Virus record (IMG/VR): IMGVR_UViG_3300031227_000032
Span: 1 to 64,000 of that record
Length of the DNA: 64,000 bases
DNA from: a virus
Reading direction: 5' to 3' (one strand)
In this document: positions 1 to 64,000 of the stretch, piece after piece
How positions within the stretch are numbered: the stretch's first letter is position 1
Layout of the letters: the number at the start of each line of letters is the position of its first letter
The notes under the pieces: generated by a model
Told to the model about the DNA's origin: nothing
Seen by the model: the letters and a program-made list of their open reading frames with translations, nothing else
Databases searched by the model: none
Program-made: the position numbers and the translations under genes

Positions 1-155
1 TTATTCAGTGCCTCTATGCGATATTTGAGCGCCATGCTTGCAGAGCCGTACTCAAATGCCAGAGTGCACAGTTCACGCACCAGCTTTTCAATCTCAGCGT
101 GAATCTCAGCGCTAGTCATTCCGCCTCCAGCAGCCCCGATATGCACGTCAGCCAT
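1..155 (-). CDS. Hypothetical protein, 3' part outside window
   Basis: Partial gene running off the left edge; 51 codons are visible with no stop. The ATG shares one base with the TGA of the upstream gene (TGATG), with GGAGGG six bases before it. An in-frame second ATG at 119 also has a GGAGG, so the start could be 36 nt later. The visible part is an acidic amphipathic helix after a Gly-rich start. I recognise no family. Last visible member of the early minus-strand operon. Confidence 0.6.
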   Translation of the reverse strand, partial: MADVHIGAAGGGMTSAEIHAEIEKLVRELCTLAFEYGSASMALKYRIEALN

Positions 156-1747
156 CACTTGCCCTCCAGTTCGGCGATATCATCCGCCACGCCGCGAAGT
201 TCTTGGCATAGAATGGCAAACGCAGTACATGACATATTTCGGCTGAGACGCTCGGGTGCAGAGTGTAGACGCTGTACAATGAGGTCAATCGTCGGCTGGT
301 GCAGGTTCACCTTTGCGATAGTGCAGATGTGACGCGCTAGGTCTTCGGCAATGTTGACATGCACAGCGCCGTGCGGACATGGCGTGCCGACATTCTCATC
401 ATTATCGTGTGAACGAAAAACGAGATTGTCACCGTCACGATCAACATGTAGCAATCCAAAACTAGCTTCGTTGTCAGGCTTGTCCTGGCAGTCAGGGCAT
501 GGCACGTCTTTCCAGTGCTCACCTACCATTCGATAGATCGTCTTATTGTCACCGCACGTCTTGCACTTAGGCTTGGCTGTAGAGCTTTCATCTACACGTG
601 TAGATGGTTTGTCTACACCCGTGCGCATGTAATCCTGAAAGCGCTTAGATGCTGGCTGGGCGATGGTGGTCAGGTCAGCGGGTGTGGATGGTTCGGGTGC
701 ATCTGTCGCCATAGCCTCATTCGCACGTAAGCATGCGTCAACCTTGCCCTCGCCGTCACAACGCGGGCAGTAGCCATCCTGCAAATGTCCACGTTCAACG
801 GGGCACTGATCAGTATGCACAATCTGAGTAGTTCCGTTAGGCATTTTCATTCCGATCGTGACAGTGCGCAGTCCGTCAGCGTAATCAATGCCGTAAGTCC
901 ACTGTACACCAGCAACGTCCAGCAGGTGATAGCCAATCTCGGCAGTGCGTTCGCGCGTCAGGTGTACACCGTCACGATCACGGCCCTTCACTTTCCAAAA
1001 CAGGTACACGACTGATTGCACATTTTCACAATCGCTGTAAGCACTGGGCTCAACGCCGACTTGCTTCCAGTCATGCAATCCACACGGCCATCTCTTAGGC
1101 TCCGGCTCGGGTGCATCTGTAATCGTCACCTTGCGCTTGCCGTCAGTAACTACAGCTTCACCGTCGGGTATGTGTGAATTTGCGGTGAGGTTGACGCCGT
1201 ATAGTAACGGATTAGTCAGCAGTTCATGCAATTCAATACATCCGTCTATGACGGCATCTACCTCTTCCGCTTTCATATGATCTACACTGCAGATATTACG
1301 TTCGGCCTGTAGCTCAGCTACTCGCTTGCGCAGTACATGCACCTGCACCTTTGGCCTGCTGGCAATGGCGTGAATCTCAGCGGCAATCTGCGTGGCCAAC
1401 TCGGGATTGCTCGTGGACATGCTTTTGTACTTTTTCCACAAGCACTTAATACCGATACGGTTGCAATAATACGTGCTATTCGCAGCTTTGATCTTCAGCT
1501 CGCATCCGCCGTCAATCGCAGTGCGGATCGCTTCAATGTCACGATGCACGAAGTCACGCTCTGCTGTCGTGATGGCTGGTGCGGGCGTGGGCTCGACAGA
1601 TGCATACTCCAAGCTGTCCAACTCGGCCTGTAGTGGTTCTGCAATCTTGGCAGATATACACACTACGCTGTACCCGCCGTGCGCGATAGCATATTCATGC
1701 AAGGCATCAATCATCGTCCGTAGTTCATCTGCACGTGTGTTTGTCAT
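155..1747 (-). CDS. Large hypothetical protein with two CxxC zinc-binding clusters
   Basis: 530 residues; I do not recognise a family over its length. The C-terminal half has two DnaJ-like cysteine clusters: one near residues 315-340 (C-x(10-12)-CPRC-DGEGK-x-D-x-C) and one near 395-425 (CKTCG ... CPDC). Both look like zinc ribbons or zinc knuckles. The N-terminal third is predicted helical and rich in Glu and Lys. The start is an ATG overlapping the previous stop by 4 nt, with GAGG seven bases upstream. It lies at the distal end of the replication operon; a nucleic-acid-binding role is only inference from the zinc clusters. Confidence 0.75.
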   Translation of the reverse strand: MTNTRADELRTMIDALHEYAIAHGGYSVVCISAKIAEPLQAELDSLEYASVEPTPAPAITTAERDFVHRDIEAIRTAIDGGCELKIKAANSTYYCNRIGIKCLWKKYKSMSTSNPELATQIAAEIHAIASRPKVQVHVLRKRVAELQAERNICSVDHMKAEEVDAVIDGCIELHELLTNPLLYGVNLTANSHIPDGEAVVTDGKRKVTITDAPEPEPKRWPCGLHDWKQVGVEPSAYSDCENVQSVVYLFWKVKGRDRDGVHLTRERTAEIGYHLLDVAGVQWTYGIDYADGLRTVTIGMKMPNGTTQIVHTDQCPVERGHLQDGYCPRCDGEGKVDACLRANEAMATDAPEPSTPADLTTIAQPASKRFQDYMRTGVDKPSTRVDESSTAKPKCKTCGDNKTIYRMVGEHWKDVPCPDCQDKPDNEASFGLLHVDRDGDNLVFRSHDNDENVGTPCPHGAVHVNIAEDLARHICTIAKVNLHQPTIDLIVQRLHSAPERLSRNMSCTAFAILCQELRGVADDIAELEGK

Positions 1748-2289
1748 GCTGATTCCTCGCTTGTGTTCGCCTCAAAGCACGCGATGGCTTCTGGCAGATC
1801 ATCCCACGGAATCGGATCATCGGAACCGCCAGTGTCGTCAACCGTAAATAGCTGCCACTGATTTTGGTTTGGCTGGGCGGCGTAATACTGACCACCATGC
1901 TTTAGCGCATATAGCCATCGATTCTCGCAACCCTCAATCTTGCCCTTGCCAATCCATACCCAATCAGCAGGCTCATCACCTAACCCATCAGCCCATGCCC
2001 TAACCTCAGTGTCAATCCGCTTGCACTCAGCGTCATAGTCCTGGTCAGGCAGGATGATGTACTGTCCATCATGTTCATCCCACGGGCAGTAGAACTTATA
2101 TCCCAGCCCCTCCATAATGTCCGTGAAGATTGCCCATGCGCCGCTCGTAACGTCTGAACCACACTCGGATTCAAAGTCCAAACTAAGCTGATCGGTGTTA
2201 TCAGATAAGCTATGTTCACCGTCCAGATAAAAGCCCACCAGCAGATATGCCAGCGCATTGTCAATGTCGTTTACTAAGATTCCGTACAT
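1744..2289 (-). CDS. Hypothetical acidic protein
   Basis: 181 residues, strongly acidic and rich in Trp and Tyr. The chosen ATG at 2289 has AAGGAG five bases upstream; an in-frame GTG lies 6 nt earlier. The stop overlaps the next start by 4 nt, so translation is coupled. No family recognised. Its composition (Trp/Asp/Tyr-rich, about 150-190 aa) resembles several other unknown proteins of this operon, such as those at 6100-6558 and 10095-10451. Confidence 0.65.
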   Translation of the reverse strand: MYGILVNDIDNALAYLLVGFYLDGEHSLSDNTDQLSLDFESECGSDVTSGAWAIFTDIMEGLGYKFYCPWDEHDGQYIILPDQDYDAECKRIDTEVRAWADGLGDEPADWVWIGKGKIEGCENRWLYALKHGGQYYAAQPNQNQWQLFTVDDTGGSDDPIPWDDLPEAIACFEANTSEESA

Positions 2290-2291
2290 AG

Positions 2292-2492
2292 TCACTCCTT
2301 ATCCGGTGCGTATTCCACACTAACGGGCCTAAACTCGCGGATCATTCGTCCGTCCGTCAGATGCACGTCATAGAACCACCTATCACCATCACCACGGGCA
2401 GCGTGCTCAGTGATACTAACTACATGATCGACTCCAGCAAAGTAGAACGCTTCCTCATCTGCATCCATCACAACTAGCTTTTCAATCTTCAC
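2292..2492 (-). CDS. Small hypothetical protein
   Basis: 66 residues if translation begins at the GTG at 2492, which lies one base after the upstream TGA and has GGTGAG about five bases before it. A longer ATG start at 2516 would overlap the upstream gene by 23 nt and has no good ribosome binding site. Predicted beta-rich (one small barrel-like domain), with the pattern EEAFYFAGVDHVVSI then WFYDVHLTDG. No family recognised. Confidence 0.6.
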   Translation of the reverse strand: MKIEKLVVMDADEEAFYFAGVDHVVSITEHAARGDGDRWFYDVHLTDGRMIREFRPVSVEYAPDKE

Positions 2493-2493
2493 A

Positions 2494-3186
2494 TCACTCA
2501 CCTGCCTTGATAACATTACTCAGCATCAGCGCAACATGCTCACGGTGCATTTGATCGAGCGATTCATCATCACTACAACTCACCGTAATCGTCGCGTCAT
2601 TTCGCACTTCGACAGCCACGCGAACATCGTAGTGATAGTAGCTGAATTTCATCGACTTCACCGTTTGACCTGTCAGCATATCATCGTGTAGGCGGTTATC
2701 AATCGACTTCGCGTTAAACTGCCCAATGAGGTTATCGCTGTAATGCTTCTGGATAACGCATCCTGCAAACTGCGCGGTATTCTGAGCTTCCAGCAACGCA
2801 TCAGACCACGCCTTGAGGTCGATACACAGTGGTTCGATCATCAGCTCACAGCCAGCAGCCTTACACACGTCAGCCAGCACTGCGAAGTCACGCGCGCCGC
2901 CGTATGTCTGCGCAATGTTGGTATCCATGTTCAGCGTGAAAAATAGACTGCTATACTTGAATTGCATCTCGCGGATCAGCACGCCCTTATCCTCATCGAA
3001 CATCGGCACTTCACGTTCTTTGCGCGTGATAATCTCAACGCTCAGCGTATTGTTATCAACGTCAGCACCAGTAACATGTACCTCAGAGTTCATTCCGAAG
3101 CTGATACCGCGCAGGCGTTCAGCGATGTTGTGAATGCTCACAGGATCAATGCCGGTGAATGTCGCGTGTGTAGTTTTAAGTTGCAT
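2494..3186 (-). CDS. Hypothetical protein, alpha/beta
   Basis: 230 residues. I chose the ATG at 3186, two bases after the upstream TAA with GGAGG ten bases before it; an upstream ATG at 3210 would overlap the previous gene. Mixed alpha/beta composition with alternating hydrophobic strands and no transmembrane segment or clear catalytic motif. No family recognised. It sits between two small acidic proteins directly downstream of the promoter at 3452-3479 and is probably a highly expressed early protein. Confidence 0.65.
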   Translation of the reverse strand: MQLKTTHATFTGIDPVSIHNIAERLRGISFGMNSEVHVTGADVDNNTLSVEIITRKEREVPMFDEDKGVLIREMQFKYSSLFFTLNMDTNIAQTYGGARDFAVLADVCKAAGCELMIEPLCIDLKAWSDALLEAQNTAQFAGCVIQKHYSDNLIGQFNAKSIDNRLHDDMLTGQTVKSMKFSYYHYDVRVAVEVRNDATITVSCSDDESLDQMHREHVALMLSNVIKAGE

Positions 3187-3188
3187 GG

Positions 3189-3431
3189 TTATTCGGCCTC
3201 CTGACCGCAAATTTCTGCCTCAATTTTGGCAACTTCGGCGTCATGCTCGCGGACTGACAGAAATGCACACAGACCGATACCCCACGCCAACGCAACTTCT
3301 TGCACGTCCATGCTGTTGTCTGTAGCTTCATTTGACATATCCTCAAACAGATCATCCCATGCCGCATCATCCAGTGTATTGCCTGGAATATCAGACTCGC
3401 TACAACCTGATGGTAAATTAAATCCTGTCAT
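3189..3431 (-). CDS. Small acidic hypothetical protein, first gene after a promoter
   Basis: 80 residues, very acidic (many Asp and Glu, ending in EAE). The start is the ATG at 3431, with AAGGAG eight bases upstream; a TTG 6 nt earlier is unlikely. First gene behind a consensus promoter (3452-3479), so the transcript has a leader of roughly 15 nt. No family recognised; size and charge suit a DNA mimic or host-protein inhibitor, but nothing specific shows this. Confidence 0.65.
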   Translation of the reverse strand: MTGFNLPSGCSESDIPGNTLDDAAWDDLFEDMSNEATDNSMDVQEVALAWGIGLCAFLSVREHDAEVAKIEAEICGQEAE

Positions 3432-3451
3432 ATTCAAATCTCCTTTGCTAC

Positions 3452-3479
3452 ATTATACCGCGTATTTCGGGAATGTCAA
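3452..3479 (-). promoter_or_regulatory. Sigma-70 promoter
   Basis: Minus-strand TTGACA (3474-3479), 16-nt spacer, perfect TATAAT (3452-3457). It lies in the 40-nt gap after dnaB and drives the genes at 3431 and below. Confidence 0.85.
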
Positions 3480-3480
3480 G

Positions 3481-4956
3481 CTATTCGGCATATTTTCTGG
3501 CTGCTGGCGCGAACATGCCCAGCGCGGGTATCCAGGCCATCGTCACGGTGTCCGTCGGGCCGTTGCGGTTTTTGCTGACAATCACCTCTAAGCTGTCAAT
3601 CTGCATATGTCCGCATTGATCACACCTGCCCGCCACATAGAAACCGTGGCACTGTGAGCACTGCTGCGCAACCTGTTTATCATAGTAGCTCTTACGGTGT
3701 AGGAACATCACTACGCTTGCGTCATGCTCGATAGCGCCGCTCTCACGCAGGTCTGACAGTTCAGGTCGTCTATCACGCTGCCCCGATTCTGCGCGCTTTA
3801 GCTGGCTGAGCACGACTACCGGTATCTTTAGGTCACGCGCAAGCTCTTTCAGCCCACGGCTCATACTGCTAACTTGCTGCTCACGGTTCGGAATGTTTGG
3901 CGGCGAGATAAGCTGCAGGTAGTCAACAATCACTAGCCCGATATGATGCTTGATATGATGCTGACGTGCGATGGATTTCAGCGATCCGATGTTCACCGTT
4001 ACATCACTCAGATACAGCGGTAACTTTCGGGTATCCTGCGCTGCAATCTTCAACGCCTCCCAACCGTCGCCGTCAGGGATATTGCCGGTCTGCATTTGTG
4101 TGTTTGATATGCCGTCCGCTTTTTGCGTTTGCCGATTGGTATGATGTGAACCCAGACTCAGCAGACGTTCTGTCAACTGATCAGCACCCATCTCTAGGCT
4201 GAATGCCAGCACGGGAACGCCTAGCGCGGCGACGTTACGCGCAATGTTGAAAGCGAACGCCGTCTTGCCCATCGAAGTGCGAGCGGCAATGATAGTAACT
4301 TCCGTCGGCTTAAATCCAGTGCAAATCTGATCTAAGTCTTTGTATCCAGCAGGCAATCCCGCGCTGATCGGCACTGGCTTACCGGTAGATATACACTCTT
4401 GGCAAGTGTCCCGACGCTCATTCAACCCAGCGAAATACTCATCAACCGCTTGCTTGATATGCACCGTACCGGACGGACACATTGACCGTGATAGGTTGAT
4501 AACCGTCTGCTCAGCTTGTTCCATGATCTGCAGATCGGACATTTCCTGCCGATAGCACTCTTCGATGATCTGAGTACATCCGCGAATCAGCGCGCGCAAG
4601 TGTGCTTTTGATGCTAGCTTTTTAGAATGATACTCAACGCTGGCTGCGCTCGGGACGCTATTTAACATTGCCAGTACGACTGCCGCGCCGCCGACCTGCT
4701 CCAGCAAACCACGGGAGCGCAACTCATCTAGCACCATATCGCTGTCAGGCGGTGTGCCGCGCTCGTGTAGTTCGCCCATCATTTCAAAGATAACGCCGTG
4801 TCCGTCCAGATAGAATGATTCTTTGCTGAGAATATCAGACGCAACCTGATATGCGTTCTTTGGCTCTAACATTATGCCGCCCAGCACACACATTTCAAGC
4901 TCGATGTTTTGCGGTGGGGTACGCTCTACGCTAAATTTGGGATCACGTGGCATCAT
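3481..4956 (-). CDS. dnaB: Replicative DNA helicase, DnaB family
   Basis: 491 residues, a normal DnaB length. It unwinds DNA at the phage fork as a ring hexamer, 5' to 3'. The N-terminal all-helical domain spans about 15-160. The RecA-like C-terminal domain has Walker A ARTSMGKT (225-232), Walker B LVIVDYLQ (341-348) and the arginine-finger region around RRPELSDLRESGAIEHDAS (397-414). Odd feature: a zinc-ribbon insertion with CSQC (433-436) and CDQC (445-448) between the last core strands, unlike bacterial DnaB. Start at 4956 (ATG ATG) with GGGGGTGG just upstream, overlapping the previous gene by 14 nt. It follows an initiator-like gene, the usual initiator-loader-helicase order. Confidence 0.95.
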   Translation of the reverse strand: MMPRDPKFSVERTPPQNIELEMCVLGGIMLEPKNAYQVASDILSKESFYLDGHGVIFEMMGELHERGTPPDSDMVLDELRSRGLLEQVGGAAVVLAMLNSVPSAASVEYHSKKLASKAHLRALIRGCTQIIEECYRQEMSDLQIMEQAEQTVINLSRSMCPSGTVHIKQAVDEYFAGLNERRDTCQECISTGKPVPISAGLPAGYKDLDQICTGFKPTEVTIIAARTSMGKTAFAFNIARNVAALGVPVLAFSLEMGADQLTERLLSLGSHHTNRQTQKADGISNTQMQTGNIPDGDGWEALKIAAQDTRKLPLYLSDVTVNIGSLKSIARQHHIKHHIGLVIVDYLQLISPPNIPNREQQVSSMSRGLKELARDLKIPVVVLSQLKRAESGQRDRRPELSDLRESGAIEHDASVVMFLHRKSYYDKQVAQQCSQCHGFYVAGRCDQCGHMQIDSLEVIVSKNRNGPTDTVTMAWIPALGMFAPAARKYAE

Positions 4957-5203
4957 TATCCACCCCCAGTTCTCTGGCGATCAAATTGATTTTCCCTGCA
5001 GTAATTTTGTAAAGAAAACTCCCCTCAGTGGCAAGTGAAAGATCATCAGTGTAAGCTGCCATCAACGCTTCAATCACGGCCAATGTGCGTGGGAGCGGTA
5101 GTGATGGCGCAACATTCGGGATCATGGCGCGCACTTTATCTGTCTCTGAGCGACGAAACACCAACCACCGCTGTATCGCTTTCATTTGCTGTTGCGTGGT
5201 CAT
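4943..5203 (-). CDS. Small helical hypothetical protein upstream of dnaB
   Basis: 86 residues, mostly helical, start ATG at 5203 with GGGAG eight bases upstream. It overlaps dnaB by 14 nt and shares ATGA with the 25-codon gene above it. A position between initiator and helicase is where phages often carry helicase loaders, but there is no P-loop and no recognisable loader motif, so a loader or helicase-associated role is inference only. Confidence 0.65.
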   Translation of the reverse strand: MTTQQQMKAIQRWLVFRRSETDKVRAMIPNVAPSLPLPRTLAVIEALMAAYTDDLSLATEGSFLYKITAGKINLIARELGVDNDAT

Positions 5204-5277
5204 CGGATCAACTCCCGTGGCTTGACTGTTGGTAGGTGCGGTGTCCGATCTATGCTGAATTCTGGATCTCTAGTCAT
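5200..5277 (-). CDS. 25-residue peptide resembling the N-terminus of DnaB
   Basis: A 25-codon frame coupled at both ends by overlaps: its ATG overlaps the TAG of the initiator-like gene, and its TGA overlaps the ATG of the next gene. The peptide begins MTRDPEFSIDRTP, against MMPRDPKFSVERTP at the start of DnaB 300 nt downstream; the DNA is also visibly similar over about 35 nt. No strong ribosome binding site of its own. It may be a real micro-protein that competes with or contacts DnaB, or a relic of a duplication of the dnaB 5' end. Confidence 0.5.
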   Translation of the reverse strand: MTRDPEFSIDRTPHLPTVKPRELIR

Positions 5278-6100
5278 CGAATATCACCGTCCCGTCTGAT
5301 GCAAGTTCGTATCCTGGTCTGCGCTCAATGCGCGGTTCGTCGTCAGGCTTGCGCTGATTGCCGTGGTTTCTAGCAGCGGTCAGAACGTAATTGTGATTAT
5401 CAGCCGGACACTTGCACGCCTGCTGGAATCCGTAGCAAATAGCATCTTCGGATAGCTGGCTAGCGAGAATTGGTTTCAAGTGTCCAAGCAGAACCGATGC
5501 CGCTACCCGTCCGCTCTTGCGTTTCTCTGCGCACATCGCCTTAAATGCTTTCCAGTTATCCAGCAGTTTCGGGCTGAGTCCTGATTCCAATTCTCGAAGT
5601 TGAACATCCACCGGCGGTTCGTCAGAATCGCTATTGATCTGTTCTGTTTTGATTTGTTTTGATATGATCTGTTCTGTTCTGTTAAGACCACCCCCATTAT
5701 ACCCCGTTACCACCCCGTCTGAATCATACATCGCGTGAACGTCATTTACCAAGTCCGGAGCCTTATTACTATACTGAATGCGAATTTTATCAAGCGCGTT
5801 TTTCAGATTATTCCCCTTTATACCGAGTCGCTGATGATATATTCCGCGTATTGCCCAGACAATTTCACCCTGTATTTTCACCTTGCCATCCGCTACAAAG
5901 TCAGCTAGTATTTCATCTATGCGCACCATTGGCAGCTTCATTCTGATAGGCCACATGACAGGGTTACGCTCAGCGAAACTGTGACCGTTAGCAAAGTCAG
6001 GGCCATAAATCAGATAGTGCCATACCTGATGATGTTCAAGGTCAAGACTCAATACCCACGGATCATCCCAACCTGCTGTACTTGCAGTAACAAATTCCAC
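5270..6100 (-). CDS. Replication initiator-like protein (O/DnaD-like position)
   Basis: 276 residues. The N-terminal 110 residues look like a winged-helix DNA-binding domain with the W-x-RMKLP ... GKVKIQGEIVWAI pattern seen in phage replication proteins. A low-complexity Gln/Glu/Asn linker follows (about 140-160), then a helical C-terminal domain (about 170-245) of DnaD-like character, and an acidic tail. Start is a GTG at 6100 with GAGGGG eight bases upstream. Repeats in the linker DNA (see the origin entry) and the position just above dnaB support an initiator role, as with lambda O. The family assignment is by context, not a diagnostic motif. Confidence 0.65.
   Translation of the reverse strand: MEFVTASTAGWDDPWVLSLDLEHHQVWHYLIYGPDFANGHSFAERNPVMWPIRMKLPMVRIDEILADFVADGKVKIQGEIVWAIRGIYHQRLGIKGNNLKNALDKIRIQYSNKAPDLVNDVHAMYDSDGVVTGYNGGGLNRTEQIISKQIKTEQINSDSDEPPVDVQLRELESGLSPKLLDNWKAFKAMCAEKRKSGRVAASVLLGHLKPILASQLSEDAICYGFQQACKCPADNHNYVLTAARNHGNQRKPDDEPRIERRPGYELASDGTVIFDD
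5630..5690. other. Candidate origin of replication inside the initiator gene
   Basis: Two direct copies of TGATCTGTTCTGTT (about 5635 and 5665), the second continuing with another CTGTT, separated by an A+T-rich stretch of TTGATTTGTTTTGATATGA. They encode the Gln/Asn linker of the initiator-like protein. Iterons inside the initiator gene are the arrangement of lambda ori. Based on repeat pattern and location only. Confidence 0.45.
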
Positions 6101-6558
6101 TATTCACGCCCCTCCGCGATATGCTCTGCTAGCATGTGTGCATTTTGTAGCGCGGTGATTAAACCTGGCACGTCCTGAATGTGATCTAGGCTAGGGTAAT
6201 GTGACCCAGTGCCAGTGTACACTTCAGGCACGCCATCCTCTATGCGTACCTCTACACCAAAGTCGCCGCCGTCCTCATCCCACACGTAATATGTATTTGC
6301 ATCATGGCGACGCAGATTCGGCACTGTGATTGCTTTCCACACATCATCAGCATCACTCCACCCGTTAGGCGGATAGATGGGGCTGTGTGCATCTGGATTG
6401 AAGTTTTGATATGGGTCGTGGTCTACCCAGTTAATCGCAACGTGCGGTGCTGGTATTAGGGCTGGATAAAACAGCTCGCCATACCGCCGCCCGTCCGTCA
6501 CAATCCACCCTGGCGACGGGGTAATACGCTTGCCGAGTAGTTCATCATTCCATTTCAT
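6100..6558 (-). CDS. Hypothetical protein, paralogue of the product at 14774-15295
   Basis: 152 residues, rich in Trp, Pro, Tyr and Asp. The C-terminal 22 residues (GLITALQNAHMLAEHIAEG) match those of the protein at 14774-15295 (ELITALQNAQVLAARIKAG), and both have an IYPP motif further upstream. Start ATG at 6558 with GGAG seven bases upstream. The shared helix at the C-terminus may be an interaction tail. Function unknown. Confidence 0.65.
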   Translation of the reverse strand: MKWNDELLGKRITPSPGWIVTDGRRYGELFYPALIPAPHVAINWVDHDPYQNFNPDAHSPIYPPNGWSDADDVWKAITVPNLRRHDANTYYVWDEDGGDFGVEVRIEDGVPEVYTGTGSHYPSLDHIQDVPGLITALQNAHMLAEHIAEGRE

Positions 6559-6760
6559 TGTGTATCTCCTCTGACGATCTGTAATCCAATCGCAGCCTAA
6601 TCTTTACTTCGCCTGCAGGGTTAAGCTCCGTCATGCGGTCAATGATTTCCTGCACTGTGACGTTGGTACGAAACAACATCTCGACACTATGCTCCCATAA
6701 TTTGTCATCAGTCCGCGCCGCGATTGCTTTCACTACGCCCGTATAGTAACGCTTATCCAT
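6545..6760 (-). CDS. Small hypothetical protein
   Basis: 71 residues, basic N-terminus (MDKRYYTG) and acidic C-terminus. The ATG at 6760 is chosen for its GGAGG five bases upstream; ATG at 6763 is equally possible. The 3' end overlaps the next gene by 14 nt. No family recognised. Confidence 0.6.
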   Translation of the reverse strand: MDKRYYTGVVKAIAARTDDKLWEHSVEMLFRTNVTVQEIIDRMTELNPAGEVKIRLRLDYRSSEEIHNEME

Positions 6761-6858
6761 CATTCCCTCCATCGCTCATACAATATATACCCAAAGACGC
6801 ACGCCGTCAGCACGATCAGCCAGAATAGCAGCCATCCATAATCAGCGTCCACGCTCAT
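6760..6858 (-). CDS. Small membrane protein, 32 aa
   Basis: 32 codons: a short acidic N-terminus (MSVDAD), one strongly hydrophobic segment of about 20 residues (WLLFWLIVLTACVFGYIL) and a charged C-terminus (ERWRE). GAGGTG lies about seven bases before the ATG, and its TGA overlaps the start of the next gene. A single-span membrane peptide; role unknown. Confidence 0.6.
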   Translation of the reverse strand: MSVDADYGWLLFWLIVLTACVFGYILYERWRE

Positions 6859-6863
6859 GGTAT

Positions 6864-6892
6864 CACCTCACGTTACATCATATCATAGATTC
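6864..6892 (-). promoter_or_regulatory. Possible weak promoter
   Basis: On the minus strand a TATGAT-like -10 lies about 20 nt upstream of the gene at 6858, but only a poor -35 (GCGACT-like) at 17-nt spacing. It is in the only gap between 6858 and 6903. Low confidence. Confidence 0.3.
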
Positions 6893-6902
6893 GCGGAAAA
6901 TG

Positions 6903-7271
6903 CTAGTCGCCCTGCGCCGATAGGGTGATGTATAGCTCTGCTAGTGCATCTGCTAACTCAGGTTTGCGCATTAAACTCCAGCCTGGGTCTGGGTGATCAT
7001 TATCAACCTGGTACACGACAGCGCCATCATCATTTTGACTCATGTAGATAGTGCTGTCCCAGCCAAACCGCTCACGGATCGCCGCTATCAGTTCGTCTGA
7101 GTTGTATATCTTGTATTCTGTCGCGTGCGCCCAATACGCATCACCATCGCCACCAAAATCTTCATAGCTACGAAATATCTTACCGTCTTCACGATACAGC
7201 AAGTCGCCATACTGTAGCCATTGTTCAATACCAGATGAACGTAAGCGCTCGCATGCGTCCAGTGATAGCAT
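6903..7271 (-). CDS. Hypothetical protein, paralogue of the product at 11631-11960
   Basis: 122 residues. It shares the start MLSL-x2-C-x2-L and an NSDELI-x2-(I/L) block with the 109-residue product at 11631-11960, so the two are likely paralogues. Start ATG at 7271 overlaps the upstream TAA by one base (TAATG), with GGAGG seven bases upstream. Unknown function; small soluble alpha/beta protein. Confidence 0.65.
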   Translation of the reverse strand: MLSLDACERLRSSGIEQWLQYGDLLYREDGKIFRSYEDFGGDGDAYWAHATEYKIYNSDELIAAIRERFGWDSTIYMSQNDDGAVVYQVDNDHPDPGWSLMRKPELADALAELYITLSAQGD

Positions 7272-7777
7272 TAGGTGGCCTCCAATGTGTATTTGTACTG
7301 CTGATTGTCTGGGTGCTTATAGTTGAATAGACATGCACTAAAAGCTGCACGTGCATGTGTGGAATTGAGCAGTGTGTTGCGCCCTGTTTTGTGGCCCATC
7401 TGCTTGAGACAATCGTTCAGCCACTTATCCTGATTGCCCTTGGTGAATGGTTTACGGCCTAGCTGTTGCAGGATCACACGTCTAGGCGGGATATACACGG
7501 CAATGTGCATCTGTGTGAGTCTATCGGCAATGATGGCAGCAGTGCGGATACATGCGTCAATGTCAGGCCCGCCCATTTTCGGGATAGTGTAGGGCCACTC
7601 GATGATAGCTATATCAGGCGTGAATGTATAGTGATATTCAATGCCGATGAGCGTAACGTACTCGCCGTGATTATCGAAATCAATGTTGCCCGTATTGTCC
7701 ATATCACCATTGCACAGATGCACACCATAGCTATCCGCTATCGTCTTGCCAGGGTCAACGCCGAGTATGTTACTCAC
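7271..7777 (-). CDS. RuvC-like Holliday-junction resolvase / RNase H-fold nuclease
   Basis: 168 residues, the size of bacterial RuvC. It would cut branched DNA before packaging or during recombination. ILGVDPGK (4-11) supplies the first catalytic Asp; the second acid is in IAIIEWP (57-63). The C-terminal helix THARAAFSACLF (142-153) is in the right place but has His and Arg where RuvC has acids, so the metal site may differ. Start is a GTG at 7777 with GAGGAA seven bases upstream. Fold assignment is fairly sure; the exact substrate is not. Confidence 0.7.
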   Translation of the reverse strand: MSNILGVDPGKTIADSYGVHLCNGDMDNTGNIDFDNHGEYVTLIGIEYHYTFTPDIAIIEWPYTIPKMGGPDIDACIRTAAIIADRLTQMHIAVYIPPRRVILQQLGRKPFTKGNQDKWLNDCLKQMGHKTGRNTLLNSTHARAAFSACLFNYKHPDNQQYKYTLEAT

Positions 7778-7988
7778 GTGTATATTCCTCCAGTGCTTTC
7801 AAGCCATCAGGTGTAATTACATCGCACGCAAGTTCACCGAACGTAATGTATTCAGCGTCCAGGGCGTCCATATCACCGCCTGACGCAACGAAAGCGTCTA
7901 CAGCGTCCGCATATGCACGTGTAGCTTTTTCCTGTGCAATCACCGCCTGCAGTACGGCAGCTTCGACGTCTGATATGCACTTACTCAT
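7770..7988 (-). CDS. Small helical hypothetical protein
   Basis: 72 residues, mostly helical, acidic. The ATG at 7988 is chosen because GGGAG lies six bases before it and it overlaps the upstream stop; a longer frame from 8045 would overlap the upstream gene heavily. No family recognised. Confidence 0.6.
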   Translation of the reverse strand: MSKCISDVEAAVLQAVIAQEKATRAYADAVDAFVASGGDMDALDAEYITFGELACDVITPDGLKALEEYTRE

Positions 7989-8322
7989 CACTGTCTCCCT
8001 TGCGGGTAGGTTGTGTGTCTGTAACATCAAGTTCCTTGCGCACACGGGCTACCATATCTGCATGACCGGACTCGGCCTCACCGCGTGTCGAGTACCTGTC
8101 CATGTCTTGATCCATCTCGCCGCCCATCACTAGCGTTTCATAAATCAGCGGTGGGCCGTCGCCGAACTGATGATCAAGACCGAGAAACACAGTGCTGATA
8201 CACACCTCTCCAATGCTGTCCATAGCAACGCGGCGATCTTCTTTTTCAAACGCTCGCGCCCATTCCAGTACATCATCAACTTGCACCGGCTTGCCGTCCA
8301 CTTCAATATAATGGTCACTCAT
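7981..8322 (-). CDS. Conserved phage hypothetical protein (FLGLDHQFG family)
   Basis: 113 residues. The pattern DGKPVQVDD...WARAFEKEDRRVA, then STVFLGLDHQFGDGPPLIYETLV and a Glu/Ala helix with GH, is one I recognise from many phage genomes, where it is always annotated as hypothetical. The function is not known. Start ATG at 8322 with GAGG two bases upstream and GGAG ten bases upstream. It overlaps both neighbours. Confidence 0.75.
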   Translation of the reverse strand: MSDHYIEVDGKPVQVDDVLEWARAFEKEDRRVAMDSIGEVCISTVFLGLDHQFGDGPPLIYETLVMGGEMDQDMDRYSTRGEAESGHADMVARVRKELDVTDTQPTRKGDSDE

Positions 8323-8326
8323 ATCC

Positions 8327-8509
8327 TCACATCTCCTTTGCAATTACAGATGCACAATCGCTACAATATTTCACGCCATCTATCCACACACCGCGATACT
8401 CACTGACTGGCATAAGGCACTTCGCACAGCAGCTATGATCGTCATCAGCGAAATGCTCATCGGCTGCAGCATGGTTGCGGGCGTCGGCGATGGCGTCTAG
8501 GTTAGGCAT
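8327..8509 (-). CDS. Small zinc-ribbon protein
   Basis: 60 residues with CCAKC near 27-31 and CSDC near 49-52: one four-cysteine zinc ribbon. Start ATG at 8509 with AAGGA eight bases upstream, overlapping the upstream gene by 8 nt; a longer frame from 8554 lies inside that gene. Probably protein- or nucleic-acid-binding; the partner is unknown. It resembles the C4 ribbon of DksA/TraR-type proteins only loosely. Confidence 0.6.
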   Translation of the reverse strand: MPNLDAIADARNHAAADEHFADDDHSCCAKCLMPVSEYRGVWIDGVKYCSDCASVIAKEM

Positions 8510-8903
8510 TGTGTGTGTCCTTGCAGCCGCCACACCCGCTTGCAGTGATCGCATCCTTCATGTCAATCGCACCGCACTGCGAGCAAACGCCCATGGCGCC
8601 GTCCAACAGTTCGACGTCAAGGTCGTGGCGGATATGCACACCACCCAGCACCTCCCGCGCCTTGGCGAGCAGCGGGCGAACCTTACCCCATGCGGAATCT
8701 GAGTGCGCCGTGTGTTGGTTCAGCGCCTCCATCAGCTCCGCCACGGTTGCGCGCAGGGTGTCATGGGCGTTGACGCATTCCACGATACGGGCGGCGTTGG
8801 CTTCGGTAGTATTAGCAATCGCCATGCCGTTGTCGTCATATATTCTGGCGGCCCCGGTGACTGTTTGCCACGGCTCCGGTGTGTGTTTCGTTTCATCGCT
8901 CAT
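8502..8903 (-). CDS. 'HTPxPW' phage protein with C-terminal zinc ribbon
   Basis: 133 residues. The N-terminal HTPEPW ... IYDDNGMAIAN ... ANAARIVECVNAHD block is a widespread phage motif of unknown function. The C-terminus adds CSQC and CGGC (about 108-130), a zinc ribbon, so it looks like a fusion. Start ATG at 8903 with GGAGG seven bases upstream. First gene behind the promoter at 8929-8957. Confidence 0.75.
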   Translation of the reverse strand: MSDETKHTPEPWQTVTGAARIYDDNGMAIANTTEANAARIVECVNAHDTLRATVAELMEALNQHTAHSDSAWGKVRPLLAKAREVLGGVHIRHDLDVELLDGAMGVCSQCGAIDMKDAITASGCGGCKDTHNA

Positions 8904-8928
8904 CATGTCACCTCCAATGTCTAGTTAG

Positions 8929-8957
8929 ATCATAACACCGTTTGCGTCGTTTGTCAA
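8929..8957 (-). promoter_or_regulatory. Sigma-70 promoter with upstream ATTTT motif
   Basis: Minus strand TTGACA (8952-8957), 17-nt spacer, TATGAT (8929-8934). Upstream of the -35 is TTATTTTCAGAATCACC, matching the phage-wide ATTTT...AACCCC element. Drives the operon from 8903 down. Confidence 0.85.
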
Positions 8958-8977
8958 GGTGATTCTGAAAATAAGGC

Positions 8978-9007
8978 GGGCTGGCTGCGGGGTAACACAA
9001 CCAGCCC
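8978..9007 (-). terminator. Probable terminator after the gene at 9082
   Basis: Stem GGGCTGG/CCAGCCC (8978-8984 with 9001-9007) and on the minus strand a following GCCTTATTTT. It closes the unit from 9657 and precedes the promoter at 8929-8957. The stretch 9008-9081 holds only a weak CCCC/GGGG hairpin. Confidence 0.55.
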
Positions 9008-9081
9008 TATACTTCAGAAAGGCTTGAAATTGGGTTCCTTTGCCTTAAAATCTAACCCCACACAAACGGGGATTATGGCCG

Positions 9082-9657
9082 TTATGATTCGCCCGCAGGC
9101 TGCTTATCCTTCAACTTGAACGTCACCGTAGGCTGGTCAGTGACGGTTACGCCCAGTGCCTCCAGCGCAGGACGCCCCTTGCGTGCCATGTAATCACGCG
9201 CTCGCGGAGTGTCCAGGCTGGCGACAGTTGAGGTCATGGCGACGTTTTCCTTTACTGCCGCCGTTGCATCAGCGCCCAGCTTGAGCGCAGGTTCACGATT
9301 CGGATTATGCGTGTACTGTCCGATATGCTCCGAGTGCTCGCCCTTCCAGAAGCGATGCGACTTGCCAATGTCCACCGGCACTTCGCCTGCGATGAGCGGC
9401 GCGTACACATTCAGCATTTTAAGTATACGCGATTTGTAGCCTTTCGCCTGCGCAGCGTGGTACTTAGCTGCAGCCTCGTGGTCTTGCTGTTGCGCGGCAA
9501 TGGCAGCGATCAGCTTGTCAAGCTCATCTGCGGAGTCAGGTTGCCAGAACGGTACTTCGGGGTTATCCGGCACGGTGTCAACGCCTTCGATCACGCCGTC
9601 TACAAGCTGTCCGCGTGTGGCGAGGTTGATTGTGATTACACGTCGTTGAATGTCCAT
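9082..9657 (-). CDS. Hypothetical protein, Gp157-like
   Basis: 191 residues. A long helical middle (about 45-85) with the pattern AAxYHAAQAKGYKSRILKM resembles the siphovirus Gp157 group, found beside SSB and recombination genes; some members are linked to phage resistance or nuclease inhibition. Start ATG at 9657 with GGAG six bases upstream. It is the partner of ssb (9 nt apart). Family call is tentative. Confidence 0.6.
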   Translation of the reverse strand: MDIQRRVITINLATRGQLVDGVIEGVDTVPDNPEVPFWQPDSADELDKLIAAIAAQQQDHEAAAKYHAAQAKGYKSRILKMLNVYAPLIAGEVPVDIGKSHRFWKGEHSEHIGQYTHNPNREPALKLGADATAAVKENVAMTSTVASLDTPRARDYMARKGRPALEALGVTVTDQPTVTFKLKDKQPAGES

Positions 9658-9666
9658 GTTATGCTC

Positions 9667-10098
9667 CTAATTACCAGGCGTGAGGCCGTCCATTTCCAAC
9701 GGTGGCCCCAAGTCGCCCAAATCATCATCATCCTGCGCGCTATCAGTCTGCGCATCATCGTCCTTTTTGCCGAGAAACTGAAAGCGATTGCATACCACTT
9801 CCGTTTTATAGTGCTTAACGCCCTGCGGGTCTACCCAATCGCGCGTCTGCAACCGACCTTCGATGTATAGCTGACGCCCCTTGCGCACGTACTGCCCAGC
9901 AATCTCCGCTTGCTTCGCCCAGACTACGATGTTATGCCACTCCGTTTTGTCAACGCGCCCAGTGCCAGTTTCAGTCGGGAAACTCTCGCTAGTGGCAAGT
10001 GAGAAGTTCGCCACGGCTGTACCGCTTTGCGTATAGCGCACCTCAGCATCCCTGCCGACGTGCCCGATAAGAATAACCTTATTTACTCCAGCCATCAT
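9667..10098 (-). CDS. ssb: Single-stranded DNA-binding protein
   Basis: 143 residues. One OB fold (about 1-112) with the usual markers: NKVILIGHVGRDAEVRYT, ANFSLATSES, TEWHNIVVW, GRLQTRDWVD. An acidic Asp-rich tail follows, but it ends GLTPGN rather than the DDDIPF tip that bacterial SSB uses to recruit host proteins, so partner binding may differ. Binds ssDNA at the phage fork and during recombination. Start ATG at 10098 overlaps the upstream TGA (ATGA). Confidence 0.95.
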   Translation of the reverse strand: MMAGVNKVILIGHVGRDAEVRYTQSGTAVANFSLATSESFPTETGTGRVDKTEWHNIVVWAKQAEIAGQYVRKGRQLYIEGRLQTRDWVDPQGVKHYKTEVVCNRFQFLGKKDDDAQTDSAQDDDDLGDLGPPLEMDGLTPGN

Positions 10099-10451
10099 TC
10101 ACCGTCCTTAATTTGTTGCTGTATTCCATGTAAACCCTCATACATCCAGCCATCATATGTGAGTCGCGTAAAGTCTTTAATACCAGTCCTGCGCGGCATT
10201 GTTTTGTAAGTCCACCATTCTGAACCATCATATTCGCCGCGCTCTAGCCACCATGTATTACCGACTATGACTAAATCAGTGGCAATTTCAGCAGAGCCAA
10301 ACCCATCGTCATATTCCAGCCCTTCAGCTAACTCGCGGAAGCGATCAAATGATACGGCATATTGACCATCAGCAGACCCAACCCACCGCACATCATCATG
10401 TGATAGCTTGTGATAATTCATGGTTGCAATGGTATCATCATATAAGCACAT
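10095..10451 (-). CDS. Hypothetical protein
   Basis: 118 residues, Trp/Tyr/Gly/Asp-rich. Start ATG at 10451 with GGAG nine bases upstream; a second ATG lies ten codons later. It has its own promoter inside the 3' end of rtcB (10510-10538). No family recognised. Confidence 0.6.
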   Translation of the reverse strand: MCLYDDTIATMNYHKLSHDDVRWVGSADGQYAVSFDRFRELAEGLEYDDGFGSAEIATDLVIVGNTWWLERGEYDGSEWWTYKTMPRRTGIKDFTRLTYDGWMYEGLHGIQQQIKDGE

Positions 10452-10455
10452 TAGA

Positions 10456-11634
10456 TCATTCTCCTTTCAGCGTAATAATAGGTTTCAGCTTGTGAACTAC
10501 GTCCAGTATATCATACTGCAATTCGATCACTTTGTCAACGTCCTTATACGCGGCGGGGCATTCATCCAGATACGCCTCATGCGCAGGCGTCAGCGTGTGC
10601 GCGATAGAATCAGCGAACTCCGATACTGATACTGCGCGCTTAGTTGCGGTGCGTGAGCGTACCCTACCGGCCCCGTGCGAGCAACTGTGATATGAGTCCG
10701 CATTCCCTTTGCCGCGAACGATGTAACTTGACGTGCCCATGCTGCCTGGAATAATACCAAGCTCATTCTCGCGCAATCTGGTAGCGCCCTTGCGATGGAT
10801 GATAACATTCTGCCCGAAATGATGCTCCCAAGCTGCGTAGTTGTGGTGAATGTTGATCATGCGTGATTCGTCAAGTTCGATGTTCAGCGCGGCAAGTGCC
10901 TCTCGCATCATCAGCTTACGATTTGCAAGCGCGTAGTTCAACGCCCAGTTCATATCGTGCATGTAATCTTTATGCGCATCAGTGCCGAGCGGTAAAAAGT
11001 GCAGCCCTGGCGGTACGTTGGAATGCCAGTGCGTATTAAGCTGTTTAGCAATGCCGCTGTACCATAGCGCGATATTGAATCCCGTCTTGCGCGATCCGCT
11101 GTGCAGCATAATCCACACTTGGCCGTCCTGATCGTATTGCGCCTCGATAAAGTGGTTGCCCCCGCCGAGCGTGCCGAGTTGCCTGATCTGCATTTCAAGC
11201 ACGTTAGCGAAGCTACGCCCAGGCTTGATATTCGCACGCACTTGCCCGTCAGATTCAGCGCATATGTCCTGTACAGCGTCGGCGCGTGCCTTGCTAATCT
11301 CATCATGCTTATTGAAGCCAGACGGCACACGTTCGCCAACTGCCATCAGCCAGTCAACCCAATATGCATCTGCATAATCACCGCGCATAATGCCAGTCGG
11401 ATAAGCACACATACCGCAGCCGATATCCACGCCCACTGCGCACGGCATTACAGCGCCAATCAGCGGGATAACCGAGCCGATGGTAGCGCCGTCGCCAGCG
11501 TGTACATCAGGCATAACGGCAAGGTGACGGTACAGCATAGGTAGTTTGACAATGTTATCAATCTGCGCTAGTGCTGTAGCTTCAACATCTTCGATACTGT
11601 CTAGCCAGATTTTAGCTCTGTTGTGGTCAATCAT
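10456..11634 (-). CDS. rtcB: RNA ligase RtcB
   Basis: 392 residues, close to bacterial RtcB. It joins RNA 2',3'-cyclic phosphate or 3'-phosphate ends to 5'-OH ends using GTP and Mn2+. Signatures in order: MPDVHAGDGATIGSVIP (41-57), AVGVDIGCGM (66-75, metal-binding Asp/Cys), LGGGNHFIE, HSGSRKTG, HHNYAAWEHHFG, GIIPGSMGTSSYIV and SCSHGAGR with the histidine that accepts GMP. All key residues appear present. The reaction matches repair of tRNAs cut by host anticodon nucleases. Start ATG at 11634 with AAAGGA upstream. Confidence 0.95.
   Translation of the reverse strand: MIDHNRAKIWLDSIEDVEATALAQIDNIVKLPMLYRHLAVMPDVHAGDGATIGSVIPLIGAVMPCAVGVDIGCGMCAYPTGIMRGDYADAYWVDWLMAVGERVPSGFNKHDEISKARADAVQDICAESDGQVRANIKPGRSFANVLEMQIRQLGTLGGGNHFIEAQYDQDGQVWIMLHSGSRKTGFNIALWYSGIAKQLNTHWHSNVPPGLHFLPLGTDAHKDYMHDMNWALNYALANRKLMMREALAALNIELDESRMINIHHNYAAWEHHFGQNVIIHRKGATRLRENELGIIPGSMGTSSYIVRGKGNADSYHSCSHGAGRVRSRTATKRAVSVSEFADSIAHTLTPAHEAYLDECPAAYKDVDKVIELQYDILDVVHKLKPIITLKGE
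10510..10538 (-). promoter_or_regulatory. Internal promoter in the 3' end of rtcB
   Basis: Minus strand TTGACA (10533-10538), 17-nt spacer, TATGAT (10510-10515). It would give the genes from 10451 (including ssb) transcription independent of the upstream operon. Confidence 0.65.
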
Positions 11635-11960
11635 TCGGTTTCCTTTGCTTTGATAATCGCAAGCTCAGCTAGCCCCTGGCATAGATCATTCTCCGCGTTA
11701 GGTACACGTAATTCCATGTCCGTTACAACATCCTGCCAGCATGTGTAACCGTATTTTCCAGCAAGATAGATGATTAGTTCGTCTGAGTTTGGGCAGTCAT
11801 AGTCGTGATGTTCGTTAGCTTGGCGATTCTCTGTGCTGCGGGTACATCCATCATCGAAGATGACAAACCTACCAGCATCATCGCCACCCCAATACCACGT
11901 TGTTTCACCTTGCCGCAACCCAATAGCCTTTAGTTCTTGGCATGTCTTTAGTGATAGCAT
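11631..11960 (-). CDS. Hypothetical protein, paralogue of the product at 6903-7271
   Basis: 109 residues starting MLSLKTCQELKAIG and carrying an NSDELIIYL block, as in the product at 6903-7271. Trp-rich N-terminal half. ATG at 11960 chosen with GGGGAG six bases upstream; ATG at 11963 is the alternative. The stop overlaps the rtcB start region by 4 nt. Confidence 0.65.
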   Translation of the reverse strand: MLSLKTCQELKAIGLRQGETTWYWGGDDAGRFVIFDDGCTRSTENRQANEHHDYDCPNSDELIIYLAGKYGYTCWQDVVTDMELRVPNAENDLCQGLAELAIIKAKETE

Positions 11961-12103
11961 CATTCACTCCCCAGTTGTGCCAGCAGATGCGGTATATCGT
12001 AAATGCCAACGCTGGTCATCATACCGTCATCGTCTGTGATATGGATAGTCGGGAAATCTCCATCAGCGTCAGTAATGCTGAAAGATGGTTTATCATTTTG
12101 CAT
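11960..12103 (-). CDS. Small acidic hypothetical protein, 47 aa
   Basis: 47 codons coupled on both sides: TGATG overlap with the upstream gene and ATGA-type overlap with the next. AGGAG lies eight bases before the ATG. Acidic, with repeated TDxDG-like turns (ITDADGDFPTIHITDDDG). No family recognised. Confidence 0.6.
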   Translation of the reverse strand: MQNDKPSFSITDADGDFPTIHITDDDGMMTSVGIYDIPHLLAQLGSE

Positions 12104-12390
12104 CATTCACACTCCTGATATGCTTCGGTACTGCGGTAGCCTACAAACGGATCATACACTACACGACCCTCGCCGTATAGCTCGATCATTATACCACGGA
12201 TGTACTCAACATGCAACGTCAAGCCTAGCCGTTTTGCAACGCGCTTCGGACTCATCACATCACCATCGGACAGCAACGCCATGATCTGCACTTTGCGATT
12301 ATCGCGGATCGCCTCCATTGCAGGCGACATGCGGATGATTGCGTTTTGCGTTACAGACTCGTGTGTGTAGTTACCTAGTGATAGTTGCAT
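12103..12390 (-). CDS. Putative winged-helix DNA-binding protein
   Basis: 95 residues. The central part IMALLSDGDVMSPKRVAKRLGLTLHVEYIRGIMIEL reads as a winged helix-turn-helix (first helix, turn, recognition helix, third helix), followed by a GEGRVVYDPFVGYR wing. It could be a transcription factor or DNA-structuring protein of the early operon. ATG at 12390 with GGAG six bases upstream. First gene after the promoter at 12415-12442. Confidence 0.6.
   Translation of the reverse strand: MQLSLGNYTHESVTQNAIIRMSPAMEAIRDNRKVQIMALLSDGDVMSPKRVAKRLGLTLHVEYIRGIMIELYGEGRVVYDPFVGYRSTEAYQECE
12188..12216 (-). promoter_or_regulatory. Possible internal promoter
   Basis: Minus strand TTGCAT (12211-12216), 17-nt spacer, perfect TATAAT (12188-12193), inside the winged-helix gene. 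The -35 is weak; it would serve the 47-codon gene and those after it. Confidence 0.4.
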
Positions 12391-12414
12391 CATACACTCC
12401 AATTATCAGCTACT

Positions 12415-12442
12415 ACATTATAACATGCTATCAGCAGATTGC
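12415..12442 (-). promoter_or_regulatory. Sigma-70 promoter
   Basis: Minus strand TTGCAA (12437-12442), 16-nt spacer, TATAAT (12415-12420), in the gap between 12390 and 12446. Confidence 0.7.
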
Positions 12443-12445
12443 AAG

Positions 12446-12673
12446 CTAATCTTCGCGAATCTCAACTTTGGTCGCGTCACCTGCGTATTTTTTCGCAATG
12501 TCTTTAGGCAAGCCACCCGTGCGCTTCAGATGCCGCGTCACTCCGATGGTCAGGCGAGCATTTGTGATACGTCCGTTGCGCCCGAAGTAATGTAGCGTGA
12601 TGTCTACTTTGTCAGCATCGCCAAGCGCGGCGGTCAGTTCTGCAAGTAGTGGTTTGTAGTCTAGGCGTTGCAT
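12446..12673 (-). CDS. Small basic hypothetical protein
   Basis: 75 residues, beta-rich N-terminal half, Lys-rich C-terminal half. Start ATG at 12673 with AAAGGAGA upstream, directly after the Sak4-like gene. The position next to a recombination ATPase suggests a nucleic-acid role; no motif confirms it. Confidence 0.6.
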   Translation of the reverse strand: MQRLDYKPLLAELTAALGDADKVDITLHYFGRNGRITNARLTIGVTRHLKRTGGLPKDIAKKYAGDATKVEIRED

Positions 12674-12674
12674 A

Positions 12675-13763
12675 CTACTCTCCTTTGAAACTCACTTTGC
12701 TAATTGCTGGAATGATATTCCCCTTGCCGTCCTTTTTCGCCACTACAATACCTGATACATGCGTCGGTAAATGCTCTTTGGCGACTGCCGCTGCGTCTCT
12801 GCTGGTATCAGTGCTGGGGATGTATGCGGCGCTTGCTACAACACCGTTATAATCCAGCTCAATCCAGTAGCGATCATTGCCGTTATCAGTGAACGAGATA
12901 CAGCGGTATTCCTCATGCCTGCCCAGTGGCCACTCATCGCGCCACGTCGGGGCTTTCGTCTCAGCCTTGGCAGGTGTGGCGGGCTTGGGTTTCGGCGCAG
13001 TGGCGGGCTTCTGTGCGGGCTTAGGTGCTGGCTGAATAGGCGGGCAGTCTGCGGCTTCCGGTTTCGCGTCTGGCAACATCTCAGCGCCACCGTCTAGCCA
13101 ATCGGCGATCAGCTTGCCATGATCCGGTGTGAGCTTGCCAATGATACCATCGAATAGCCCAGTCCGATCTTTGCTGGTTTCCGCCTCATGGTTCATCGCA
13201 ATATCGAATACGGTAGTAAACTCGTATTCCATTCCCTCGCGCTGTACCGGTGCCATGCCAACTTTGATCGGCGCTTGCTTGCCGCGATTGTTTTCCTGCA
13301 GGATGTATTCCTGCTTACTACGCATTGTAGTAATGACATGCACCTTGGCTTGCAGGATGATCGCCTTAAACTGCTCATGCTGTTTCGTGATTGTAGCCCA
13401 GTTCGTATAGCTGTTACCGCCGCGTGCGTCTAACGCTTCCTTCTGCTGGAGTAAGCCGCCGTCGCCCGCCCAGCAATGTGTCAGACTGTCGATAATCAGT
13501 ACGTCATACCCTGCTTGTTCAGCGGCTTTGATCGCCTGGACATACTTATGTACTGTGAACGGTGCTTCAATGGTCAGCGCGTCATAATCACACAGACCGG
13601 AGTATGCTTCACCGCTACCATTCTCAGTGTCAATCATCGCAACCTTGCTACCAAGTCCGCGTGCGAGTTGTAGCGCGCTGTAAGTCTTGCCGCTGCCAGA
13701 TGGCCCCGTGATGGCAAGTTTGATAAACATACGTCGCCGTGTAGCCTTGTGGAATCCTGTCAT
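12675..13763 (-). CDS. Sak4/RecA-like P-loop ATPase, candidate single-strand annealing recombinase
   Basis: 362 residues. A RecA-type ATPase core: Walker A GPSGSGKT (20-27), an acidic IDTENGS loop, Walker B VLIIDS (88-93). It matches the phage AAA_24/Sak4 ATPases that promote annealing with a cognate SSB, which is encoded 2.5 kb downstream in the same operon. A Pro/Lys/Ala-rich linker (about 240-275) leads to a separate C-terminal beta domain (280-362) with an aromatic GRHEEYRCISF pattern, not usual in Sak4 and possibly a DNA- or SSB-binding domain. Start ATG at 13763 with GGAGG seven bases upstream. Confidence 0.8.
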   Translation of the reverse strand: MTGFHKATRRRMFIKLAITGPSGSGKTYSALQLARGLGSKVAMIDTENGSGEAYSGLCDYDALTIEAPFTVHKYVQAIKAAEQAGYDVLIIDSLTHCWAGDGGLLQQKEALDARGGNSYTNWATITKQHEQFKAIILQAKVHVITTMRSKQEYILQENNRGKQAPIKVGMAPVQREGMEYEFTTVFDIAMNHEAETSKDRTGLFDGIIGKLTPDHGKLIADWLDGGAEMLPDAKPEAADCPPIQPAPKPAQKPATAPKPKPATPAKAETKAPTWRDEWPLGRHEEYRCISFTDNGNDRYWIELDYNGVVASAAYIPSTDTSRDAAAVAKEHLPTHVSGIVVAKKDGKGNIIPAISKVSFKGE

Positions 13764-14224
13764 TACATAGCCTCCAAGTTGGGTCGTGATTCAATCATCT
13801 GGCGAAGTTCGTCACACTCGAACATCTTGAGTTCATATCCACGGTTACAATCCCCAAGGTGCAATGCGGCCCACTTCTCAGAGCGCGCATTGAGCCATGT
13901 GAGTATCCACTTCACGCTCAGCACGTCACCGTCGCCTGCCTTGATACATGCCATGCCGAAGTCGATGGCGGTGGCGTCGTCAAATGCAATGGTGTTGACG
14001 TTGCTCATACCGTCGTCGCCAATGGCGACACTGGCATCTATCCAAACGTGGTCATCGACACGTTCAACGCCTATACTGCAATCATCACGGGTGGCCCCAT
14101 ACCACCGCTTCGGCAGCGCGTCAAGCTCGGCCTGGATTCTGCCCTCAACCACCACCCTAATTACTGGGTCAAACAGATCAGGGGCAACTTCCAACGCAAT
14201 CTCTAGCTTCTCTTTCCTGTCCAT
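13763..14224 (-). CDS. Hypothetical protein
   Basis: 153 residues, acidic, alpha/beta, no membrane segment. Its GTG/ATG neighbours overlap tightly with the transglycosylase gene and the Sak4-like gene. A promoter-like sequence lies 145 nt upstream (14369-14396). No family recognised. Confidence 0.6.
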   Translation of the reverse strand: MDRKEKLEIALEVAPDLFDPVIRVVVEGRIQAELDALPKRWYGATRDDCSIGVERVDDHVWIDASVAIGDDGMSNVNTIAFDDATAIDFGMACIKAGDGDVLSVKWILTWLNARSEKWAALHLGDCNRGYELKMFECDELRQMIESRPNLEAM

Positions 14225-14781
14225 TACTCACCATCCTTTATCATTGCTAACTGTTTCATCACTGCTCTGGAATAGCTCGTACTATTCAGATGTTTCCCTG
14301 TGTTGTAATACGCGGCGGCAGGCTCCCACGTTGTATCATCGTCAATGTCATATCCACCGCGCAGTAAGATCATACCACACACAGTCACATTGTCAAGTAA
14401 ATCATCGAGATTCACCGGCAATCCGATTTGCTCCGATGCCCAGTTCTGCCACGGGCAACGATGCACCTGACCCCACCCGATAGCGCGTCCGTTATCTCCG
14501 CGTTGCACATTGCCGTCGGCATCATAGTGATTATTGCGCGATTCGACATGCCCGATTGCCAGCAGGTAGCCAGGTTCGATGCTCAGCCCATCCGCTACGG
14601 TTTTGATCGAAGCCACAAGCTCATCGCTACAAGCGCGATTATCGGCGGCAAGCTCCCATGTCGGTGTATCGTCGGCACTCCAGTTCGCACACGCGCTACA
14701 TACGGTCATGGTACAGGCACCCGCAACGGTGGCCATCAGCAGAAACGCGCAGCATAGTATAGTGCATCCGTTGTTAGTCAT
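14224..14781 (-). CDS. Secreted lytic transglycosylase (SLT fold)
   Basis: 185 residues. A hydrophobic N-terminal signal (CTILCCAFLLMATVAGACTM) with a possible lipobox at AGAC, then a goose-lysozyme/SLT-type domain: LLAIGHVESRNNHYDADG with catalytic Glu near 79, GRAIGWGQVH and a C-terminal AAAYYNTGKHLN. It cuts peptidoglycan between MurNAc and GlcNAc. Unusually it sits in the early DNA-replication operon, away from the lysis genes at 27-29 kb, so a role in DNA entry, wall remodelling or superinfection control is as likely as lysis. Start ATG at 14781 overlaps the upstream stop. Confidence 0.8.
   Translation of the reverse strand: MTNNGCTILCCAFLLMATVAGACTMTVCSACANWSADDTPTWELAADNRACSDELVASIKTVADGLSIEPGYLLAIGHVESRNNHYDADGNVQRGDNGRAIGWGQVHRCPWQNWASEQIGLPVNLDDLLDNVTVCGMILLRGGYDIDDDTTWEPAAAYYNTGKHLNSTSYSRAVMKQLAMIKDGE
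14369..14396 (-). promoter_or_regulatory. Possible internal promoter
   Basis: Minus strand TTGACA (14391-14396), 16-nt spacer, TATGAT (14369-14374), inside the transglycosylase gene. It would transcribe the genes from 14224 down. Confidence 0.5.
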
Positions 14782-15295
14782 CGCGTCCCGCCTTAATGCG
14801 TGCAGCTAGTACCTGTGCGTTCTGCAGTGCGGTGATTAGTTCAGGCGTAATATCAATGGACAGCTCATCATCTGGAATGTCGATGTATGGCCTCCCGTCT
14901 TGGTCAACGCAAACACCGCCGACAAGTTCAATGCACCAGTGATACATTTTTGTTGGTTTGAGGTGCTCAATGTGCGGCCACGGATCATTCATGTGAAAGC
15001 CTGCAATTTGACGCCATATCCTAAGCTCACTCAGACCGCCGAAATTGCAGGGCGGGTAGATCGGTTCAACTCTTTTATGTTCAACGTCATCAGGATATCC
15101 CTGATACATGTTCTGAGATGAAAGCGTTAAGTCACGTTGATCAGGTTTATAGCTCGGTATATCGCACTCTGTGACTGTTGCATACCTCACAAATTCAACC
15201 ACTCCACCAACCCACGTCTCCGGTGTAATCCGCACACCGCCCAACGTCATGCTGTCGTCAGAGTTAGCCTCATCATACCAGTTAAGCTGTTTCAT
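14774..15295 (-). CDS. Hypothetical protein, paralogue of the product at 6100-6558
   Basis: 173 residues. Start ATG at 15295 chosen for GAGG six bases upstream; it overlaps the upstream gene by 14 nt. It shares the IYPP segment and the C-terminal LITALQNA helix with the product at 6100-6558. Trp- and Pro-rich middle. Unknown function. Confidence 0.65.
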   Translation of the reverse strand: MKQLNWYDEANSDDSMTLGGVRITPETWVGGVVEFVRYATVTECDIPSYKPDQRDLTLSSQNMYQGYPDDVEHKRVEPIYPPCNFGGLSELRIWRQIAGFHMNDPWPHIEHLKPTKMYHWCIELVGGVCVDQDGRPYIDIPDDELSIDITPELITALQNAQVLAARIKAGRDD

Positions 15296-15572
15296 CGCAC
15301 ACCTCAAAGCCATCAGTATTGCCGTCTGACCGCTGACCCATCCATCCAGACGGATATTCAATGACGACAGTACCGGTGGTCAACTCAATATCATAAGGCA
15401 CCGGATCACCATGCTCACTTTCAAAAAAGCGCAACGTGCCAGGTTTGGATAGCCGCCATACTGTGACTAGGAAGCCATCGCTAATGCGACGCATCTGTAC
15501 TGGTACGTCATCGACCCCGATCAGCGCATTCGGCTTGCAGGTTGGCATGTCCATATCAATGTAGTTACTCAT
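15282..15572 (-). CDS. Hypothetical beta-rich protein
   Basis: 96 residues. ATG at 15572 with GAGGATG upstream; alternatives at 15575 and 15581. Beta-strand-rich, with PVQMRRISDGFLVTVWRL and VVIEYPSGWMGQ. No family recognised. Confidence 0.6.
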   Translation of the reverse strand: MSNYIDMDMPTCKPNALIGVDDVPVQMRRISDGFLVTVWRLSKPGTLRFFESEHGDPVPYDIELTTGTVVIEYPSGWMGQRSDGNTDGFEVCDETA

Positions 15573-15852
15573 CATCCTCATCCTCCACGCTATCTACCAT
15601 ATCACACAGCAGAGTAATGTTATCCGCTGTCTGCAACGCAACGTCATACGCCGCTTCCTGCCATACGCCGGTGTCAATGTCACGATAGCTGAATGCCTTG
15701 CGCAGCGTTTCCGCCATGAGGCGCAGTTCCTCAATGTTGCCGATCGTCACGGTATCGCGCATCGCGGTAGTGCGTGCGTTCAGTTCGGCTACCTTGCCGT
15801 TCAGTACCTCGCGTGCCATCGTGCGCGCCTTTTCAAATTGATCATTTGTCAT
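15565..15852 (-). CDS. Helical hypothetical protein with acidic tail
   Basis: 95 residues, almost all helical, ending in an Asp/Glu tail. Start ATG at 15852 overlaps the upstream gene by 11 nt. No motif recognised. Confidence 0.6.
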   Translation of the reverse strand: MTNDQFEKARTMAREVLNGKVAELNARTTAMRDTVTIGNIEELRLMAETLRKAFSYRDIDTGVWQEAAYDVALQTADNITLLCDMVDSVEDEDDE

Positions 15853-16192
15853 TTTCAGCCTCCAATAATACTCTCTGCTTGTCTGCGATCCCCTGTATCT
15901 CAGCGTCCATCATGCCGGTAATGAGGATCAGCTCACCGGTCAGCGCGTCGTTTTGTTCCTGGTCGATATGCGGGTATAGCATGACGCGAACCTTGGCGCA
16001 ATGCACGCCCAGCGAGTTCATGCCAGACTGCACGGCCTGGATAGCCGCGTTACTTGCTACCACACAGTGCGATAGATTCTGTCCACTGATGAGCAGGCGC
16101 TTTTGTGTGACTTCAAGTGCGCGCACGGCGTGATTCAGCCATGCTGCGTATGCCAGCAGTAGAATGATAATGGCTATGAGTACGTATGTCAT
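15842..16192 (-). CDS. Membrane-anchored coiled-coil protein
   Basis: 116 residues. An N-terminal transmembrane segment (YVLIAIIILLLAYAAWL, about 3-19) followed by a long amphipathic helical region likely to form a coiled coil. The topology resembles phage Rz-like or small signal-anchor proteins, but the early-operon position argues against a lysis role. The start overlaps the upstream 32-codon gene by ATGA. Confidence 0.65.
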   Translation of the reverse strand: MTYVLIAIIILLLAYAAWLNHAVRALEVTQKRLLISGQNLSHCVVASNAAIQAVQSGMNSLGVHCAKVRVMLYPHIDQEQNDALTGELILITGMMDAEIQGIADKQRVLLEAENDK

Positions 16193-16287
16193 ACATCCTC
16201 CAGTGGCAACGCGGATGGGTTAGCATCGGGACGTATCCCGCCACCCGCGCTACCTGGAGGTTGAAATGTTGTTGCTGTCGTTGTCAT
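16189..16287 (-). CDS. 32-residue peptide, first gene of the early operon
   Basis: 32 codons, Thr-rich start then a Pro/Gly-rich body, ending exactly at the ATG of the next gene (ATGA overlap). The ATG lies only 9 nt after the -10 box at 16297-16302, so the mRNA has almost no leader and no Shine-Dalgarno. It may be a leaderless leader peptide that couples translation to the membrane protein downstream. Confidence 0.5.
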   Translation of the reverse strand: MTTTATTFQPPGSAGGGIRPDANPSALPLEDV

Positions 16288-16296
16288 ACGATGGAT

Positions 16297-16325
16297 AGCT
16301 TAACATAGCGTTGCGCGAATGTCAA
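16297..16325 (-). promoter_or_regulatory. Early leftward promoter of the divergent pair
   Basis: Minus strand TTGACA (16320-16325), 17-nt spacer, TAAGCT (16297-16302), with GATTTTGCG upstream of the -35. It heads the leftward operon. Confidence 0.8.
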
Positions 16326-16359
16326 GCGGATCACGCAAAATCGCGGAATAACTTACAGC

Positions 16360-16388
16360 TTGACAAACGCGGTAGGGTGTGGTATAAT
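16360..16388 (+). promoter_or_regulatory. Rightward promoter of the divergent pair
   Basis: TTGACA (16360-16365), 17-nt spacer, TATAAT (16383-16388). The two -35 boxes are only 34 nt apart back to back with the leftward promoter. Confidence 0.9.
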
Positions 16389-16419
16389 GATTGCGTAGTG
16401 AAATTTTGGAGTATGAGTG

Positions 16420-16581
16420 ATGACTACCAGACAAGAGACGTTACATTATTTTAGGAACAGGGGGCCGCGTGGCTCATATTGCAGAGCATCACAGCACTTA
16501 GCAATCAGGCTTGATATTATGTGGCGCGAAGTATATAAGGTATTGCCAGCATGGATACGTAAACTATTGGAGGTAAAGTGA
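16420..16581 (+). CDS. Small basic protein, possible DNA-binding peptide
   Basis: 53 residues, net basic, first gene of the rightward array. TTGGAG lies eight bases before the ATG; the TGA overlaps the next ATG (TGATG). The segment SQHLAIRLDIMWREVYKVLPAWIRKLL could form two helices like a helix-turn-helix, and the position at a divergent promoter suits a regulator, but there is no clear family match. Confidence 0.55.
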   Translation: MTTRQETLHYFRNRGPRGSYCRASQHLAIRLDIMWREVYKVLPAWIRKLLEVK

Positions 16582-17033
16582 TGAACAAGCTAGACGACAT
16601 GTTGCGTGAGATCATAAAACAGGCAGAGGCGGCAAGCGGTTGGTATTGTCCAGTCTGTCAACGCGGTGTGCGCCCTGAAGATGTTACATGGGAAGCACAT
16701 CACACCGAATGCGGCGCGGGCGTTATCATATCTGAGGAGGGCATTGTATCACGGCTAGCGAGGGCGCTCCGCGCGGCAGTTGGTCAGCGTGATAAGATGA
16801 TCGTTGAAGTTTTTGCGCGCATGAATGGCATTGATGAGCTAGGCTTGGCGGCGATAGCGAAAGACCTGGATGACCTGAAAATCACCGGTATACTGGATGG
16901 CAATTACAAATGCCCCGACTGTGACGGTGACGGTGATCTTGGCGCTGCCCCCGACTGGCGGCTGATCGCGTGCGAAACATGCGGAGGTCATGAGGATTCT
17001 TTGGGCACAGGCAAACTGCCGCCGTCATTTTAG
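16581..17033 (+). CDS. Protein with two zinc-binding clusters
   Basis: 150 residues: CPVC ... C near 24-50 at the N-terminus and a DnaJ-like CPDCDGDGD ... CETCGG (about 111-136) at the C-terminus, linked by helices. ATG at 16581 with GGAGG nine bases upstream. Function unknown; one of at least eight small Cys-cluster proteins here. Confidence 0.65.
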   Translation: MNKLDDMLREIIKQAEAASGWYCPVCQRGVRPEDVTWEAHHTECGAGVIISEEGIVSRLARALRAAVGQRDKMIVEVFARMNGIDELGLAAIAKDLDDLKITGILDGNYKCPDCDGDGDLGAAPDWRLIACETCGGHEDSLGTGKLPPSF

Positions 17034-17041
17034 ATAACCAC

Positions 17042-17070
17042 TTGACATTCCGTATTGACCATGCTATACT
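17042..17070 (+). promoter_or_regulatory. Promoter with repeated CAGTTAGCAA leader
   Basis: TTGACA (17042-17047), 17-nt spacer, TATACT (17065-17070), followed by TAGATCAGTTAGCAATC and AGGGAG before the ATG at 17100. Confidence 0.85.
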
Positions 17071-17099
17071 TAGATCAGTTAGCAATCAGGGAGACGGAA

Positions 17100-17477
17100 A
17101 TGAAACGCAATAGCAAACAACCTCAAATACCAGCAGCAGCGCAGATCATTGATCGCGCAACCGCTGATACTGTCACAGTGACGCGGTGGACATGTGAGCA
17201 GTCAGGCGGATACCGGACGGATTACAAGCCGGTACGTACTGATTATATCCTATGTACCAACTCCGCTCAGCCAGAGCAGAACACAACGCTCCGTTATACT
17301 GGGCGCAACATTTCCACCGCTGCTGAAATTATGACTCGCGCACATTACATTGCGGCCCGTGTGAATGATGGCATGAGCTATAAGGATGCGGCGGACGCGG
17401 CAGACAACGCGGGCAGTCTTGGTATGTGCCACCGTCACCCTGATCAAGTACATACTAATGATGGCTCTGAAAAATAA
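17100..17477 (+). CDS. Hypothetical protein
   Basis: 125 residues. ATG at 17100 with AGGGAG six bases upstream behind the class A leader. An N-terminal WTCEQSGGYRTDYKPVRTDYILC segment is predicted beta; the C-terminal part (ARVNDGMSYKDAADAADNAGSLG) is helical. No family recognised. Confidence 0.65.
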   Translation: MKRNSKQPQIPAAAQIIDRATADTVTVTRWTCEQSGGYRTDYKPVRTDYILCTNSAQPEQNTTLRYTGRNISTAAEIMTRAHYIAARVNDGMSYKDAADAADNAGSLGMCHRHPDQVHTNDGSEK

Positions 17478-17510
17478 GCGGGGCATTTTCTCCAAACCCC
17501 TTGACATTCT

Positions 17511-17539
17511 AACAAATCCATGTTATCATCTTATCAGTT
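17511..17539 (+). promoter_or_regulatory. Promoter with repeated leader
   Basis: TTGACA (17511-17516), 17-nt spacer, TATCAT (17534-17539); then TATCAGTTAGCAACAAGGAG and the ATG at 17559. Upstream element CATTTTCTCCAAACCCC. Confidence 0.85.
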
Positions 17540-17558
17540 AGCAACAAGGAGAAACGAA

Positions 17559-17720
17559 ATGACCGACATTAAAACAAACGCGAGAAACAGAGGATACCAG
17601 GACGGATTAGACGACGCCCTGAACAACACAGAAGCCAACCTGCTCAGCGATGTGTACAACAACAGCATCGACTACGTTGAAGGTTACTATGAAGGACGCA
17701 AGGACGGCAAGCACAGTTAA
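17559..17720 (+). CDS. Small acidic protein, 53 aa
   Basis: 53 residues with the pattern NRGYQDGLDDAL ... SIDYVEGYYEGRKDGKHS: two G-Y/D-x-D/E-G helices often seen in tiny phage proteins of unknown function. AAGGAG lies seven bases before the ATG. A monocistronic unit with its own promoter and terminator, so probably strongly expressed. Confidence 0.65.
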   Translation: MTDIKTNARNRGYQDGLDDALNNTEANLLSDVYNNSIDYVEGYYEGRKDGKHS

Positions 17721-17743
17721 AGCAACAGTAGCAACCGTCGAAT

Positions 17744-17772
17744 AAGCCCCGCTTAACGGTGGGGCTTTTGTT
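17744..17772 (+). terminator. Rho-independent terminator
   Basis: Stem AAGCCCC/GGGGCTT (17744-17750 with 17761-17767), extended by GC/GT at the loop, followed by TTGTTT. Confidence 0.85.
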
Positions 17773-17793
17773 TGCGCTATTTTCCGCAACAGC

Positions 17794-17822
17794 TTGACAA
17801 ACGCGGGGAGTTGTGGTATACT
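17794..17822 (+). promoter_or_regulatory. Sigma-70 promoter
   Basis: TTGACA (17794-17799), 17-nt spacer, TATACT (17817-17822). Upstream element TATTTTCCGCAACAGC. Confidence 0.85.
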
Positions 17823-17860
17823 TAATCAACGCGGCGAATGATCGCGCAAAGGAGACTGAT

Positions 17861-18499
17861 ATGGGCTGTGATATCCATATGTTTGTAGAGACGCGGCGCA
17901 ATTCGGACGCGCCGTGGCAGATGGTAGGTAAGGCGTGGCACGCTTGGTGGAAAGATGATCTAATTCATGCACCTTATGATGATCGGAATTATTTTACCTT
18001 TGCTATTCTGGCAGGGGTGCGGAACGGGTATGAAATTACGCCGATTGCGGAGCCGCGCGGCTTGCCTAATGATATGAGCACTGGGCTTCGTGAGCAACTA
18101 AAGGCGTCAGACGTTGACGATGAATCGCCGTATATCGGAGAGCACGGCCTATCGTGGCTAACCCTTGGCGAGCTTTTGGCGCATGACTGGGCGGCAGTAC
18201 AGGAATTGTGTGGATGTGTCGATGAGGAGCACTATCGGGCGTTCCGGTCGGGATACGGGCCACCGCAGCAGTACAGCGGCGGCGTGTCCGGCGGCCCATC
18301 GCGGATTGTCAGCAATGAAGAATTGAATGCGATCATTGACGGCAAAGCGGAGCGCAGCGTTCATCACTATTACACTTGGATAAAGTGGCAAGAGCCTCAT
18401 AGCGAGATTTGCGATACGTTTTATGATGAGGCAATTCCAAGGCTGCAATCGCTCGGCGATCCTGAAAACGTCCGCATAGTATTTGACTTTGATAGCTAA
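17861..18499 (+). CDS. Conserved phage protein, MGCDIH family
   Basis: 212 residues beginning MGCDIHMFVE, a start I recognise from many phage and bacterial hypothetical proteins that also have R(D/N)Y-x(2)F-x(2)LAGVRNG and EHGLSWLTLGEL, all seen here. Function unknown; conserved Cys, Asp and His near the N-terminus could bind metal. GGAG lies six bases before the ATG. Followed 6 nt later by an ASCH-like gene. Confidence 0.75.
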   Translation: MGCDIHMFVETRRNSDAPWQMVGKAWHAWWKDDLIHAPYDDRNYFTFAILAGVRNGYEITPIAEPRGLPNDMSTGLREQLKASDVDDESPYIGEHGLSWLTLGELLAHDWAAVQELCGCVDEEHYRAFRSGYGPPQQYSGGVSGGPSRIVSNEELNAIIDGKAERSVHHYYTWIKWQEPHSEICDTFYDEAIPRLQSLGDPENVRIVFDFDS

Positions 18500-18505
18500 A
18501 GGCAA

Positions 18506-18901
18506 ATGATGATTGATCTACCGATGAAACCATTCCATCAGCGGCTAATCGCCAAGGGTGACAAAACTACCACGTTACGCGGCAAGGTGTGGCGACCTGA
18601 TACGTATAGGATGTATGGCTATGGTGAGAGTGTAGGGAATGCTTACATGGAATTGCTATGCGAGTATACAGCGCCGGTGTTCATCGTATTTGAAGCTGAC
18701 GGGATGCTCGACTGGACACGGCAAACGATCAGCGGCAAATACTGGCTAGCGAAGTCTGAGGGGTATGAGTCAGTAGCGGAGTTTGAATCGTTCATGCGCT
18801 GCTGGAAGATATGGGGCAAGCCGTTCGGTGAACGCTTCATTACAGGCGAGCGTAACCTATGGCTGCATAGTGTAGTGTATGTGGAGGCAAATGATGAGTA
18901 G
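18506..18901 (+). CDS. ASCH/PUA-like domain protein
   Basis: 131 residues. The N-terminal PMKPFHQRLIAKGDKTTTLRGKVW and the following beta-rich body suit an ASCH-type (PUA-fold) domain, which binds RNA or nucleotides. The closing segment AEFESFMRCWKIWG...LWLHSVVYV is typical of phage ASCH proteins. The start is one of two adjacent ATGs (18506 or 18509) with only AAAGG upstream, so translation may depend on coupling. Confidence 0.6.
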   Translation: MMIDLPMKPFHQRLIAKGDKTTTLRGKVWRPDTYRMYGYGESVGNAYMELLCEYTAPVFIVFEADGMLDWTRQTISGKYWLAKSEGYESVAEFESFMRCWKIWGKPFGERFITGERNLWLHSVVYVEANDE

Positions 18902-19163
18902 ACCACCGAGCTATCGGATTATCAGGCGTGCTTATGCGGATGGGCGTGAAGAGTTCAGGGTGAGGCTGGGCGGCATCATGGCATGGTGGCTGGCCGTTGA
19001 TACGTCATGGGGGCAATTGGACAAGGTATGGAGTTCAGGCAAGCCGCACGTGTTCCGCAACAGAGATGACGCAGAAGAGGCATGCCACAAGCACTGGAAT
19101 AAGTGGGTATCGAAACAGCAGATCATCACAGACGAAACGCACTTTGATCCGGAGTCACCATGA
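18894..19163 (+). CDS. Small Trp-rich hypothetical protein
   Basis: 89 residues. ATG at 18894 with GGAGG seven bases upstream, overlapping the previous gene by 8 nt; the ATG at 18891 is an alternative. Beta-strand start (RIIRRAYADGREEFRVRLGG) then a helix with Cys-His-x-His. No family recognised. Confidence 0.6.
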   Translation: MSRPPSYRIIRRAYADGREEFRVRLGGIMAWWLAVDTSWGQLDKVWSSGKPHVFRNRDDAEEACHKHWNKWVSKQQIITDETHFDPESP

Positions 19164-19288
19164 CGTTCTGTGACCACTGCAGCGCGGCGATCCTACCAGG
19201 GTGGGGGCATGTATGCGACGGCGCGGCGCTGTGTGATGCGTGCTGGGCGTGGTTGGGGTATAAGGTGGAGGATGATTATGTGCCGTAA
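19160..19288 (+). CDS. 42-residue zinc-finger protein
   Basis: 42 codons, ATGA overlap with the previous gene and GGAG five bases upstream. CDHC (4-7) and CDAC (25-28) form a C4 zinc ribbon. It ends overlapping the metalloprotease-like gene by 11 nt. Function unknown. Confidence 0.6.
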   Translation: MTFCDHCSAAILPGWGHVCDGAALCDACWAWLGYKVEDDYVP

Positions 19289-19655
19289 CCTGCACCGCCG
19301 TAAGCGATACTTAAACGCTGTGCTGAGTTGCTGCAAGATTGAAATGCACGTGCATTCTGGATATGGTGCGATGGCCAACCTTAACGAGCGCTCTATTTGC
19401 ATACCGGCGATATTCAACAAGCAAACATTCACGGTGGCAATGCATGAGATCGGGCATATCATGTGCGGAGATGATCAGGACATTATGCGCTGTGAGCTAA
19501 GAGCGTGGGACTGGGCACACAAGAAGATGAAACGGCGCGGATGGTGGGACGCTGAAGCGGAAACGCGGGCATTGCAGAGCTTGGAAACGTATCGCGATGG
19601 TCTAGCATCTACTGACTGGAGGCCGGCGACGGCTAGAGTTACCCCGCGAGTGTAG
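19278..19655 (+). CDS. ImmA/IrrE-like zinc metallopeptidase
   Basis: 125 residues. The zincin motif HEIGH (about 56-60) in AMHEIGHIMCGDD, then CELRAWDWAHKKM with a Glu placed as the third zinc ligand, matches the compact ImmA/IrrE peptidases. Known relatives cleave repressors or regulators. ATG at 19278 with GGAGG six bases upstream. No repressor gene lies next to it, so the target is open. Confidence 0.65.
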   Translation: MCRNLHRRKRYLNAVLSCCKIEMHVHSGYGAMANLNERSICIPAIFNKQTFTVAMHEIGHIMCGDDQDIMRCELRAWDWAHKKMKRRGWWDAEAETRALQSLETYRDGLASTDWRPATARVTPRV

Positions 19656-19722
19656 GCAGGGCTACAGCGTGACGCGATCCGCGCGCTACTAGAATTTACC
19701 ACTGCTATTTTCTGCTAACTGC

Positions 19723-19751
19723 TTGACATATCCAAAATACTGCGTTATACT
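19723..19751 (+). promoter_or_regulatory. Promoter with repeated leader
   Basis: TTGACA (19723-19728), 17-nt spacer, TATACT (19746-19751); leader TAGATCAGTTGACAACGGAGG. Upstream element TATTTTCTGCTAACTGC. Confidence 0.85.
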
Positions 19752-19781
19752 TAGATCAGTTGACAACGGAGGTACATAGAA

Positions 19782-19922
19782 ATGGAGATTGAAGCAGTGC
19801 TGATGAAATACGAAAATCATGTGTATGCCGTGGTATCACGCGATGGCAGGCGTCAATATTTCAGGGCAGCAAATGATCGTGATGCGGCAAAGTACACTGA
19901 ACGTTTATGGAGCGCACACTAG
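19782..19922 (+). CDS. 46-residue hypothetical protein
   Basis: 46 codons with GGAGG nine bases upstream and a dedicated promoter. A beta hairpin (YENHVYAVVSRDGRRQYFRA) followed by a helix. First of a run of small genes to 21576. No family recognised. Confidence 0.6.
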   Translation: MEIEAVLMKYENHVYAVVSRDGRRQYFRAANDRDAAKYTERLWSAH

Positions 19923-19956
19923 CTAGTCTAGTGCATATATTTCAGGAGGTTATGAC

Positions 19957-20157
19957 GTGAGTGGATTATTGAAGTGGATCGGCGTTGGACGTGAACCAAC
20001 AATACCGGGCGACAACGCGGCAACAGACATATACGAGGCAACCGCTGAGATTATCGTCAGTTATGACACCGGACGATCTGATGTTATGCAGCCAGGTGAG
20101 CGACTGGAATGCGCAGCCCATGATTATCCGATCAGCGTGCAGGCACACAGTAGCTAG
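19957..20157 (+). CDS. 66-residue hypothetical protein, GTG start
   Basis: GTG at 19957 with AGGAGG seven bases upstream. Short amphipathic N-terminal helix, then a beta-rich body with a PGERLECAAHDYPISV ending. No family recognised. Confidence 0.6.
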   Translation: MSGLLKWIGVGREPTIPGDNAATDIYEATAEIIVSYDTGRSDVMQPGERLECAAHDYPISVQAHSS

Positions 20158-20187
20158 ACTGCTGACAATAGTAATGGAGGTGTGGAT

Positions 20188-20376
20188 ATGACATGTGACA
20201 AATGTAGCGGTGCGGGACAATATAGTGTGCGAGGAGAATATCAGCAATGCGATAAGTGCAAAGGGCGGGGCGTCATCCTGTCCAGCGCAGACAAGATTGC
20301 GGAATCCCTGGAGGGCATCAACGTATCCTTTGCGTCTATTGCACAATCGCTGCGCATCCTGACAGATACACACTAG
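20188..20376 (+). CDS. DnaJ-type zinc-finger protein
   Basis: 62 residues. CDKCSGAGQ and CDKCKGRG (about 3-30) are two CxxCxGxG repeats, as in the zinc domain of DnaJ, then an amphipathic helix (SADKIAESLEGINVSFASIAQSL). GGAGG precedes the ATG by about eight bases. Possible RNA- or protein-binding adaptor. Confidence 0.65.
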   Translation: MTCDKCSGAGQYSVRGEYQQCDKCKGRGVILSSADKIAESLEGINVSFASIAQSLRILTDTH

Positions 20377-20418
20377 GCGGCAAGTAGACTACAGTACATA
20401 CACTGAGGAGGTGTGATG

Positions 20419-20685
20419 ATGAAAGTACCAGACAGATTCGAAATATTCAAGATCGCCCGAAAATGGTGGATGTTATTTCGATGCCGCGCGGCAGTACTAC
20501 GCATACTGGGCATGAGTGATCTATTCCCGATGCATGATGATGATGACTGCCTGGATCACTGTGCAGCATACAACGCGGCGATGTTTAACATCAGAAGCGC
20601 GATTGCCGAGGAGTTACATATTCGTCAGGAATGGCTTGAAGCATACAACGCTATGGAAGCTGCATTAGACGCTGAGGAGGTGTGA
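20419..20685 (+). CDS. Helical hypothetical protein
   Basis: 88 residues, mostly helical, basic N-terminus and acidic C-terminus. Three adjacent starts (GTG 20413, ATG 20416, ATG 20419); 20419 has the best spacing to GGAGG. Ribosome-binding cassette GAGGAGGTGTGATG is shared with neighbouring genes. Confidence 0.6.
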   Translation: MKVPDRFEIFKIARKWWMLFRCRAAVLRILGMSDLFPMHDDDDCLDHCAAYNAAMFNIRSAIAEELHIRQEWLEAYNAMEAALDAEEV

Positions 20686-20686
20686 A

Positions 20687-20884
20687 GTGAATATGGAACG
20701 TGAGAAAATCTCTGAGTTTGACGTATGCTTGGCGTTCACTCCAATGACAACGCAAGGGCCGCTGGATTTCCAGTACATTGATTACAACGGTATGATACTG
20801 CGGCTACAGCATGACGCGGACGGATGGTATGTGAATCTGCCAGTACAAGAGGCGCATATCACATACGGCGACAGGAACATTTAG
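20687..20884 (+). CDS. 65-residue hypothetical protein, GTG start
   Basis: GTG at 20687 with GGAGG six bases upstream (ATG at 20693 would be 12 bases away). Beta-rich with LDFQYIDYNGMILRLQ and WYVNLPVQ. No family recognised. Confidence 0.55.
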   Translation: MNMEREKISEFDVCLAFTPMTTQGPLDFQYIDYNGMILRLQHDADGWYVNLPVQEAHITYGDRNI

Positions 20885-20904
20885 TACACACGAGGAGGTG
20901 TAAC

Positions 20905-21090
20905 ATGAGCAATATAGCTGACAAGATCAGAGACGGCCTGGAACGCATGATCAATACTGATTTGAACATTGACGACATGGCAAGGGCGCACGCAACGCTG
21001 GTAGCCATCGCAGAATGGTGTGAAACCACAGATGATGCACGCGGGGCATATATGGTAAAGCACATTATCGCAGAGCGCTTGGAGGTGTGA
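20905..21090 (+). CDS. 61-residue helical protein
   Basis: Two predicted helices around an INTDLNIDDMARAHATL turn; acidic. GAGGAGGTGTAAC before the ATG at 20905. No family recognised. Confidence 0.6.
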   Translation: MSNIADKIRDGLERMINTDLNIDDMARAHATLVAIAEWCETTDDARGAYMVKHIIAERLEV

Positions 21091-21091
21091 T

Positions 21092-21394
21092 ATGAAACGC
21101 TGGATAATCCGCCACGCTGTAAACTTGCTAGACAGGCAAGACGCGGCAAAGCTGAAAGTAAATGATCTAGTGATTGGCTGGCATAATGCAGGTATACGCA
21201 TCGGATTGCTGGATGATATCAGTGCCAACAAGCAAGGCGCATACTGTGTATACATGGGCAGCAATCGTTGTAGCAGATTTCATTACGTGGCAAGGGTCAC
21301 AACGTGGGCGGCGTTTGTGTTTGTGCTATTCAGCCAGCCGCGCAACCTCGGCAAGCTGTTTGAAGTGCTCGCCGATCAACGGGAGGATGTATGA
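21092..21394 (+). CDS. Hypothetical protein
   Basis: 100 residues, basic. The middle (LLDDISANKQGAYCVYMGSNRCSRFHYVARV) is beta-rich, followed by a hydrophobic stretch AAFVFVLFSQP and a helix. GGAGG in the end of the previous gene. ATGA overlap with the HTH gene that follows. Confidence 0.6.
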   Translation: MKRWIIRHAVNLLDRQDAAKLKVNDLVIGWHNAGIRIGLLDDISANKQGAYCVYMGSNRCSRFHYVARVTTWAAFVFVLFSQPRNLGKLFEVLADQREDV

Positions 21395-21576
21395 TCGAAT
21401 ACATCACAATGAAGCAAGTTAGCGTAACCTTGCCGCTATCACGTGAGCGTATCGGACAGCTAGTACGTGCTGGCACAATCGCGCGTGACGGACGTAATCG
21501 CTACAGCAAGGCAGACGTTGAGGCGTATCGTGACGCGCCGCGCAGCAAGGGCGGCAGGCCGAAAGTACAGCGGTGA
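21391..21576 (+). CDS. Helix-turn-helix protein, excisionase/MerR-like
   Basis: 61 residues. YITMKQVSVTLPLSRERIGQLVRAGTIARDGRNRYSKADVEAY is a compact HTH_17-type winged helix, the fold of excisionases and small regulators, with a basic Arg/Lys tail (GGRPKVQR). GGGAGG upstream; ATGA overlap. With a serine recombinase 2.4 kb further on, a directionality factor is possible; a transcription regulator is equally so. Confidence 0.7.
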   Translation: MIEYITMKQVSVTLPLSRERIGQLVRAGTIARDGRNRYSKADVEAYRDAPRSKGGRPKVQR

Positions 21577-21605
21577 AATTACGCTGGCTATTTTTCGTAA
21601 ACCCC

Positions 21606-21634
21606 TTGACAAACTAAAATTACCATGTTATCAT
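21606..21634 (+). promoter_or_regulatory. Promoter with a long leader
   Basis: TTGACA (21606-21611), 17-nt spacer, TATCAT (21629-21634). Upstream element CTATTTTTCGTAAACCCC. The next credible start is at 21796, leaving about 155 nt of leader. That leader holds a GATCGCAAGATC hairpin and G-rich runs, and could be a structured or regulatory RNA. Confidence 0.8.
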
Positions 21635-21795
21635 ATTACTAGATCGCAAGATCGAACCTTGAAAAAGGGGCGGGGAACTGGGGAGACAAACCCAACTCCG
21701 AATAAAAAAGCACCCGATGAACCTGGTGAACAGACCAAGAGAATCGGGGAATCTGGTAGAGGGATATACCCTCAAATCTTTCCAAGGGGTCAGCA

Positions 21796-22017
21796 ATGAC
21801 TACCACAACCTTCACCATCCTCCGCATCGCCATCCTCGATGGCTTCATCGTTCCCGCCACCTGGGAGAACGTCGCCCGGATCGAAGGCGCGCAGAACACC
21901 CGCGAGTTTCGCACTCGCCTGTACACTGAAGTGGAGAACGATCTCCGCTCCACCGCCATCGCCACCAGCGCACTCTATAGCGCTGGTCATTCCACAGGGC
22001 TGGTTGGCTTAAGCTAA
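21796..22017 (+). CDS. 73-residue hypothetical protein with unusual codon use
   Basis: ATG at 21796 with AAGGGG about six bases upstream. C-ending codons dominate (ACC, ATC, CTC, GCC), unlike the neighbours, which suggests recent transfer. Beta-strand start (TTFTILRIAILDGFIV), helical middle, Ser/Gly-rich end. After the stop come a GGTTGGC/GCTAACC hairpin and CCCTTCGGGG, possibly a weak terminator. No family recognised. Confidence 0.5.
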   Translation: MTTTTFTILRIAILDGFIVPATWENVARIEGAQNTREFRTRLYTEVENDLRSTAIATSALYSAGHSTGLVGLS

Positions 22018-22076
22018 CCGACCCTTCGGGGCATGAGTGAAGATATACCAGATTCTCAGTATTATCGGAGGCAACC

Positions 22077-22235
22077 ATGACCAAATCACAAGAGGCAGAC
22101 AAGATCAACAAGCGTATCATCGCTGATGCGTTGCAGGGTATCGACACATCCAGCGAGGCGTGTCTGCCGGGTATGTCGGCATCCCAAATCTATTGGGATC
22201 ATTATATTGTGGCTAAGGAGGTGACGCATGGATAA
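22077..22235 (+). CDS. 52-residue hypothetical protein
   Basis: 52 codons with CGGAGG five bases before the ATG; the 3' end overlaps the next gene by 8 nt. Helical, with ADKINKRIIADALQG. No own promoter recognised, so it is likely read through from 21606. Confidence 0.55.
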   Translation: MTKSQEADKINKRIIADALQGIDTSSEACLPGMSASQIYWDHYIVAKEVTHG

Positions 22236-22416
22236 GCTATACAAGATCATCGAGACGCCGATCAGCAACAGCGTATCGAGTTATGACGTGTATGTGTATG
22301 TGCCGGGGCTACGCAGCCTTGAGTACCTAGACTCACATGATAGCCTGGATGATGCGCGGCTGTACTGTGAGGCGCGCGGCGTGGTAGTGAAGGAATCGTT
22401 AGTAAATGGAGGATGA
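22228..22416 (+). CDS. 62-residue hypothetical protein
   Basis: ATG at 22228 with GGAGG six bases upstream. Beta-rich (SSYDVYVYVPGLRSLEYLDSH) followed by a helix (SLDDARLYCEARG). No family recognised. Confidence 0.6.
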   Translation: MDKLYKIIETPISNSVSSYDVYVYVPGLRSLEYLDSHDSLDDARLYCEARGVVVKESLVNGG

Positions 22417-22430
22417 TTTGGGATAACCCC

Positions 22431-22458
22431 TTGACATTTACAGAATAACGGTTATAAT
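22431..22458 (+). promoter_or_regulatory. Promoter of a predicted leaderless mRNA
   Basis: TTGACA (22431-22436), 16-nt spacer, TATAAT (22453-22458); the ATG at 22465 follows after exactly 6 nt. Confidence 0.85.
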
Positions 22459-22464
22459 AGAACC

Positions 22465-22806
22465 ATGACAAGTGAAACACAGACGGATAGCAAAACGAAA
22501 CAGCAGCACCTAATCGGGCTGGCTGAGTCAGTACGCGGACTGGCTGAGGGATGCGCAATCGACATGCTACTCGCCGCCGCCGAAGCTGGCGAAACTGAGT
22601 ATACGCTGAATCATAAAGAACTGATCGCCGCTGGCGCAAATCGCATTCACGAGACGCTCGGATGTGACGTACCGGAGCAGGTCAAAGCTGAGATTATCAA
22701 GCTGACCACCGCGCTGATTGCAAACGAAAGCGGACTGAACGAATGGACAGCGGGCCTCATCAGCACCAACCTTGACGACCTGCACATTATCGCTAGGGGC
22801 AAGTAA
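22465..22806 (+). CDS. Helical hypothetical protein, leaderless start
   Basis: 113 residues, helical and acidic. The ATG is 6 nt after the -10 box and has no Shine-Dalgarno, so the mRNA should begin at or next to the AUG. Hydrophilic N-terminus (SETQTDSKTKQQH), then helices with an even charge pattern. No family recognised. Confidence 0.65.
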   Translation: MTSETQTDSKTKQQHLIGLAESVRGLAEGCAIDMLLAAAEAGETEYTLNHKELIAAGANRIHETLGCDVPEQVKAEIIKLTTALIANESGLNEWTAGLISTNLDDLHIIARGK

Positions 22807-22807
22807 G

Positions 22808-23059
22808 ATGTACCCAGGCCAGAGTGACAAGATCATACATGCAAGCAAACATCCGGCGGTGGGGGATAATGTCAGGCGCACAAATCGAGACATTGCTATC
22901 ATCGCAGAATATCTGCCAGATCAACGCCCAGCGGAGCTTGTCAACGGACAGTGGCGCGTTATCTACAGAGTGCGGGTGCCGTTTCATCGTGACGGACTGA
23001 TGGAAGCTGTCAAGGTGATAGAGTCGCCGCGCGGTAAGTGCCAGTGGAAAGAAGTCTAG
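22808..23059 (+). CDS. Hypothetical protein
   Basis: 83 residues, one base after the preceding stop, with AGGGG about nine bases before the ATG. Basic, beta-rich C-terminus (QWRVIYRVRVPFHRDG). No family recognised; co-transcribed with the gene at 22465. Confidence 0.6.
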   Translation: MYPGQSDKIIHASKHPAVGDNVRRTNRDIAIIAEYLPDQRPAELVNGQWRVIYRVRVPFHRDGLMEAVKVIESPRGKCQWKEV

Positions 23060-23076
23060 CTATTTCAGATAACCCC

Positions 23077-23105
23077 TTGACATTATCACAGGTACATGTT
23101 ATAGT
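23077..23105 (+). promoter_or_regulatory. Promoter of a predicted leaderless mRNA
   Basis: TTGACA (23077-23082), 17-nt spacer, TATAGT (23100-23105); ATG at 23112 after 6 nt. Upstream element TATTTCAGATAACCCC. Confidence 0.85.
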
Positions 23106-23111
23106 TTCACC

Positions 23112-23282
23112 ATGACAGCAACACAGACAGCCGAGATTCACGAAGCAGAGGACAGGCTCCACGAGGCTAGAAAGATTATCAGGGCCATCGAGTATGCGGG
23201 AGTCAAGGCACTGGATACGATCCAGGCGCTGATCGTGGACATGGCGGAGACTCAGACGAAACTATACAAGCTGTCGAATTAA
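23112..23282 (+). CDS. 56-residue helical protein, leaderless start
   Basis: 56 codons, one long charged helix likely to form a coiled coil (EAEDRLHEARKIIRAIEYAG). No Shine-Dalgarno; start 6 nt after the -10 box. First gene of a unit that may extend to the recombinase at 24712. Confidence 0.6.
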   Translation: MTATQTAEIHEAEDRLHEARKIIRAIEYAGVKALDTIQALIVDMAETQTKLYKLSN

Positions 23283-23297
23283 GTATTGGAGGATGAT

Positions 23298-23483
23298 ATG
23301 CACGTTGTACAGATGCAATTGGCAATGAATGCAATGCGTGGGCTAAGAGACCACTTACTGGAACAAGCGCATGAGGCAACTGAGCAAAGAGATATTGACT
23401 ATTTCAGCGGACGCGCGGACGGACTAGATCAGGCAATGAATATCTTGCATGACAAGACCGGCGGCGCGATCAGCGCAGAGTAA
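23298..23483 (+). CDS. 61-residue helical protein
   Basis: ATG at 23298 with GGAGG five bases upstream. Amphipathic helices with Met-rich start and a YFSGRADGLDQAMNIL segment. Its start region TTGGAGGATGATATG is identical to that of the next gene 200 nt on. No family recognised. Confidence 0.6.
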   Translation: MHVVQMQLAMNAMRGLRDHLLEQAHEATEQRDIDYFSGRADGLDQAMNILHDKTGGAISAE

Positions 23484-23497
23484 CATTGGAGGATGAT

Positions 23498-23725
23498 ATG
23501 AGCAACTGGACAATCAGCGGCGATGATACGTTCTGGGTAGTCGAAGACCCCACGGAGCTATCCGAGCTTGGCGACATTTGCTATGAGGTGAATCTGGAGA
23601 GACTGCAGTACATCATTCACGGAACGCTACTCACTCAGCAAATGCTCCGCAACCCAACGCTACACGCAACCGAACGCGCAGCAACGGCAGACGCGCAAAG
23701 CCGACTGGCGGCACGCGATGACTGA
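23498..23725 (+). CDS. 75-residue hypothetical protein
   Basis: ATG at 23498 with GGAGG five bases upstream. N-terminal beta part (WTISGDDTFWVVEDP), C-terminal helices. No family recognised. Overlaps the next small gene by 8 nt. Confidence 0.6.
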   Translation: MSNWTISGDDTFWVVEDPTELSELGDICYEVNLERLQYIIHGTLLTQQMLRNPTLHATERAATADAQSRLAARDD

Positions 23726-23819
23726 GCTACTACAGTTTGTGGTATTATGTGGATGTTTGCTGGCAGTGGAGAGATGGTGGCCAGCGTTTCAGCGATGGTT
23801 AATGCAGCTAGGAGCGTGA
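23718..23819 (+). CDS. 33-residue putative membrane peptide
   Basis: 33 codons with a hydrophobic N-terminal helix ([14 protein letters not shown]) and a Trp-rich amphipathic end. Only GGCGG upstream; overlaps the previous gene by 8 nt and nearly abuts the next. Plausible but small. Confidence 0.45.
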
Positions 23820-23820
23820 G

Positions 23821-24000
23821 ATGAAGCGATCAGAAGTGACAATCGGCGACGTGTATTTAGCAAAGGTCAGCGGCGTTATTTGCCGCGTGAAGATCGAAGC
23901 GGAGTCGCGTTACGGTGGATGGGATGCGCGCAATCTGGATACTGACAAGCGCGTGCGTATCAAAACTGCGCAGCGGTTGCGGGGTAAATGTCGTGAGTAA
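23821..24000 (+). CDS. 59-residue basic beta protein
   Basis: 59 codons: [24 protein letters not shown] is a short SH3-like beta pattern, then a basic tail. AGGAG eight bases before the ATG. Ends just before the recombinase ATG. Could be a small DNA-binding accessory protein; not shown. Confidence 0.55.
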
Positions 24001-24001
24001 T

Positions 24002-24712
24002 ATGAAACAAGCTATCGTTTACATACGAGTGTCAACTAAGCGTCAATCAATCGAGGGTATGGGGCTAGCCGCACAGTGTACACGTGCGCAGGCATGGTGT
24101 GAGTATTCAGGCTATACTATGACCGCCGTTTACATTGAACGCGGAACGTCCGGTAGGCGGGCTGATAATCGGCCAGCATTGCGCGAAGCTATAGCTGCGT
24201 TAGGTAGTGGTAACGCTTTGGTAGTTTACTCGCTGTCAAGGCTTGCAAGGTCGTTAATGGATGCGTGCCATGTGCTCATAGAACTAGAAGCTATTGGTGC
24301 TGACTTTGTTTCGGCAACGGAAAATCTTGATACAACATCTAGTGCGGGTAAATTATTGTTTCACATTCTGTCGGCATTTGCAGAGTTTGAATCAGATCAG
24401 ATCAGCGACAGGGTATTAGCTGCATTTGAGCAATGCCGCGCAACGGGCCGTGCGCACTGTGCGCAACCTGTTTATGGTTTCGATCATGTGCCGGTACAGA
24501 TTGGCGATAAGGTCAAATATAATTTAGAGCCGAATGCAACCGAGCTAGCGGTGATTCAGGATATGCGGGATATGCGGGCCGCTGGTATCAGCTATGGCCG
24601 GATCGCGGATAAGCTGAATAATGACCACGTGCCGACGAAACGCGGCGGGGTGGCTTGGTATGCTTGCGGAGTGCGGAGTATCCTGCAGAACAAGTTGCAC
24701 GATAAGGACTAG
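24002..24712 (+). CDS. Serine recombinase (resolvase plus recombinase domain)
   Basis: 236 residues. The resolvase catalytic domain has YIRVSTKRQ with nucleophile Ser11, the YSLSRLARS motif (76-84) and FAEFESDQISDR at the long helix. A compact recombinase domain follows (about 148-236: GISYGRIADKLNND ... RSILQNK). It lacks the zinc ribbon and coiled coil that make large serine integrases 450-550 residues, so it is closer to a resolvase/invertase size. Possible roles: integration, dimer resolution or inversion. Start ATG at 24002; a GTG at 23993 is possible. No attachment site could be found by eye. Confidence 0.85.
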   Translation: MKQAIVYIRVSTKRQSIEGMGLAAQCTRAQAWCEYSGYTMTAVYIERGTSGRRADNRPALREAIAALGSGNALVVYSLSRLARSLMDACHVLIELEAIGADFVSATENLDTTSSAGKLLFHILSAFAEFESDQISDRVLAAFEQCRATGRAHCAQPVYGFDHVPVQIGDKVKYNLEPNATELAVIQDMRDMRAAGISYGRIADKLNNDHVPTKRGGVAWYACGVRSILQNKLHDKD

Positions 24713-24740
24713 CCAGTAATCAACTCGGCAGTCTCAGCTA

Positions 24741-25100
24741 TCACGGCAGATCATCCAGCACGGCGTCTAGTGTACCCTCTGCTATGCGCTCCTGTTGATC
24801 CATGATCGCGTATGCGTTGAATACCACGGCAGCTAAATGATCTTCGTCTACCATGCCCTGCGCGGCTTCGTCAGCATGGCGTAACAGTGAGTCCATAAAC
24901 CTGCTATTCGGCTGGCCTAGTCTCCAGTTGTTATCACCATACTTTTTTGCGCCCCTCTCATACAGCAACGCAAGCCGCCTACGCGCGCGCTGTGGTATCA
25001 GGTCATATCTACCCTTGCCATCGCGGGTATCACGCTGCGAGCCTGTATCGAATTGCTCACGCTTGCCGCTGTCCTTTGTTTCGTAATCACCCTTTGCCAT
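24741..25100 (-). CDS. dATP/dGTP diphosphohydrolase-like protein (dGTP_diPhyd_N type)
   Basis: 119 residues. The pattern GKGRYDLIPQRARRRLALLYERGAKKYGDNNWRLG, then SLLRHADEAAQGMVDEDHLAAVVFNAYAIM, fits the phage dATP/dGTP diphosphohydrolase N-terminal family (formerly DUF5664), a MazG-like helical fold with Glu/Asp metal ligands. Members hydrolyse purine dNTPs, and some phages with modified adenine carry relatives. Start ATG at 25100 with GGAGG upstream. No PurZ, DatZ or polymerase is in this window. It converges on the recombinase gene 28 nt away. Confidence 0.7.
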   Translation of the reverse strand: MAKGDYETKDSGKREQFDTGSQRDTRDGKGRYDLIPQRARRRLALLYERGAKKYGDNNWRLGQPNSRFMDSLLRHADEAAQGMVDEDHLAAVVFNAYAIMDQQERIAEGTLDAVLDDLP

Positions 25101-25284
25101 TATTGCCTCCGTCGTTTACATAGAATCCGGGGCCGTTAAACTTGATACTCGGGGCATCATATATACGCTCGATATTGCGTGACTTGCAGCGCGGACACCT
25201 CGGGGCTTTGGCTTCCATCATAGTCTTATACTGCTTATCGAACTTGCAATCACAGGCATTGCAGTAGTAAGTATACGTCACCAT
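25087..25284 (-). CDS. FmdB-like zinc-ribbon protein
   Basis: 65 residues. TYTYYCNACDCKFDKQYKTM, then CPRC near 31-34, is the FmdB-type zinc ribbon; the family is small, often in phages, with putative regulatory roles. ATG at 25284 shares a base with the upstream TAA (TAATG). Confidence 0.7.
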   Translation of the reverse strand: MVTYTYYCNACDCKFDKQYKTMMEAKAPRCPRCKSRNIERIYDAPSIKFNGPGFYVNDGGNNGKG

Positions 25285-26522
25285 TACCGCGTCTCCCACG
25301 ATTCATCATCTTCGCCTGTGAACTTCGCATCATATCCGCCATTGGGGTATATGTGGATGCCTACCCCGCCCATTCCAGGCGGCTCCCACCCTGCTTTGTG
25401 CGCATACGTTCCGAAATACCCAAGGTATGACTGCCCGATAAGCACGTACTGTTTCCGCATGTACAGCCGCTTATTCGCCTTATCCTCGCATAAGCAAGTG
25501 ACGATATTCTCTATCGCATCATGTACATGGAAGCTGACAATGTACTCTACAAAGTCGTTGAAGTTGCGGGGCTTGGTAGCGGCGTTCATCTTGCCGCCTT
25601 TCGTCTGACTAGCAGACCGCCCGTGCTGTACATTGAATCCCCAATCGTAATCACCCCATTGTACACGCATTCGCATAGGGTAGTGGTAGTAAGGGATGTT
25701 GAGTTTATCAGCGATAATATCCAGCGGACATTGATCAGTCTTTTTGCTAGTGCGATCCTCGTGGTTTCCCGCGTGCAGGAATAAGCACTTATGCGCAATC
25801 GGTGCGATCAGGTGCGTTATCTGCTGGAGTTGCGTGCGTGGTCTAACGTCTGAGTCATACGTCATGCCGCGCCCATCGTCAAGCGCGTTTTCCATAAAGT
25901 CGCCGCCGCCAAACCAGTACACACCCTCATGCTCCTGGATGTAACGGATAGTCGCCTGGAATTTTTCGGCAAGGTGCGCACGGTGTCCAAGATGCACGTC
26001 GCCTATCGGGATGATCTTGATACGCTCCGTTGTATCTTTCAACGTAACCGCTTGGTAAATCGGAGTATCGGTCAGCTCATCACGCTGGATGTAACATGAC
26101 CACTCACGCGGCAATACTTTGATTTCATCGCGCCATTCGGGTAGCAGGATGTATGTCTGGTCATTCCAGTCATTACGGCCTAGATGTATTTCAAGCTCGC
26201 CGTAGTCGTCGTCTAACGCAATCCCTACCTCATGCTCCGTAAGCTCGAACTTGCGTCCAATGTCGGCAACTGTGCGCGCTTTAGCTAGATACCTGGACAG
26301 CTTATAGCGCAGCCCTGTATTATCCTCTGGCACGTCAGACATTCCGCGTAGTCGATCAGCACACGCGCCCGTCAGTGACTTGCGGACATCGTTAGAGTTG
26401 TAGACCGTATCGGGCGAACCGAACTTATCGTTCAGCGCATCAGCTCTATCCGCCCACGTCATATCATCATCGAACGTCAAGCAGAATTTCAGTACATCGT
26501 CACGCCACTTTACGCTATTCAC
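25284..26522 (-). CDS. Metallophosphoesterase with N-terminal HTH region
   Basis: 412 residues. The C-terminal calcineurin-like phosphoesterase domain has all blocks: GDVHLGH (174-180), GGGDFMEN (205-212), a GNHE motif near 250, then VQHGRS and FHVHDA. Two metal ions bind to these Asp, His and Asn residues. The N-terminal 110 residues contain two possible helix-turn-helix segments (WADRADALNDKFG; VADIGRKFELTEHEVG). Likely a nuclease or phosphatase acting on nucleic acid or nucleotides. Start is a GTG at 26522 with GGAGG six bases upstream. Confidence 0.8.
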   Translation of the reverse strand: MNSVKWRDDVLKFCLTFDDDMTWADRADALNDKFGSPDTVYNSNDVRKSLTGACADRLRGMSDVPEDNTGLRYKLSRYLAKARTVADIGRKFELTEHEVGIALDDDYGELEIHLGRNDWNDQTYILLPEWRDEIKVLPREWSCYIQRDELTDTPIYQAVTLKDTTERIKIIPIGDVHLGHRAHLAEKFQATIRYIQEHEGVYWFGGGDFMENALDDGRGMTYDSDVRPRTQLQQITHLIAPIAHKCLFLHAGNHEDRTSKKTDQCPLDIIADKLNIPYYHYPMRMRVQWGDYDWGFNVQHGRSASQTKGGKMNAATKPRNFNDFVEYIVSFHVHDAIENIVTCLCEDKANKRLYMRKQYVLIGQSYLGYFGTYAHKAGWEPPGMGGVGIHIYPNGGYDAKFTGEDDESWETR

Positions 26523-27001
26523 GCGTCACCTCCATTCATTTCCAGCAGTCCATCTTCAGCCCACTCGTATAAATCGAAGTTACGATTTGCAGCATACTCG
26601 TATTCAGTACGCGCACCTTTGGAATCCTGCCACGGATACATGCAATGATAATCTATCTTGCCATCGCTATCAAAGGACAGCATCAGGATAGACGCACTTT
26701 CAGCTAAGCCAAACTCACGCATTGCATACATAGCAAATAGCCATTCGCAATCCGCCTCTATCCAATCCGAATGATCAGCCTCGCAAGTGCCATCCCAGTT
26801 TTCAATGTGGTTCACCGACCCCCACGGGCTAAATACAGCAAATCCGGCGGCAACTAATTTGCCCTCTATTCTGGCAACCTCTTTACTGATCTTTTGGGAT
26901 AGCTCGAATCCAGGCTTAGTCATGGGGCCGGATATGTAGATGTAAGCGGGGCGCTCATCGGGGCAGATGATATCGTCAATAGGTTCCGTAGTAATCTCCA
27001 T
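26519..27001 (-). CDS. DUF4406 / nucleoside deoxyribosyltransferase-like protein
   Basis: 160 residues. IYISGPMTK (about 21-29), a SDWIEADCEWLFAM segment and GARTEYEYA (about 129-137) are the marks of phage DUF4406 proteins, related to nucleoside 2-deoxyribosyltransferases; the last Glu would be the nucleophile. May salvage or trim modified nucleosides. ATG at 27001 with GGAG six bases upstream. Confidence 0.75.
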   Translation of the reverse strand: MEITTEPIDDIICPDERPAYIYISGPMTKPGFELSQKISKEVARIEGKLVAAGFAVFSPWGSVNHIENWDGTCEADHSDWIEADCEWLFAMYAMREFGLAESASILMLSFDSDGKIDYHCMYPWQDSKGARTEYEYAANRNFDLYEWAEDGLLEMNGGDA

Positions 27002-27004
27002 AGG

Positions 27005-27646
27005 CTACTCCTTTGGTTTCAGGTTACGCAACTCCGGTGAGAATCTAAACCTATTCAGTAAACCTCGCGTCTCTTCGCTCAGCACATCAGGGGCATCGGC
27101 AATCTCGTATATCGCTGGCAGCATGTTTACCAACGCTTGCCGTTGCGCGGTAAGTGCCTCATCAGTAAACGGCGCAGCGTCAATCCGCAGCGCGTAAGCC
27201 ATCGGTGTTTTTGCGACGTACTTACCTTTATACCAACCTGACTTACCAAGGTTGCGCCAGTACAAACCCTGGTTATCACAGAACTTCACAAACGGATTGC
27301 CAAGGTCTTTACCCTGCGCGGCAGTCAGTGCAAAGCCGACGTGATCCGGCGCTTTGTTATTGTTCAAGTCCATCGTCACGATAATATCCAGCGCCCTAAC
27401 GTCGCGCGGCCTCATCACACGTGTAATGTTCTGCTCGCGTTCTATCCTGCCAGGGCCATCGACATTGCCTACAATATCAGAAGTCCATGTTCGCACCTCA
27501 TCTATCATTCCAATGTCCAGTAACACAAGCGATAGGAATGTTGCGCAGCTTGGCGCTCCGTTAGTGACCTTGCGCGCGCGCTTGCGTAAGGTGTTGCAAT
27601 ATCCAGCATCGTGAATGTTGCCAGATAGCTCAGCGATTTTATTCAT
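27005..27646 (-). CDS. Putative papain-like cell-wall hydrolase (CHAP/NlpC type)
   Basis: 213 residues from the ATG at 27646, which has GGAGG six bases upstream and overlaps the previous gene by 8 nt. NGAPSCATFLSLVLLDIG places a Cys at the start of a helix, and NKAPDHVGFAL gives a His on a strand, the order of Cys/His amidases. The C-terminal 80 residues may bind the wall. Candidate endolysin with the adjacent papain-like gene and the holin-like gene at 29042. Confidence 0.55.
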   Translation of the reverse strand: MNKIAELSGNIHDAGYCNTLRKRARKVTNGAPSCATFLSLVLLDIGMIDEVRTWTSDIVGNVDGPGRIEREQNITRVMRPRDVRALDIIVTMDLNNNKAPDHVGFALTAAQGKDLGNPFVKFCDNQGLYWRNLGKSGWYKGKYVAKTPMAYALRIDAAPFTDEALTAQRQALVNMLPAIYEIADAPDVLSEETRGLLNRFRFSPELRNLKPKE

Positions 27647-28241
27647 CGAGCACCTCCCAGTATTCAAATACTCCAGCTTCCGCAATATCACGCGGACTCC
27701 AGCGTTGCGGCTCAATGCGTGCGTTGACCTTGCGCGGGCCTCCCAGTGCTAGTGCGTGCCGCTGCCCATTCCATGCGTTGCTGTAGCTTAATGCGTCTCT
27801 CACGGCCTCTGAGCAGAATAGCTTACCCGCCCAGCGCCAGCCGACAAACCATCGCATGATCGCAAAGACCAGCCCCCATACGTTGTATGTATCGTGACGG
27901 TGATCTTTAATCCACTGCCGCAATCCGTGAGTACTGAGTTTCGCGCTAGCTGTTTTGCTCAGGAAAAAGCCGACCGCTCCGAAAGGATACGCGGCCAGCC
28001 TGTCAGCAAGCGGAGTAATCACCATCCCGCCTTTCGGCCACGGGAATAATTTAGTGACTGTAAACTCTACGAGTGACAGCACGCCGTCAACCTGCACAAC
28101 GATCCCCATATGCACGATGTTGTGAAATCCATTGTTATCCCCGCCGTTGTAGAGTTGACCAGCGCGAATGAAGTTGTGTCCGACATTCCAGCGGTTAGCG
28201 ACAAATCCTACAACGTCGCCTTCCCTTAGATGATTTAGCAT
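27639..28241 (-). CDS. YiiX/YebB-like permuted papain-fold hydrolase
   Basis: 200 residues. LREGDVVGFVANRW, then IVHMGIVVQVDG (His near 44) and KLFCSEAVRDAL (Cys near 143): the permuted order, His before Cys, of the YiiX/NlpC-P60 family that cuts amide bonds in peptidoglycan or acyl links. ATG at 28241 with GGAGG four bases upstream. Likely part of the lysis module. Confidence 0.7.
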   Translation of the reverse strand: MLNHLREGDVVGFVANRWNVGHNFIRAGQLYNGGDNNGFHNIVHMGIVVQVDGVLSLVEFTVTKLFPWPKGGMVITPLADRLAAYPFGAVGFFLSKTASAKLSTHGLRQWIKDHRHDTYNVWGLVFAIMRWFVGWRWAGKLFCSEAVRDALSYSNAWNGQRHALALGGPRKVNARIEPQRWSPRDIAEAGVFEYWEVLDE

Positions 28242-28329
28242 TCGCCCTCCTGACGTACCGTCGCCGTATCCACCGCTTTGATTTTAGCGGCAGATCGTCA
28301 AATTCCCCTGACGTAATCGGCATAGCCAT
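28195..28329 (-). CDS. 44-residue basic protein
   Basis: 44 codons with GGAGG six bases before the ATG at 28329 and a promoter 70 nt upstream. The C-terminal half is very Arg/Lys-rich (RWIRRRYVRRANAK) and ends CRICR. It overlaps the next gene by 47 nt in another frame, which lowers confidence. Confidence 0.4.
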   Translation of the reverse strand: MAMPITSGEFDDLPLKSKRWIRRRYVRRANAKSSKGRRRCRICR

Positions 28330-28358
28330 GATGATCCTCCAGACCATTAACAGTCCGA

Positions 28359-29030
28359 TCAATTAGACTCTGTGGTTTTGCTCATCGAAACATCTGGCAT
28401 TATAGCATGGACTTCGCCAGGTGTCAAGTCACCCCGCATAGCATTACGGGCGGCTGCGATTTCTTCAGCTAGCCAGATCATGCCGATGTCCTCTTCAGCA
28501 GGCGTGAACGTTGCATTCGGCAGCGTAGCCAGCAGCTTATTCAGCAGTGCGGTCGTGGTGATAATCTCGCCATCGTCAAACTGGATATCGCCACGCACCA
28601 TCAGGTAGTGAGCAATGCGGATCAGGTAGCCCTCTGGCACGCCTGACTCGTTGACGCGATAGAACACCGCAGTCATAACGGGCGATACACGGCTGATACC
28701 TGTCCAGATATCAACCCAGTCACCATCGCTCAGATTCTCGGCGGCTTTTTCTAGCCCGTATGCAAACAGCACATCCTTAACGGCGTCATCCGGATCGTCG
28801 CCCATCGAAGCGCTGCGCAAGTCAGTCAGCAGCCCGCCGATTTCGGCTGTGATCATCGGCAATCCGTCTGGTAAATCCACATCGAGCGATCTCAGAATGC
28901 CAGCGGCAATCGGAACATACTCGTGAATGATCGTGGCGATTTCCTCATACATACAGTACGTGTCTTCTTTAGCTACCGCTGGAGTTGCCAGCAGGATAGC
29001 TGCAATGCAAATTATAATGATACGCTTCAT
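28359..29030 (-). CDS. Secreted hypothetical protein
   Basis: 223 residues with a clear signal peptide (MKRIIIICIAAILLATPAVA, cleavage after AVA). The mature part is acidic and helical with no known catalytic motif. GAGGAG six bases before the ATG. It sits between the holin-like gene and the wall hydrolases, so a periplasmic or lysis-accessory role is likely; it could also be a lysis regulator or exclusion factor. Confidence 0.7.
   Translation of the reverse strand: MKRIIIICIAAILLATPAVAKEDTYCMYEEIATIIHEYVPIAAGILRSLDVDLPDGLPMITAEIGGLLTDLRSASMGDDPDDAVKDVLFAYGLEKAAENLSDGDWVDIWTGISRVSPVMTAVFYRVNESGVPEGYLIRIAHYLMVRGDIQFDDGEIITTTALLNKLLATLPNATFTPAEEDIGMIWLAEEIAAARNAMRGDLTPGEVHAIMPDVSMSKTTESN
28399..28427 (-). 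promoter_or_regulatory. Internal promoter for the lysis/nucleotide unit
   Basis: Minus strand TTGACA (28422-28427), 17-nt spacer, TATAAT (28399-28404), inside the 3' end of the gene at 28359. Confidence 0.8.
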
Positions 29031-29041
29031 AGTACACTCCT

Positions 29042-29257
29042 CTACTTAAAAACAATACCTGCCGTCACAGCGACTAGCGTTAGAATCGTTGTAGTTAAAA
29101 TCCAGTTCACGCGCAATTCCAAAGCACATAACCTCTTTTCAGTGTAGTCGTTTGTGGTTTCCTGACTTGCGCGAAACTTTTCCATCTCGCCCATGTCTCC
29201 GCTCATTTTACCTAGCTTTTCCTTTACCCAATCTTCAGTTGCAACGCCGTTGCCCAT
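29042..29257 (-). CDS. XhlA-like holin / hemolysin-type membrane protein
   Basis: 71 residues: a charged helical N-terminus (WVKEKLGKMSGDMGEMEK), then KRLCALELRVNWI and one transmembrane helix to the C-terminus (LTTTILTLVAVTAGIVFK). This is the XhlA layout: coiled coil plus C-terminal membrane anchor. XhlA-type proteins act with a holin or endolysin in lysis. AGGGG five bases before the ATG. Confidence 0.7.
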   Translation of the reverse strand: MGNGVATEDWVKEKLGKMSGDMGEMEKFRASQETTNDYTEKRLCALELRVNWILTTTILTLVAVTAGIVFK

Positions 29258-29277
29258 GTCAACCCCTACAGTGTAGA

Positions 29278-30945
29278 TTACACTTCAACGTCCATTTCAT
29301 TAGTCGGCAACGCGGTAATCGTCATTGTGTTAGTCGGCATATCGGTGACGGTCATCACCAGCACACCTGCAAGTCCGACGATGGCCTTGGTAAGTGTAAC
29401 ATCGCTGCCAACGAGATTATACACGCCGGAGTCGGCACTTGTCAACCAGCCATGCAATAGGTCTGCCGACGTGCCGGTGACAATATACGTCCCGCCGTCC
29501 GCAGTCAGCGTATAGGTCGAACCGCCTTTCGTCAGTGTTACATCGAAGCCGACTAGATTATAGTTACCACCTGTAGCGGTCAGCAGATAAGTACGCAGCA
29601 AGTCAGCGGTCTGTCCGGTGACTACATACGTGCCGCCGTTTGCCGTGACTAGATAGCCGTGCAGCAAGTCTGCCGACGTGCCGGTCTCCGCGTAAGCTCC
29701 ACCGGTCGCCGTAACTAGATACCCGCGTAACAGATCAGCGGCAGTGCCAGTCTCGGTATAAGCTCCACCGGTCGCACCAAGTTTGCGGGCGTGCAATAAA
29801 TCAGCGGCAGTGCCGGTCTCGACATAAGCGCCAGCGGCAGCGGCCATCGTGAATCCATAGTACAGCCCAGCGTCGCTACCAGTTTCCGCATACGTGCCAC
29901 CTGTTGCGCCAAGTAGGTATGCGTGCAGTAGATCAGCGGCAGTGCCGGTCTCGACATAAGCGCCAGCGGCAGCGGCCATCGTGAATCCATAGTACAGCCC
30001 AGCGTCGCTACCAGTTTCCGCATACGTGCCACCAACCGCGCCCAGTAGATAACCGTGCAGTAAGTCCGCAGCGGTTCCCGTCTCCGCATAACTGCCGCCT
30101 GTTGCCGTAACTTTCCGACCGTGCAGCAATCCCGCAGCGCTACCCGTCTCGGTATAGCTACCAGCATCAGCAGCCATAGTGAATCCGTAGTACAACCCCG
30201 CCGCCGTGCCGGTAAGTGCATACGTGCCGCCCGTTGCGCCAAGTAGGTATGCGTGCAGTAGATCAGCGGCAGTACCAGTCTCGTGAAACTCACCGCCAAC
30301 TGCGGGCAGTGTGTAAGTTGACCCGCCTACAGTGTAGGTAATGACTAGTTTAGGGTCGTAGTCGGTGCCTGCTTCGTCGGCGCACCTCGTTTCCGTGTAT
30401 GCAAATCCGCCACTAGACCAACTCGGCTCTGTGTTGCTCCGGTCAGATTCATAGCGTCCGCCAAGTTTGGTAATGCTGGTTTTAGAGATTGCGGCAATGC
30501 CTGCTGGGTTTAATGTAATATCTGTATATACAGTGTCATTAGCTGTAATAGTAGATACTGCGACTGCTGTTGCATATAGCGTGGTGCCGACTTGAGCATA
30601 ATCAGCATTGACTATGGCGTTGTTGTTTGCCGGAGTGCTGCCGACAAGTGCAATCGAATCAGTAAATGGGTCACTCTTTTGTGTAAACCATAAACTGAAC
30701 ACTGCACTGGAAATACTGGCTCCGCTTGTCAGTGCCGACGTATCCAGCGTCCATATATTCCGCCTAAGTAAACTCCATTCATCTTGCGTGGTAGTGGCCT
30801 GCAGGGCCAGGTAAGCTGTGGCATTAGTATCGCCGCTGCCATTGCCAGCCGCCGCCCTGATGGTTGCCCATATTGCATCTGCCGATGACTGCACATAGCC
30901 ATCCACCGTAGTATTGCCAGTGCCAGCATCAGGATATACGGTCAA
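29278..30945 (-). CDS. Virion protein with ~22-residue Gly/Ala repeats, likely fibre or tip
   Basis: 555 residues. The N-terminal 200 residues form a beta domain (WSLLRRNIWTLDTSAL...SAVFSLWF). The rest is about 14 repeats of about 22 residues with consensus GATGGTYxETGTAADLLHGYLL, a pattern found in several phage structural proteins. Start is a TTG at 30945; the nearest GGAGG is 16 nt away, so initiation is unclear. Last gene of the tail block before the holin-like gene. Confidence 0.7.
   Translation of the reverse strand: MTVYPDAGTGNTTVDGYVQSSADAIWATIRAAAGNGSGDTNATAYLALQATTTQDEWSLLRRNIWTLDTSALTSGASISSAVFSLWFTQKSDPFTDSIALVGSTPANNNAIVNADYAQVGTTLYATAVAVSTITANDTVYTDITLNPAGIAAISKTSITKLGGRYESDRSNTEPSWSSGGFAYTETRCADEAGTDYDPKLVITYTVGGSTYTLPAVGGEFHETGTAADLLHAYLLGATGGTYALTGTAAGLYYGFTMAADAGSYTETGSAAGLLHGRKVTATGGSYAETGTAADLLHGYLLGAVGGTYAETGSDAGLYYGFTMAAAAGAYVETGTAADLLHAYLLGATGGTYAETGSDAGLYYGFTMAAAAGAYVETGTAADLLHARKLGATGGAYTETGTAADLLRGYLVTATGGAYAETGTSADLLHGYLVTANGGTYVVTGQTADLLRTYLLTATGGNYNLVGFDVTLTKGGSTYTLTADGGTYIVTGTSADLLHGWLTSADSGVYNLVGSDVTLTKAIVGLAGVLVMTVTDMPTNTMTITALPTNEMDVEV
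29800..30033. repeat. 132-bp direct tandem repeat in the repeat-protein gene
   Basis: About 102 bp starting at 29800 are repeated without a visible change from 29932; the period is 132 bp (44 codons, two protein repeat units). Identity at DNA level suggests recent duplication and possible copy-number variation. Confidence 0.8.
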
Positions 30946-30988
30946 CGTGCTGATACATCCACCTCCTCTACTGCGCTACAGATGCACA

Positions 30989-31621
30989 CTACTTCGCCTC
31001 CAGCTTCACGACCTGCTTGGAGATCACGGTGTACAGCGTTTTCAGCTTGGCAATCTGACCATTGCAGAACGTCCGCAGCTCATCGTCAGTGCTGATCTTG
31101 CCGAAGTCTTTTTCGGTGAACTTCACTGCCGGACGCCCATCCTCAACCACGCCTTCAACTGTGCTGTCAGTGATGGTTTCCTTGACCTTGAGTACGGTGG
31201 TTTCCTTGCTGATCTTGGCGCTATCCACAGTCCAATATTCAGCACCGGCTGACGGTCGCAGTGTGTAAAATTTCAGCGGAACTGGAGTGCCGTCCTTGTC
31301 AGTTTGCGGCGTGAACTTAGACTCATAATCACCGGAGATGATGAACGAATTGTCCTTGATAGCAACAATGGACAGCTCGCCGCTGCTTGCCTTGTCCAAA
31401 GATTCGAGCGTGTACTTCGCCGACCAGTCGGGTGCCTTTGCGCTGATAACTGGATCACGCGGATGCACACGCTTACCGCGAACGTACTTCTGATATGACT
31501 TGCCATCTTCATCCACCGCGGCAACGTATTCACACTCGCTGTAGAATTTCACGTCCGCCCAGTCGATATGCACACCGTCTAAGCGATGTACCGCCGCCCA
31601 TTTGTAGTCGGTGTATGCCAT
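30989..31621 (-). CDS. Hypothetical virion-associated protein
   Basis: 210 residues, beta-rich N-terminal two thirds (KYTLESLDKASSGELSIVAIKDNSFIISGDYESKF) and a C-terminal helix (ELRTFCNGQIAKLKTLYTVISKQV). Start ATG at 31621 with GGTGGC upstream. Placed between tail-fibre genes; probably a fibre-associated or chaperone protein. No family recognised. Confidence 0.6.
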   Translation of the reverse strand: MAYTDYKWAAVHRLDGVHIDWADVKFYSECEYVAAVDEDGKSYQKYVRGKRVHPRDPVISAKAPDWSAKYTLESLDKASSGELSIVAIKDNSFIISGDYESKFTPQTDKDGTPVPLKFYTLRPSAGAEYWTVDSAKISKETTVLKVKETITDSTVEGVVEDGRPAVKFTEKDFGKISTDDELRTFCNGQIAKLKTLYTVISKQVVKLEAK

Positions 31622-31622
31622 G

Positions 31623-32039
31623 CTAAGCCACCGTCAGAATGCTCGCACCGAAATCGACCGTGAATGTCTCGCCTGTTGCAACATCCACCGCACTGCCGTA
31701 ATCCCAATACGCGATCAACGGGCTACCGGCATACGAGCTATTTAGCAGCACGACATACCTGAACTGTGCAATCGCTCCGCCTGCAGCCGTGAATACGTGA
31801 TCGGTGCCAGCAAGCGTGGCAGTACCGGCAGTCTCAGACCACGTTGTACCCGCAACAGTGCCGCCGCCTGTCGAATACCCGTTGCCGTCTGCAATCTCGG
31901 TAATGTCAGCCAGCAGAGCGTCAGTCGCAACCGTCGGCGCGGTGTTGGTCAATGCGAGTTTGAGTGTGTCGTTTGGAAAGTCGTGGAATGCCGCACCCAA
32001 ATCCTCTACAAACTGATCGTATTTTACAAAACTAGCCAT
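31623..32039 (-). CDS. Conserved siphophage structural protein
   Basis: 138 residues. FVKYDQFVEDLGAAFHDFPNDTLKLALTNTAPT, then WSETAGTATLAGTDHVFTA and RYVVLLNSS, is a pattern I know from many siphophage virion proteins usually called tail or structural. Beta-sandwich-like. No catalytic role expected. Confidence 0.7.
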   Translation of the reverse strand: MASFVKYDQFVEDLGAAFHDFPNDTLKLALTNTAPTVATDALLADITEIADGNGYSTGGGTVAGTTWSETAGTATLAGTDHVFTAAGGAIAQFRYVVLLNSSYAGSPLIAYWDYGSAVDVATGETFTVDFGASILTVA

Positions 32040-32053
32040 GTGTTGATAGCCTC

Positions 32054-32383
32054 CTAGCTAAACTTATCCACTACCAGAAATCTCTCCTGAGTAGTGCGTG
32101 AAAATGTGTAGAGCTTTGTGCTCTTTACAACATCCATGTATACATCGTAGTGGTCAACCTCATCAGCCCACCATGTTGTAATTGGCGTAAGTGTAATCTC
32201 GCCTGCCGTTGCGTCAGTGACACTCAATAGTCCCGTGAGATTATCAGTGGAATCCTCCACGCCAGTATTCGCCTGTCGCCGCAATGTTGCGGATGTAATG
32301 CCTGTCAGGTTGAATGCTGCGCTGTTACGTGTCAATGTAAATACAACATCCTCCGTTTCGCCTACTCGTACAGTCTGTGACAT
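32054..32383 (-). CDS. Small beta-sandwich protein, BppU-like
   Basis: 109 residues with VRVGETEDVVFTLTRNSAAFNLTGITSATLR and a GEITLTPITTWWADEVDHYDVYMDV strand pattern. It resembles the N-terminal domain of baseplate upper proteins (BppU), which anchor receptor-binding proteins. GGAGG before the ATG at 32383. Family call by pattern only. Confidence 0.6.
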   Translation of the reverse strand: MSQTVRVGETEDVVFTLTRNSAAFNLTGITSATLRRQANTGVEDSTDNLTGLLSVTDATAGEITLTPITTWWADEVDHYDVYMDVVKSTKLYTFSRTTQERFLVVDKFS

Positions 32384-32391
32384 ATCACCTC

Positions 32392-35300
32392 CTAATCTGC
32401 GTACATGTACACTTTAATCCAGTCTATATCTAGCTGTAATGTTATATCTTCCAACGCTACCTCACTCGCGCCTTGCGCCCACACGCCCGCGCGTAAGCAC
32501 TCATTCCATCCGCCAACGTCAGTACCGGCAGCGGCAAGCGTTGCGATGTACCAAACGCCATCGGACATACTGCCGAGTTGATCCGCAGACTTCGCGGTAT
32601 TTGCGAGTACATCAGCAGTGGTAACGTCATTGACGACTAAGTACACGTTATCGAAGTTAGCCACGGTGTTTACTCTGATGCGCGCTTGCACGTATACGCG
32701 GCAGTTATCGTTGTTATCACCCTGACGCCCGAACGGACTCCAGACGGCAACCTGTGATTGATTCGATTGTATGTAGTCAGGATCAGCGAATACTACGTTA
32801 GCCTGCCACGTCCAGCGGCCAAATGACGTTAAGCCGCCTTCGTTTGTAAAGTCAAATCCGCCCGTATTGCTGGCAGTTACGGTGCCAATCGCTACAGCGG
32901 TCGCGGGGTATTTCAAGCTGTCCCACGTTTTGCCGGTAGCGGCATTCTGCGCGGCCGTCCAGCCAGCGAAGTAATGCGGCGTGCGCTGCGTCAGGTCGTG
33001 GCGATTGGCGTCTGAGTCGATAGCGTATAGCCTGCCATCGTCACCGGCGATAGCGCGGACATAGCCAGCTTCCGGAGCATCGGATAGGGGGGTATTTGAG
33101 GACTCCCCCATATCATGCCAATTGTCAGAAACAACACGCGGGAATTTGCCTTCATATGCTGCATTATCCGCCGAAGCGCAAACACCTTCAACTCCAATGG
33201 TTTCACCAGTTGCGCCAGTAGCTTGGCCCAACATCGCGCGCCCATCGTTAACAGTGCCGGTGTATTCGCCTACAATAGGCCCGGTGTCGCTACTTACCAC
33301 TTCTATCCTATCATTCACCGTGGCCGGTGTAAGCGCAGTGCCAATGCGTTGCCAGTAATTCACACCGAGCGGGCCTGTCTCAGTTCCGTCATCTTCCAGA
33401 TAATACAGCCCATCTGCGAGTGCATAAACTCGCCAATCATCTGCCGCTGGATTGGCAGGGGTGCTGCCCAGTTCATCTAAGTCAGCCCACGTGCTTATCT
33501 TGACACTATCTATCGACAATCCGTAACCAGGGCCGTCGCATCGTACTGATAGTGCGTTTTCGGTATCGGTTGCATCATCCTGTATGATCTCGACTACTGG
33601 CTTATCAGTTTCGGCGTCTACCAAGTCACGCTCGATACGCACCGTGTAGCCTTTTTCCGTGGCGCTATCGTTGCCGTTAATGTCCAACACTCCAGCGGGT
33701 GTGGCCGTGCTGATACCGATGCGATCCTTTGACGCATCAGTGTAGATTAGGTTGATGTCGTTTTCACCCTCAACTCTAAAGTCAATGTCAACACCGTCTT
33801 CGTTGATAACTGCACGATCAGGCCACAGGTCTAAGACACTTTTGAATGTGCTGTCAACCTGCATTTCGATACCAAGCCCACCGTCTTCCGAGCCTGCTAT
33901 CACGTTTTCAGAATACGCACGCAAACGCACGTAATCTGTCATGGCGGGCGTGGAGTTATTGCCGCTGAATAGTAGCTCGCCAAGTATGTCATTGTTCGCC
34001 TGTGTTGCGGAGTCATGCTCAAAGGTGATCGTCGGGCCTGAAACATCAGCGCCAGTATACGTCAGCTTGAACATTTCATCATCGGTGGCGTTAGGAATCT
34101 CTACCGTATCATCGGCAGTTGCCGGCGAAAGCACAACGCCGTTACGTTGCCATAGGGACGCTACGTTGATTTGATCCCACACCGCAGCGGTGGCCGTATC
34201 GTCAACGCTCTTGTAGGCTATGTCAGTTGCTGTATCTACCCAAGTATCGCCAGTAAAGAATGTGCCGTTACCGCCCGTACCTACGTTATCATCGTTCGCA
34301 TCCGGCGGTGAAGTATCTGTATAGCGTTGTACCGCGTGTGTGTGATTGCCAACCTTTCGATTGCCAGCGTCTAACCCTGAAAGCTGCCCGTGATCGCTAG
34401 TGCTTACCTCTACACGGCTGATCGTTTCACTACGCCAATCAATGTAATCGTCGCCCTCATCAGTGCTGACAATCCGCGCGTTAATAGCAGACGCATATGC
34501 CGTATTGGTCTGGTAAATCACCGTGGCAATAGGGCGAATCTCTGGCAGCAGAATATCATTAGTGACCAAGCTAAGCACTTCAGTTTTAGCACCCTCGCGC
34601 GCCGCTGGCTTGTTGCCATAGGTAGCCTGCCCCATCAGTGAGATCATGGGTTTATCTTTTTCAGTTGTGGCGAATACATGGTAAAGAACATACTTGCCAC
34701 TGTCAGCTTCGGTAAGTTGCCATGCGCCGCCTGTGTACTCATTCCAAGCCAACCTGTCAGCGGATGTATTATCGAACGTCCGCGCGCTGAATCCAGCTAC
34801 CACAGTCTGCCGTAAGTTGCCATCAGCGCCATCTAAATGATAGACTGGCAATCCAGTGGTACTCAATACTGCGCTGATAGGTAGATAAATATCCTCATCA
34901 GCGACAGCGCCAACGTCAACGCCGAACTGTGCATCGGCGGTTGCCCCGCCACCGTCAACGCTAAACGTATTCAGGCCAAGCCCGCTGAAGTATTGCAATC
35001 CTAAAGCGAAGTGTAAATAGGCGTGAGTATCCGGCGACATGCGTTCGGCGTGCCGCTCCTCGCCTATGTAGTTTCCCTCCGGTGTTGACGCATCCCAGTA
35101 GATGAAACTCACCAAAGCATAGTTGCGGATCAGGTCGGAGATGTTCTCAACAGTAGGATTGGCAAGCGCAGTAAGCGTTGCGCCATCGTAGTAGATTGCA
35201 TGCACGCCCTCGGTATTATCAATCTGCACCGTGTCGCCAGTCGCCGTATATTTCACTCCAACTACCCAGTAGTTAAAGTCAGTGCCAGTCGGCTGGATGC

Positions 35301-35676
35301 TGAGCGTGCGATCAGGCCCGGTGTCCGTCCAGGTCAGGGTGCTGAGTGTGCGATCATCGAAGCCGTTCTGATTCCATTCAGGACGTGTGGGCCACAGGTC
35401 ATCTACAGCTATCTCAATATCCTGAGCAGCTTGCGTGAGCAGTACACCGTAACCCTCAGACAGCGTAACGTCGTCAACTAACGCAGTTTCGCCAGCCTTG
35501 GCAAGCGTGAAATAATCACCGCCACTGCCGCCTGGTTGTGTGTCTGCATTCTGGAATCCAGCGGACGTGAAAGTCGCAGGTGATACCGGCGCATCATCAC
35601 CCGATACTTGTTCGATCAGGTCGATAATATCCGGCACATCATTCAGTGCTGGGCGTTTGATCTTTGGTTTAGACAT
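32392..35676 (-). CDS. Large tail fibre / receptor-binding protein
   Basis: 1094 residues, the longest protein in the window. Acidic short N-terminus, then repeated beta modules. Three similar WQRxGxxLxPATxxDxxE blocks (near 515, 775 and in the middle) and DRIGISTATPAGVLDINGN-type fibre motifs suggest a trimeric fibre with strand repeats. The C-terminal 200 residues form a separate sandwich domain. It likely contacts the host surface. Start overlaps the upstream TAA (TAATG). Confidence 0.75.
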   Translation of the reverse strand: MSKPKIKRPALNDVPDIIDLIEQVSGDDAPVSPATFTSAGFQNADTQPGGSGGDYFTLAKAGETALVDDVTLSEGYGVLLTQAAQDIEIAVDDLWPTRPEWNQNGFDDRTLSTLTWTDTGPDRTLSIQPTGTDFNYWVVGVKYTATGDTVQIDNTEGVHAIYYDGATLTALANPTVENISDLIRNYALVSFIYWDASTPEGNYIGEERHAERMSPDTHAYLHFALGLQYFSGLGLNTFSVDGGGATADAQFGVDVGAVADEDIYLPISAVLSTTGLPVYHLDGADGNLRQTVVAGFSARTFDNTSADRLAWNEYTGGAWQLTEADSGKYVLYHVFATTEKDKPMISLMGQATYGNKPAAREGAKTEVLSLVTNDILLPEIRPIATVIYQTNTAYASAINARIVSTDEGDDYIDWRSETISRVEVSTSDHGQLSGLDAGNRKVGNHTHAVQRYTDTSPPDANDDNVGTGGNGTFFTGDTWVDTATDIAYKSVDDTATAAVWDQINVASLWQRNGVVLSPATADDTVEIPNATDDEMFKLTYTGADVSGPTITFEHDSATQANNDILGELLFSGNNSTPAMTDYVRLRAYSENVIAGSEDGGLGIEMQVDSTFKSVLDLWPDRAVINEDGVDIDFRVEGENDINLIYTDASKDRIGISTATPAGVLDINGNDSATEKGYTVRIERDLVDAETDKPVVEIIQDDATDTENALSVRCDGPGYGLSIDSVKISTWADLDELGSTPANPAADDWRVYALADGLYYLEDDGTETGPLGVNYWQRIGTALTPATVNDRIEVVSSDTGPIVGEYTGTVNDGRAMLGQATGATGETIGVEGVCASADNAAYEGKFPRVVSDNWHDMGESSNTPLSDAPEAGYVRAIAGDDGRLYAIDSDANRHDLTQRTPHYFAGWTAAQNAATGKTWDSLKYPATAVAIGTVTASNTGGFDFTNEGGLTSFGRWTWQANVVFADPDYIQSNQSQVAVWSPFGRQGDNNDNCRVYVQARIRVNTVANFDNVYLVVNDVTTADVLANTAKSADQLGSMSDGVWYIATLAAAGTDVGGWNECLRAGVWAQGASEVALEDITLQLDIDWIKVYMYAD

Positions 35677-38096
35677 TAGCTAATGTTACTCGCTGCATAG
35701 TTCAATACTGTATAGTCAATTGTCGTCGCTTCGCCGTCTACTGAGATTGTAAACTCGCGCATTACTCCGGTGTAATCCACACCGCCGCCGTCCTCATCAG
35801 TGGCAATCGTATCGCCAAGTTCAGGCTTTGAGGCTAGCACACCTGGATAACTGTAGCTATGCTGTTTATACAGGATCAGGCTTGACTCAAGATACGCACG
35901 CCCGATGGTCAACGCTGCCGCTTCGGATGCCGCGCCAATGTTGATATTGTGTACACGTTGCGCACCCGCTGATCCGTCGGCATTCACACCGCCGCGTAAC
36001 TTCACATGCGCGTTCACGTCATAGAGATACTGCGGCAATGTTTTGTTCAGTACATCATCCGTAGTCTGCACTAGAGCATACTTTGTGATGTTACCCATAA
36101 TGCGAATGTTGTGGATTGCCGCCCAGTACTTATGCCCGCTATCTACCGGCCCCGCCATGTATTCCCAGACCACACGTACTGCGTTTACTTGCGGTAATGC
36201 AAACTGTTTCAGATTAAGCTCTACAGTCTTGGCAGTACGCCCGATATTACCTTTGGCTGTACCCTGTAGCTTAGTGCCGAGATTCTGCCATGTGCCGGTG
36301 TGAGTTGCGTCATTAAAATCAGTGCAGCCATCTATGCGCAGTACGTAGGTTTCGTCTGTGTTGTGACGTGTGCGATCCTCAGTCGAACGATAAGCGTTTA
36401 CCCGTAATACGATTTCGTCAAGGTCAACGGACGGCGAGCCCGCGCCAAACCAGTACATCGTATGCGGAAAATCAGCAGCGGGATCGTGGAATACTTCAGC
36501 GAGTAACTTACTATCTAGCTTACCATCAGTTGTAGCCGCCGCGCCGAATGCACTTGCACCTGCCGCCGTGCTGGTAGTATTCGTTCCCTTGCCGTAACCT
36601 TCCGCGCCCTCAGTGCAGTAATACCACGTATCAGGCTTCGCCCCCGCCGCCGCCGCGCCCTCATGCCACGCAAAAGTATGACTTGCAAGGTTAGGGTCTT
36701 GATCGTGCGTATACTCCACCCTCACCGCGCTGTATACATCGGCAATGCTGGTCTCTTGTTCTAGCCTATCCACTCCAGTGATAGTCTGATCTACAACGCC
36801 GTTAGCAATCTCCAGCAGGCGTAACTTACCCTCGCTGTGATTGTATACAAACTCGTATTCATCAGTCAAGCCGAGCGACGTAATCAGCCCTTGCGCAGCT
36901 AGCCATTGCGTCTTAGGGTTACGCTGCGGATTGTAGTCATAGCGCGTTATCCGTGTGACAAGTGCCATCGCTGTATATTCAGCAGACGGTGAGACGTAAT
37001 CGAACTCATCGCCTAGATCAGCGAGCACAAAGCCTGAACCGCCGTAAGCAAGCGGAGTCGTGACGATCAGCCGAATAATATCTGGCAGTGAGTAGACGGT
37101 CGATCCCGCGTCCAGCACCTTGTCAGCATCATAGTAGTAACATGTCGTCGCATATGTAGCGCCCGCCTCAACGCCGCCTGCCATGACGAAACAACCGTAG
37201 CTGTAATGCGCCGTCCATCGTTCGCCGTAGCGCATGGATATGTATGCAGTACCGCCCGCTGGGTCTTCGTAAACGATGGCAGGTTCAGGGCCGAGCCGTT
37301 TGCCGACCTTGCTTGTAACAGTCGCATTTGCCGCATGACCAGCCGCCGTCGTGCCAAGTGCCGCGCGTTCTTTCACGTTGACCTTGTATCTATCACTGCC
37401 GCCCGTCGGGTCATAGCCCTCATAATACATCCATTCAGTACCAATTTTCAGCCAGCCTTGCGGCGGGAATCCCTGATTAGTTGTTGTAAATTCAACGTCA
37501 AACGGTGCAGCCGTGCCTATCAGTATTTCGGCGTGGATTGTATCGCTTGCGCTATCGCCATCTTGCACATAACATTTCGCGCCCTCTGCGTCTGCCGGAT
37601 CAGGCCATAGCGTATCAGTGTCAACATCGAACGAACCAAACTCGCCGCTGGATTGCAGCGGTAAATAACTAGGTGCGCTTTCACCGACTAGCACGGTGGA
37701 CGTTGCCACACTCCAACGCACGTTGCCCGCTGAGTCCGTCACAGCGGCGCGTGTAAGCCCTTGTTCGTTCCCGTCGCATTCCACTACTATATGGCGGGCC
37801 GGTGATCCGTCAGCGGCCTGTGATACTTCGTAGTATGGCTTGGCGGCCACAACGCCGCGAAACCAGAAGTCCGCGCCGTCCTTAACTACCACCTGCGAAT
37901 GTAGCTGCAATGCGTTGGTATCAGTTGAGTCCAGGTTATACACGTTGGCAGCGTCAGTCTCGACTCGCAACGTGACGCCGGATATTTCACCGAACGATTG
38001 GTGAATCTCCAGACGCGCGACGGGCACGGTGGTTTCCGCACCGCCCGCACCGTTGTAATTTTTGACCGGATTGGAGAATGTTGCTAGTTTGCTCAT
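35676..38096 (-). CDS. Large tail protein, likely tail-associated / baseplate hub
   Basis: 806 residues. The N-terminal 200 residues (ARLEIHQSFGEISGVTLRVETD, FWFRGVVAAKPYYEV) look like a baseplate hub or distal tail domain, then a carbohydrate-module-like beta region with QTITGVDRLEQETSIADVYSAVRVEYTH, and a C-terminal ALTIGRAYLESSLILYK helix. Order and size match the tail-associated protein that follows the distal tail gene in siphophages. No clear Shine-Dalgarno. Confidence 0.65.
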   Translation of the reverse strand: MSKLATFSNPVKNYNGAGGAETTVPVARLEIHQSFGEISGVTLRVETDAANVYNLDSTDTNALQLHSQVVVKDGADFWFRGVVAAKPYYEVSQAADGSPARHIVVECDGNEQGLTRAAVTDSAGNVRWSVATSTVLVGESAPSYLPLQSSGEFGSFDVDTDTLWPDPADAEGAKCYVQDGDSASDTIHAEILIGTAAPFDVEFTTTNQGFPPQGWLKIGTEWMYYEGYDPTGGSDRYKVNVKERAALGTTAAGHAANATVTSKVGKRLGPEPAIVYEDPAGGTAYISMRYGERWTAHYSYGCFVMAGGVEAGATYATTCYYYDADKVLDAGSTVYSLPDIIRLIVTTPLAYGGSGFVLADLGDEFDYVSPSAEYTAMALVTRITRYDYNPQRNPKTQWLAAQGLITSLGLTDEYEFVYNHSEGKLRLLEIANGVVDQTITGVDRLEQETSIADVYSAVRVEYTHDQDPNLASHTFAWHEGAAAAGAKPDTWYYCTEGAEGYGKGTNTTSTAAGASAFGAAATTDGKLDSKLLAEVFHDPAADFPHTMYWFGAGSPSVDLDEIVLRVNAYRSTEDRTRHNTDETYVLRIDGCTDFNDATHTGTWQNLGTKLQGTAKGNIGRTAKTVELNLKQFALPQVNAVRVVWEYMAGPVDSGHKYWAAIHNIRIMGNITKYALVQTTDDVLNKTLPQYLYDVNAHVKLRGGVNADGSAGAQRVHNINIGAASEAAALTIGRAYLESSLILYKQHSYSYPGVLASKPELGDTIATDEDGGGVDYTGVMREFTISVDGEATTIDYTVLNYAASNIS

Positions 38097-38102
38097 GGTG
38101 AC

Positions 38103-38131
38103 TTGACAATCTCCGCGTTATGTGTTACATT
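38103..38131 (+). promoter_or_regulatory. Promoter of the plus-strand moron
   Basis: TTGACA (38103-38108), 17-nt spacer, TACATT (38126-38131), starting 7 nt after the start codon of the divergent tail gene. Confidence 0.75.
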
Positions 38132-38147
38132 CTGATTGGAGGATATT

Positions 38148-38597
38148 ATGTACAAATACATTTTAGTGCTGGTAATCTTACTCGCCGTGAGTTGCGGCGG
38201 CGGTTCGCCTGTGAATGATCCGCCCGATCCGCCAGTCAAAACGCTTGGCGGCGATTGGCTGCTGACTGCGCGCGGCGACGTGCCCGATAGCTGGCCGGAA
38301 GACGTGCAGATTTATATGCATTCCGAGCCTGATAATAGATGGGGTCTGCTGACATTGCCGCCTGCTATCAGCGAAAGTCTGAATGACGATGTAATGGAGT
38401 TTCGTAAACGCAGCCATCCGGTTATCGCCAACACACAGGTATACAATTCTGATCGTATATTTTCCGCCTACGATGATCCGCACCTGTATGGTCAGTGGAC
38501 GTTTATCAAGTCAGGCAACGGCGACTACCTCACGCTGAAGTTCCCCGACGGCGACGGCGGCGCGGTAGTGGTAGTGTATGACGCGGTGAAACAGTGA
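38148..38597 (+). CDS. Phage-encoded lipoprotein
   Basis: 149 residues with a lipoprotein signal: MYKYILVLVILLAVSCGGG, lipid-attached Cys at 16. A short Pro/Asp linker leads to a soluble beta domain with TLGGDWLLTARGDVPD and GQWTFIKSGNGDYLTLKF, like small lipocalin-type folds. GGAGG five bases before the ATG. Oriented against the tail operon with its own promoter: a typical moron. Superinfection exclusion or host-surface change are the usual roles of phage lipoproteins; none is proven here. Confidence 0.75.
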   Translation: MYKYILVLVILLAVSCGGGSPVNDPPDPPVKTLGGDWLLTARGDVPDSWPEDVQIYMHSEPDNRWGLLTLPPAISESLNDDVMEFRKRSHPVIANTQVYNSDRIFSAYDDPHLYGQWTFIKSGNGDYLTLKFPDGDGGAVVVVYDAVKQ

Positions 38598-38800
38598 TGG
38601 AATACAAGGCACATTTCACAGGCAAGGGTGATACCGCGCTCTATATTGAGGGTCAATCTGACGATCCGGAACTAGGCCCAGATGTATATGTCGGGCTAGG
38701 CCATAGCGGGGACTCGTTCACGCCCGCACAGGCTCGCATCATTGCCGCCGCTATGATTGCTGCCGCCGACGCTGCAGATGACGCGGTGAAACAGTGATGG
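38578..38800. repeat. 23-bp direct repeat at two gene junctions
   Basis: The same 23 bp (ending in ACAGTGATGG, coding DAVKQ-stop and the next ATG) occur at 38578-38600 and 38778-38800, exactly 200 bp apart, giving two genes the same C-terminus and the same TGATG junction. Confidence 0.85.
38597..38797 (+). CDS. 66-residue hypothetical protein
   Basis: ATG shares a base with the lipoprotein stop (TGATG). Beta start (YKAHFTGKGDTALYIEGQSDD), then an Ala-rich helix ending DDAVKQ, the same last residues as the lipoprotein. No Shine-Dalgarno; translation is probably coupled. Confidence 0.6.
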   Translation: MEYKAHFTGKGDTALYIEGQSDDPELGPDVYVGLGHSGDSFTPAQARIIAAAMIAAADAADDAVKQ

Positions 38801-39081
38801 CAACTGATAACACAAGTCATAAGATGATCCCGCTATCTGTATTCACCCGCACGCTGGCGCGGCTGGATGCGATAAAGCGCGGCACTGAGTTCATGCACTG
38901 CCCCAAATGTAAGGGTCTCGGCGGATGGAATGGCCCGTTGGCGGACGGTGATTTCAAATTCAATAAATGCGCCTATTGCAATGATAGCGGCATCGTTGTT
39001 AGGCCAGATGAGGTAGCGTTTGATTGGTGCGCAGAGATAATCCGTGAGGAAATTGAACGATGCCCAGATGCAACGCGGTGA
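38797..39081 (+). CDS. Zinc-finger hypothetical protein
   Basis: 94 residues. CPKCKGLGG and CAYCNDSG (about 35-64) form a DnaJ-like zinc ribbon. The N-terminal PLSVFTRTLARLDAI and the C-terminal VAFDWCAEIIREEIE are helical. TGATG-coupled start. Third gene of the moron; function unknown. Confidence 0.65.
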   Translation: MATDNTSHKMIPLSVFTRTLARLDAIKRGTEFMHCPKCKGLGGWNGPLADGDFKFNKCAYCNDSGIVVRPDEVAFDWCAEIIREEIERCPDATR

Positions 39082-39109
39082 GATTGTAGCGCGATTTTCT
39101 GGAAACAGC

Positions 39110-39138
39110 TTGACATTGCTGAAAGGTCGTGGTATACT
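39110..39138 (+). promoter_or_regulatory. Promoter with repeated leader
   Basis: TTGACA (39110-39115), 17-nt spacer, TATACT (39133-39138), then GACCAGTTAGCAAC and TTTGGAGG. Upstream element GATTTTCTGGAAACAGC. Confidence 0.85.
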
Positions 39139-39169
39139 ATGACCAGTTAGCAACTTTGGAGGAAACGAA

Positions 39170-39460
39170 ATGCACCCGAATCAGAAATGCGAAGATCAAA
39201 TTACAGCAAAGGTAGATCGCTTCTGGCAGGATCGCGCCCTGGATATGTTTCGCACCCTCACCAGCAGAAACGGCGATGTACCGGCCTACGGTGATAACAT
39301 GCGAATCTCGGCGAACTGGCCGCAGCGTGGCAGCATCAGCTTTGATCTGCACCCCGAAGAACACCGCGTCTACCTGCGGATGAATAAGAAAGGGTTTCAC
39401 ATCACGCATAAGGCGATCAAGTCAGCCAAAGCGAACCGTGCCAAGCTAAAGGTTGCATAG
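39170..39460 (+). CDS. 96-residue hypothetical protein
   Basis: GGAGG seven bases before the ATG behind a class A leader; a terminator follows, so it is an independent unit. Helical N-terminus, beta centre (MRISANWPQRGSISFDLHPE), basic C-terminus. No family recognised. It lies antisense between two tail genes. Confidence 0.65.
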   Translation: MHPNQKCEDQITAKVDRFWQDRALDMFRTLTSRNGDVPAYGDNMRISANWPQRGSISFDLHPEEHRVYLRMNKKGFHITHKAIKSAKANRAKLKVA

Positions 39461-39487
39461 CTAACAAATCCCCAACCGTCGCAGACC

Positions 39488-39514
39488 GCCCCGATTCGTC
39501 GGGGCTTTTTCTTT
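39488..39514 (+). terminator. Rho-independent terminator
   Basis: Perfect stem GCCCCGA/TCGGGGC around TTCG (39488-39505), then TTTTTCTTT. It overlaps the stop of the convergent gene at 39513. Confidence 0.9.
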
Positions 39515-40373
39515 AGCTCAGTATCGCGGTAGACGACTGTATATCGAATGCCAGCTCATAGCCGTTGCCAAGTTTCATCTTTGACGGCGACTCAACATCG
39601 CCTGGAATACTCGCTAGCCATCCGGTGTAATCCTTGAAGTATGCGTCTATATCCAGGTCGGGAACCGTACTCACTGCTAAATCTTCGATGTACAGCGTGG
39701 ATTGATTCTCCCACCAATACCACAGCAATGATAGGTTAGGCTGGCCTTGCGGCGTGGATTGATTATCGCCCGTAGCTCTCGTCTGACACCGCACGCTTAA
39801 CGCCGTTACTCCGGTGTTGACAATATCACGCTTTCGCAACGTGCCGCCAGTATCTTTGTACTGACGATTCGATGCAAGTGTAGGCTTCACGTCAAGGCGA
39901 TTCTGCAGCGTCATGTTACGCAGCCAGTTTAGAAACTTGCCGGTAGTGGTATAGCTTGCGATGGTGAGCTTGATCCAATACGCATCTGTGCCGTCAATGG
40001 TATCCTTGCCCCACGCCGACGCGCCGGGTGGATTCTGCACCGCAACGTAGCCGTCCGCCGTGAATCCATTAGTGGAATCATGAAACGGATTGCTACCATT
40101 GAATGCAGTCCAACCGGCAGCGCCGTTACTATACGCCCATGTGATAGCCCCCACCACAGGCGCTGTATCCCCCACGCGGTAGCCAAAGGTGCCCGGTATG
40201 GCATCCCAGCCTAGATACATAATATCGCTATCAGCAGACCACAGCGCATTACCAGCGCCCGTCAGGTCGTTTACATCGCTATCATAATCGTCAGCAACCG
40301 AGCCGCCCGAATCGCGTCTGCAGTATTCGGGGTAATCGTCAGTTTGCGTAATGCGTACTTCTTTACGTGACAT
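39513..40373 (-). CDS. Tail protein downstream of the tape measure
   Basis: 286 residues, beta-rich with Trp/Tyr/Gly loops and a TYDxD-like N-terminus. In siphophages the gene after the tape measure is usually the distal tail protein; the size fits, but I see no diagnostic motif. Its ATG follows the TAA of the tape-measure extension directly (TAAATG). Confidence 0.6.
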   Translation of the reverse strand: MSRKEVRITQTDDYPEYCRRDSGGSVADDYDSDVNDLTGAGNALWSADSDIMYLGWDAIPGTFGYRVGDTAPVVGAITWAYSNGAAGWTAFNGSNPFHDSTNGFTADGYVAVQNPPGASAWGKDTIDGTDAYWIKLTIASYTTTGKFLNWLRNMTLQNRLDVKPTLASNRQYKDTGGTLRKRDIVNTGVTALSVRCQTRATGDNQSTPQGQPNLSLLWYWWENQSTLYIEDLAVSTVPDLDIDAYFKDYTGWLASIPGDVESPSKMKLGNGYELAFDIQSSTAILS

Positions 40374-40820
40374 TTAATAACCCGTCGTGCGCATTTGCCC
40401 ACGTAGTGTATTGCCGCGCGATACTTGCTGTAACCGTTGCGCTTTCGTGACGTTCAGCATTTCTGACAGCAGCCGTTCGCGTTCATTGTTAGTATCGAAT
40501 ACATAGATCGGATTGCTGGTAGACTCGCCACGGTTTTTCTTGCCGCCGAATAGTCCGCCGAATAGTGCTGATATTCCAGCGCCCAGGAATCCGCCGATGA
40601 CAGGCCCGAAGCCGCCCATGCTACCAAAGCTGGACGTGATAGCCTGTGTGAGTGGCTGTACAATCGCGTCCGCCACGCCTGACCAATCGTTAGTGCTTAC
40701 CGCTGTGAATAGTGCATCGCCTAGCTGCGCGGTGAATAGCGTAGCCGTCTGCTGTGCTTGCTGTGCGATTTGCTCAGTAGCTCCACCAGTAGCGCCCAGA
40801 CCGGACGCATCAGCCGTGCC
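40374..40820 (-). CDS. In-frame extension of the tape measure beyond a TGA
   Basis: From the TGA at 40821-40823 the same frame stays open for 148 codons to a TAA. The first 49 codons (GTADASGLGATGG, then TEQIAQQAQQTATLFTAQLG) have no good start; a GTG at 40676 has no Shine-Dalgarno. The C-terminal part has the Gly/Phe-rich hydrophobic segment GFGPVIGGFLGAGISALFGGLFGG seen at tape-measure C-termini (given in parts: GFGPVIGG, FLGAGISALFGG). Either readthrough of UGA, a broken tape-measure gene, or a separate small protein. Confidence 0.55.
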   Translation of the reverse strand, partial: GTADASGLGATGGATEQIAQQAQQTATLFTAQLGDALFTAVSTNDWSGVADAIVQPLTQAITSSFGSMGGFGPVIGGFLGAGISALFGGLFGGKKNRGESTSNPIYVFDTNNERERLLSEMLNVTKAQRLQQVSRGNTLRGQMRTTGY

Positions 40821-43502
40821 TCAACCGCCAGGGCCGCAAGCCGCATTACTTTCGCCGTATGTAGGATCATACCCACCGGCCATAATGCCGATACCGCGCA
40901 TCTCCAAGCCGAGTGCTGCAGCCCCAACGCCCATGTGTGATTGTTGAGCAACAGCGCCTAGTGCCCGTCCGCCAATGTCAGCAGGGGTGTTACGAATCCA
41001 ACCTGCGCTATCACTACCACCCGACTGGGCGGCCACATCAGCGGCTAGACTTAACGCATCATTAACTGTCCGCTTGGCCGTTGCCAGTGAGCCTATTAAT
41101 GATCGCTCGATAGCATCAGTAACCGCCATAATCGAAGCCACTGATGCGGTCTGCATTGCAGTAAACGCACTGACCATTTCAGTATGCAGATCAGTAACGC
41201 GCTGTAAGACACGTGGCACGGATTCATCTACAGTGTCATAAATCCCTTTCCACATGTCAGGCCAGATTGAATGGCCTACAATGAGATCCCACGCCCATTG
41301 AAATGGAGCCACTACGTTCTTTGCGAATGTCTCGATCTCTTTAACGACCTTGCCTACAAATTCAGTTACGGTAGCCCATATGCCATCCCACAAGCCAACC
41401 CAGAACTCCGTTATATCAGTATTGACGTTTTCGAACCATTCAGTAATATCATCAATGAAGCCAGATATAAACTCGCCAGTATTAGCAGCAATTGTATCAG
41501 CAGTATCGGCGATAGTTTGCCATGCTCCCGACCAATCGCCAGTAATCAATTTCAGCCCAACCTCGAAGATACCACCGACAATAGCAAGCGCGTTTTTAAC
41601 AACAAGTTTGATCGCATTCCATACGGTTGAAATGACAAGCTTAATGCTTTCCCACACAATGCTAACAGCGGCCATGAACGGCGGCCCCCACTTATCCCAT
41701 ATGATCTTGATAGCATCCAACGTAACGCTAAATGCTTCTTTAATCAGTGGCCAGTTTTTCATCCACCAATCAATGATCGGCTGTACTAACTCCAGCGCCT
41801 CAGCGCCAAGCCAACCGAATACCTCACCGGCTTTATCCCTTATGGCAGTGAGTGTCGGACTGATTTTATCCTTGACTTCCTGAATCTTTTCTGCGAACGC
41901 GCTAGCCTTTTGTTCACCCTCAGTCAACGGCCCGACGAATCCGTCAGCAGGTGCTTTGCCTGTCAACGCATCCCATGCTGCGCGAACTGTTTCAATCCTT
42001 TCGGCCAGAACTTGCGCGCTAACCTCCGCCTCACTCAATGGCCCGATAAATCCCGACTGAATCTTATCCGGCCCCTGCCCAGTCAATGCCAGCCATGCCG
42101 CCTTGACAACATCCATAGCCTGTGCTATCTGCGGGAAGTTGCTGTCAGCAAATGATTTAATCTTACCCCAGTTGGCGATGATCAACGCACCGCCCGCCAC
42201 AATAGCAGCTACAGCAATCCCGATAGGGCCAGTCATGGCGGTAAATGCAACACCAATACCTGGCGCGGCAGCTACTATGTTCCCAATGATCATCAGCAAC
42301 GGGCCAAGTGAAGCTACCACTCCGGCGGCAATCACTCCGAAATTCAATAATACTGGATTGGTTTTTGCCAGATTTTGCACGAACGGTATTGCGGCTTCAA
42401 CTAATGAGACAAAGCCGTCAAGCAGTCCGCTGTCTGAGATTGACAAGCCTAAGCCCTGCACTGCTGAACTGAGTCGCGTCAATACCGGCGTTACTTCTGT
42501 AGCGATCCGCGCAGCCGTGCCAGCCGAGGCCAGGTTCGCCTCAGATAGTCTTTCTAGTGCCGCGCTGCCCTGATTCACCAATGCGGCCATAGCTGGCCCT
42601 GCACGCTGTCCAAAAATAGTCATAAGCTCAGCGGTTCTTTCCACTTCGCCCATGCCTTCCAATCCCTCTTCAAACTGCGCGATGATATCAACAAGCGGCA
42701 GCATAGCACCATCCGCACCTTCAATACTAACTTTGAGTTTCTTAAGGGATGCAGTGGCCTTTGCGCCTGGATTGATCAGTAGCGATATAGCGGTCTTGAG
42801 TGACGTACCCGCCATGCTTCCCTGAATACCAGCGTTACCTAACAGACCAACAGCGGCAGCGACCTCTTCAAACACAAGCCCAGATGATGATGCAATCGGG
42901 CCTACGAACTTCATTGATTCGCCAAGCATCCGCAGATCAACATTGGCGCTAGTGAATGTGTTAGTCATTACATCCGCTACGCGCGTCATTTCAGTGGCCT
43001 CAAGGCCGAAACCAGTCAGGATGTTAGACGCAATATCGGCAGTAGTCGCTAGATCAATCTGACCAGCGGCGGCAGCGTTCAACACACCGGGCAACGCGCC
43101 GATAATATCCACAGCCTTGAAGCCCGCCATTGCGAGGAAGCTCTGTGCATCAGCGGCTTGCTTGGCTGTAAACGCCGTGGTCTCGCCAAGCATTTTGGAC
43201 TGCTTACGTAGCTTCGCAAACTCTTCAGCGGTGGCACCTGACAATGCACGCACGCGATTCATCGAGTTCTGAAAGTCAATGCCGAGCTTAATGATCGCAG
43301 CGCCGACGCCGACGATAGGCAACGTCAAGCCCATCGTCATTTTTCTGCCGACGCCCGCCATCTGACTGCCCGTCTTTTTCCACGCGGCGGCTGTCTTTTG
43401 CGCAGCAGTGACGCCCTTTTTACCAGCGTCAGTCAGCGGCTTGCTGAGCTTGTCTTTCAGCTCTAGTACAACCTCTAAGATTTTCTGATCAGTGTTTGCC
43501 AT
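40821..43502 (-). CDS. Tail tape measure protein
   Basis: 893 residues from the ATG at 43502. The N-terminal TP901-1-type core (LGIDFQNSMNRVRALSGA, FTAKQAADAQSFLAMAGF, AMAGTSLKTAISLL) is typical. Several hydrophobic segments lie near 400-460, and paired DALTGKAPADGFVGPLTE repeats near 490-540. Sets tail length and exits with DNA. The frame ends at a TGA after ACGPGG, and the same frame continues for another 148 codons (see extension). Overlaps the upstream gene by 14 nt. Confidence 0.9.
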   Translation of the reverse strand: MANTDQKILEVVLELKDKLSKPLTDAGKKGVTAAQKTAAAWKKTGSQMAGVGRKMTMGLTLPIVGVGAAIIKLGIDFQNSMNRVRALSGATAEEFAKLRKQSKMLGETTAFTAKQAADAQSFLAMAGFKAVDIIGALPGVLNAAAAGQIDLATTADIASNILTGFGLEATEMTRVADVMTNTFTSANVDLRMLGESMKFVGPIASSSGLVFEEVAAAVGLLGNAGIQGSMAGTSLKTAISLLINPGAKATASLKKLKVSIEGADGAMLPLVDIIAQFEEGLEGMGEVERTAELMTIFGQRAGPAMAALVNQGSAALERLSEANLASAGTAARIATEVTPVLTRLSSAVQGLGLSISDSGLLDGFVSLVEAAIPFVQNLAKTNPVLLNFGVIAAGVVASLGPLLMIIGNIVAAAPGIGVAFTAMTGPIGIAVAAIVAGGALIIANWGKIKSFADSNFPQIAQAMDVVKAAWLALTGQGPDKIQSGFIGPLSEAEVSAQVLAERIETVRAAWDALTGKAPADGFVGPLTEGEQKASAFAEKIQEVKDKISPTLTAIRDKAGEVFGWLGAEALELVQPIIDWWMKNWPLIKEAFSVTLDAIKIIWDKWGPPFMAAVSIVWESIKLVISTVWNAIKLVVKNALAIVGGIFEVGLKLITGDWSGAWQTIADTADTIAANTGEFISGFIDDITEWFENVNTDITEFWVGLWDGIWATVTEFVGKVVKEIETFAKNVVAPFQWAWDLIVGHSIWPDMWKGIYDTVDESVPRVLQRVTDLHTEMVSAFTAMQTASVASIMAVTDAIERSLIGSLATAKRTVNDALSLAADVAAQSGGSDSAGWIRNTPADIGGRALGAVAQQSHMGVGAAALGLEMRGIGIMAGGYDPTYGESNAACGPGG

Positions 43503-43839
43503 TCTTTTTACTGCTCGCCTTTTCTTTAGCCGCGTCAAGCTCGGCTATTTTTCTGTCAATCACGCCCATCGCAGATATGTACCAAACAGGTTGATCCTCA
43601 AGCCCGCCTGCACGGAATGAGAATCCATTTTTGTAATGAGCATATAGCCCATTCAAGTAAACGCTCAGTTCGGATACATCTTTCCACGGGCAGTGGGTAG
43701 CATAGATAGGCTCTATGCAATCCCCCACCCGTCGCTCGTCAATCTGCAGCATCCCATCTGTACAACCTACTCTACAGTTAGCTTCGTCAAAGTTGCATCC
43801 GGAACATCGGTCTCCGATTCCGTGCTGGAGTTTGATGTA
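43489..43839 (-). CDS. Tail assembly chaperone, -1 frameshift extension (GT-like)
   Basis: Read in the -1 frame after the slippery site at 43839-43845. It gives a 116-residue extension: YIKLQHGIGDRCSGC, then NFDEANCRVGCTDG, then MLQIDERRVGDC and a helical end. An internal ATG at 43752 has no Shine-Dalgarno. With the upstream 128 codons it would make a fusion of about 244 residues. In lambda, the G-T fusion loads onto the tape measure; the gene is directly before the tape measure here as well. Confidence 0.75.
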   Translation of the reverse strand, partial: YIKLQHGIGDRCSGCNFDEANCRVGCTDGMLQIDERRVGDCIEPIYATHCPWKDVSELSVYLNGLYAHYKNGFSFRAGGLEDQPVWYISAMGVIDRKIAELDAAKEKASSKKNGKH

Positions 43840-44222
43840 AAATTTACATCGGCAGTTTCCTCCTTATTCAGCCCGCCGATAGCCTCACTGACTGTAAGTG
43901 CGATATTCGTAATCAACTCCAGCGGAAGGCGCTTCATTGATGCCTTGTCAATAACATCCTCACGCTCCCCGCAAACCTTGACCTTCTCGAACGTCGGTTT
44001 GAAATCCTCACCGTCGTCTTGCAATCCTTCGATGTCAGTCAACATCAACTTAACCAGCATGTAATTCAGCTCGCCGCCGTTCACTTCGCCGTGCTTATCA
44101 GTGACATTGCCGATCAGCCAGAATTGCATACGGTTATCAATGTCGCGGATTTGGTAGCGCACACTATCATCGCATTCAGCGGTGAACCATCCACCGGTTA
44201 CTTTTGGGGACAATACTTGCAT
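43767..44222 (-). CDS. Tail assembly chaperone (G-like)
   Basis: 151 residues between the major tail protein and the tape measure, the standard place for the chaperone. Beta start, then MLVKLMLTDIEGLQDDGEDF and an acidic Ser/Thr/Glu-rich C-terminus. AGGAG six bases before the ATG at 44222. Contains the slippery A AAT TTT at codons 126-128, so a fraction of ribosomes would shift to the -1 frame. Confidence 0.8.
   Translation of the reverse strand: MQVLSPKVTGGWFTAECDDSVRYQIRDIDNRMQFWLIGNVTDKHGEVNGGELNYMLVKLMLTDIEGLQDDGEDFKPTFEKVKVCGEREDVIDKASMKRLPLELITNIALTVSEAIGGLNKEETADVNFTSNSSTESETDVPDATLTKLTVE
43839..43845 (-). promoter_or_regulatory. -1 ribosomal frameshift site A AAT TTT
   Basis: Minus-strand heptamer in the zero frame GTA AAT TTT ACA: a canonical X XXY YYZ. 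The -1 frame is open from here to 43489 and overlaps the zero-frame end by 73 nt. Confidence 0.8.
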
Positions 44223-44231
44223 CTCAAACTC

Positions 44232-45131
44232 CTATGTATACACAATAGTAAATCCGTCTTCGCCAGACTCATCAGACATACGGCAACTCACCGTGATATC
44301 GTGGAAGCCATTGCTGTTTCCGAAGTCAGGCTCGACATTGAAATAGCCATCCATGTTGTAGGTAATAATGTTGCCAGCATCGGAACCTACAATCGCGTTC
44401 AGCGTAGTCTTAGTACCGGCAGTAGCGGATGCGAAAATATCATACGCAGCAACGGTGGTTAGCCTGAATGTGGTCGTGTAGATGACCTCACGATTGCTAA
44501 GCTCTGGGTCTTGAATGCCGTTCGTACCTGCGATATCTTCGTCAGGATCAGGGAACGCATTACCGAGCGTAATGGTAGCGCCCTTAATGTTCAACGTCTT
44601 ACCGCCAACGGTAAAGGTCAAGCCCTTACAGATCGGCTGTAACGCACCTGTCACGGTTGCGGCAGTACCGGACGCATCAGTCGGCGCTGTGTAGGTTCCG
44701 GAGCCTGTCCAGCTTTCCTTCACAGGCTCGTTCGGAGTGAATGTCCATGTCGGATTAAGCACTGTGCTGTTGCCGCTGATTAGATATGTGTTACCTGGAT
44801 AGTAGTCAATATCCACTGCGCTAAATGTCAGCGCGGGTGTCAATGAATAGGTTACGCTAGTAGCGCCGACAGTGACTCCCTCCATACCACTAGCGAGCAG
44901 TAATTTGTCAACTGGCGGCACAACTCCAGCAGGCGCACCCGCGCCCCTGGCGTAAGTTGCAAACGATACATTGCTGTACAACGCCCCCGCCTGCGGACGA
45001 TCACGGATAGACAGCGGCATCATGTCAGCATTATCGTGGTAGCCCACCTTTGGAGTGATGTCCAATTCCATCACTTTGTGACCGGCACTATCAAACTCAA
45101 CGCGGTCAAGTGCCATAATTAGATTCGCCAT
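44232..45131 (-). CDS. Major tail protein
   Basis: 299 residues. The beta-rich layout ALDRVEFDSAGHKVMELDITP, FATYARGAGAPAG, then an Ig-like TLGNAFPDPDEDIAGTNG and VIYTTTFRLT, and its place before the chaperones and tape measure, fit a siphophage tail tube protein. GGGGGA before the ATG. Polymerises into the tail tube. Confidence 0.75.
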   Translation of the reverse strand: MANLIMALDRVEFDSAGHKVMELDITPKVGYHDNADMMPLSIRDRPQAGALYSNVSFATYARGAGAPAGVVPPVDKLLLASGMEGVTVGATSVTYSLTPALTFSAVDIDYYPGNTYLISGNSTVLNPTWTFTPNEPVKESWTGSGTYTAPTDASGTAATVTGALQPICKGLTFTVGGKTLNIKGATITLGNAFPDPDEDIAGTNGIQDPELSNREVIYTTTFRLTTVAAYDIFASATAGTKTTLNAIVGSDAGNIITYNMDGYFNVEPDFGNSNGFHDITVSCRMSDESGEDGFTIVYT

Positions 45132-45146
45132 AAATTCCCCCTGCGG

Positions 45147-45380
45147 TTAGATCCGCGTTAGTTCTTTAAGTTTACGTTGATAGCCCATAGACTTCCACGC
45201 TTGAAATCCGATGCGCTCAATCACATTACACGCATCATTGTAAGTATAGGGCTTCGGGATAGTACCCAGCTCTGCGCGCTTTGGAAAGTATAGCGTGACA
45301 GGTGCAAGCGGCGCGCGTATTGCACGATCCATCACTTCTGGGTTGACCGCTTTACGGCGGGCCTGTACCTTTTTCTTCAT
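45147..45380 (-). CDS. Small basic protein in the head-tail joining region
   Basis: 77 residues, Lys/Arg-rich N-terminus (MKKKVQARRKAVNPEVMDR). It overlaps the tail terminator by 1 nt and lies just upstream of the major tail gene. Unknown; its size and charge suit a minor joining protein. Confidence 0.6.
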   Translation of the reverse strand: MKKKVQARRKAVNPEVMDRAIRAPLAPVTLYFPKRAELGTIPKPYTYNDACNVIERIGFQAWKSMGYQRKLKELTRI

Positions 45381-45826
45381 TATGCAAACTCCTGTTCAAT
45401 CACTATATCTACTGAACGAATACGCTGATGTAATCCGCTATCCTGTACATTGTGTACTGTCGTTTCATTGTTAGCTGAGATGTTAAGGCATGTCTCAGTA
45501 CCGTCACTGTCGGGTAATCTTGTTTTAGCAGCCTGTTCGCAGTATTTCACAAGATCATCCGAGATACCCCTGGCTACCGCCTCTGTAGTGTCAGACGAAT
45601 TATAGTACAGTGACAAGTCAAGTGATAGGTTAATCTCACGTGATGCCGTAGTGAAGCGGTCGATCAATGTCTCACCGCGTTCCGCTACGATCAGCAGTGG
45701 AAAGTCAGAATCAGTTGCGGACGTGACGGGGATTGGCCCGTCCTCAAAGCCCTTGATTGCTGCAATGTTTGTATCAAGGTATGTTATCAGTGCTGTTATT
45801 ACCGCGTTGCGTGATTGATTAGCCAT
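45380..45826 (-). CDS. Tail terminator-like protein
   Basis: 148 residues. NAVITALITYLDTNI, then DFPLLIVAERGETL and INLSLDLSLYYNSSD with a helix VARGISDDLVKYCEQ, is the alpha/beta pattern of siphophage tail terminators (gpU/gp17-like). Caps the tail tube. Placed between the gp10-like and major tail genes, as expected. Confidence 0.7.
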   Translation of the reverse strand: MANQSRNAVITALITYLDTNIAAIKGFEDGPIPVTSATDSDFPLLIVAERGETLIDRFTTASREINLSLDLSLYYNSSDTTEAVARGISDDLVKYCEQAAKTRLPDSDGTETCLNISANNETTVHNVQDSGLHQRIRSVDIVIEQEFA

Positions 45827-46225
45827 TTAGTCTTTCCATGTGATAATATCTTTCAACCGTTGCATCAGTCCTTCTGATTCCTCGCGGATAGGGATGCCCA
45901 AAAACTCACGCGCCTTGATATGCTTAGTACCATGCTCCAGATACTTGGCATATGTCGTGGTTGCCTTTAGCCCGATAGCGTCGTTCTTGAGTCCGACACG
46001 AATGACGTTCGCACGGCGCTCAGTGAAACGCTGAATCCTTCTAAACAATTCACCGCTCTGACGATTCAATACGCTATCATAAAAGCCCTTGGCACGTCGC
46101 AAGAACTTCCATGACAATCCGCGCATTTCATCTTTGACTACTTGCGGATTGCGCTTCGCAGTTTCGTTCAATAGCTTGTTAATCGCAGGGCTAAGCTCTT
46201 CTAAGGTAACCGTTTCTTTAGACAT
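45827..46225 (-). CDS. HK97 gp10-like head-tail protein
   Basis: 132 residues. The closing motif YAKYLEHGTKHIKAREFLGIPI is the family signature. Forms part of the neck or tail-completion complex. ATG directly after the connector stop region. Confidence 0.85.
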   Translation of the reverse strand: MSKETVTLEELSPAINKLLNETAKRNPQVVKDEMRGLSWKFLRRAKGFYDSVLNRQSGELFRRIQRFTERRANVIRVGLKNDAIGLKATTTYAKYLEHGTKHIKAREFLGIPIREESEGLMQRLKDIITWKD

Positions 46226-46887
46226 TAGTATGACCTGCGGATATATCCGTCCAGCACGGTCTTAACTTCTGGCGTCATGCCCTTATTGAATCGCTGGATT
46301 AGAAACTCCTGTCCGGTAACTTCAACGCCCTTCACGCCCAACCTGCCACCGCCGCCGCTTGCGCCCTTGCCCTCTAACCACTTCAGCACAGCCATAGTAC
46401 ACACCGCCCATTCCAGATCAGCGGGCACGCCGAAACTTGCAGTCATGGCTAACGTATCCCAGCTCGTGGTGATGTATCCCGCGATGTAAGTGACTTTGAT
46501 ATTCTCATCACCGATAGGCCACGCGCCGTATTCCGCATCATCCTCTTGCCCCAACTTCGGATAGCGCACGTGGAATGAAATGCCGCGCTCATCTTTCAGC
46601 AGTTGCATGTATGAGGTAGATTCGCTCACATATGTCTCAGTGCCAGTATCCCAAATGCTGACAGCACTTAGCGCAGTGACAGGCTCCTCGTTCAGATACA
46701 ACAGCGTGCGATCATCACCGGAGTAATACTCATCAGTGATGGTAGACGATTCTAGCCGACGGTTGCAGTATTCGTTGACCTCTACTGTCGCAGCTTCAAG
46801 TAACAGCTTGAATGAATCGTCATATGTCGTCTCAGGTTCATTCAGCAGCAAGTCATCTTTCATTACGCTTAATCTACCTAGTGCCAT
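46225..46887 (-). CDS. Head-tail connector (gp6/gp15-like)
   Basis: 220 residues. Helical N-terminus LLLEAATVEVNEYCNRRL, beta middle with DRTLLYLNEEPVTALSAVSIWD, and ENIKVTYIAGY then DLEWAVCTMAVLKWLEG: the connector pattern. Docks on the portal. Overlaps the DUF115-like gene by 10 nt. Confidence 0.85.
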   Translation of the reverse strand: MALGRLSVMKDDLLLNEPETTYDDSFKLLLEAATVEVNEYCNRRLESSTITDEYYSGDDRTLLYLNEEPVTALSAVSIWDTGTETYVSESTSYMQLLKDERGISFHVRYPKLGQEDDAEYGAWPIGDENIKVTYIAGYITTSWDTLAMTASFGVPADLEWAVCTMAVLKWLEGKGASGGGGRLGVKGVEVTGQEFLIQRFNKGMTPEVKTVLDGYIRRSY

Positions 46888-47513
46888 TGTTGCAATAACT
46901 CCCTGGCCACCGGTACATCGAGTAGCGTTGGCGATAGTGATTCTATTCTGATTCCGTTATCTTGCGCGCGGTATATCATTGTCTGTAATGTGCCGCGCTT
47001 GTAGCCCCAAATGTCCCCCTCAGAGCGCTTGCCGTCACAGGTTGACCCGTCGGCGTGTGCGTGACCTGTCATGTCAACTCCGCAATAAACGATATGCCGA
47101 CACCCTTGCTTAATCAACATGTCAGTCGCAACACCCGCTACAGTGCCGCCCGCAACTAAGTAGCTTTCGCCAAGTCGCTTAGGTGCTTTGTTGTATGCGT
47201 ATTGTCTGCAGGCATACGTCGGGTTATGTTCGCGCATCCGGTGATCCATCAGTGACTCAACGCCGCTATGTAATCCAAACTCCCACCATTGCGGGTTGAT
47301 ACCGGGCGCTTCGGGTGATGTGCATATCCATAGATCGAAGTTGAGCAGGTGTTGTATCGAGCCGTTGACAGCGACAGTGTAGATGTTATCGGGTATGCGG
47401 TTTATGTAAGCGCTACCTAGCGGCCCAGCGCCTACTATGATGGATGGATTAGTTACCGGTAGCTGCGCATCGAATATGTCTATGGGCGTAGTATGTTCTG
47501 AGGAGGTATTCAT
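46878..47513 (-). CDS. DUF115-like glycosyltransferase/Rossmann protein
   Basis: 211 residues from the ATG at 47513 (a TTG at 47531 is possible; no Shine-Dalgarno seen). SIIVGAGPLGSAYINRI is a Rossmann start, then TVAVNGSIQHLLNFDLWIC, and HIVYCGVDMTGHAHADG. This pattern matches DUF115 proteins, found in flagellin or surface-sugar modification loci. It resembles the C-terminal half of the protein at 53760. Overlaps the Kps-like gene by 65 nt. Confidence 0.65.
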   Translation of the reverse strand: MNTSSEHTTPIDIFDAQLPVTNPSIIVGAGPLGSAYINRIPDNIYTVAVNGSIQHLLNFDLWICTSPEAPGINPQWWEFGLHSGVESLMDHRMREHNPTYACRQYAYNKAPKRLGESYLVAGGTVAGVATDMLIKQGCRHIVYCGVDMTGHAHADGSTCDGKRSEGDIWGYKRGTLQTMIYRAQDNGIRIESLSPTLLDVPVARELLQQWH

Positions 47514-48432
47514 GATTGAGGTATTGTGCAACTTCGTATACGCCGGTAGACTGGATACTATTCAGCTTGTTTGTAAGTACAGTTTGATAATCTTCGTTGA
47601 CTAACTTTATGCCGTCCGTCAGCTCTGACAATCGGAATACGCCTGACGGATGTTCATGTATGGGCGGGATGCCAGCGTGATATACCGCCCTGCCCGCCAT
47701 AAGCGCCTCGTATCCAGCGGTAGAGTTGATTGTTACTACCGCATCACACCTTGCTAAATCCTTAGCGTAGGGGCGCTTCATTTGCCAATCGTCGGTTACT
47801 GAGATTTCAACGCCGTCTATCGGATCGCTGAGCATCGGATCAGGATACCACGTTATGTCTGCTGTAAACTCTTTATTCTGTAGCGCAACGCATTTAGGAT
47901 GCGGTCGATATGTCAGCTTTGCGTTAGGTAATATTGTAGACACTTCGGCTACAAGTGTAGATGAATTGTATCCATTGCCGCCGTATGCTAGTGATTGATC
48001 GCTCTGTATCTGTCCAACGATAAGCACGCTTTTAATCTCAGCGTCAGTCTGTAGCGCGGGTTTAGTCGCTATGTATTGCTGCGAGGTCATCGCACGCTGA
48101 AATGTATCTTCGGTGTACAGCGCCCAGTCGAATCTATCGCCTGCATAATGACTAGCGTAGGGTAACGCATAATGCCAGTAGTGTATACCAGCATCGCGGA
48201 ATGCCTGTCGCCGTGCATCATCATGGTCAACGTATTCCATGGCGAGTACTGTATCAATACCGCGCTCTATGCAATCAGCAACGCTATCATCTTCCAGCAG
48301 CCACAACTCGCCGAATGATTTAAGCAACGTCGGCATACGGACTGTATCGGGATGATCGAAGCGCCCGCGTAAATGCGGCATGATGGCAATGTGGCGGTGT
48401 TGTAGCTCGCTGTTAGTGTGGAGTAGTTTCAT
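47449..48432 (-). CDS. Kps-like glycosyltransferase (capsule/surface-sugar family)
   Basis: 327 residues. A GT-B-like pattern: IKSVLIVGQIQSDQSLAYGG, LTYRPHPK, then DAVVTINSTAGYEALMAGRAVYHAG. The RPHPK and TINSTAxYEALM motifs are those of KpsC/KpsS-type enzymes that build capsule linkers. It is homologous over its length to the first 330 residues of the protein at 53760. A sugar-transfer role is inferred; acceptor unknown. Overlaps both neighbours. Confidence 0.7.
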   Translation of the reverse strand: MKLLHTNSELQHRHIAIMPHLRGRFDHPDTVRMPTLLKSFGELWLLEDDSVADCIERGIDTVLAMEYVDHDDARRQAFRDAGIHYWHYALPYASHYAGDRFDWALYTEDTFQRAMTSQQYIATKPALQTDAEIKSVLIVGQIQSDQSLAYGGNGYNSSTLVAEVSTILPNAKLTYRPHPKCVALQNKEFTADITWYPDPMLSDPIDGVEISVTDDWQMKRPYAKDLARCDAVVTINSTAGYEALMAGRAVYHAGIPPIHEHPSGVFRLSELTDGIKLVNEDYQTVLTNKLNSIQSTGVYEVAQYLNHEYLLRTYYAHRHIRCAATGN

Positions 48433-49564
48433 TTATCTCGCCAAACAAACTTCGCTGTTGAGTCCGCTTCTTTGCCAACTCTGCATACTCCGGGTTAAGC
48501 TCGATCCCTACCCACTGCCTGCCCAATGTCTCGGCTACTTCGCCTGTCGTGCCGCTGCCGAAGAACGGGTCTAGCACTATGCCGCCTTCAGGACACCCCG
48601 CCAGTATGCATCGCCGTGGTATCTCAGGCGGGAACACTGCGAAGTGCGCGCCGCTGTAGGGCTTGGTAGCGATTGTCCAGACGTTGCGGGCGTTGCGGGT
48701 TTCACCTCTGCCGCTGAGCATTGCTCGAGTACCCTGCTTGCTGGTGTCTGATGCTCGAGATAGGCTATCGCCTTTGTGCGCGATATTCCCGCCGAGCCGC
48801 TGATAGCATTGCCGCATGCCCGGGAAGTTCACATCTGTTTGATTAGGTTCGCTGATCGCATCCGCGTCATACCAATAATCCATTCCCCGCCACAGGTTAA
48901 TCCGCCGCCAGTCTGCCATCATTACTTCGGGTGGCTCAACGTCGGTTTCCTCTCTGGTGTGTTTATTGATCCATCGGTAATCCGTCAGATGCACGTATGA
49001 CCACTCACGGGAATCACGGTGTCGCCAGACGGTTGTGTTACCACTCTTGGTCAGCAGGTAGATATGCTCATGCGCTGACGTTGGGCGATCCTTGCAACTC
49101 TCGGGCATCGGGTTAGGCTTTGCCCAGATGATGTCACTACGCAGCCACCAGCCGTCAGCCCGCAGCGCCAGGGCTACACGGGCGGGGATCATGCACAGGT
49201 CTTTGGGTTTGAGTCCTGGGGGTAGTTTGCGCCGTGGCAATGCAGTTCCTTCCGCTTGCCCAATGTTACGACCAGTGGTGCTGTTCGCCCCTTGTTTGCC
49301 TGTCATACATCCAACGCTGTAGCTATCCCCCAGGTTCAGCCAGCATGTGCCCTCGGGTTTTAGCACGCGCCGCACTTCGGCGAACACCGCTACCATCTTG
49401 GCGACATATTCATCCGGCGTGGATTCAAGGCCGATCTGCTCATCGTTGCCATAGTCACGCAAGCCCCAGTAAGGCGGACTGGTCACACAGCAATCAATGG
49501 AATCAGCAGCCATGCCGCGCAGGATTTCGATACAGTCGCCAACGCGGATGGTGTTAGTCTCCAT
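48413..49564 (-). CDS. DNA methyltransferase, beta class (N6-adenine or N4-cytosine)
   Basis: 383 residues. Catalytic motif TSPPYW (28-33), then a target-recognition region, then the SAM motif DPFFGSGTTG near 340: this order marks the beta class. SPPY is common to N4-cytosine and some N6-adenine enzymes. No restriction gene is nearby, so it likely shields phage DNA from host restriction. Overlaps the neighbours by 11-20 nt. Confidence 0.9.
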   Translation of the reverse strand: METNTIRVGDCIEILRGMAADSIDCCVTSPPYWGLRDYGNDEQIGLESTPDEYVAKMVAVFAEVRRVLKPEGTCWLNLGDSYSVGCMTGKQGANSTTGRNIGQAEGTALPRRKLPPGLKPKDLCMIPARVALALRADGWWLRSDIIWAKPNPMPESCKDRPTSAHEHIYLLTKSGNTTVWRHRDSREWSYVHLTDYRWINKHTREETDVEPPEVMMADWRRINLWRGMDYWYDADAISEPNQTDVNFPGMRQCYQRLGGNIAHKGDSLSRASDTSKQGTRAMLSGRGETRNARNVWTIATKPYSGAHFAVFPPEIPRRCILAGCPEGGIVLDPFFGSGTTGEVAETLGRQWVGIELNPEYAELAKKRTQQRSLFGEINETTPH

Positions 49565-50429
49565 TTAGCTCATCATCCACAACGCGCACTATGGGTTGCT
49601 CAGGATCATTGGTTGCGAAATCATGCACCATCGGATGTTCGCCCGCTTCTGGATGTTCTGCCATCTCCCATGGCGGCTTATCCGTCACTGTCATTATTGA
49701 TTTAACTTCGCCAATCTTTACGGGCAAACCATCATCATCCCTGAAACACAGATCGGCTATTGGCTTACGTTTCATCGCATAGACTTCCATCATGTTACCT
49801 GGCCATGCGAAGTTGTATTTGAATCCTAACAGCTTGCCGATGAACTTAAACCAATCCCACGTATCAGCATAAGGCGTTCCGTGATATGGCAACTCAATAT
49901 CTGTAATCACCATGCCGACATGTCGCAAGATGTTACACAGTTCACGTTCGCCGAATGTCACATAGTTATACGCAGGATCGAGTGCCGGTAAGTCACCGAA
50001 TAGCCTATACACTATGCTGTCAGTATTGGGCGTTGCGAGGAATATCATGTATCCCCCTGGACGCAAGCGTTCAACGCATTCGCTGATCACTGTTAGCGGA
50101 TTGTCAAGGTGCTGGATAGTGCCACGGAATACTACAACATCGTAGTAATCGTAGCGGTATTTATACGGATGTACTGTGATGCCTTTGCTTGCAGCAATCT
50201 CGCGCGCATGGTCTGATACTTCGATGCCGTGCTTAGTCCACGTATCGGGGAACATCTGCAGAAAATCGCCGATACCACAGCCGTAGTCCAGAATGCGATG
50301 CCGCTTATCGAAGTCAGGTATCAGCGTTTCGATACGCGCGATCTCCTGTCGGTACATCTCCGCGCGCTTCGGATCGTCGCCGTATGCCGAGAAGTAGTCG
50401 GCGTTGTATAGCTTTTGGGGGCTAGTCAT
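49554..50429 (-). CDS. SAM-dependent class I methyltransferase
   Basis: 291 residues. The SAM-binding motif RILDYGCGIGDFLQMF (about 43-58), then YDVVVFRGTIQHLDNP and GGYMIFLATPNTDS, is a class I small-molecule or sugar methyltransferase. N-terminal MTSPQKLYNADYFSAYG resembles enzymes in O-antigen loci. The C-terminal 80 residues are acidic and unique. GGGAG five bases before the ATG. Confidence 0.8.
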   Translation of the reverse strand: MTSPQKLYNADYFSAYGDDPKRAEMYRQEIARIETLIPDFDKRHRILDYGCGIGDFLQMFPDTWTKHGIEVSDHAREIAASKGITVHPYKYRYDYYDVVVFRGTIQHLDNPLTVISECVERLRPGGYMIFLATPNTDSIVYRLFGDLPALDPAYNYVTFGERELCNILRHVGMVITDIELPYHGTPYADTWDWFKFIGKLLGFKYNFAWPGNMMEVYAMKRKPIADLCFRDDDGLPVKIGEVKSIMTVTDKPPWEMAEHPEAGEHPMVHDFATNDPEQPIVRVVDDELNGD

Positions 50430-50439
50430 GTTTACTCCC

Positions 50440-50661
50440 TTACTCTACTCTGCGCTTGACTCCAGCGCAATACACATAACGTGGTTTATCACTGCTGTAC
50501 ATGCCGTCAAACTCCGCGCGTGATTCGGGCTTGCGCAGTGCGGCCTTGCGGCGTTTCAGCTTGTCAATCACGTTATCAACCTCATGCCACGAGCGCGGGT
50601 CGATGCCGCCTAAGCTGAACTCCAGATCAGAGATTGTAGCGTCAATGTCGCGTTTAGTCAT
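50440..50661 (-). CDS. Small basic helical protein
   Basis: 73 residues. ISDLEFSLGGIDPRSWHEVDNVIDKLKRRKAALRK is a helical hairpin-like pattern. The start overlaps the upstream stop (ATGA). No family recognised. Confidence 0.6.
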   Translation of the reverse strand: MTKRDIDATISDLEFSLGGIDPRSWHEVDNVIDKLKRRKAALRKPESRAEFDGMYSSDKPRYVYCAGVKRRVE

Positions 50662-50924
50662 CGCAGACTGCTCTCAGTGATGTTCATTTCCTTTGCGAAC
50701 TCCAATATATCCGTCGTGATGTTCCCCGCCTCATCTGTGCAATTGTTAGCAACGGCGGTTCGCAAGTCACCCTCAAGCCGATTCAGCCGCGCCTCGCCGT
50801 CATTAACCCATTGCGTTGTTTCGTCAATGCCAGGGACATTGCCAGCCCACTCAATCATACCACGTTTATCATCAATGGTGGCATGCATAGATGCGATATA
50901 ACGCTCAATTAAATTATTATCCAT
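50658..50924 (-). CDS. Helical hypothetical protein, leaderless start
   Basis: 88 residues, acidic and helical (NLIERYIASMHATIDDKRGMIEW). ATG exactly 6 nt after the -10 box at 50931-50936, with no Shine-Dalgarno, so the mRNA is predicted to be leaderless. Function unknown. Confidence 0.65.
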   Translation of the reverse strand: MDNNLIERYIASMHATIDDKRGMIEWAGNVPGIDETTQWVNDGEARLNRLEGDLRTAVANNCTDEAGNITTDILEFAKEMNITESSLR

Positions 50925-50930
50925 ACCACC

Positions 50931-50959
50931 ATCATACCACACTACCGAGCATTTGTCAA
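50931..50959 (-). promoter_or_regulatory. Promoter of a predicted leaderless mRNA
   Basis: Minus strand TTGACA (50954-50959), 17-nt spacer ending GTGTGG, TATGAT (50931-50936), ATG after 6 nt. Confidence 0.85.
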
Positions 50960-50963
50960 CCCC

Positions 50964-51377
50964 TCATCGCGCATCCTGTTTCCATGCCGCGCGTTTCGCG
51001 CAGGTATCCAGTGCATCAGCTTGGGCAATGTTCGCCGCCCCGATCTTGTCAACCTGCGCCGCCGCCTCGTTTGCTGTATCATGCACTGAGAATGTAAGCC
51101 CATATCCGCCGTGCCAAACAAGTTCATACCAAATGGCGCGGTAACGGGTTTCGTCTAATGCGTTCGTCTCGGCGATGATCTCTGGCAGTATGCGTAGGAA
51201 ACGCTGATGGTCAGGCATTTTAGTATATGGCGTCTCACTGTAATAATCAATATCATTGGCGTGGCTTACCTGATCAATGTGTTCGGCATGTTCGAGCGCC
51301 GCCAGCATGCTTTCAAATCCTAACCTTTTGATAACCGCCTTTTTCCAGTCCCAGCAACTGCCGCCATCAGTGAAACC
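50964..51377 (-). CDS. In-frame extension beyond a TGA of the membrane protein at 51378
   Basis: After the TGA at 51378-51380 the same frame stays open for 137 codons: GFTDGGSCWDWKKAVIKRLG, an ATG at 51308, then a soluble helical region (MLAALEHAEHIDQVSH ... AQADALDTCAKRAA). No good ribosome binding site precedes the ATG, and the codons before it read as normal protein. Either readthrough of UGA, a stop-split gene, or an independent protein of 114 residues. Confidence 0.5.
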   Translation of the reverse strand, partial: GFTDGGSCWDWKKAVIKRLGFESMLAALEHAEHIDQVSHANDIDYYSETPYTKMPDHQRFLRILPEIIAETNALDETRYRAIWYELVWHGGYGLTFSVHDTANEAAAQVDKIGAANIAQADALDTCAKRAAWKQDAR

Positions 51378-51758
51378 TCAACCGCCAGATGATGATGATG
51401 TTCCTTTCTGCACACCTCCCCAATAAATATCATATTGATCGCCGTCTTTGATTATCCATGCTGGCTTATGCAAATCACTCAATGCGCATTTAGCAACATA
51501 TGTGGTACGTTGTGTATTGCATAATGAATATCGGATAGCGTATATTGGGAGCGCACATAATACCAATATACACAGGGCCATAATGACTATACATATCGTT
51601 GATCCCACACAGGCGACTTCAGACATCTCATGCCCATCTGCCGCAGATTGGGTAATGTATGCGTATTGTGGCCCTGCCACTTCATCACACGAACAAGTTA
51701 GCGTAACTATCAGCAATATACTGATTAACGCAACTGCAAATTGCAAATGTTTGTTCAT
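51378..51758 (-). CDS. Membrane or lipoprotein-like protein, leaderless start
   Basis: 126 residues. N-terminal signal (LQFAVALISILLIVTLTCSC, a possible lipobox at the last Cys), a transmembrane helix (VGSTICIVIMALCILVLCAL), then a cytoplasmic or external tail ending in SSSSGG. ATG exactly 6 nt after the -10 box at 51765-51770. The stop is a TGA in the shared CTGGCGGTTGAGG context, and the frame continues. Confidence 0.65.
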   Translation of the reverse strand: MNKHLQFAVALISILLIVTLTCSCDEVAGPQYAYITQSAADGHEMSEVACVGSTICIVIMALCILVLCALPIYAIRYSLCNTQRTTYVAKCALSDLHKPAWIIKDGDQYDIYWGGVQKGTSSSSGG

Positions 51759-51764
51759 GCTTAC

Positions 51765-51793
51765 ACTATACCACACTCCGCGCCGTTTGTCTA
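51765..51793 (-). promoter_or_regulatory. Promoter of a predicted leaderless mRNA
   Basis: Minus strand TAGACA (51788-51793), 17-nt spacer ending GTGTGG, TATAGT (51765-51770), ATG after 6 nt. Confidence 0.75.
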
Positions 51794-52270
51794 GTACCAC
51801 GTATCTCTTTTCTTTGCAATGATATCATCTTGCTTAGCCTGCAGCCTTTGGGCTAAATCCTGCTCCGCTAATTGCCGTGTGGCGTGAATAGTTTGAACCA
51901 CTTCACACCATTCATACTGCTCTGACCATGAAGATGTACCACAGCCGTCTATGGTATCACTGCCGTGCGTGTAGTGATTCGTTTCAGACTTTAACTCATA
52001 TACGCACACTGCGTAACGCTGCTCGCCTAGCTCATTTTGCTCAGTTTCAATCCACGGGTCTCTGGCAAGGTCTTTCACTCTGACGGCGCGTTTACGGGCG
52101 CAATAACGGATTATTGCAATCCCACCGAATATTGATAATACCATTATCCCTGATGCGACTACTATGTACAGCAGATTGCCAGACGCGAGCGGTGGTATCA
52201 AGCATAGCGGACATACCAATAAAAGCATTCCGATTATAATAGTTTCATCACTCATGCCATATGTGTCCAT
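51791..52270 (-). CDS. Two-span membrane protein, leaderless start
   Basis: 159 residues. Two transmembrane segments (IIIGMLLLVCPLCLIPPL and LLYIVVASGIMVLSIFGGI), then a soluble domain with YAVCVYELKSETNHYTHG and a charged helical tail. ATG exactly 6 nt after the -10 box at 52277-52282. Function unknown; envelope-related by topology. Confidence 0.65.
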   Translation of the reverse strand: MDTYGMSDETIIIGMLLLVCPLCLIPPLASGNLLYIVVASGIMVLSIFGGIAIIRYCARKRAVRVKDLARDPWIETEQNELGEQRYAVCVYELKSETNHYTHGSDTIDGCGTSSWSEQYEWCEVVQTIHATRQLAEQDLAQRLQAKQDDIIAKKRDTWY

Positions 52271-52276
52271 ACTACC

Positions 52277-52305
52277 ATCATACCACACTATCGCGCTTTT
52301 GTCAA
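52277..52305 (-). promoter_or_regulatory. Promoter of a predicted leaderless mRNA
   Basis: Minus strand TTGACA (52300-52305), 17-nt spacer ending GTGTGG, TATGAT (52277-52282), ATG after 6 nt. The -35 overlaps the stop of the upstream gene. Confidence 0.85.
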
Positions 52306-53540
52306 CCCCAGACCACGCATTCATCACGCATCCTGTTTATCCACGTCAGCAGTTGCCAGTAATCCAACTCCAGCCCATGCGCAATATCCAGCACTGACAG
52401 CCTGCCGTCCAGCAAATCGAGCACGTCGGCGTATTTCAGATTGAGTTGCCGATCCTGTCGCCAGTCTACCCATAGCCCATGCTTCGATAAACAGATCGGC
52501 CCTTGCCCCGTGCGTTGCGGATACCAGTCGCTATCCATCATATCCAGCAGATCAGCAACGCGGTTAGCGGCGTCCATTATCAAGCTGGGGTGTAGGCGCT
52601 CCGCAGTGTCCAGGCTCGTGTGATAGCCGTAATATGGCACCTCACCTTTCGCCCAGCAACGCGCACGGCTTATACTGACAGCTGGGATGCCGACGTTGTT
52701 ATACACCTTTTCATCATTGCTTACAACGGTGCGGTATGGCTCGGCCTCATCACAGACCAGCACGCCAGCTTTGTCAATCAGCGATTCATCGAACGGCGAG
52801 TGCTGTAATACTAGCCTGTTATCATTGCCCAGCATATCCAGCGCGATAGCGTAGCGGATGTTATGCTGCTCGTTCGCCAAGTATGCGATAGTGCCGATGG
52901 TCTCAGGTAGCCACAGAAATCTCAACCCATACTTACGCGGCGTATCGCGGAGTCGCTTCACAAGCTCGACCATCGCAACGCAACCTGACGCATCATCGTT
53001 CGCCTGCATCGGATGGCAGACGTGCGCTGTCAGCACAATCTCGGCGTCAAGCGTGCCAGGTAGGTACACCTCGCCGATGGCAAGTTCGCCGTCGCTAAAC
53101 TCGCTGTCGATAAGCACGCGGTATTCGTCAGCATCGAACTCGTGTAGGCGGTCATGCTGAATGCAGAATGCCCACGCTGGTTCGTAGTATGAAAACTCAA
53201 ACGGGATACCCGCTGGGCAATCCTCACGACTGCGCACATGTTTCATCAGCTCGTTATGGCTGATCGCAGTATCGACCGCCGTGCTGTAGCTCATCACGTG
53301 CAGCGGATGGTCGTCAGTGGATACGATGATACTACCGTCGGGACGTGCGATGTATGCTGTGCGGCACTCCCACTTCGGCGGTATCGTCCAGTCCCATACC
53401 TCACTGCCGGTCGGGTAGCGATGTATTTGCAGCTCCGGTAGGCGTGCGGCAATCGCGCCAAGTGCCGTATCGTAGCCGTCTGAGATGAGGTCACGGCGGT
53501 ATGCGCTGATTTCGTGAAGTAGGTTTTGCATAGTTGACAT
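52302..53540 (-). CDS. DUF4910 aminopeptidase-like protein
   Basis: 412 residues. The order PTGSEVWDWTIPPKWECRTAYI, PLHVMSYSTAVD, HVCHPMQANDDASGC (metal ligands His and Asp), PETIGTIAYLA and YGYHTSLDT is the DUF4910/M28-type fold. The family is typical of surface-polysaccharide loci, where it probably trims or modifies amino-sugar substrates. A C-terminal winged-helix-like tail follows. No Shine-Dalgarno at the ATG; a second ATG lies three codons on. Confidence 0.75.
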   Translation of the reverse strand: MSTMQNLLHEISAYRRDLISDGYDTALGAIAARLPELQIHRYPTGSEVWDWTIPPKWECRTAYIARPDGSIIVSTDDHPLHVMSYSTAVDTAISHNELMKHVRSREDCPAGIPFEFSYYEPAWAFCIQHDRLHEFDADEYRVLIDSEFSDGELAIGEVYLPGTLDAEIVLTAHVCHPMQANDDASGCVAMVELVKRLRDTPRKYGLRFLWLPETIGTIAYLANEQHNIRYAIALDMLGNDNRLVLQHSPFDESLIDKAGVLVCDEAEPYRTVVSNDEKVYNNVGIPAVSISRARCWAKGEVPYYGYHTSLDTAERLHPSLIMDAANRVADLLDMMDSDWYPQRTGQGPICLSKHGLWVDWRQDRQLNLKYADVLDLLDGRLSVLDIAHGLELDYWQLLTWINRMRDECVVWG

Positions 53541-53562
53541 TTAGCGTGATGTGTGGTATAGT
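53534..53562 (+). promoter_or_regulatory. Promoter of a predicted leaderless mRNA
   Basis: TTGACA (53534-53539), 17-nt spacer ending GTGTGG, TATAGT (53557-53562), ATG at 53569 after 6 nt. The promoter overlaps the start codon of the DUF4910 gene on the other strand. Confidence 0.85.
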
Positions 53563-53568
53563 GATGGT

Positions 53569-53754
53569 ATGAGGATTATCAAGATAGTCGCTGCATTCTT
53601 TTTATTCTGCGTGCTGGCGTCAATCCCAATATCATTACAACCTGAGGTTGGCGGCTATCTCAACGCATTAGTCGCAACAATTGCCGTGATGGTTGTAGGA
53701 TTGCTGATCGTCGTTCCGGTCGTGCTATTGCTGGCATCAGCAAGCGACCACTAA
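53569..53754 (+). CDS. Small two-span membrane protein, leaderless start
   Basis: 61 residues, two hydrophobic segments (IVAAFFLFCVLASIPISL and ALVATIAVMVVGLLIVVPVV). Plus strand inside a minus-strand operon, own promoter, predicted leaderless. Small exclusion or holin-like proteins look like this; role unknown. Confidence 0.65.
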   Translation: MRIIKIVAAFFLFCVLASIPISLQPEVGGYLNALVATIAVMVVGLLIVVPVVLLLASASDH

Positions 53755-53759
53755 TACCG

Positions 53760-55406
53760 CTACTTATCCGTCCCTGGTAGTAACTGTTTCACCGCTTTAT
53801 TCAGTCTGCACAGCGAGCTTGGCCCGTAGTGTCCTAGTGATATACGCGGATCGAGACTGCCCAGCACCATATTCATTCCAGCAGCCATACTACCAAATGG
53901 TTTTTGCGGTGGCCCTGTAGGCGGTTCCTGGTAGTCATAGTAATGCGTGCGGTTATTGCAGTAGTCTAGTCCGATCATGTGTATCGTCTTGACGTTCGGA
54001 AAACTCGCCGCAAGCTGTACCGCTCTGGATGAAATGCCGCCTGCGCCGTTCAGATTGAACGCCTCAAACTTCGCATCATTACGTCTAGGCGGTAGATGCT
54101 CGAACTCGTAATGATCGAACGGATAACCGCCTGCCGCCTCCAGTAGCTTATGCCCGATCAGGTGTACATTGCCCCGTAGGTTGCGCCAGATACGCGGATA
54201 CTTCCAGGCATCAATGTTCATCACTAAAAACAGATCAGCGTCCACAACTCCGCAACCTGCGTTAACGGAGATCACGGTATATTTGCTCAAGTCTACTTTG
54301 TCGATGTACAACGCGGTAGGCCCACTGCCGACGACCAGCACCTTATCGGTAGGCTGGAAATCCTCTGCGAACTTCTCTATCTTGCCAAGGCACTTACCCT
54401 GGACGTTCATCGGCGGCGATGCGTTAGGCTTGCTCAATGTCGTTTTATGCATGTCACCATATGTTATCAGCATATCGCGTTCCTGCTGTAGCCAGAACTC
54501 CGCCTCGTATGCTGAAAACTTGCTGCTCTGAATGCGCGATAGTGTGGGCTTTAACGCTCGCAGGTAATCGCCCGTTACAACCTTAGCGCCCTCATCTAAA
54601 TAATCCAGTAACAGATTGCCGCCTGGATGCTCGTGCAACATCGGCACGCCTGCGTTATAGACCGGCACGCTTGCCATAAGTGACTCATACGCGGCAGTAG
54701 AATTGATAGTGACTGTCGCATCAGGCCATCCGAAACTCAGCTTACCCTTGTCAACCTTCACGCCGTCTATCGGATGCTGTAAATACGGATCGTTGTAGAC
54801 CTGCTCGCCGTTTACTTCGCGTGATTCCTTGACTCGATTCAGCGTCTTAGGATGCGGACGGTATTTAATCTCCGCGTCAGGTAGTATCGTGCGAACGTCT
54901 TTAACTAACCGCAGTGAGTCATACCCCCTACTGCCGTATTGCAACGCCTGATCGCCCGTCACCTGTCCAATGATCAACACCTTGCGGATAGGCTGGCCTG
55001 TCGCTATTGCCGCCTCCGCCGCCATGCGCTGCGGTGAGGTGACGTAACGTAGGTAGGTATCGTCGGTGTATAAGCCCCAATCGAAGCGTGACGTTTCGTA
55101 GTGGTCTACCACGCCTAGCCCGTGATGCCAGTAGTTTATGCCAGCGTGACGGAATAGCCGCGAACGGAAATCACGATGCCCTGAATACTCACTACAGAAT
55201 ACAGTATCAACACGGTGGTCTAAGCATTGTGCTAACAATTCCTCATCGGTATACGCAAGGTCATCCAGCACATACACCTGGCCGAACGCGCTGAACATCG
55301 GACGTAACCTGTTGCTCCGGATATGCGGCACCATGTGAGTCGTTACCGCCACGATACGGTTAGCAAGCGGTGTGCTCTGGTCAGTTGTAGAGTGTAGTAG
55401 TTGCAT
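53760..55406 (-). CDS. Fusion of Kps-like glycosyltransferase and DUF115-like domain
   Basis: 548 residues. Residues 1-330 match the Kps-like protein at 47449 (KVLIIGQVTGDQALQYG, IKYRPHPK, TINSTAAYESLMASVPVY). Residues 345-548 match the DUF115-like protein at 46878 (KVLVVGSGPTALYID, VISVNAGCGVV, IHMIGLDYCN). The pair is thus split in one place and fused in another. The start ATG follows the HNH stop after 3 nt, with no Shine-Dalgarno. Likely transfers or handles a surface sugar. Confidence 0.75.
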   Translation of the reverse strand: MQLLHSTTDQSTPLANRIVAVTTHMVPHIRSNRLRPMFSAFGQVYVLDDLAYTDEELLAQCLDHRVDTVFCSEYSGHRDFRSRLFRHAGINYWHHGLGVVDHYETSRFDWGLYTDDTYLRYVTSPQRMAAEAAIATGQPIRKVLIIGQVTGDQALQYGSRGYDSLRLVKDVRTILPDAEIKYRPHPKTLNRVKESREVNGEQVYNDPYLQHPIDGVKVDKGKLSFGWPDATVTINSTAAYESLMASVPVYNAGVPMLHEHPGGNLLLDYLDEGAKVVTGDYLRALKPTLSRIQSSKFSAYEAEFWLQQERDMLITYGDMHKTTLSKPNASPPMNVQGKCLGKIEKFAEDFQPTDKVLVVGSGPTALYIDKVDLSKYTVISVNAGCGVVDADLFLVMNIDAWKYPRIWRNLRGNVHLIGHKLLEAAGGYPFDHYEFEHLPPRRNDAKFEAFNLNGAGGISSRAVQLAASFPNVKTIHMIGLDYCNNRTHYYDYQEPPTGPPQKPFGSMAAGMNMVLGSLDPRISLGHYGPSSLCRLNKAVKQLLPGTDK

Positions 55407-55409
55407 AGG

Positions 55410-56153
55410 TTATCTAGGCTGGTCTGCTTGCCATTGTCTGATGCTCGCTTCGTTGCGTGGCTGAGTGTCCGCTATCCATTGCGCGAGTGCTGGGTTAAGC
55501 GGGCCTTTGTGACGTTTCATCCAGGTGTAGGGATCGCGGGCATGCTTGGAGTAATTACACCGCTGGCACGCTGGTATGATGTTATCTTGTGTGTATGGCC
55601 CATCATTGTCTTGTGCAATGAAATGTTCCTGATGAAACTCTTTACCTATTTCTGATTCTGTCCGATTGCAATATGCGCACCGGTGATTAAACAGCATCCA
55701 TGTATCTTGTCGTTGTTTTGGTGTCAGTGTGTCCGGCAAGTTGGCTTTGCGCGCTCTGCGACGTTGGTCTTTCATCCGGCATAGTTCTCTGCCCCTGTCA
55801 GTTGCGCGGTATACTTTACCATATTTAGCAGTCCTGTCTTTATGAACCTCGCGCCAGATCTTGATGCGATCATGATTTCGCTCATATCGCGCCTTTCTAC
55901 ATGCGGCAATATTCTCTTTGTTTGCTTCACAGTATGCCTTGCGAGTTACGGCAATCTTGTCTTTGTAATCTACACGATATGATTTGTCACGTGCGGCTTT
56001 GCGGTCTTTGTTGGCTTCATAGTACGCCTTGTCAGACATCTTCATGCACATTTTACATGCGCTCTGCAATCCGTCCCGTTTCCCTTTATGCTTATAAAAC
56101 TCGCCAACAGGCTTCACTTCCCCACACTTGCTGCATCGCTTAGTCTTACACAT
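55410..56153 (-). CDS. HNH endonuclease with N-terminal zinc region, leaderless start
   Basis: 247 residues. N-terminal CSKCGEVKPVGEFYKHKGKRD with CKMC binds zinc; then a long Lys/Arg/Tyr-rich repeat helix; then an HNH domain (CAYC, FHQEHFIAQDNDGPYTQDN, CQRC). Typical of free-standing phage homing nucleases. ATG exactly 6 nt after the -10 box at 56160-56165. Confidence 0.85.
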   Translation of the reverse strand: MCKTKRCSKCGEVKPVGEFYKHKGKRDGLQSACKMCMKMSDKAYYEANKDRKAARDKSYRVDYKDKIAVTRKAYCEANKENIAACRKARYERNHDRIKIWREVHKDRTAKYGKVYRATDRGRELCRMKDQRRRARKANLPDTLTPKQRQDTWMLFNHRCAYCNRTESEIGKEFHQEHFIAQDNDGPYTQDNIIPACQRCNYSKHARDPYTWMKRHKGPLNPALAQWIADTQPRNEASIRQWQADQPR

Positions 56154-56159
56154 AGCTAC

Positions 56160-56188
56160 AGTATACCACGGCTAGCGCGGAATGTCAA
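56160..56188 (-). promoter_or_regulatory. Promoter of a predicted leaderless mRNA
   Basis: Minus strand TTGACA (56183-56188), 17-nt spacer, TATACT (56160-56165), ATG at 56153 after 6 nt. ATTCATAACCAC precedes the -35. Confidence 0.8.
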
Positions 56189-56232
56189 GTGGTTATGAAT
56201 ACTACACCGCGCAAATGTCAAGTGAATGAAAC

Positions 56233-56267
56233 GGGCGACCCTAACGGCCCCAACATCAGAGCCGCCC
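56233..56267 (-). terminator. Probable terminator after the capsid unit
   Basis: Stem GGGCGGC/GTCGCCC on the minus strand (56261-56267 with 56233-56239), about 21-nt loop, then GTTTCATT. Short T-run, moderate confidence. Confidence 0.45.
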
Positions 56268-56315
56268 GCGCAAAGGAGTTAATAGTAGTAACCTCGTAAG
56301 GCTACAGGTAGATTG

Positions 56316-56783
56316 CTATGCTGGATTCAGCAGATTGCCGCTAGCAGGCACGTTACCGTGACCACGAATCGCATGCACGCCGATAATGACACCGTAAGAC
56401 CACGAGCCAGTCAGCGTGATATAGACGCGGTAGAAATCGTAGTCCGGGTCAATCTTGACGCCCGCCATATAACTCTCGCTGATCTCTGTGTCATCGTTGA
56501 CGAATCCGAAAGCATTGGATGTGCTCTCGCCGTCCTTGCTGATCAGATCAGTTGCGGCGCAATCGGTATAGGTTCCGCCGAGCGTGGTACATTTCTGTAC
56601 CTTGCAAGTGACATAAACGGTTGACCCGAGCGTATCGCTGGAAGCGCCATAGTCCACTAGGAACGTGAGTGAGTTCCATCCGCCCATGTCAATGCCCGTC
56701 ACTTCCGTAGTGGCAGCACTGATAAGGATTGGCGACTGCAGTTTCTCAATAGATTGAGTATCAACGTTGCTTTGACTAGCCAT
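56316..56783 (-). CDS. Capsid-associated protein (decoration candidate)
   Basis: 155 residues, beta-rich, directly after the major capsid gene, where head-decoration proteins sit. Alternating strands (SLTFLVDYGASSDTLGSTVYVTC, then TLTGSWSYGVIIGVHAI). No motif proves the role. The start overlaps the capsid stop. Confidence 0.6.
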   Translation of the reverse strand: MASQSNVDTQSIEKLQSPILISAATTEVTGIDMGGWNSLTFLVDYGASSDTLGSTVYVTCKVQKCTTLGGTYTDCAATDLISKDGESTSNAFGFVNDDTEISESYMAGVKIDPDYDFYRVYITLTGSWSYGVIIGVHAIRGHGNVPASGNLLNPA

Positions 56784-58072
56784 TAGGTGATCTCCAGAAT
56801 TTTGATTGCTTCACTCTGTGCGACCTTGCCACCATAACGCGCATACCACTTGAATACCACGTTCGGGCTTGAGCTGAACGGATCACGCAGAATCCATACG
56901 TCCTTACGTCGCACAATACGGTAGCCCTCGCGGAAATCGCCTAGCATCAGCGGCTTATTCCCGTCAACAGCATCATTGTCCATAGACTGCGAAATGTCAT
57001 ACGGACGCCCCGCGAGCATGACCGGCGGGCCTTCCTTCAGATTGCGCTGCCAGATGAATCCACCGTTATCGTCTTCGAGCTTCATTGCCTTACCCAGCAC
57101 AGTCGCATTCATCAGGAATGTCGAACTATTCTGGTAGCGTGGCAGCAGTCCCGTACCGTCGTCGCCGTTACCGGAAAGCAGCGAATAGAAGTCAACCGCT
57201 TCGAGTAACCAAGTGCTCGTGTCATTGCCGGCCACGAGGTCAACGTCAGAGGTAGAGATGATACCTTCCGGCTTGCCGTTGCCATCACCTTCCAGGAAGG
57301 CGACTCCCAGCGTATAGCCGATAGCCTCGCCAGCGTCCTTAGTCAGCTCGTTTTCCATGTAACTAACATCCTGCAGCAACGAAGTGGTAGCAGGGGTGTT
57401 GACGCCTACAATGTGAATCGGAATACTGACCAGGTTATAAACCGACTGACTCGCGGTCGCATCGCTTTCCTCGCCAACCCAGTAACCGGTAGGCCCAGCA
57501 GAGCGCCGACTAAACCGATACTCGTTGGAGTTTTCCAGCGTAACTACGCGAGCATACTTCATAATCGGATCAACGCTGACGGTGTTCTTAACAATCTCAT
57601 CAGTCTGTTCCGGAGTGACAAGGAAACCGCCAGCGGTAGCCACGCCCTCAGACAATGCGCGGGTAGCAATAGCCTGAAATTCCTGACGCGCCATAAACTC
57701 CTTAGCGAGCCCAGGATTATCGTCACGCATAAACGCATGACTAGCGACGCGGTGCTCTTCTTTCAGCACGTCAGTTTCGCCAGCGGCATTACTCCGCGAC
57801 AGCTTAGTGTCCAGTTCGTCAATGCGAGATTCCAGCGCTTCAGTAGCATCTTCGCGTGCCAGCTTATCAGCGTCATTGGCAACCCGCGCCTCGCCGACCT
57901 CTTTAGTAACGCCGACTACTTCTTCAGTGATGCGAGCAAACATTTCGTCAACGTCGCTGCGGGCAACCTTGCTGCCCAAGAGCGTTTGCATTTCCTCAAC
58001 GTGCTCGCCAATGTCGCCGAGCCGATTCTGTAAATCGGTGCCCAGCTTTTCAAAATTAAATTCGGTACTCAT
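56783..58072 (-). CDS. Major capsid protein, HK97 fold
   Basis: 429 residues from the ATG at 58072, with GGAGG five bases upstream. The N-terminal delta/scaffold domain is coiled coil (about 1-110, Glu/Lys-rich). The HK97 body starts near 130 with ALSEGVATAGGFLVTPEQTDEIV, and has LENSNEYRFSRRSAGPTGYWVGEES and GDFREGYRIVRRKDVWI near the end. The delta domain is normally removed by the protease encoded next door. Builds the capsid shell. Confidence 0.95.
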   Translation of the reverse strand: MSTEFNFEKLGTDLQNRLGDIGEHVEEMQTLLGSKVARSDVDEMFARITEEVVGVTKEVGEARVANDADKLAREDATEALESRIDELDTKLSRSNAAGETDVLKEEHRVASHAFMRDDNPGLAKEFMARQEFQAIATRALSEGVATAGGFLVTPEQTDEIVKNTVSVDPIMKYARVVTLENSNEYRFSRRSAGPTGYWVGEESDATASQSVYNLVSIPIHIVGVNTPATTSLLQDVSYMENELTKDAGEAIGYTLGVAFLEGDGNGKPEGIISTSDVDLVAGNDTSTWLLEAVDFYSLLSGNGDDGTGLLPRYQNSSTFLMNATVLGKAMKLEDDNGGFIWQRNLKEGPPVMLAGRPYDISQSMDNDAVDGNKPLMLGDFREGYRIVRRKDVWILRDPFSSSPNVVFKWYARYGGKVAQSEAIKILEIT

Positions 58073-58103
58073 AGATTCCTCCGATGAGTAAAGTAAATGT
58101 GTG

Positions 58104-58841
58104 TTACAGTTTATTTGCAACAGTGGTAGCGGTGTCTATCAGCGAGTGCAACATGCGCGACTCAGCTTCATTAGTAGCGGCTTGAGTGGATTCATCCGGC
58201 TCAAGTGCTGGCGCTTCAATGTCAGCTTCGGTACTGCCGTGCCCGTCGCCGTTGTCTGCAAGGTATTCGTCAAGCTGCGTAGCATTCGGAATGCTCACGC
58301 CTAAATCTTGAAGTAGCTGGATTGTAAACCTAACTTGCGCTAGATTATATGCGGATCGCATTTCATTGACTCCAGCACTCGGCCCAGCCTGCCAGTCTGG
58401 AGGTGTAATCGAATATTCAAATAGTCTCGCCTCTTTAACATGATTAACTTGCTTATCGTCAGTCTCCATTTGCATAGGTTGGAAGCCGACGGATAGACCA
58501 ATCTTACGATCAGCCTCATGTACCAACTTCATATATCCCCACGTCTCTTTAGCGATGGCGTGAGTCTCGATACTCAGCTTCGCACTGACTGCTAGGCCGT
58601 GCAGGTCTTCCGTTGCTGACTGCCCCAATCCAATCGGCGGTCTGCCAGAATATGAATCGTGCATATACAGCACTGATACCTTGCCGCCATTCTCCGATAG
58701 CGTCTTTTTATATGCGCCAGGGTCTACCATTTCGTTGTAGCATTCAATCAGTTCATTGAACACACTGGCGTATCCGTCAAACTCTCCTGTATCGCGCACG
58801 TCGGCTACGCGCATTTTAACGGTGTAATAATGTCTATCCAT
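58104..58841 (-). CDS. Prohead protease, HK97 family (U35)
   Basis: 245 residues from the ATG at 58841, with GGGGG four bases upstream. RDTGEFDGYASVFNELIE, LYMHDS (catalytic His), and DRKIGLSVGFQP (catalytic Ser) are in order. Cleaves the capsid delta domain and itself. The C-terminal acidic tail may guide it into the procapsid. Confidence 0.9.
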   Translation of the reverse strand: MDRHYYTVKMRVADVRDTGEFDGYASVFNELIECYNEMVDPGAYKKTLSENGGKVSVLYMHDSYSGRPPIGLGQSATEDLHGLAVSAKLSIETHAIAKETWGYMKLVHEADRKIGLSVGFQPMQMETDDKQVNHVKEARLFEYSITPPDWQAGPSAGVNEMRSAYNLAQVRFTIQLLQDLGVSIPNATQLDEYLADNGDGHGSTEADIEAPALEPDESTQAATNEAESRMLHSLIDTATTVANKL

Positions 58842-58878
58842 GTTTCCCCCGTGGCGGGTAGCCGCCGTGTTTATCCTC

Positions 58879-59766
58879 TTAAGTTTTCGGGCGTAATTGT
58901 TTATCACCTGGTAGCATCGGTGACAATCCGCAACGGCATTGAATGTCAAACGCAGCCTTGCCGCTCAGCATCGGCCCTTCGATGAAACCGACCTGATTGA
59001 ATGTATCAAACAGCCCGTCCGCATCCGTCACGGCTCCGTCCATGACGATGTGACTGTACATGTCTTTGCCACCGCCACGTACTAAGCTATCGCGTGCCGT
59101 TAGCCACTCTGAACGTATCACAACATCCAAGTATTCGGCGGACTGTTTGTAACCTTCAAGCTCTGCTTTAATGTCCGCACGTCCGACTTCGGTTCTAGCA
59201 ATAGCGTTGCTACGCGGTTGTGTGATCGCATCAGTCTTGCCTGACCATTCGGCGTATTTCTCACTGATTGCTTTCGATGTAACCTTGAAGCCCTGATCTG
59301 CAGTATCAGCGATGATGACCTCTAACTTTGCCGCGCTGGTTTTGTCAATCAGGTTAGAGCGTATATGTAAATTCTCAGTAAGCCACTTCCGGAAGTCAGG
59401 GCGATCAGGTGCGAACGCCGGTAGCTTTTCCGCTGCCAGTACTGCAACCTCATCGACTGCCAACTGCCCGAACTCAGCTACTAACTCAGCTTGCAATGGG
59501 CCAATGATCGCAGCATACGCGGCATTTTCCACTTCAGGATTCAGCAACGGCTTAGGCTTATCAGCGCGTGTCTGTGCGGTCTTGAGTACCCGCGCCTCCT
59601 GACCTACCCAGTATTTTTCAATGCCCGCCTTGTAGCGTTCCTGCCACGGCTCGCGTATCTTATCCTGATCGGCTAATCGCTCCTCACGATCAGCCAGCGT
59701 TGGATACTTACTGCTGGGGAATGTAGGCTCATCGCCTATATCGTCATCGACCCGATGACTTGGCAC
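58879..59766 (-). CDS. MuF-like minor head protein, in frame with the portal across a TGA
   Basis: 295 residues from a GTG at 59766 with only GCGGA upstream. A helical N-terminus, then ATDAITQPRSNAIARTEVGRADIKAELEG and the C-terminal FNQVGFIEGPMLSGKAAFDIQCRCGLSPM, typical of phage MuF/head-morphogenesis domains (Cys/His near the end). It is in the same frame as the portal, separated by TGA (TGC GGA TGA GGC GTG). A portal-MuF readthrough fusion is possible; MuF proteins normally bind the portal. Confidence 0.8.
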   Translation of the reverse strand: MPSHRVDDDIGDEPTFPSSKYPTLADREERLADQDKIREPWQERYKAGIEKYWVGQEARVLKTAQTRADKPKPLLNPEVENAAYAAIIGPLQAELVAEFGQLAVDEVAVLAAEKLPAFAPDRPDFRKWLTENLHIRSNLIDKTSAAKLEVIIADTADQGFKVTSKAISEKYAEWSGKTDAITQPRSNAIARTEVGRADIKAELEGYKQSAEYLDVVIRSEWLTARDSLVRGGGKDMYSHIVMDGAVTDADGLFDTFNQVGFIEGPMLSGKAAFDIQCRCGLSPMLPGDKQLRPKT

Positions 59767-59769
59767 GCC

Positions 59770-61122
59770 TCATCCGCAGGTTTCCAGATACGAACGCATA
59801 GCGCGCGCCGCCTCTTTTGTTTCATTCTCTTCGGTATCGACTCCGATCTCCTCTGGCTGGAGTTGTTTCAATGTATCTGGCAGTCTGATATACGGCTTGT
59901 TCAACGGGTTATCCGGATCGTCAGGCTCGATCATTTCAAGCCCGCTGGCTTCGCGCTTTTCGTTCGGGGTCATCCAATCGCTGTTAGCAAGGTTGTGCAC
60001 TCGTTCCGTTACGTTATCCTGCAGCGCGTTGATTCCGCTTACAATCGGTAACAGCTTTACATCATCTTCAAGCCCCATCTTAGGTAACACAAACTCTGCA
60101 AACTCCTCGCGGAATAAGCGATGCAATGGCAATACTGTATTCTCATAGAGGAATCGTTCAGCGGACTCGACATTGTTATACGTTGATGATTTGTCATCGC
60201 CGACTAACTGTGACGGCACGCCCAGCGCCGCGCAGATATGCCGCATTGTCACACCAGCGCCGCTAGTCCAGTCCATCTCTTTCGGGCTATGCGCGAGTGC
60301 CATATAGTTAGACTTCTCGCCGTCAATGAAAGCCGTCGCGCCTGCGTTAGATGCACCGCTGAACTTATCGTTGTAATCCTGCTCAATGCGTGCGCGCACT
60401 TGCGGAGTCAGTGAACTCCAACCCGTAATCTGCAACACACCGCCTGGTACTGCACTATTAGTAAGTAGCTTAGAGTTCCAAGCTAGCTGTAGGTTGCTGG
60501 TATCAATGTCCGTCGCTGCAGCATTCAATGGTGATAATCCAAACATCGGATGCGCAGGATCGGTGAACTTCACGTTATACATTTCGTCAGGCGTCAGATA
60601 GCGTTTATTGCCAATGCCTGTTTCGATAACGTACCGACTGACTGTGCGATTATCTGTGGTTTCAATCGTCACGCGGTCAGGCAATTCGAGATACATTTCA
60701 GGTGCGGTCTTGGGTTGCGTCTTGCCATTAGTCGTGCGCTTGCCAATGCCGATACCTTCGATGTATGTGATACCGGCAAGGTGAAGCTGATTAGACCACA
60801 GCGCGATGAACTCGTGATAGCCTTGATTCGGATTGAAGCGCTGCACTAAGTTGTACAACGGCTTGACGCGCGGGGCTATATCATCCTGCGTTACAATCTC
60901 GCCCTCATACTCGATGCCGATTGGTACTGCGCAAAGGCCGTTGCCGATTACCCGCAAGCAGGCATATACAATCGGATTGTGCCGATACGCCTCTTTGTAA
61001 AACTCATTGAATCGGCGCGCGCGAAACTCAGCACTGACACCGTTAGTATCCTGAATCGTCAGAACCTTAGCGCGCAACATCGACCGTAGTATGAAGTTTT
61101 GGAATCGTTGTTTAAGGTTCAT
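59770..61122 (-). CDS. Portal protein, HK97-like
   Basis: 450 residues. EAYRHNPIVYACLRVIGNGLCAVPIGI near the N-terminus, then LYNLVQRFNPNQGYHEFIALW and DRVTIETTDNRTVSRYVI, plus ASGLEMIEPDDPDNPLNKPYI near the end, is the HK97/lambda-type portal. Forms the dodecamer through which DNA enters. Ends at a TGA in a Gly-TGA-Gly context, followed in frame by the MuF-like protein. Confidence 0.95.
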   Translation of the reverse strand: MNLKQRFQNFILRSMLRAKVLTIQDTNGVSAEFRARRFNEFYKEAYRHNPIVYACLRVIGNGLCAVPIGIEYEGEIVTQDDIAPRVKPLYNLVQRFNPNQGYHEFIALWSNQLHLAGITYIEGIGIGKRTTNGKTQPKTAPEMYLELPDRVTIETTDNRTVSRYVIETGIGNKRYLTPDEMYNVKFTDPAHPMFGLSPLNAAATDIDTSNLQLAWNSKLLTNSAVPGGVLQITGWSSLTPQVRARIEQDYNDKFSGASNAGATAFIDGEKSNYMALAHSPKEMDWTSGAGVTMRHICAALGVPSQLVGDDKSSTYNNVESAERFLYENTVLPLHRLFREEFAEFVLPKMGLEDDVKLLPIVSGINALQDNVTERVHNLANSDWMTPNEKREASGLEMIEPDDPDNPLNKPYIRLPDTLKQLQPEEIGVDTEENETKEAARAMRSYLETCG

Positions 61123-61125
61123 AGT

Positions 61126-61653
61126 TTATCCCGTCGCCAATATATGAAATGGCGGCTTGACCGTTCCCTGTAGCGCCGCTGATGCTGATAGCGCAGTCTT
61201 AATCCTAGTCTTGGGCGCTTGCCCAGCAGTGCTGTATAGCGAGCCTAGCGCAACCATATAGCCGCTCCCTACTGATTCGTAGCCGCAGTGCGCACGGTTG
61301 TACTGAAAGTCATGAAAGTTATACAGGTGCTTACCCCACGCGATCAGGAATTGCCCAGCGGACGCTTTGTTATTTTCCAGCGCGGCAAAGTTTAGATCAG
61401 TGAATACCGGTCTCAGTAACTCGGTTATGTTGTATGCGTGGCGGTCAGGATCATTATGTATTTGGTCAGGCCACTTGACACCGTGCTTTAGAATCTGAAT
61501 CATACGATAATCCGTCGTGCCGCCCATGACATACGGCCCGCGCTTGAATAGCTTGCGGTCGCCCTGTGAGATGCTAGTCCACTCATTCGCCGCCGCGCTG
61601 TCAGCTCCCATGTACACGACGCCTTTATGCTTTAGGGCTACAATGCAAGTCAT
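61126..61653 (-). CDS. Ntn-hydrolase, proteasome beta/HslV-like
   Basis: 175 residues. MTCIVALKHKGVVYMGADSAAA with Thr2 as the nucleophile after Met removal, then GTTDYRMIQILKHG and a SGYMVALGSLYSTAG segment, match the proteasome-like peptidases found in many phages. May process virion or host proteins. GGGAG five bases before the ATG. Placed between terminase and portal. Confidence 0.8.
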   Translation of the reverse strand: MTCIVALKHKGVVYMGADSAAANEWTSISQGDRKLFKRGPYVMGGTTDYRMIQILKHGVKWPDQIHNDPDRHAYNITELLRPVFTDLNFAALENNKASAGQFLIAWGKHLYNFHDFQYNRAHCGYESVGSGYMVALGSLYSTAGQAPKTRIKTALSASAALQGTVKPPFHILATG

Positions 61654-61663
61654 CTATACTCCC

Positions 61664-61692
61664 TTGACAAATGCTGGATAGTGTGTTATGAT
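61664..61692 (+). promoter_or_regulatory. Promoter of a predicted leaderless mRNA
   Basis: TTGACA (61664-61669), 17-nt spacer, TATGAT (61687-61692), ATG at 61699 after 6 nt. Confidence 0.85.
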
Positions 61693-61698
61693 GATGGT

Positions 61699-61887
61699 AT
61701 GGTATTATACGAAACGCCAGCGGGCAGGGATAATATTGATCTGTATTTGGAAACCTGCCATGCGGGTGACAATCTGGTTATCATGCTCTATGACGATGAT
61801 GGCAGCATTGTCCGTGAGCTATCTCCCGAGCAGTGTGACGCGCTACGTATCGCGCTATCGGATCATCTGGCAACGCTCATAAAATAA
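61699..61887 (+). CDS. 62-residue acidic protein, leaderless start
   Basis: A beta start (NIDLYLETCHAGDNLVIMLYDDDG) and a C-terminal helix (SPEQCDALRIALSDHLATLI). Predicted leaderless. Plus-strand insert between terminase and Ntn-hydrolase genes. No family recognised. Confidence 0.65.
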   Translation: MVLYETPAGRDNIDLYLETCHAGDNLVIMLYDDDGSIVRELSPEQCDALRIALSDHLATLIK

Positions 61888-61911
61888 CGCGCCGTAATTT
61901 TGCGTAACCCC

Positions 61912-61940
61912 TTGACATTGCTCGCTGGCTGTGCTATACT
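61912..61940 (+). promoter_or_regulatory. Promoter with repeated leader
   Basis: TTGACA (61912-61917), 17-nt spacer, TATACT (61935-61940), then TATACCAGTTAGCAACAAGGAG. Upstream element AATTTTGCGTAACCCC. Confidence 0.85.
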
Positions 61941-61969
61941 TATACCAGTTAGCAACAAGGAGAAACGAA

Positions 61970-62164
61970 ATGTTAGACAATAAAAACAACACGATGAACA
62001 AGTTTAATACAGGCGATCACGTTATCTGCCGTGGTAAGAACTACAGAGTTACTGAGATCCGTGGTAGCCGTGGTTATGATACAAGCTGGTATTACACTTA
62101 CAAGCTAACCTCAACTAACGGCTCATCCCGCCGTGCCCCGCAACACCTTATCTCGGTTGCATGA
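61970..62164 (+). CDS. 64-residue basic beta protein
   Basis: AAGGAG seven bases before the ATG in the class A leader, nearly identical to that of the gene at 17559. FNTGDHVICRGKNYRVTEIRG is an SH3-like or KOW-like beta pattern, then TSWYYTYKLTSTNGS. Independent unit with its own promoter and terminator. Confidence 0.65.
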   Translation: MLDNKNNTMNKFNTGDHVICRGKNYRVTEIRGSRGYDTSWYYTYKLTSTNGSSRRAPQHLISVA

Positions 62165-62189
62165 CGAAACAATATGCATAATCATTCAG

Positions 62190-62210
62190 CCCCGCCCTCG
62201 CGGGGTTTTT
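62190..62210 (+). terminator. Rho-independent terminator
   Basis: Stem CCCCGC/GCGGGG around CCTC (62190-62205), then TTTTT, just before the convergent terminase stop. Confidence 0.9.
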
Positions 62211-62212
62211 AC

Positions 62213-63577
62213 TTACCCTGTCAGGTAATCCAGCAACTCCATTCCGCCCAGCTCACCGTATACCATGTACCTACAGGCGTCCGGTGCGTGGTCATGCTCT
62301 TTCACTGGCTTATCATCTGCCAGCTTAGACGCGCTGTAATGATACGCGGGCATCCACTGCACTGCATTCGGACACTTCACCTTATCGAAGCATAGCGCCG
62401 GTACGTCCTCCCTGACTAGCAGGCTGCGCACTTGCGAGATACCATCGTCAATGCCGTTAATGATCTTGCCCGTGGCGGTCTTAATGTACACCGGAATGCC
62501 AAGGCCGATTAACTCCGCGTTTGCTGCAGCCGACGACGGATCACAGAACGCACCCTTAAACTGATTCTCGTTCAGATGGTCAATGCCTAACGCCGTGAGC
62601 TTGTTAATGATCTGCTCGCCGATCTGCGCTGGTATCTGACCGCTGACGTATATCTCATCGAAGACATTGATCTGCTCAGCGCCTACTTGCTGCCCGAATA
62701 GTACACACGTTGGGTTATCGAAACCCCAGTCAATGCCCAGGAACACCCGCGAGTCAGGCGTATACTTTACCTCTGCAACGTGGCGCTCTAAGCTGAACTG
62801 CGGATAGACTGAACCTGTCCGCGCTTCAAACTCTGCTAGAAACTCCTGACTGAAGCGTGATAGCTCACCGCGCCGGATGTACATATCGCGGATTTTGTCA
62901 ATCGTCGCCGTATCATTAAACGGGTTATCATAGCTAGTCCACTTCGCTGTAGCATACTCTGAATCGACTAACGCTTGGTCTGTCCAGTCAAGCCAGGTGT
63001 CCCGTGCGTGGTTATATCCGTTCGGTGTGGTAGGTATACCCAGCACGCCCTTACAGTCAAGCAGCGGCGGCATGAGATGTTCAGCGAGCACGTCCTTACC
63101 AAAGGCGTACTCATCGGCAAGTGTCATTACAAGCCCAGGCCCGCGCAGTGAGGTAGGGTCTTTTGTAGTCTTACCCTCAATCCTAGCACGCCACGGCATT
63201 TCGATATACCGCTCACGTGTAGACTTATGCAACGGCGTTGCGCCCAATACCTTTTGATCGACTACGAACTTCCAGACCTGCCCGAAGATGTTATCTGTAA
63301 TGTCAGATTCAGGTGCAGCTACAAGTATCAAACGTTTCGGCAGTAGGCCAATCGGTTTGAATGCCATCTCAGTTGTACCCTCGGTAGACCAGCCTAGCGA
63401 CTTACCGGAACGCCGACCTGCAACGTTCATTATGTACTTAGCGCCCGCGTCTATCGGGTTATGTATGCCGCGCAGTTGCCCCGCGTGCGGTACGTAGTCT
63501 ATGGCATTCCATATACGTTGCCTGTGATATTTGCGTTCAAGCGTGCGGAATTGCTGTGGTGTAATGAGTGTAGACAA
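62213..63577 (-). CDS. terL: Terminase large subunit
   Basis: 454 residues. ATPase: Walker A GRRSGKS (54-60), Walker B LVMTLADE (149-156). RNase H-fold nuclease: GIDWGFDNP with Asp283, CDPSSA with Asp346, and HDHAPDACRYMV with Asp433. It cuts and pumps DNA into the head. The start is a TTG at 63577; I see no Shine-Dalgarno and no in-frame ATG before residue 50, so it likely depends on coupling to the gene 15 nt upstream. Confidence 0.95.
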   Translation of the reverse strand: MSTLITPQQFRTLERKYHRQRIWNAIDYVPHAGQLRGIHNPIDAGAKYIMNVAGRRSGKSLGWSTEGTTEMAFKPIGLLPKRLILVAAPESDITDNIFGQVWKFVVDQKVLGATPLHKSTRERYIEMPWRARIEGKTTKDPTSLRGPGLVMTLADEYAFGKDVLAEHLMPPLLDCKGVLGIPTTPNGYNHARDTWLDWTDQALVDSEYATAKWTSYDNPFNDTATIDKIRDMYIRRGELSRFSQEFLAEFEARTGSVYPQFSLERHVAEVKYTPDSRVFLGIDWGFDNPTCVLFGQQVGAEQINVFDEIYVSGQIPAQIGEQIINKLTALGIDHLNENQFKGAFCDPSSAAANAELIGLGIPVYIKTATGKIINGIDDGISQVRSLLVREDVPALCFDKVKCPNAVQWMPAYHYSASKLADDKPVKEHDHAPDACRYMVYGELGGMELLDYLTG

Positions 63578-63592
63578 AGCATTGTAGTTAGG

Positions 63593-63949
63593 TTAGTTGC
63601 GGCAAAGGTGTTTCAGCGATTCGCAGCGATCAGTATGTCTGAAACGCTCATCGTGAAAATCGTAATGATCAATCACTAGCGCGATCAATTCAGCATCTTT
63701 ATCGAAATCATCCAGCTCATAGATTGCTGGCTTAACGAAATCAGATACGGTAATACTGTTTAGGTCTGTGTGATTATCACGAATCATCACAACCAACTCG
63801 GCGACGCGCTCCAATTCGTTATCCAGTATGCCTGTGTGATGATACAGCCAGATGAACCGCTTAAACTCAGTTATACATTCTCGCAACTCACGTGATGCCT
63901 TGAATATGCTATCACGCATTGCGCGATGCTGGTCTCTTATGTGGGGCAT
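63593..63949 (-). CDS. Hypothetical protein upstream of terL
   Basis: 118 residues, helical (FKASRELRECITEFKRFIWLYHH; ELERVAELVVMIRDNH), His/Asp-rich C-terminus. GGAG five bases before the ATG. The place before terL is that of the small terminase subunit, but I see no HTH, so the role is uncertain. Confidence 0.65.
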   Translation of the reverse strand: MPHIRDQHRAMRDSIFKASRELRECITEFKRFIWLYHHTGILDNELERVAELVVMIRDNHTDLNSITVSDFVKPAIYELDDFDKDAELIALVIDHYDFHDERFRHTDRCESLKHLCRN

Positions 63950-63964
63950 ACAAACTCCTTTGCA

Positions 63965-64000
63965 TTAGTCATGTGGCCGGTTGGTTATCTCGCCTAACGT
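63965..64000 (-). CDS. Partial CDS, C-terminal end of an upstream gene
   Basis: Only the last 11 codons (TLGEITNRPHD) and TAA are inside the window. The stop lies 15 nt before the next start. Could be a small terminase subunit; too little is visible. Confidence 0.4.
   Translation of the reverse strand, partial: TLGEITNRPHD

Follow-up and report, generated by a model that had tools for sequence, protein, structure and literature searches.

Does the tape-measure gene of this virus end at its first stop codon, or do some ribosomes pass that codon in frame and add a further module to the protein? The window that we analysed comprises bases 1-64000 of an uncultivated virus record of 72,516 bases, and the gene lies on its minus strand. 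Translation from the ATG at 43502 down to 40374 (-) gives 893 aa ending in ...SNAACGPGG (the short form, 40824..43502), followed by a TGA at 40823-40821 in the context CCT GGC GGT TGA GGC ACG. As the earlier note had described, the frame then stays open for 148 codons (40374..40820), reading GTADASGLGATGGATEQ...RTTGY, as far as a TAA at 40376-40374 that is directly adjoined by the ATG of the next gene. The product matches Pfam PhageMin_Tail (E=1e-46) and numerous PHROG tail length tape measure families, and it is a long helical protein encoded between the tail-tube region and the distal tail genes, as a tape-measure protein (TMP) should be; the record holds one TMP, carrying one internal TGA. 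Two ORFs at 43489-44222 (-), which separate the TMP gene from the putative tail-tube gene, occupy the expected place of a G/GT frameshift pair, and no obvious classic slippery heptamer was found near the end of the first of them. Within the tail operon, the other strand carries a lipoprotein-like ORF (38136-38597 (+)), possibly a moron gene.

The sequence past the TGA resembles protein-coding DNA from its first codons. Scored with a codon-usage model built from the virus's own genes, the 148-codon tail yields 0.30 bits per codon, a value reached by none of 1,394 out-of-frame windows of the same length drawn from those genes. Past the TGA, no ATG, GTG or TTG occurs before codon 49, a GTG (position 40676), and the 48 codons ahead of it score 0.45 bits per codon, with none of 1,792 out-of-frame windows as high. 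Since no out-of-frame window matches these codon scores, the earlier description of the tail as protein-like at once was right, as was the statement that it contains no credible internal start. The same 48 codons bear on the simplest alternative, namely that the TGA is a true stop and an ordinary gene end, with the downstream part a separate gene that lies in frame by chance. Here such a gene would have to start at GTG 40676 or at a non-canonical codon, and the coding-like composition of the TMP frame upstream of that GTG makes a separate ordinary gene unlikely at this site. On the other side, many genes of this virus start directly after a stop without a Shine-Dalgarno sequence, and same-frame neighbours split by TAA or TAG are common in it.

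Relatives say little about where the protein should end. We scanned viral contigs and, once, bacterial genomes with the TMP, the TMP tail, an 806-aa tail protein, the portal, a portal-MuF alignment, the capsid, the terminase and the membrane protein described below as queries, and these scans returned distant matches or none, with no close relative alignable across the stops. The best portal relatives share about 33% identity and the N-terminal half of the TMP up to 50% (viral-contig and bacterial-genome scans), and neither the tail nor the C-terminal quarter of the TMP has a significant match among phages or plasmids. A tape measure of 878 aa from a Paenibacillus phage can be aligned up to about residue 832, beyond which the two diverge, and so it does not settle the proper end of this TMP. 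The Gly-rich hydrophobic segment reported for the tail is indeed present; for the further claim that it is typical of a TMP C-terminus the profile support is marginal, with phrog_28 scoring 258 bits without the tail and 261-263 bits with it. The stop might also be a nonsense mutation, or, the contig being derived from a metagenome, a strain mixture or an error in the consensus may have produced it, and the tail would then be the end of an interrupted gene: the sequence rests on a single uncultivated virus record, and TGA is one substitution away from sense codons. That a single base change, GGA to TGA, could have produced the interruption holds for the sequence, and GGA as the ancestral codon is unsupported.

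What distinguishes this TGA is that it is one of three. We searched the entire record for stops with a coding-like open frame on both sides. Three TGA codons proved to continue directly within a gene, and all three are Gly-TGA-Gly: GGT TGA GGC in the TMP gene (40823), GGT TGA GGT in a membrane-protein gene (51380) and GGA TGA GGC between portal and MuF (59772). The latter two interruptions, at 51378-51380 and 59770-59772, were absent from the earlier note. The 10-mer GCGGWTGAGG is found three times in the window, where 0.26 matches would be expected; none of 100 shuffles reaches three, and each match is an in-frame TGA with an open frame after it. The controls were 175 other loci from phages and bacteria, about 2.35 Mb in all; in these, glycine stands on both sides of none of 47 TGA junctions and of 2 of 157 junctions at any stop between two open frames. 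Given the composition of this virus, the probability of at least 3 Gly-flanked codons among 14 TGAs is about 5e-5, and that of at least 2 among 13, leaving out the TMP site that was already flagged, about 0.002; we worked out these probabilities, and did part of the counting, once the pattern was already known. In a Gly-rich linker, moreover, glycine neighbours are more likely by chance, which counts against the reading that the stops are bypassed. Mutation or error would require three independent events in the same Gly-NNN-Gly context, in a record where we found no other interrupted genes, and we consider that explanation unlikely.

All three Gly-flanked TGAs continue in frame, and the 11 remaining TGAs, on the minus strand, terminate genes. 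Two of these, GGT-TGA-CAA at 52302 and CGA-TGA-GGG at 50964, carry glycine on one side and serve as controls; a promoter and then a new gene come directly after each. The TGA at 50964, where GG follows, was for that reason rejected as a further bypass site. The usage of TGA also bears on the possibility that the code of the virus or its host is reassigned, with UGA read as Gly (code 25) or Trp (code 4). The Gly neighbours at all three sites fit such a reassignment, and UGA encodes Gly in Gracilibacteria, Absconditabacteria and some of their phages (PMC10746230); clearly code-25 phages, however, are dense in in-frame TGA (PMC10746230), and the present virus has 3 internal TGAs in 72.5 kb against 11 terminal ones, several of them without an early back-up TAA or TAG. 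We found no tRNA gene, suppressor tRNA, Rfam match or known RNA element in the record. The 11 gene-ending TGAs and the absence of a tRNA gene argue against a reassigned code, which we rejected on TGA usage and regard as highly improbable.

In all three genes the stop may stand at the end of a complete unit, most clearly in the portal gene. The portal protein (450 aa; 59773..61122 (-); Pfam Phage_portal, E=2e-49) ends at a TGA at 59770..59772 (-) in the context ACC TGC GGA TGA GGC GTG, past which the frame encodes a MuF-like head morphogenesis domain (58879..59769 (-); phrog_2468, E=2e-14) with GTG as its second codon. The portal-MuF family phrog_2662 (about 717 aa) covers residues 36-736 of the fused product with E=7e-63, compared with E=1e-47 for the portal part alone. 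Portal and MuF form a single ORF in Bacillus phage Silence and on a plasmid of Exiguobacterium sp. PFWT01, and are kept as two genes in other phages. Ordinary gene ends are easier to accept here than in the TMP gene, as several relatives have separate portal and MuF genes and a GTG (59766) from which MuF could start lies two codons past the TGA. The surroundings of the portal site are not Gly-rich, unlike those of the TMP and membrane sites, which lie in Gly/Ser-rich stretches. Between the terminase and portal genes, 61126-61653 (-) encodes an HslV-family peptidase-like protein (phrog_1040, E=2e-14).

The third gene encodes a small membrane or lipoprotein-like protein of 126 codons (51381..51758 (-)) with its own sigma-70-like promoter (51793-51765), interrupted at 51378..51380 (-) in the context TCT GGC GGT TGA GGT TTC. 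The in-frame extension (50964..51377 (-)) has 137 codons, the first ATG being codon 24, and ends in TGA, after which the promoter of the next gene (50959-50931) follows. The N-terminal part is hydrophobic and lipoprotein-like and the C-terminal part coding-like in codon usage; the 23 codons directly past the TGA are weakly coding-like (p about 0.06). If this TGA were an ordinary gene end, a 114-aa protein would start at ATG 51308, which has AGGA 9 nt upstream. Each of the small genes near 51 kb has a strong promoter of sigma-70-like type, at 52305, 51793 and 50959, but no comparable promoter lies between TGA 51380 and ATG 51308, where a search gave no match of 10-of-12 or better. The TMP site is the only one of the three without a nearby downstream start. 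Across the three sites, ordinary gene ends would leave the common Gly-TGA-Gly 10-mer to coincidence, and we hold this explanation to be doubtful.

Several further observations concern this region and the sites themselves. The promoters at 50929-50959, 51765-51793 and 52275-52305 (-) are similar, of the TTGACA-17-TATGAT type with an extended -10; small genes that are inserted between structural genes have such sigma-70-like promoters ahead of them, and an additional copy of the type lies at 61664-61694 (+). A homology between the fused membrane protein and the neighbouring small protein was not convincing (p = 0.02, from a short match of the C-terminal part only). Nearby, 52302-53540 (-) encodes a DUF4910/DUF2172 peptidase-like (M28) protein, and 46878-50429 (-), between head and tail genes, holds MptE-like, capsule-synthesis-like, N6/N4 DNA methylase and MetW-like methyltransferase genes. 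An RtcB-type RNA ligase (10456-11634 (-); Pfam RtcB, E=1e-102) is unusual cargo and may relate to RNA repair during infection. The TMP (40803-40831) and membrane-protein (51360-51388) sites (-) have in common a 13-mer, CTGGCGGTTGAGG, after which both read N5-CTGATG. At both, an overlapping ATG is found 8 nt past GAGG, in the +1 frame. As this ATG opens short ORFs only, it does not explain the tails at these two sites, and we rejected it as their source.

We hypothesize that the UGA in the TMP, portal and membrane-protein genes is passed in frame by some mechanism, a proposal on which the sequence evidence leaves us evenly divided. At the TMP gene, passage by some ribosomes would produce, beside the 893-aa form, a longer one with about 148 additional aa. 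Two TMP isoforms, already proposed when the locus was first described, are in our view the best reading of it, and the two further GGN-TGA-GGN sites strengthen the proposal; readthrough, the mechanism then named, is not established, and the matched Gly codons fit an in-frame stop hop at least equally. In synthetic constructs, a stop hop occurs when peptidyl-tRNA leaves one codon and re-pairs with a matching codon one past the stop, so that 9 nt give one amino acid (PMC5009743). The same 2016 review suggests that some cases termed readthrough might be in-frame stop hops, and knew of no natural ones (PMC5009743). Release factors are inefficient in vitro on peptides with a C-terminal Gly or Pro (PMC7246954, citing Pierson 2016).

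Applied to this virus, the signal would be the short motif GGN-UGA-GGN (here NGC GGW UGA GGY) in the TMP, portal|MuF and membrane-protein genes. With glycine as the last residue, release at UGA would be slow; peptidyl-tRNA-Gly on GGU or GGA would detach and re-pair with the GGC or GGU just 3' of UGA. The hop would be +6 and in frame, with 9 nt yielding one Gly, and reading on in the same frame would add the C-terminal module. The flanking codons GGT/GGC and GGT/GGT fit one tRNA-Gly, whereas GGA/GGC at the portal site is a two-base match, so that the match is full at two of the three sites; the step from GGA to GGC, not ideal for one tRNA-Gly, speaks against a hop. We put forward hopping by peptidyl-tRNA-Gly as a possible route, tentatively. 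That a natural in-frame stop hop acts as a reusable GGN-UGA-GGN signal, giving short and long forms of the TMP, portal and membrane protein that would both be used, is a broader suggestion, which we offer with somewhat greater reserve.

The stops could instead be passed by near-cognate readthrough, in which a tRNA (e.g. Trp, or a Gly tRNA) occasionally decodes UGA to give ...GG-X-G..., and the Gly flanks matter only through slow release after Gly and tolerance in flexible linkers. UGA-G is not known as a leaky context. A coding extension directly after the stop, as programmed readthrough would have, is seen in the codon usage of the TMP tail and in the MuF domain past the portal stop; a leaky context or 3' structure is not, the stop being UGA-G and the TMP and membrane sites lacking a structure. 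Stimulatory RNA structure was no stronger than chance at the TMP (z = 0.4) and membrane (z = 0.6) sites, the portal site scored z = -2.7, and no structure common to the three was evident. UGA readthrough is an established viral strategy (PMC8310308), slow release after Gly (PMC7246954) would assist it, and the TMP and membrane sites do sit in Gly/Ser-rich stretches. It leaves unexplained, however, the 3' GGN at all three sites, above all at the portal site with its different surroundings, and the record lacks a suppressor tRNA. Decoding of UGA by a near-cognate tRNA would require no glycine codon 3' of the stop; that matched GGN codons flank each of the three stops, including the portal stop with no Gly-rich stretch around it, speaks for the hop. 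We judge near-cognate readthrough rather improbable.

Were the hop real, a natural nine-base site repeated in three genes would make in-frame stop hopping directly testable outside artificial constructs. The predicted hop peptides are SYLETCGVPSHR (portal) and GTSSSSGGFTDGGSCWDWK (membrane protein), and the corresponding readthrough forms are two residues longer; the spanning tryptic peptides are short at two sites. Gene callers would then be cutting such phage proteins at a false end. Should the mechanism prove to be readthrough only, the sites would still form an unusual recurrent recoding site in structural genes of a tailed phage.

Among known systems, the coat (A1) readthrough of Q-beta is an example of viral UGA readthrough. 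There too, a stop ends a complete structural protein and is followed by an in-frame extension, an arrangement that would here give short and long isoforms; the present virus differs in being a tailed dsDNA phage, and the known readthrough contexts do not include Gly on both sides. Frameshift fusions of the lambda G/GT type likewise depend on recoding, which yields one short tail protein and one with a C-terminal extension, but in our case the frame is unchanged, and the genes encode the TMP, portal and membrane protein and not a tail assembly chaperone. The fused portal-MuF proteins of Bacillus phage Silence and the Exiguobacterium plasmid have the identical domain order without interruption, whereas here a TGA stands between the parts. 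T4 gene 60 bypassing likewise involves peptidyl-tRNA-Gly, a take-off Gly codon beside a stop and landing on Gly (GGA/GGA) (PMC5009743); some 50 nt are bypassed there, and a take-off stem-loop is required among other signals, while in the present genes the gap is a single codon and two of the three sites showed no stem. The stop hop of synthetic E. coli constructs also has matched codons around the stop, 9 nt read as one amino acid and the frame kept (PMC5009743); the candidate sites described here lie in natural phage genes, occur three times and use Gly codons.
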